From the NCBI GenBank assembly GCA_021160245.1, contig JAGHCW010000210.1, positions 1-12,460 of the forward strand: a stretch of 12,460 nucleotides of DNA, in the 5' to 3' direction. Position numbers and translations under genes: made by a program. Positions 1 to 12,460 of the stretch are shown here, piece after piece. Under the pieces are notes generated by a model. It was not told where the DNA came from and searched no databases. It saw nothing but the letters and a program-made list of their open reading frames with translations. Positions within the stretch are counted from its first letter, which is position 1, and the number at the start of each line of letters is the position of its first letter. Source of the DNA: a bacterium. Its GTDB lineage: Bacteria > B130-G9.

Positions 1-2154
1 GGTGTGATCAAGCACCTTTATGGTGTTATCTCGGAGAGAGGGCAGAAAGGAACCTGGCCGGACTTCGTGCGTAACAACCTTTTGCCGCGCCTTTTCGGCT
101 TCGAGATTCTCATGGCGCCATATACAGTCGCTCATCTCAAGGTCGGAATGCTTCTTGATGAGTTGGGCTGCAGATTGCAGGATGACGAACGGTTGAACAT
201 TTATCTCACAAATACACTGGAGCAGGCAACAAAGGTCTCTAACCTTCTCGCGGTTGGATTCGCGACAGTCCTCGTTGAGGAGGGCAGAGCAGCTGGTGAG
301 ATCAAAGATAAGAAACCGATCATGGTGATAATTGGCAATCCGCCCTATTCCGGTCATTCGATGAATCCGAGTCGTGTTAAGATCAATGGAAGGTTCGAGA
401 AGACGTGGATTGGTGGTCTCATGGAGGATTACAAACAGGTTGATGGCAAGCCACTCGGTGAACGCAATCCCAAATGGCTTCAGGACGACTACGTCAAGTT
501 TCTGCGGTTTGCTCAATGGCGTGTTGAAAGGACCGGCTGTGGCATCGTCTCAATGATCACAAATCATAGCTATTTGGACAATCCAACGTTTAGAGGCATG
601 AGGCAGAATCTTATGAAGACATTTGATGAGATTCATGTCTTGGACCTGCATGGAAACGTCAAGAAGAGGGAAACTGCACCGGACGGTCTTGGGGATGAGA
701 ACGTGTTCAATATCCAACAGGGCGTGGCCATTTGCACCCTCGTCGATACAGCGAGAAAAACCAAGAAGCCCCCGGTTGCCCATGCTGATCTTTGGGGCGC
801 CCAGCAATCCAAATACGATTGGCTGAATTCGCATCAACTAGCGAACACTGGTTGGACTAACCTAAAGCTCAAAACGCCTTCCTACTGGTTTGTTCCCAGG
901 AATATGAAGCTGGAAGCTGAATATGAAGCGGGCTGGAAGATAACTGAGGCGATGCCGGTAAACTCTGTGGGAATCGTCACAGCCCGAGATTCTTTGACAA
1001 CTCAGTTCTCAACCTCCGATGTATGGGAAGTTCTCAGGAAGTTCTCGGCGATGCATCCAGAGCAGGCGAGGCGGCATTTTCGACTTGGCCCTGATGCGCA
1101 AGATTGGAAGGTCGAGGCTGCCCAACAGGATGTCAACAACGGCGGGCCCCATCGGGAGTTAGTTCTGCCAATCCTATACAGACCCTTTGACACTCGCTAC
1201 ACATACTATACCGGCCGCTCTCGCGGCTTCATCTGCAGACCTCGCGCAGAAGTCATGCGGAACATGCTTGCCGGGCCGAACCTAAGCATGAATATAGGTC
1301 GAGCAGGGCAAGTGGTTCATCAGCTCGCATGGGATATTCTGCTTTGCACAGATCACATGACCGATCTCAATCTCTTTCGACGAGGCGGCAATTGCCTCTT
1401 CCCACTCTACGCGTATGCTGATTCTGCCACTCGTGTGGGAACAGAATCTGATGACAATTCCAAGCCCTCGGACCGGCGGCCCAACTTCTCGCCTGAATTC
1501 ATCGACGTCATTTCTCGGAGTCTGAAGATGACCTTTCTCCCAGACGGGCAAGACGATCTCAAAGAGACCTTCGGCCCCGAAGACGTGTTCGCTTACATCT
1601 ATGGCATCTTCCATTCGCCAACGTATCGCGCTCGATATTCGGAGTTTCTGAAGATCGATTTCCCCCGTGTGCCGCTTACGTCGAATGCTGATCTGTTTCG
1701 AGCGCTGTGCGAGAAGGGCCGGGAACTAATTGATCTTCACCTTATGCGCGATGAACGCCTAAGCAGCGCCTCGTTTTGGGAAACTCGCTATCCAATCCCA
1801 GGGAAGCATGATGTGACTGCGATTGAGTACGTGCCGGCAGGGGAAGCAGCCCCCGGCGAGGAACTGCCACAGAAGAGTGGACGGGTCTATATCAACAAAA
1901 GGCAACTCAAGAAGGGCGTTGAGTCGCAGTTTTTTGATGGCGTATCGCCTGATGTCTGGATGTTTCAGATCGGCGGCTATCAGGTCCTGAGCCACTGGCT
2001 GAAGGAGCGCAAGAAGCACAAACGCGCCTTAACGCCTGATGACATCGAGCATTTCCAGAAGGTCGTCGCCGTCCTCCGCGAGACCATTCGCCTTATGCAA
2101 GAGATCGACGCCGTGATTGATGCGCATGGCGGCTGGCCGATCGCGCAGTCATAG
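1..2154 (+). CDS. Type ISP restriction-modification enzyme, C-terminal part (5' truncated by window edge)
   Basis: This is the adenine-methyltransferase and target-recognition end of a large single-chain restriction-modification protein of the type ISP (LlaBIII-like) family. The frame is open from base 1, so the GTG at 4 is probably internal; family members are about twice this length and begin with nuclease and helicase domains. Counting from the GTG, the N6-adenine methyltransferase motif IV (NPPY) is at residues 112-115, after the family-typical stretch FEILMAPYTVAHLKVG (about 33-48). Other recognisable blocks are YRPFDTRYTYYTGRSRGF (about 392-409) and YIYGIFHSPTYRARYSEFLKIDFPR (about 531-555), and the C-terminus ends in the characteristic HGGWPI. 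Methyltransferase motif I (SAM binding) should lie just upstream, outside the window. The visible part has no frameshift. It ends 107 bases before the ArsR operon and looks functionally separate from it. Family confidence is high; the recognition site cannot be read from the sequence. Confidence 0.9.
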   Translation, partial: GVIKHLYGVISERGQKGTWPDFVRNNLLPRLFGFEILMAPYTVAHLKVGMLLDELGCRLQDDERLNIYLTNTLEQATKVSNLLAVGFATVLVEEGRAAGEIKDKKPIMVIIGNPPYSGHSMNPSRVKINGRFEKTWIGGLMEDYKQVDGKPLGERNPKWLQDDYVKFLRFAQWRVERTGCGIVSMITNHSYLDNPTFRGMRQNLMKTFDEIHVLDLHGNVKKRETAPDGLGDENVFNIQQGVAICTLVDTARKTKKPPVAHADLWGAQQSKYDWLNSHQLANTGWTNLKLKTPSYWFVPRNMKLEAEYEAGWKITEAMPVNSVGIVTARDSLTTQFSTSDVWEVLRKFSAMHPEQARRHFRLGPDAQDWKVEAAQQDVNNGGPHRELVLPILYRPFDTRYTYYTGRSRGFICRPRAEVMRNMLAGPNLSMNIGRAGQVVHQLAWDILLCTDHMTDLNLFRRGGNCLFPLYAYADSATRVGTESDDNSKPSDRRPNFSPEFIDVISRSLKMTFLPDGQDDLKETFGPEDVFAYIYGIFHSPTYRARYSEFLKIDFPRVPLTSNADLFRALCEKGRELIDLHLMRDERLSSASFWETRYPIPGKHDVTAIEYVPAGEAAPGEELPQKSGRVYINKRQLKKGVESQFFDGVSPDVWMFQIGGYQVLSHWLKERKKHKRALTPDDIEHFQKVVAVLRETIRLMQEIDAVIDAHGGWPIAQS

Positions 2155-2191
2155 TCAATCCATCCATTTCAGCCAATCCGGAACAACTGCC

Positions 2192-2219
2192 TTGCTTTAT
2201 TTGCTTATTTGGTTATATT
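2192..2219 (+). promoter_or_regulatory. Predicted sigma70-type promoter of the ArsR-led operon
   Basis: The -35 box TTGCTT is at 2192-2197 and the -10 box TATATT at 2214-2219, with a 16-base spacer. The predicted transcription start is near 2226, giving a leader of about 36 nt before the ATG at 2262. The -35 is weak (TTG plus poor matches) and the -10 is good. It is the only clear promoter before the ten-gene run, and the -10 box sits inside a palindrome, as expected for a repressed promoter. Confidence 0.55.
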
Positions 2220-2227
2220 GCCAAATA
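2206..2227. promoter_or_regulatory. Palindromic operator candidate for the first ArsR regulator
   Basis: A perfect 7-base inverted repeat, TATTTGG (2206-2212) and CCAAATA (2221-2227), is separated by 8 bases that hold the -10 box. A dimeric winged-helix repressor bound here would block RNA polymerase, and ArsR-family proteins commonly autoregulate from such sites. That the neighbouring ArsR protein binds it is inferred from position and symmetry. Confidence 0.55.
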
Positions 2228-2261
2228 GACAAGAGCAGAATCCGGAAACCAGGAGGCGGCG

Positions 2262-2582
2262 ATGAACCGAAAGACCAAAGCAAAATACGAGGCGAGGGCC
2301 GCCATAATAAAGGCGCTCGCACATCCCACGCGACTATTCATCGTCGATCACCTCGCCAAGGAGAAGACTTGCGTGTGCATATTGAGCAAGATGGTTGGCG
2401 CGGACATGTCCACCGTATCAAGACACCTCTCGATTCTCAAATCCGTTGGGATAATCGAGGACGAGAAGGTCGGCCCGCAGGTTTTTTATCACCTGAAGGT
2501 CCCGTGTGTTCTCAATTTTTTTGGATGCGTTGAGGCTGTGATGAAGTCGAACGCCGAGGCGCAGATGGAGCTTGTGAGATGA
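2262..2582 (+). CDS. ArsR/SmtB-family metalloregulatory repressor with CVC sensor motif
   Basis: A 106-aa winged-helix repressor of the ArsR/SmtB family, expected to bind operator DNA as a dimer and to dissociate when a thiophilic metal(loid) binds cysteines. A CVC motif (Cys37, Cys39) sits at the start of the helix before the recognition region, as in ELCVCDL-type arsenic and metal sensors. The helix-turn-helix is about residues 40-62 (ADMSTVSRHLSILK), followed by the beta-wing. Two further cysteines, Cys82 and Cys89 (VPCVLNFFGCVEAV), lie in the C-terminal dimerisation helix and could complete a thiolate site. The ATG at 2262 is preceded by AGGAGG at 2251-2256, five bases away. The stop overlaps the next start (ATGA, 2579-2582), so it is translationally coupled to the permease. 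It probably represses the whole downstream operon. The inducer (As(III), Sb(III), organoarsenical or other soft metal) cannot be fixed from sequence. Confidence 0.92.
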   Translation: MNRKTKAKYEARAAIIKALAHPTRLFIVDHLAKEKTCVCILSKMVGADMSTVSRHLSILKSVGIIEDEKVGPQVFYHLKVPCVLNFFGCVEAVMKSNAEAQMELVR

Positions 2583-3877
2583 TTGCCAAGAAGGATGTGA
2601 AGACTCTTCTGCTATTCCTTGCCGTGTTTATCGGCGCGTTCTACTTGCCAGTGGGCGAGGCGCGTTTCGACAATGCGATTTCCGAGTCATTTCATCTGCT
2701 GAAGTCCTACGCCAGAGAGCACGTCTTATTGTGCCTCATCCCGGCTTTTTTCATCGCTGGTGGCATCTCCGTTTTCATAAGTCAGGCCTCGGTTATGAAG
2801 TATCTTGGCGCGAAGGCGAACAAGTTTCTGGCATACAGCGTCGCCTCGGTCTCCGGGTCGGTTCTTGCGGTCTGCTCCTGCACGGTTCTGCCGTTGTTTG
2901 CGGGTATATATAGGATGGGAGCTGGGCTTGGACCTGCTACGGCATTTCTATATTCGGGTCCGGCTATCAACGTCTTGGCCATCGCGCTCACGGCTCGCGT
3001 TTTAGGCATTGAAATCGGCATCGCGCGCGCCGTGGGCGCTGTGCTGTTTAGTATTGTAATTGGGCTTTTGATGCACCTTTTTTTCAGAAAGGACGAGCAT
3101 GCGAGGCAGGCTGTTCATTCTGCTATGCCAGAGCCTGAAGTGGCGAGGCCACTCTGGCAGAATGCCGTTTATTTCGGGACGATGATTGGGATTCTGGTCT
3201 TTGCGAACTGGGGGACTCCGGGTGAGGCGTCCGGCTTCTGGCAGACGGTTTATTCCGTTAAATGGTTCATCACAGGGGCATTTGCAGCGGCATTCGGCGC
3301 TATCTTGATCGCCTGGCTGGATATTTTGTGGTGGAAGGTGGTTGCGGCCGCATCGCCGGCGATAATTCTCGCGTTTTTGTTTCCTGACGCCCCGATCTTG
3401 GCGTTTGGAGCGGGTGTTGTCGGACTTTGCGTGATAACCGGCTCAGGCCGAGGCGAGTCAAAGGAATGGTTTGACAGCACATGGGTTTTTGCCCAGCAGA
3501 TATTGCCGCTTCTTTTCTTCGGGGTGCTGATTGCGGGGGCGCTTCTGGGTCGTCCGAACCACGAGGGACTTATCCCATCCGCTTGGGTGACTTCCGCCGT
3601 TGGGGGCAACTCACTCTTCGCGAACTTCTTCGCCTCGATCGCCGGAGCATTTATGTATTTCGCCACTCTGACAGAAGTGCCGATTCTACAAGGGCTAATC
3701 GGTGCGGGTATGGGCAAAGGTCCTGCGCTCGCTCTCCTCTTGGCAGGTCCGGCGCTATCGCTGCCAAATATGCTTGTCATCAGGAAGATAATGGGGACAA
3801 AGAAGACGGTTATTTACGTTTCGCTTGTAGTAGTCATGGCGACTTTTACCGGAATGGTCTTTGGGGCAATCATGTGA
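2579..3877 (+). CDS. ArsP/YraQ-family (DUF318) inner-membrane permease
   Basis: A 432-aa polytopic membrane protein of the ArsP_1/DUF318 permease family. Members include the trivalent organoarsenical exporter ArsP and SO_0444-type metal exporters. Two halves of hydrophobic helices are joined by a soluble linker (about residues 170-192). The first half carries the signature CSCTVLPLFAGIYRMGAGLG (99-118) with the paired cysteines Cys99 and Cys101, followed by GPATAFLYSGPAINVLA. The second half has a matching repeat, FATLTEVPILQGL (361-373) and GPALALLLAGPALSLPNMLVI (381-401). RGESKEWFDSTWVFAQQILPL (291-311) is a conserved family block. Other cysteines are Cys52 and Cys284. The start is the ATG in the ATGA overlap with the ArsR gene. 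The likely role is export of a thiol-binding metal(loid) or organometalloid from cytoplasm to periplasm, feeding the tripartite pump encoded next. Family assignment is strong; substrate is inferred. Confidence 0.9.
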   Translation: MIAKKDVKTLLLFLAVFIGAFYLPVGEARFDNAISESFHLLKSYAREHVLLCLIPAFFIAGGISVFISQASVMKYLGAKANKFLAYSVASVSGSVLAVCSCTVLPLFAGIYRMGAGLGPATAFLYSGPAINVLAIALTARVLGIEIGIARAVGAVLFSIVIGLLMHLFFRKDEHARQAVHSAMPEPEVARPLWQNAVYFGTMIGILVFANWGTPGEASGFWQTVYSVKWFITGAFAAAFGAILIAWLDILWWKVVAAASPAIILAFLFPDAPILAFGAGVVGLCVITGSGRGESKEWFDSTWVFAQQILPLLFFGVLIAGALLGRPNHEGLIPSAWVTSAVGGNSLFANFFASIAGAFMYFATLTEVPILQGLIGAGMGKGPALALLLAGPALSLPNMLVIRKIMGTKKTVIYVSLVVVMATFTGMVFGAIM

Positions 3878-3887
3878 GCGCTTCCAC

Positions 3888-3895
3888 AGGAGGAG
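3888..3895 (+). promoter_or_regulatory. Shine-Dalgarno site that fixes the start of the TolC-like gene
   Basis: AGGAGGAG lies two bases before the ATG at 3898 and 11 bases after the permease stop. The core AGGAGG (3888-3893) leaves a 4-base gap to the ATG, which is short but workable. The ATG it serves opens directly into a signal peptide. This argues against using the upstream ATG at 3481, which is in the same frame but inside the permease gene. Confidence 0.7.
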
Positions 3896-3897
3896 TA

Positions 3898-5298
3898 ATG
3901 CTAATCACGATTCTCTGTGTTCTGTTGGCGGCCGCAGGGACCGCTTCAGCAGCCGATGCGTCAGGTTTAGCCGGGCTGCCGGCCGCGCACCGCACGCAAG
4001 AGGCCACATTATCTACGCAACGAGTCGGGGCAGATGTTGCTGATGCGTTCTCGGCGCCGCTTACGCTGGATGGGTGTATAGAGATTGCCCTCAGCAACAA
4101 CCCGGATGTTGCATTGAGACAGTGGGATAAGCTGGCTGCCGAGGCGCGACGAGCCGTTGCCGCGGCTGAGCGCTGGCCTGTCCTTCGTGGCGTAGGCAGC
4201 TCAACACAGTATCTGGACAAACAGCGTATGATGCCGGCCAGAGAGCCGAAAGAGCCGGGCATGTTCAGCGAGAACATACTCTCAGCAGACCTTGAGGTGC
4301 GCTTGCCCATCTACACGGGCGGCCGAATCACCAATGCAATCGAGGCCGCTGAGCTGCTTGAGCAAGCGGCGGAGCATCGGCTTGCCCGCACCCGAACCGA
4401 GCTGGTCTTCAACGTCTCCAGCTCGTTCTATTTAATACTTGGTCTCCAACACCTCGTCGAGTCCCTCGGATTCTCTAAGAATGCATTGGAGGAACACTGT
4501 AAGCGGATAGAAGAGCTCATCGCGGCCGAAAAGGCCGCCAAGGTGGACCTTCTCCGCACGGAGGTCAGGCTTGCGGACATTCAACAGAAGCTGGCGAACG
4601 CTGCCAGCAGTCTTGCGATCCAACGTCGTGTGCTTGCCAATCTACTTGGAGTTGACGAAGGCGCATCCTCGCTTTCGATTCAGGGCGACCTTGCTTTGTC
4701 CAGTGTGGATGCAGACCCGGCAGTCAGTTTAGCTGAGGCTTACACGGCCAGGACCGATTATGCGGCCGCCAGGGCCAGCGTAGAGGCGCAGCTGGCGGCA
4801 GTAAATGCGGCCCGTGCGGGTCATTTTCCCACTGTTTCGCTCAAGGCTTTGTATGGCGGACGATGGGGTGAGGGGGCGTCGGTGGGAGAAGAGGGCGCAA
4901 GAGACCCAGAGGACGTGGGCCGCGTGGGGATCGTGCTGGACATCCCTCTGTTTGAGGGGGGAAGGACTGCGGGCCGAGTTCGAGAGGAGCAAGCCAAGCT
5001 GGGCGCTGCGCGAGAGGCTCTGCGCAAGTTGGAGCTCAGGATTCGTCTTGAGGTGGAGCGCGCGCTCCTCAACATCAGCTTCTGCCGCAAGCGAGTGGCT
5101 GCTGGCGAGAAGGCGATTGAACAGGGCAAGGAGTCCCTCCGTATCGAGCGAGAGAAATACGAGTTGGGCAGGGGCTCGGTCACGGACGTTCTGGACGCGC
5201 AGGCGGCGCTTCTTGGCGCTCAAACCAGCTATTTCACGGCGCTGGCCGAGTACAACATCTCGGTGGCTGAACTGCGATTGGCAACTGGAGAAGAATGA
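3898..5298 (+). CDS. TolC-family outer-membrane efflux channel
   Basis: A 466-aa outer-membrane factor, the exit duct of a tripartite efflux pump. Residues 1-19 are a signal peptide (MLITILCVLLAAAGTASAA) with an AxA-type cleavage site; Cys7 is not in a lipobox. Two structural repeats follow. The first starts at LTLDGCIEIALSNNPDVALR (about 55-74) and has the beta-strand segment ADLEVRLPIYTGGR (130-143). The second has VGIVLDIPLFEGGRTAGRVRE (343-363) and the diagnostic YELGRGSVTDVLDAQAALL (421-439), before the terminal LRLATGE. Long alpha-helical coiled-coil stretches (about 145-245 and 360-420) match the periplasmic tunnel. The open frame extends to 3481, but those 139 extra codons overlap the permease in another frame and encode no known domain. 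The stop overlaps the adaptor start (ATGA, 5295-5298). Length and domain order are normal for the family. Confidence 0.9.
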   Translation: MLITILCVLLAAAGTASAADASGLAGLPAAHRTQEATLSTQRVGADVADAFSAPLTLDGCIEIALSNNPDVALRQWDKLAAEARRAVAAAERWPVLRGVGSSTQYLDKQRMMPAREPKEPGMFSENILSADLEVRLPIYTGGRITNAIEAAELLEQAAEHRLARTRTELVFNVSSSFYLILGLQHLVESLGFSKNALEEHCKRIEELIAAEKAAKVDLLRTEVRLADIQQKLANAASSLAIQRRVLANLLGVDEGASSLSIQGDLALSSVDADPAVSLAEAYTARTDYAAARASVEAQLAAVNAARAGHFPTVSLKALYGGRWGEGASVGEEGARDPEDVGRVGIVLDIPLFEGGRTAGRVREEQAKLGAAREALRKLELRIRLEVERALLNISFCRKRVAAGEKAIEQGKESLRIEREKYELGRGSVTDVLDAQAALLGAQTSYFTALAEYNISVAELRLATGEE

Positions 5299-6398
5299 TG
5301 AAGAAGCTTCTAGTCGGGATCATTGTGATAGGTGTGCTGTTTGCCGCAGTCGTTCTCGTGACAAACAGGGACGTTGATGATAAGGCTGGGACTCAGGTTA
5401 AGCAAAAACCTGCGCCATTGGTTGTTACGGAGATAGCTAAGGCGCAGGACATTTCACGCACGCTGGAGCTGACTGGGTCTGTTTCGCCGACCAAGGTTGC
5501 GCAGATGATCTCGGCTGCGGAGGGCCCGATTCTCCACTGCCGGGTGAGAGAAGGGGACAACGTCAGATCTGGTCAGGCGCTGGTTACAATAGGGCGCCGC
5601 CTGGCCGCGCAGGCCGCTGTGGCCTCCGCACGAGAGGAGCTGAGCAGACAGGCCGACGAACTGCGGCGCACCGACCGGCTTGTGCAGAGCGGCGCGATTG
5701 CCGGCGAAGAGCTGGACGTGGCTCGCGCCAATTACAAGAAGGCCGAGTCGCAGCTTGCGGCGGCCGAGCTCGGCTTGGCTGACTACGAGATAGCGGCGCC
5801 GTGGGCCGGGATTGTATCGGTGGTCTGGGTCGCAGAAGGCGACTACGTTGCGCCACGGGCCAAGCTTGTCGAGATATTCGATCCTGCAAGTCTTGTCGTT
5901 CAATTCGAGGTTCCTGAGAAGCACTCGGCCGGCGTAAAGGCCGGAGCGAAGATTGTTGTCAACCTAGACGCTTATCCGAGGACCCCCTTTCAAGCCACCA
6001 TCACTCGCGTCTATCCACAGCTTGACCCCCAAACACGCACCCGAACAGTTGAGGCGACAATAAGAGAGGCCGTGAATCTCCTGCCGGGCATGTTTGCGCG
6101 GGTCTCGCTGGTCGTCGAGGCGGCCCAGAATGCCGTTGTTATTCCGGACAGCGCAGTTTTGGTAACGCCCAAGGGCGATGAGGTCGCATTCGTTGTGCAG
6201 GACAATAAGGCTAGTTTAAGAAGGGTGAGGACCGGCATCGAGGCTGGCCATAACGTGCAGATTGTGGAAGGCATACAGCCGGGCGAACGCGTGGTGACTT
6301 CCGGCAACCAGGGGCTCAAGGATGGCGAGACCGTTAAGCTGTCGAAGTCGCCAAAACGCAGCGAACCGAAGGCCGCTGCGGATGGAGGCGCTCGATGA
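5295..6398 (+). CDS. RND efflux periplasmic adaptor (membrane fusion protein)
   Basis: A 367-aa adaptor of the HlyD/AcrA type that bridges the RND permease and the TolC-like channel. Residues about 4-23 form an N-terminal hydrophobic anchor or uncleaved signal; there is no lipobox cysteine. The first half of the lipoyl/barrel-sandwich domain is about 70-100 (EGPILHCRVREGDNVRSGQAL), a short alpha-hairpin spans about 103-162, and the second lipoyl half follows (AAPWAGIVSVVWVAEGDYV, 167-185). The beta-barrel (about 196-275) includes VYPQLDPQTRTRTVEATI and LLPGMFARVSL, and the membrane-proximal domain includes VVIPDSAVL (281-289) and GIQPGERVVTSGNQGL (326-341). There are two adjacent ATG codons, 5295 and 5298; the first gives the usual ATGA overlap with the TolC stop, and GGAG lies at 5287-5290. 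There is no His/Met-rich metal-binding N-terminal extension like that of CusB, so this does not specifically indicate a copper/silver pump. Confidence 0.92.
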   Translation: MMKKLLVGIIVIGVLFAAVVLVTNRDVDDKAGTQVKQKPAPLVVTEIAKAQDISRTLELTGSVSPTKVAQMISAAEGPILHCRVREGDNVRSGQALVTIGRRLAAQAAVASAREELSRQADELRRTDRLVQSGAIAGEELDVARANYKKAESQLAAAELGLADYEIAAPWAGIVSVVWVAEGDYVAPRAKLVEIFDPASLVVQFEVPEKHSAGVKAGAKIVVNLDAYPRTPFQATITRVYPQLDPQTRTRTVEATIREAVNLLPGMFARVSLVVEAAQNAVVIPDSAVLVTPKGDEVAFVVQDNKASLRRVRTGIEAGHNVQIVEGIQPGERVVTSGNQGLKDGETVKLSKSPKRSEPKAAADGGAR

Positions 6399-9300
6399 AG
6401 CTCACCGCTACAGTTATGAGGCGGCCCGTGGCCGTCGTGGTTCTTGCCATTGCGGTGTTTGCGGTCGGTCTTTTCAGTTTCACGCAGCTGGACGTGGACT
6501 ACCTGCCGGAGGTCATCTATCCGATGATCAAGGTCCACATCTGGTGGCGGGGGGCGACGCCGGATGAGATCGAGACCAATATCGCCGAGCCAATCGAGCG
6601 CGTGCTCGCTACGGTGGACAACCTTGACTACCTGGAATCCTCCAGCATCGAGGGAATGTACACTCTGCTGGTCAATTTCGAGTATGGGGTGAACGTTGAG
6701 GAGGCGTACCAGGACGTGATTACGGCCATGGGGCGTGTGGCGCGCGACCTGCCGCCCGATATGGACCCACCCGTTATCATCAAAGCAGACCCCTCGCAGC
6801 TGCCGGTCATGCAGGTTGTAGTCTATTCGGATAGGCGTAGTCTGGTGTGGCTTCGAGAGTGGGCCGACAACTGGCTCACCGATCGCCTATCGGCGATTAA
6901 GGGCGCGGCCGGCGTGGAGGTTGTCGGGGGGCTGGAGCGGGAAATCCGCGTGCATCTTGACCCGCAGCGACTCGCGGCCTACAAGCTTAGCCCGGCCAAG
7001 ATCGCGAAGGCCCTGTTCGACGAGAACCGGGAGATGTTCGCCGGGCGCGTAACCGACCAGACGCGCGAGATCATCGCTCGCACCATCGGCGAGTTCGAGA
7101 GCCTCGACGAGGTCCGCAACGTTGTCCTGGCGAGGGAGCCGAACGGCGGGACGGTCTATTTGAGGGACGTCGCCTCGGTGGAGGATTCGCACGAGGAGAT
7201 GCGCGTCAACACGCGCTTTAATGGCAAGCCATGCGTCAAGCTCAGCGTCCTCAAACAGGCCGAGGCCAACACCGTCGCAGTAGCTCAGGCGGTCAAGAAA
7301 CGCTTGGAGGAGCTCCGGCGAGATATTCCGGGTGACATCGAGTTCGGGTATGTGGAGAACCAGGGCGACTACGTCATGGGCGCTATCCGGAGCGTCCAAA
7401 GCTCTGGGATACTGGCCGCAATTCTGGTCATACTGGTCGTTTACCTGTTTCTCGGCCGTTTACGGCAAGTGCTTGTGATGGTTGTGGCCCTGCCAATCAC
7501 GCTGCTGGCGAACTTCTTCGTGATGAAGGTGGCGGGCTTCTCCATCAACCTGTTCTCCTTGGGCGGGCTGGTCGTGGCCTTCGGCGTAATTCTCGACAAC
7601 TCCATCGTCGTCTTGGAGAACATCACACGACTGAAGGCGGAGGGTGTGAGCGGCTATGCGCTGAAGGGCGCGAACGAGGTGAGTTCGGCCATTGCCGCCG
7701 CCACGCTGACGTTCTTGGCCATCTTCCTGCCCTTCCTGTTCATCCCGGGCCTTGCGGCGCTGCTCTTCACTGAGCTTGTCATGGTGGTAGGCGGGATCGT
7801 GGTGATTTCGCTTCTCGTTGCCGTGACGCTGACGCCTCTTTTGACGGGCCGGCTGCTTCGCGGCGAGCGCGGGAGTCGGGCTTCGTTTCTGGCGGCTGGA
7901 TTCGACGCAATCATCCGCGGTCTTGTAGCGGCCTACTCCCGCGCCCTGGGCCTGTGCCTGCGGGCGCGCTGGCTTGTGATCGTGGCTACTGTCGCGTTAT
8001 TCGCCTGGGGGCTGTGGTTGGCGGCGAGCGTCGGCTCAGAGTTCTTGCCCAAAGTGGACGACGGACGCGTCATGGTGAAGGTCATAATGCCGACCGGCAC
8101 GGCCGTACAAGAGGTGGACCGCATTCTCGCCAAAATCGAGACACAACTTCAGGGAATACCTGAAATAGAGAGTATCTTCACTCTGGCGGGCGGCAAAGTA
8201 TGGGGACTTTATACGTACGAGATCGCAAACGAGGGCGAGCTGAACATCCAGCTTGTGCCCAAGGCAAAACGGTCGCTGACGACGGAGCAGTTCATCGCTA
8301 AGATCAAGCCGCTCGTGGCCAAGGCGCCAGCGCCAGGCGGGAAGAAGCCTGTGATGCAGATGAAGGTCAAGGGCATTCGTAAGATGGGCCAGCAAGAGGT
8401 AGAAGTTGAGGTCAAGGGGACCGAGATTGCGCCGATCTTCGAGTTCGCCAAAAATGTCGCGGGTCAGCTCGGTGAGACGCCTGGCCTGACGAACGTGAAC
8501 ATCTCGATGGACATGACCAAGCCGGAATACCGTGTGTATGTGGACCGAGCCCGCGCCTCGGCGATGGGCATATCGGTGAACCAGGTCGCCTCGACGCTTA
8601 GGGCCTTGGTGCACGGCGTAGTGGCCACGCAGTACCGAGAGGGAAGCGAGTACTACGACATCCGCTTGATGGTTCCTGAAACATTGATAAGAACTAAGGC
8701 AGACCTAGAGGGGCTGTTGATAGACACGCAGGCGGCCAAGCCCATCTATCTGCGCGACATCGCCGAGGTGCGCCGCGCTGTGGGGCCGGTGGAGATCATC
8801 CGGGAAGACCAGGTCAAACAGGTCGTCGTGCGCGCCGATTCCGCGGGCGTCAGCGTCGGGGAAGCGGTCGCCCGGGCCGAAAGCGCCGTCGCCGCCCTGG
8901 AGCGTCCGGCGGGCGTTGAGTTCGAGATGGGCGGGCAGGCTCAGATGATGGCGGAAAACCGCAGAACCATGGGGTTGATACTGGGCTTCGCGGTTCTCTT
9001 CGCGTATGTCGTCCTTGCCATCCAGTTTGACTCGTTCTCTTTGCCATTCCTGATTATGTTGAACGTGCCGTTCGCCTTGACAGGCGCCTTTTTGGCGCTG
9101 TTGCTTACGAGCACGCCGCTTGGCGTCACGGTGTTGATCGGACTGGTGGTTATGATGGGCGGCATCACTTCGCAGGGGGTGGTGCTGCTCACGTTGGCCG
9201 AAGAGTATCGCAGGGCCGGCGAGACGCCGCTCGAGGCCATTGCTCGGGCTGCGCCGATTCGCGTCAGGCCGATTTTGATGACCCAGTTGACCACGGTGCT

Positions 9301-9499
9301 CGGGGTGGTCCCGTTGGCGCTGAACCTGGGCGAGGGCGGCGATATGCTCCAGCCCATGGCAATCGCGGTCATAGGAGGGTTGCTTTACTCCCTTGTGCTT
9401 ACACTGCTGTTTCTGCCGGCGGCTTATGTTCTTGTCCGGCGCAAGCAAAGGGGTCTTGGGCTCAACTCGGGACGTGATTTGGGCTTGGAGACTACATGA
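6395..9499 (+). CDS. RND-family efflux permease, HAE1-like
   Basis: A 1034-aa inner-membrane proton-driven transporter of the RND superfamily, full length. TM1 is about residues 10-29, the first periplasmic porter region about 30-330, TM2-6 about 335-485, TM7 about 525-545, the second porter region about 547-855, and TM8-12 about 858-1015. TM4 contains FGVILDNSIVVLENI (396-410); Asp401 aligns with AcrB Asp407, but the second relay aspartate is Asn402. In TM10 the block IGLVVMMGGITSQGVVLL (915-932) aligns with AcrB IGLSAKNAIL, so the relay lysine is replaced by Ser926 followed by Gln927. RPILMT (958-963) in TM11 is conserved. ENITR after TM4 resembles HAE1 and related clades more than CzcA/CusA. 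It is translationally coupled to the adaptor (ATGA, 6395-6398). Methionines 654, 656 and 664 lie in the second porter region. The substrate is unknown; the context suggests a metalloid, organometalloid or thiol conjugate. Confidence 0.93.
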   Translation: MKLTATVMRRPVAVVVLAIAVFAVGLFSFTQLDVDYLPEVIYPMIKVHIWWRGATPDEIETNIAEPIERVLATVDNLDYLESSSIEGMYTLLVNFEYGVNVEEAYQDVITAMGRVARDLPPDMDPPVIIKADPSQLPVMQVVVYSDRRSLVWLREWADNWLTDRLSAIKGAAGVEVVGGLEREIRVHLDPQRLAAYKLSPAKIAKALFDENREMFAGRVTDQTREIIARTIGEFESLDEVRNVVLAREPNGGTVYLRDVASVEDSHEEMRVNTRFNGKPCVKLSVLKQAEANTVAVAQAVKKRLEELRRDIPGDIEFGYVENQGDYVMGAIRSVQSSGILAAILVILVVYLFLGRLRQVLVMVVALPITLLANFFVMKVAGFSINLFSLGGLVVAFGVILDNSIVVLENITRLKAEGVSGYALKGANEVSSAIAAATLTFLAIFLPFLFIPGLAALLFTELVMVVGGIVVISLLVAVTLTPLLTGRLLRGERGSRASFLAAGFDAIIRGLVAAYSRALGLCLRARWLVIVATVALFAWGLWLAASVGSEFLPKVDDGRVMVKVIMPTGTAVQEVDRILAKIETQLQGIPEIESIFTLAGGKVWGLYTYEIANEGELNIQLVPKAKRSLTTEQFIAKIKPLVAKAPAPGGKKPVMQMKVKGIRKMGQQEVEVEVKGTEIAPIFEFAKNVAGQLGETPGLTNVNISMDMTKPEYRVYVDRARASAMGISVNQVASTLRALVHGVVATQYREGSEYYDIRLMVPETLIRTKADLEGLLIDTQAAKPIYLRDIAEVRRAVGPVEIIREDQVKQVVVRADSAGVSVGEAVARAESAVAALERPAGVEFEMGGQAQMMAENRRTMGLILGFAVLFAYVVLAIQFDSFSLPFLIMLNVPFALTGAFLALLLTSTPLGVTVLIGLVVMMGGITSQGVVLLTLAEEYRRAGETPLEAIARAAPIRVRPILMTQLTTVLGVVPLALNLGEGGDMLQPMAIAVIGGLLYSLVLTLLFLPAAYVLVRRKQRGLGLNSGRDLGLETT

Positions 9500-9508
9500 G
9501 TCAATAGG

Positions 9509-9516
9509 AAGGAGGT
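9509..9516 (+). promoter_or_regulatory. Near-ideal Shine-Dalgarno site before the six-cysteine protein
   Basis: AAGGAGGT is fully complementary to the canonical anti-SD core and lies 7 bases before the ATG at 9524. It is the strongest ribosome binding site in the operon and fixes this start. It suggests that the secreted protein is made in more copies than its neighbours, as fits a periplasmic binding or buffering protein (inference). Confidence 0.7.
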
Positions 9517-9523
9517 TTCAAGT

Positions 9524-10369
9524 ATGCGCAAGACTAACCAAAAGGTGACCGGTTTCGGGATGCTCGTCGTCCTGACCTTGCTTCTGATGCTGGCCGGCTT
9601 CGGACTTGCAGCCGGGGAACCAGCCGCTCGCAAAGGTGGGCCGAGTGCAGACCCGCAGCCATCAGAACGACAAGACCTGGAAATGAAAACAGCTGCTCTG
9701 GCAGAATTTGACAACGATGTGGCCCGGTGCAGACGGAAAATGCGTGACTACTGCGCTATTGCCCAGGAGCTTATGGCGAAGCCGGAAAGTGAAGCCGGCC
9801 AGCGGTCTTCGTTGGCGCTCAAGCATCTTCGCGAGACTAAGTCACAGTGGAAAGTTATCCAAACTAAGTATCGCAATAACCCTCCAGCCGAATACGCCAA
9901 CGATCCCAAGTTCGCCGACCGGCTGTCGGAGATAGCCAATTCCATGGAGGCGATGGAACAACAGCTGACGGCCGGGCGGTTCAAGCAGTCGTTTGCAGCC
10001 TGCGGCCATGGATGCGGCCTATTCGTGCAGATGCACGAACACAATGGGTTAGTTTATGCTCTGGACCGCATCTACCACCTTCGAAAGGTCGCCAAGGCGG
10101 CTATCACGGCCGGGAAAAACAAGGGCGCTCTCGCGGTTGGGGAGTTTCTTCCAGACCTGCTACATCACCGCAACCGAATCGTGACGGCGCCGTGCCCATG
10201 GCCGGATGATAAGCAGCGCTGCAACAATTATCGCGACTCGGTAAATACTCTTTCTTCGATGCTGAACGATTTGGCGGCAAGCGTCGTGAATAGGGACTTA
10301 TCTGAAATAGACAGGATTCTCAAAGTGCTATTTAGGACCATTAACAGCGCCTACGGAAAGGCTCTTTAA
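9524..10369 (+). CDS. Unrecognised secreted six-cysteine helical protein
   Basis: I do not recognise this 281-aa protein. Residues 1-30 form a clear Sec-type signal peptide (basic MRKTNQK, hydrophobic core 12-28, AxA-like end near residue 30), so the mature part is periplasmic. The rest is hydrophilic and looks largely helical, with no further membrane segment. The mature chain has six cysteines in three close pairs: Cys69/Cys77, Cys160/Cys164 in the block FAACGHGCGLFVQMHEHN, and Cys224/Cys233 in TAPCPWPDDKQRC. His162, Met170, His171 and His173 cluster around the middle pair, so metal or metalloid binding or disulfide switching is plausible. It is not a cytochrome, since no CxxCH is present. 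The gene sits 24 bases after the RND gene and 20 before the mini-thioredoxin, inside the operon. It could be a periplasmic metallochaperone or a client of the CcdA/thioredoxin relay. The CDS call is firm; the function is a guess. Confidence 0.85.
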   Translation: MRKTNQKVTGFGMLVVLTLLLMLAGFGLAAGEPAARKGGPSADPQPSERQDLEMKTAALAEFDNDVARCRRKMRDYCAIAQELMAKPESEAGQRSSLALKHLRETKSQWKVIQTKYRNNPPAEYANDPKFADRLSEIANSMEAMEQQLTAGRFKQSFAACGHGCGLFVQMHEHNGLVYALDRIYHLRKVAKAAITAGKNKGALAVGEFLPDLLHHRNRIVTAPCPWPDDKQRCNNYRDSVNTLSSMLNDLAASVVNRDLSEIDRILKVLFRTINSAYGKAL

Positions 10370-10389
10370 CTGAGTGAAGGGAGACGAAC

Positions 10390-10623
10390 ATGATCAAGTT
10401 AGCAGTATTGGGCACAGGCTGCCCGAAGTGCAAGATGCTCGCGGAAAATGCTGAGGCGGCTGCGAAAGACCTGAGTGTGGAATATGAGATAGAGAAGGTG
10501 ACCGACATCAACAAGATAATGGGGTTCGGCGTGATGATGACGCCGGCGCTGGTGGTTGATGGCAATGTTAAGATAAGCGGAAAGGTCCCCTCGGTGGGGG
10601 ATATAAAGAAGCTGATTGGTTGA
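10390..10623 (+). CDS. Small CxxC thioredoxin-like protein (TM0996/MTH895 'redox-active disulfide' family)
   Basis: A 77-aa cytoplasmic mini-thioredoxin/glutaredoxin-like protein. The N-terminal beta strand leads into the active site GTGCPKC (Cys11, Cys14), and the family's cis-proline segment is MTPALVVDGNVKISGKVPS (about 50-68, Pro52). The C-terminal helix ends in DIKKLIG. Length and motifs match the TM0996/MTH895 group, whose members often sit beside ArsR regulators and DUF318 permeases. The lack of a signal peptide places it in the cytoplasm. The ATG at 10390 follows AAGGGAG at 10377-10383. Its likely role is thiol-disulfide exchange with a cytoplasmic partner, delivery of electrons to the membrane relay, or handing a thiol-bound metalloid to the permease. 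The fold is certain; the partner is inferred from neighbours. Confidence 0.9.
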   Translation: MIKLAVLGTGCPKCKMLAENAEAAAKDLSVEYEIEKVTDINKIMGFGVMMTPALVVDGNVKISGKVPSVGDIKKLIG

Positions 10624-10635
10624 GAAGGAGCGAGC

Positions 10636-10917
10636 GTGCCTGATTTGAAGAGCGCCAAACCTTGCGTCTGCGGTCAGGGTCCCACGCTGATATTCTCGTG
10701 CTCAGGGGCCTCGGACGTGGGCGCTATAACGGACCTGGCGGCCCGAGCGCTCGCCCGAGGCCGAAATGGGTTCATGTGTTGCGCGGCGGCGATAGCCGCG
10801 GTTGTCGGGCGGGCGCAAGCCCAGTTTGAGCGCAGTCGAGCCGCGCGAGAGCGCAGAACCAGAGAAGAGAGAATCGTCGCAGGTCCGGGCTTTATAAGGC
10901 AGGGATACATCGAGTAG
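10636..10917 (+). CDS. DGC-type putative zinc-binding protein, half-length variant
   Basis: A 93-aa protein whose first half matches the DGC family ('domain containing cysteines', annotated as putative zinc-binding). PTLIFSCSGASDVGAITDLAARALA (about 16-40) is the family's N-terminal block, preceded by CVC (Cys10, Cys12), with Cys22 in SCSG and then FMCCAAA (Cys48, Cys49). Typical members run on for about 50 more residues to a DGCPxxC segment that supplies the remaining ligands. Here this is missing and replaced by an arginine/glutamate-rich helix (about 58-80, RSRAARERRTREER) and a short tail. I checked the other two frames past residue 47 and found no DGC continuation, so a single frameshift does not explain it. 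The GTG start at 10636 follows GAAGGAG at 10624-10630 with a 5-base gap. Full-length homologues often occur with thioredoxins and permeases in metal(loid) clusters. This copy may be a natural short form or a decaying remnant. Confidence 0.7.
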   Translation: MPDLKSAKPCVCGQGPTLIFSCSGASDVGAITDLAARALARGRNGFMCCAAAIAAVVGRAQAQFERSRAARERRTREERIVAGPGFIRQGYIE

Positions 10918-10937
10918 CGGCACATTGGAAAACGTAT

Positions 10938-10946
10938 AAAGGAGAA
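10938..10946 (+). promoter_or_regulatory. Shine-Dalgarno site supporting a TTG start
   Basis: AAAGGAGAA ends its GGAG core at 10944, eight bases before the TTG at 10953. No ATG or GTG nearby in the frame is as well placed, and the TTG leaves an intact basic N-terminus before the membrane anchor. It therefore decides the start of the anchored thioredoxin. Confidence 0.65.
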
Positions 10947-10952
10947 TCGCTG

Positions 10953-11420
10953 TTGGAACAGGGGTCGCGTAAGAGAGGTCTGCGGACGAAAGCAATAATC
11001 ATTGTCGCTTTGATCGCTGCGGTGGCGGGCGCCATCTACTTGAAAGAACGGCCCGAAGCAACTCAGGCCAAGGCGAATGAGGCGACTGCCTCTGATCGCC
11101 AAGCCGCGGATTCTGAGAAGCAACAGCCGCGACTCTCGATTCCGCGGTTGGTGGATTTAGGTGCGGGGAAGTGTATCCCGTGCAAGATGATGGCGCCGAT
11201 ACTCGAGGAGCTGAAGAAGGAATTCGTGGGGAAGTTTGAGGTTACCTTCATCGACGTCTGGAAGGACAAGGAAGCTGCAAAGCAGTACGGCATCCGACTC
11301 ATCCCGACGCAGGTGTTCTACGACGCCAATGGTAAAGAGATTTTCCGCCACCAGGGCTTTTTCTCGAGAGAAGATATCCTGAAGACATGGAAGGAACATG
11401 GTCTGGACTTCGGTGAATGA
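10953..11420 (+). CDS. Membrane-anchored periplasmic thioredoxin (CIPC)
   Basis: A 155-aa thioredoxin-fold protein with a basic start and one hydrophobic segment (AIIIVALIAAVAGAIYL, about 14-30). This is best read as a signal anchor placing the domain in the periplasm. A low-complexity Ala/Glu/Gln linker (about 31-60) separates it from the domain. The active site is GKCIPCKMMAPIL (72-84) with Cys74 and Cys77, the cis-proline is in RLIPTQVFYD (Pro118), and the domain ends with the usual strand and helix (GKEIFRHQGFFSREDILKTW). The first thioredoxin strand before the active site is short. It starts at TTG and lies 33 bases before a CcdA-like gene. CcdA/thioredoxin neighbours typically form a transmembrane reducing pair, so this is probably the electron acceptor of that protein. 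The client could be the secreted six-cysteine protein encoded upstream or oxidised toxicant species; both are inference. Confidence 0.88.
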   Translation: MEQGSRKRGLRTKAIIIVALIAAVAGAIYLKERPEATQAKANEATASDRQAADSEKQQPRLSIPRLVDLGAGKCIPCKMMAPILEELKKEFVGKFEVTFIDVWKDKEAAKQYGIRLIPTQVFYDANGKEIFRHQGFFSREDILKTWKEHGLDFGE

Positions 11421-11453
11421 TGACGTACCCAACCGTTTCTATGTGAGAGGATC

Positions 11454-12152
11454 ATGCAGGACTTTTTTGCGCAATTAACGAGTTGGGTCGATGGAGCGCC
11501 CGCAGTAGCCATTCCCGCCTCATTCATCTGGGGCGTGCTCAGCATCGCTCTCAGCCCGTGCCATCTTGCCAGCATTCCTCTGATCGTGGGCTTCATCAAT
11601 CAGCAGGGGAGAATCTCTACGAGGCGCGCGCTTAGTATCTCGACGGCATTTGCGTCAGGCATCCTGATCACCATAGGAGTGATTGGGGCGATTACAGGAG
11701 CTGCCGGCAGGATGATGGGAGACCTGGGACAGTTCGGCAATTACTTCGTCGCGGTCATCTTCTTCGTAGTCGGCCTGCATCTTCTCGGTGTTATTCCAAT
11801 GCCGTGGTCAGGGCCCGGACAGGTCAAGATGAAGCGAAAGGGCATTTTCGGCGGATTCATTCTCGGCCTAGTTTTCGGCGTCGCCCTCGGCCCATGCACG
11901 TTCGCCTACATGGCCCCGATGCTGGGCGTCACATTCAAATTGGCCGCGTCGAACCTAGTGTATGGTATTTTCCTTCTCTTGATGTACGGTTTGGGGCACT
12001 GCTCCGTGATAATCGTTGCCGGCGCCAGCACGGAGCTTGTCCAGCGCTACCTAAACTGGAACGAGAGGTCGAAGGGCTCCGAGATACTCAAGAAGGTGTG
12101 CGGCGTTCTCGTGCTGCTTGGCGGGGTCTATCTCATCTACTCCGCTCCATGA
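11454..12152 (+). CDS. CcdA/DsbD-like transmembrane thiol-electron carrier
   Basis: A 232-aa membrane protein with about six hydrophobic helices, matching the CcdA/DsbD transmembrane domain family in length and repeat layout. The two half-repeats carry the diagnostic cysteines: Cys36 in ALSPCHLASIPLIVGF (helix 1) and Cys148 in ALGPCTFAYMAPMLG (helix 4). These form the redox pair that shuttles electrons from cytoplasmic thioredoxin to a periplasmic thioredoxin-like partner. Extra cysteines are Cys183 (GLGHCSVI) and Cys216 near the C-terminus. A basic cytoplasmic loop (about 124-130) separates the repeats. The ATG at 11454 follows AGAGGA at 11446-11451. It is the last gene of the run, right after the anchored thioredoxin. 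Cytochrome c maturation is the textbook role, but no ccm/ccs genes are present. A metal(loid)-resistance role is more likely, and ArsG-type permeases for aromatic arsenicals belong to a related fold (recalled, not verified). Confidence 0.87.
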   Translation: MQDFFAQLTSWVDGAPAVAIPASFIWGVLSIALSPCHLASIPLIVGFINQQGRISTRRALSISTAFASGILITIGVIGAITGAAGRMMGDLGQFGNYFVAVIFFVVGLHLLGVIPMPWSGPGQVKMKRKGIFGGFILGLVFGVALGPCTFAYMAPMLGVTFKLAASNLVYGIFLLLMYGLGHCSVIIVAGASTELVQRYLNWNERSKGSEILKKVCGVLVLLGGVYLIYSAP

Positions 12153-12224
12153 GAGGCGGTTGGTCAGGGCGAAGTGTGACTAGGCCGGGTCGGGAGGTGG
12201 TGTGCCAGTCTTAGTAGAAAGATG

Positions 12225-12254
12225 TTGACAGGCCGTTTTGTGGGGCGGTATATT
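12225..12254 (+). promoter_or_regulatory. Predicted strong sigma70-type promoter of the second ArsR gene
   Basis: A consensus -35 box TTGACA (12225-12230) is followed after 18 bases by the -10 box TATATT (12249-12254). This is the best promoter match in the window. The expected start point, 6-7 bases past the -10, falls at about 12260-12262, on the ATG at 12261. The gene has no Shine-Dalgarno site, so a leaderless transcript is predicted. The rest of the 108-base gap after the CcdA-like gene shows no convincing terminator. Confidence 0.7.
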
Positions 12255-12257
12255 AGA

Positions 12258-12281
12258 GATATGTCGAATAATCGAAATATC
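12258..12281. promoter_or_regulatory. Palindromic ArsR operator candidate over the start codon
   Basis: The 24-base interrupted palindrome is GATAT-G-TCGA-ATAA-TCGA-A-ATATC, with 10 of 12 base pairs symmetric and its centre between 12269 and 12270. Motifs of the ATATCGA...TCGATAT type are common ArsR-family operators. It lies immediately downstream of the -10 box and covers the predicted transcription start, the ATG and codons 2-7, so bound repressor would block initiation or early elongation. It differs from the palindrome at 2206-2227. Confidence 0.6.
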
Positions 12282-12460
12282 GAACTCAACACCATTGCAA
12301 ATGTGTTCAAGGCGCTGTCGAGCCGGAGTCCATTGCGAGTCATCACCCGGCCTGTCACATGCTGCACTTCTGCTGGCGACAGCAGGAACGACGAGGTCTG
12401 CGCGTGCGTTGGCGAGATCGGGCAAGATCTGGAGATTTCGCCTTCGACCGTCTCTCATCA
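12261..12460 (+). CDS. Second ArsR-family repressor (3' truncated by window edge)
   Basis: The first 66 codons of another ArsR/SmtB-type repressor run off the window. VFKALSSRSPLRVI (about 15-28) is the N-terminal helix that normally reads F-ALSxPxRLRI. The following helix carries adjacent cysteines Cys34-Cys35, then a loop GDSRNDE and VCACVGEIGQDLEISPSTVSH (46-66), which contains Cys47, Cys49 and the start of the helix-turn-helix. This matches the subfamily with a CC...ACVGELG...STVSHH pattern and differs from the CVC-type protein at 2262. The cysteine set suggests a trivalent metalloid or soft-metal sensor. It has its own promoter and no Shine-Dalgarno site, and it probably leads a further transcription unit beyond the right edge. 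The ATG is chosen because the homologous region starts about 15 codons later, as usual, and the promoter leaves no room upstream. Confidence 0.85.
   Translation, partial: MSNNRNIELNTIANVFKALSSRSPLRVITRPVTCCTSAGDSRNDEVCACVGEIGQDLEISPSTVSH

Follow-up and report, generated by a model that had tools for sequence, protein, structure and literature searches.

An ArsR-led operon combining an ArsP permease, a complete RND efflux trio and thiol-redox genes, with a possible role in trans-envelope arsenical efflux

Gene organization of the operon

In the window (the whole 12,460-nucleotide stretch of DNA analysed here), ten plus-strand genes lie between positions 2262 and 12152, as a preliminary description of this DNA had reported. 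The successive junctions measure -4, +20, -4, -4, +24, +20, +12, +35 and +33 bp; the largest gap is therefore 35 bp, and there are three 4-bp overlaps. The first gene (2262–2582) encodes an ArsR/SmtB repressor (NF033788, 78.3 bits against a cut-off of 55), and the second (2579–3877) encodes an ArsP_1 (DUF318) inner-membrane permease (PF03773, 242 bits against 32.3). Three adjoining genes with two 4-bp overlaps between them encode a TolC-like outer-membrane channel with a signal peptide (3898–5298; PF02321, 190.7 bits), a periplasmic adaptor or membrane fusion protein (MFP; 5295–6398; TIGR01730, 216.7 bits against 94.9) and an RND permease of an unnamed subfamily (6395–9499; PF00873, 821 bits), which bears out the earlier claim that a complete tripartite pump sits inside the operon. 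A start at 3481 for the TolC gene, taken from a list of open reading frames, was rejected as spurious; the ATG at 3898 is preceded by AGGAGG.

The pump genes are followed by a gene for a secreted all-helical protein, here named Sec281 (9524–10369), and by one for a cytosolic mini-thioredoxin of the ArsE/MTH895 type with a C11-x2-C14 motif (10390–10623; TIGR00412, 109.9 bits against 62). The next gene (10636–10917) is a truncated member of the DGC family that retains the N-terminal half (PF08859 positions 1–47 of 106). The last two genes encode a membrane-anchored periplasmic thioredoxin with a C74-IP-C77 motif (10953–11420; PF00085, 51 bits) and a CcdA-like thiol electron carrier that resembles ArsG only distantly (11454–12152; NF040495, 49 bits against a cut-off of 200). 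Pfam and NCBIfam upheld the family identities previously given to the operon genes, except for that of the DGC protein, in which the PF08859 match is partial; the second half of the domain and the DGC motif are missing from it, whereas aligned homologues and the sister genome G003 keep both.

Between 2674 and 12225, a simple promoter scan detected no internal promoter that was convincing, which is weak evidence for a single transcript. Based on the sequence, we infer that the ten genes would be transcribed as one unit.

The repressor, its operator and ArsP

A perfect ATTTGG-N8-CCAAAT palindrome (2207–2226) lies 36 bp before the ArsR gene and overlaps a TATATT element resembling a -10 box; this is the only perfect copy in the whole assembly. 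The palindrome also precedes ArsR in the three sister genomes, scoring 12/12 in G002 and 11/12 in G003 and G001, and in distant phyla (12/12 in locus L031; 11/12 in each of L042, L077 and L081), against a background in which scores of at least 11 occur at a frequency of 0.0018 per 160-bp stretch. Operon versions with and without the pump have this operator in common. ArsR carries a CVC motif (C37 and C39) and a second cysteine pair (C82 and C89); among 26 aligned sequences, C37 is conserved in 92%, C39 in 76%, and C82 and C89 in 65%. A CxC repressor with a palindromic operator before its own gene is what is expected of an ArsR-regulated arsenic operon, for which induction by As(III), Sb(III) or organoarsenicals would be predicted.

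The permease is a member of PF03773 with a CSC motif, in which C99 and C101 are invariant among 22 aligned sequences, and it is a putative transporter of MAs(III). It fell below the cut-offs of the other equivalogs within PF03773, SO_0444 (Cu/Zn) and SaoE. The selenocysteine-assisted organometal (SAO) system resembles this operon in pairing a PF03773 permease with a thioredoxin-like partner; however, the SaoE score here is 107 against a cut-off of 325, and we know of no RND protein in SAO.

The RND pump

By cut-off and motif, the RND permease does not belong to either of the named classes against which it was compared. It scored 448.5 against 701.45 bits for the heavy-metal HME class of CusA and CzcA (TIGR00914), and its TM4 stretch, AFGVILDNSIVVLEN, lacks the DFGxxxDGA motif. 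For the HAE-1 multidrug class (TIGR00915), it scored 497 against 940 bits and lacks the D407/D408/K940 triad, having D401-N402 in TM4 and no lysine at the TM10 position aligned to AcrB and MdtB. MdtB is its closest solved relative. No cysteine is conserved at 80% or above (the best, C280, reaches 78%), and the protein has no known metal-binding signature. The operon recalls the CusCFBA and CzcCBA heavy-metal systems in its tripartite architecture and in the small periplasmic protein beside the pump (CusF there, Sec281 here); however, the RND protein is distinct from CusA and CzcA as described above, Sec281 has no similarity to a known family, and the regulator is ArsR rather than a two-component system.

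Three sister genomes carry the operon without the RND trio and Sec281, with ArsP 70–84% identical, which indicates that the trio is a dispensable add-on. The GC3 of the RND gene is 0.78, whereas that of the other operon genes is 0.60–0.70 and that of two paralogues in the same genome is 0.56–0.57, a weak hint of a foreign origin. In the RND tree, loci with an arsenic context do not cluster (89 of 500 label shuffles gave a value as low), and a single acquisition of that context within the pump family is neither demonstrated nor needed.

Sec281 and the thiol-redox proteins

The preliminary description had regarded the secreted cysteine protein as novel, and neither Pfam nor NCBIfam assigns Sec281 to a family; it represents a newly named protein family. 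C77, C160, C164 and H171 are invariant and form a candidate thiol metalloid site. In all seven cases (six homologues and Sec281 itself, the homologues having been reached only by way of RND pump loci), the gene adjoins an RND gene of the pump clade, and sampling of 385 other genomes turned up no Sec281. With Sec281 alone as the query, TBLASTN found no relative in genome contigs, and none was found in plasmids or PDB sequences. AlphaFold2 predicted an all-helical structure (pLDDT 86) for which Foldseek found no PDB match at an E value of 0.001 or better; with VIA-align, the scores were those usual for four-helix bundles (the highest, Z 14.4, was against a designed one) and assign no family.

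Both active-site cysteines of the anchored thioredoxin, C74 and C77, are invariant among 25 aligned sequences. In the CcdA-like protein, C36 is invariant (100%) and C148 is conserved in 77%; it thus has the two redox cysteines in transmembrane helices that are expected of a CcdA/DsbD electron carrier, and electron transport is its putative function.

Recurrence across genomes

A search for genomes in which the RND trio co-occurs with the ArsR/ArsP/ArsE/CcdA set had been specified beforehand as a test that could refute the operon reading; such genomes were found in at least nine named phyla, in support of that reading, and the neighbourhood of ArsR, ArsP, ArsE and CcdA, described earlier as a recurring one, was seen in many. 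The architecture ArsR-ArsP-TolC-MFP-RND-(Sec281)-ArsE-(DGC)-Trx-CcdA, on one strand, is present whole or in large part in several phyla. Carriers belong to Lentisphaerota, Kiritimatiellota, Zixibacteria, Sumerlaeota, Fibrobacterota, Ignavibacteriota, Planctomycetota, Thermodesulfobacteriota and Acidobacteriota, together with unnamed lineages. Because the same set recurs so widely, the gene set is beyond chance.

Of the relatives of the RND pump, 31 are flanked on each side by at least 9 kb; an arsenic gene lies no more than 10 kb away in 21 of them, and 10 have no recognised arsenic gene within that distance. ArsP is present at 20 of these loci, in every one with a same-strand copy, and at least two of ArsP, ArsE, CcdA and ArsF are present at 16. 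Next to the pump, Acr3, ArsM, ArsC and ArsF are found repeatedly (Acr3, ArsM and ArsF confirmed above family cut-offs), which makes arsenic the likely substrate class. As a control, 213 RND matches were examined in 20 of these genomes; only two RND proteins from outside the pump clade are encoded within 10 kb of ArsE, and the two belong to the same clusters. A strict RND search of 386 genomes yielded only two further matches; their contigs are short, and an unbiased count would need more.

A possible route for arsenical export

We lean modestly toward reading the locus as an operon for arsenical efflux, repressed by ArsR, that has gained a dedicated trans-envelope pump. The recurrence of this gene combination in many bacterial phyla suggests that it is probably a genuine and not yet described route by which arsenic compounds are expelled from the cell; a literature search that covered few subscription journals found no description of it. 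Trivalent inorganic or methylated arsenic would bind the ArsR cysteines and release the promoter, and ArsP would move the trivalent (organo)arsenical from the cytosol to the periplasm. The RND-adaptor-TolC complex would then pick up the arsenical in the periplasm or the outer leaflet and expel it across the outer membrane, which would prevent it from diffusing back. Reducing equivalents would pass outward from ArsE in the cytosol through CcdA in the membrane to the anchored thioredoxin in the periplasm, and this relay may keep arsenic trivalent and free it from periplasmic thiols. Sec281, with its three invariant cysteines, could act as a periplasmic carrier presenting arsenic to the pump. As in the preliminary description, we infer both the export across two membranes and its coupling to thiol reduction.

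The operon resembles known ars operons with the methylarsenite efflux permease ArsP in its ArsR control, PF03773 permease and nearby arsenic genes, and it differs in containing a complete RND-MFP-TolC trio. To our knowledge, those operons export across the inner membrane only, and the characterised arsenic exporters ArsB, Acr3, ArsP, ArsJ, ArsK and ArsG are all inner-membrane proteins. A conserved operon in which an inner-membrane permease is joined by a full RND trio and by a secreted cysteine protein would offer a concrete, testable answer to how diderms keep exported arsenical from the periplasm.

Arsenic genes gather with unrelated resistance genes in islands, and linkage between the pump and arsenic genes is therefore not proof. 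The trio could instead be an independent module under common regulation, a drug pump or a general envelope pump with no part in arsenic transport; it would ride along either owing to the membrane damage that arsenic causes or owing to the tendency of islands to accumulate pumps. The multidrug pump MdtB as best solved relative, the pumpless sister operons and the 10 pump relatives without arsenic genes agree with this explanation; however, the pump sits between ArsP and ArsE within one operon in several phyla, with the ArsR operator in common, in the 20 control genomes RND pumps of other kinds are almost never found near ArsE, and Sec281 is tied to the pump. We consider independent modules unlikely.

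A second unit and the mercury methylation genes

Downstream of the operon, a promoter (TTGACA-18-TATATT; 12225–12254, plus strand; 11/12 consensus positions) precedes a second repressor gene, ArsR2 (12261–12458, plus strand), which is cut by the contig end and shares 70% identity with its counterpart in sister G001, where ArsR2 leads ArsM-Trx-CcdA2-Acr3. On another contig of the same genome (C238), HgcA and HgcB, both above cut-off, lie directly before Trx-CcdA2-Acr3; ArsR2 probably leads an operon with the mercury methylation genes hgcAB and Acr3. Genome G394 has the order ArsR-HgcA-HgcB-Trx-CcdA2-ArsM-Acr3 in addition to an RND operon, and at locus L038 an hgcB remnant lies just before the ArsR gene of the RND operon.

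These arrangements would fit a system whose substrates are methylated metal(loid)s of any kind, among them the methylmercury that HgcAB produces, with ArsP and the RND trio as the missing methylmercury export path, a reading we consider improbable. A related version, in which ArsP, the RND-TolC trio and Sec281 form a dedicated trans-envelope exporter of methylarsenite and methylmercury, linked both physically and through regulation to hgcAB in this lineage and supplying the methylmercury export step, appears just as doubtful. HgcA was above cut-off in only 4 of the 44 genomes searched, so most pump carriers make no methylmercury, and the proximity of hgcAB to ars genes has already been described in cases that lack this pump (PMC7438021, PMC10349881). 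The operon is a gene set worth checking in the search for methylmercury export.

ArsEFG acts in roxarsone and nitarsone detoxification according to Chen et al. 2019, as cited in PMC9144182. A variant of that system for aromatic or nitro-arsenicals, with CcdA as a permease rather than an electron carrier, is very unlikely: ArsE is above cut-off, CcdA is weakly ArsG-like, and ArsF is above cut-off beside pump relatives and in two copies on contig C238, but the window lacks ArsF, CcdA is far below the ArsG cut-off and keeps both cysteines, and the pump and Sec281 are additional here.

Dedicated arsenical efflux may be open to bench work in Pontiellaceae B12219 and B1224 (L031 and L037; Kiritimatiellota), which carry the operon, because their records are not labelled as metagenome bins.

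The ArsR-led operon and its RND pump

Ten genes occupy the forward strand at 2262-12152, with junctions of -4, +20, -4, -4, +24, +20, +12, +35 and +33 bp; the close same-strand spacing reported in the preliminary description was borne out, as the largest gap is 35 bp and three junctions are 4-bp overlaps. Pfam and NCBIfam confirmed most of the families named there (ArsR, ArsP_1, OEP/TolC, an HlyD-type adaptor, ACR_tran, an MTH895/ArsE mini-thioredoxin, and a thioredoxin), and NCBIfam relates the last gene to CcdA/DsbD/ArsG. The exception is the DGC gene (10636-10917), whose domain stops halfway and lacks the DGC motif kept in aligned homologues and in sister genome G003 (L010); it is degrading within an otherwise intact operon. 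In the thiol relay, the two CxxC pairs and the two cysteines of CcdA are retained. The contig start truncates the gene at 1-2154, leaving the C-terminal part of a Type ISP restriction-modification enzyme (Type_ISP_C, 278 bits).

The RND protein scored below the cut-offs for CusA/CzcA (448 vs 701) and HAE-1 (497 vs 940). Its TM4 carries D401-N402, its TM10 has no lysine, and judging by sequence, the proton relay of its clade may be non-canonical. Across the clade, D401 is kept as the single TM4 acid, followed by N402 in 35/37 (window 7574-7630), and TM10 (window 9146-9215) mostly has N or S at the AcrB-type lysine position. The closest RND relative (79%) is in a Desulfobacteria bin (L014), where an ArsM-like gene (L014:7159-7542) lies 58 bp downstream where Sec281/ArsE would be expected.

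Operons with and without the pump

The close kin of this genome form a family of four, this one included, the next relatives being graded "same domain." The three sisters (G001, G002, and G003) have ArsR-ArsP-Trx-CcdA operons with ArsP 70-84% identical, a variable ArsE position, and DGC in one. The RND trio and Sec281 are absent from these operons, and this absence is not an assembly gap, because only tens of bases separate ArsP from the next gene. The best RND proteins of the sisters are just 32-34% identical to that of the window. Judged from gene content, this four-genome family has the pump as an add-on.

A perfect palindrome, ATTTGG-TTATATTG-CCAAAT (2207-2226), lies 36 bp upstream of ArsR (2262-2582) over a TATATT element; it occurs once in the assembly, and the G002 copy also precedes the same ArsR. 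We scanned 160 bp at every ArsR preceding ArsP, scoring the motif out of 12; random stretches score ≥11 at a frequency of 0.0018. The sisters scored 12, 11, and 11, and scores elsewhere were 12 in L031 (Kiritimatiellota), 11 in L042, L077, and L081, and 10 in L048. ArsR and its operator thus stay paired whether or not the pump is present. In the same scan, the motif was not found at more divergent ArsRs (≤41% identity). Consensus matching, which is not transcription data, identified no convincing promoter inside the operon; ahead of ArsR2, the next gene, it picked out a strong match at 12225-12254.

Recurrence in other phyla

Scanning the RND protein against genome contigs yielded 79 loci. Based on TBLASTN with the window genes, the order ArsR-ArsP-TolC-MFP-RND-(Sec281)-ArsE-(DGC)-Trx-CcdA recurs on one strand, whole or in large part, in many phyla. 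Profile counts were restricted to the 31 loci with ≥9 kb on both sides of RND. ArsP, ArsE, Acr3, ArsM, ArsF, or ArsC occurred within 10 kb of RND in 21 of these; 20 had ArsP, in every case with at least one copy sharing the strand of the pump, 10 had Acr3, and 7 had ArsC. Two or more of ArsP, ArsE, CcdA, and ArsF were found at 16/31 loci, and the expectation that the RND trio co-occurs with the ArsP/ArsE/CcdA set elsewhere therefore held. Acr3, ArsM, and ArsF beside relatives of the pump exceeded curated cut-offs; the ArsC protein clearly belongs to its family, yet falls under the cut-off. Arsenic contexts are spread over all main branches of the RND tree.

A control search with PF00873 and TIGR00412 covered 20 of these genomes and gave 213 RND matches. 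Among the matches listed, which omit some weak ones, and with distances read by hand, just two non-clade RNDs lay ≤10 kb from ArsE: one in G407, which is in tandem, and one in G417, which is split. Since the genomes were mostly picked for having the cluster, this control speaks to other RND pumps and not to cluster frequency. The arsenic cluster of Pontiellaceae B1224 also includes a second, distant RND-MFP-TolC set, arranged in tandem (L037:14511-19858).

Taken singly, ArsP operons, ArsEFG, RND trios, and the linkage of hgcAB with ars genes are already known; in the partial paper library searched, no study was found to describe ArsR/ArsP operons that conservedly include an RND-TolC trio together with a Sec281-type protein.

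Sec281 and a proposed export route

Sec281, a secreted protein of 281 residues (9524-10369), matches no family. Six homologues (40-41% identity) each lie near this RND pump, and none was found in 385 other genomes. Invariant residues include C77, C160, C164, M170, and H171, and they sit in helices 46-85 and 153-173 of a confident, all-helical AlphaFold2 model (pLDDT 86). The three cysteines would suit a candidate site for As(III), which prefers three thiolates. Other genes that recur in the vicinity of Sec281 or the pump encode a TSUP-type permease, a rhodanese, and a proC-like reductase (L080:17580-20543, L061, L037).

Moving from gene linkage to transport, we infer that ArsP would bring a trivalent arsenical into the periplasm, where Sec281 might pass this cargo on and the RND trio would take it out of the cell, with an ArsE-CcdA-Trx relay as the putative source of thiol electrons.

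ArsR2 and mercury methylation genes

The window, which is the whole of contig C223 in a draft assembly, ends inside ArsR2 (12261 on). In G001, the ArsR2 orthologue heads ArsM-Trx213-CcdA2-Acr3-ArsF-like. Contig C238 of the same assembly as the window carries Trx213-CcdA2-Acr3-ArsF-ArsE2-ArsF, directly preceded by HgcA and HgcB (L123:7454-8901, reverse strand); HgcA scored 422.8 bits (cut-off 275) with an NVWCAAGK motif, and HgcB scored 116.7 (cut-off 99). G394, a Lentisphaerae genome, has ArsR-HgcA-HgcB-Trx213-CcdA2-ArsM-Acr3 (L143:2963-9733) and an RND-ArsP operon on another contig. Based on these three gene orders, ArsR2 very probably heads an hgcAB-Acr3 operon spanning the gap between C223 and C238, which no sequence joins. 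Occurrence of hgcAB with ArsR and ars genes nearby was already known (PMC7438021, PMC10349881).

Methylmercury was ruled out as a general substrate, because HgcA exceeded its cut-off in just 4 of the 44 genomes searched. In one Zixibacterium genome, a frameshifted hgcB remnant (L038:5449-5618) lies just upstream of the ArsR of an ArsR-ArsP-TolC-MFP-RND operon.
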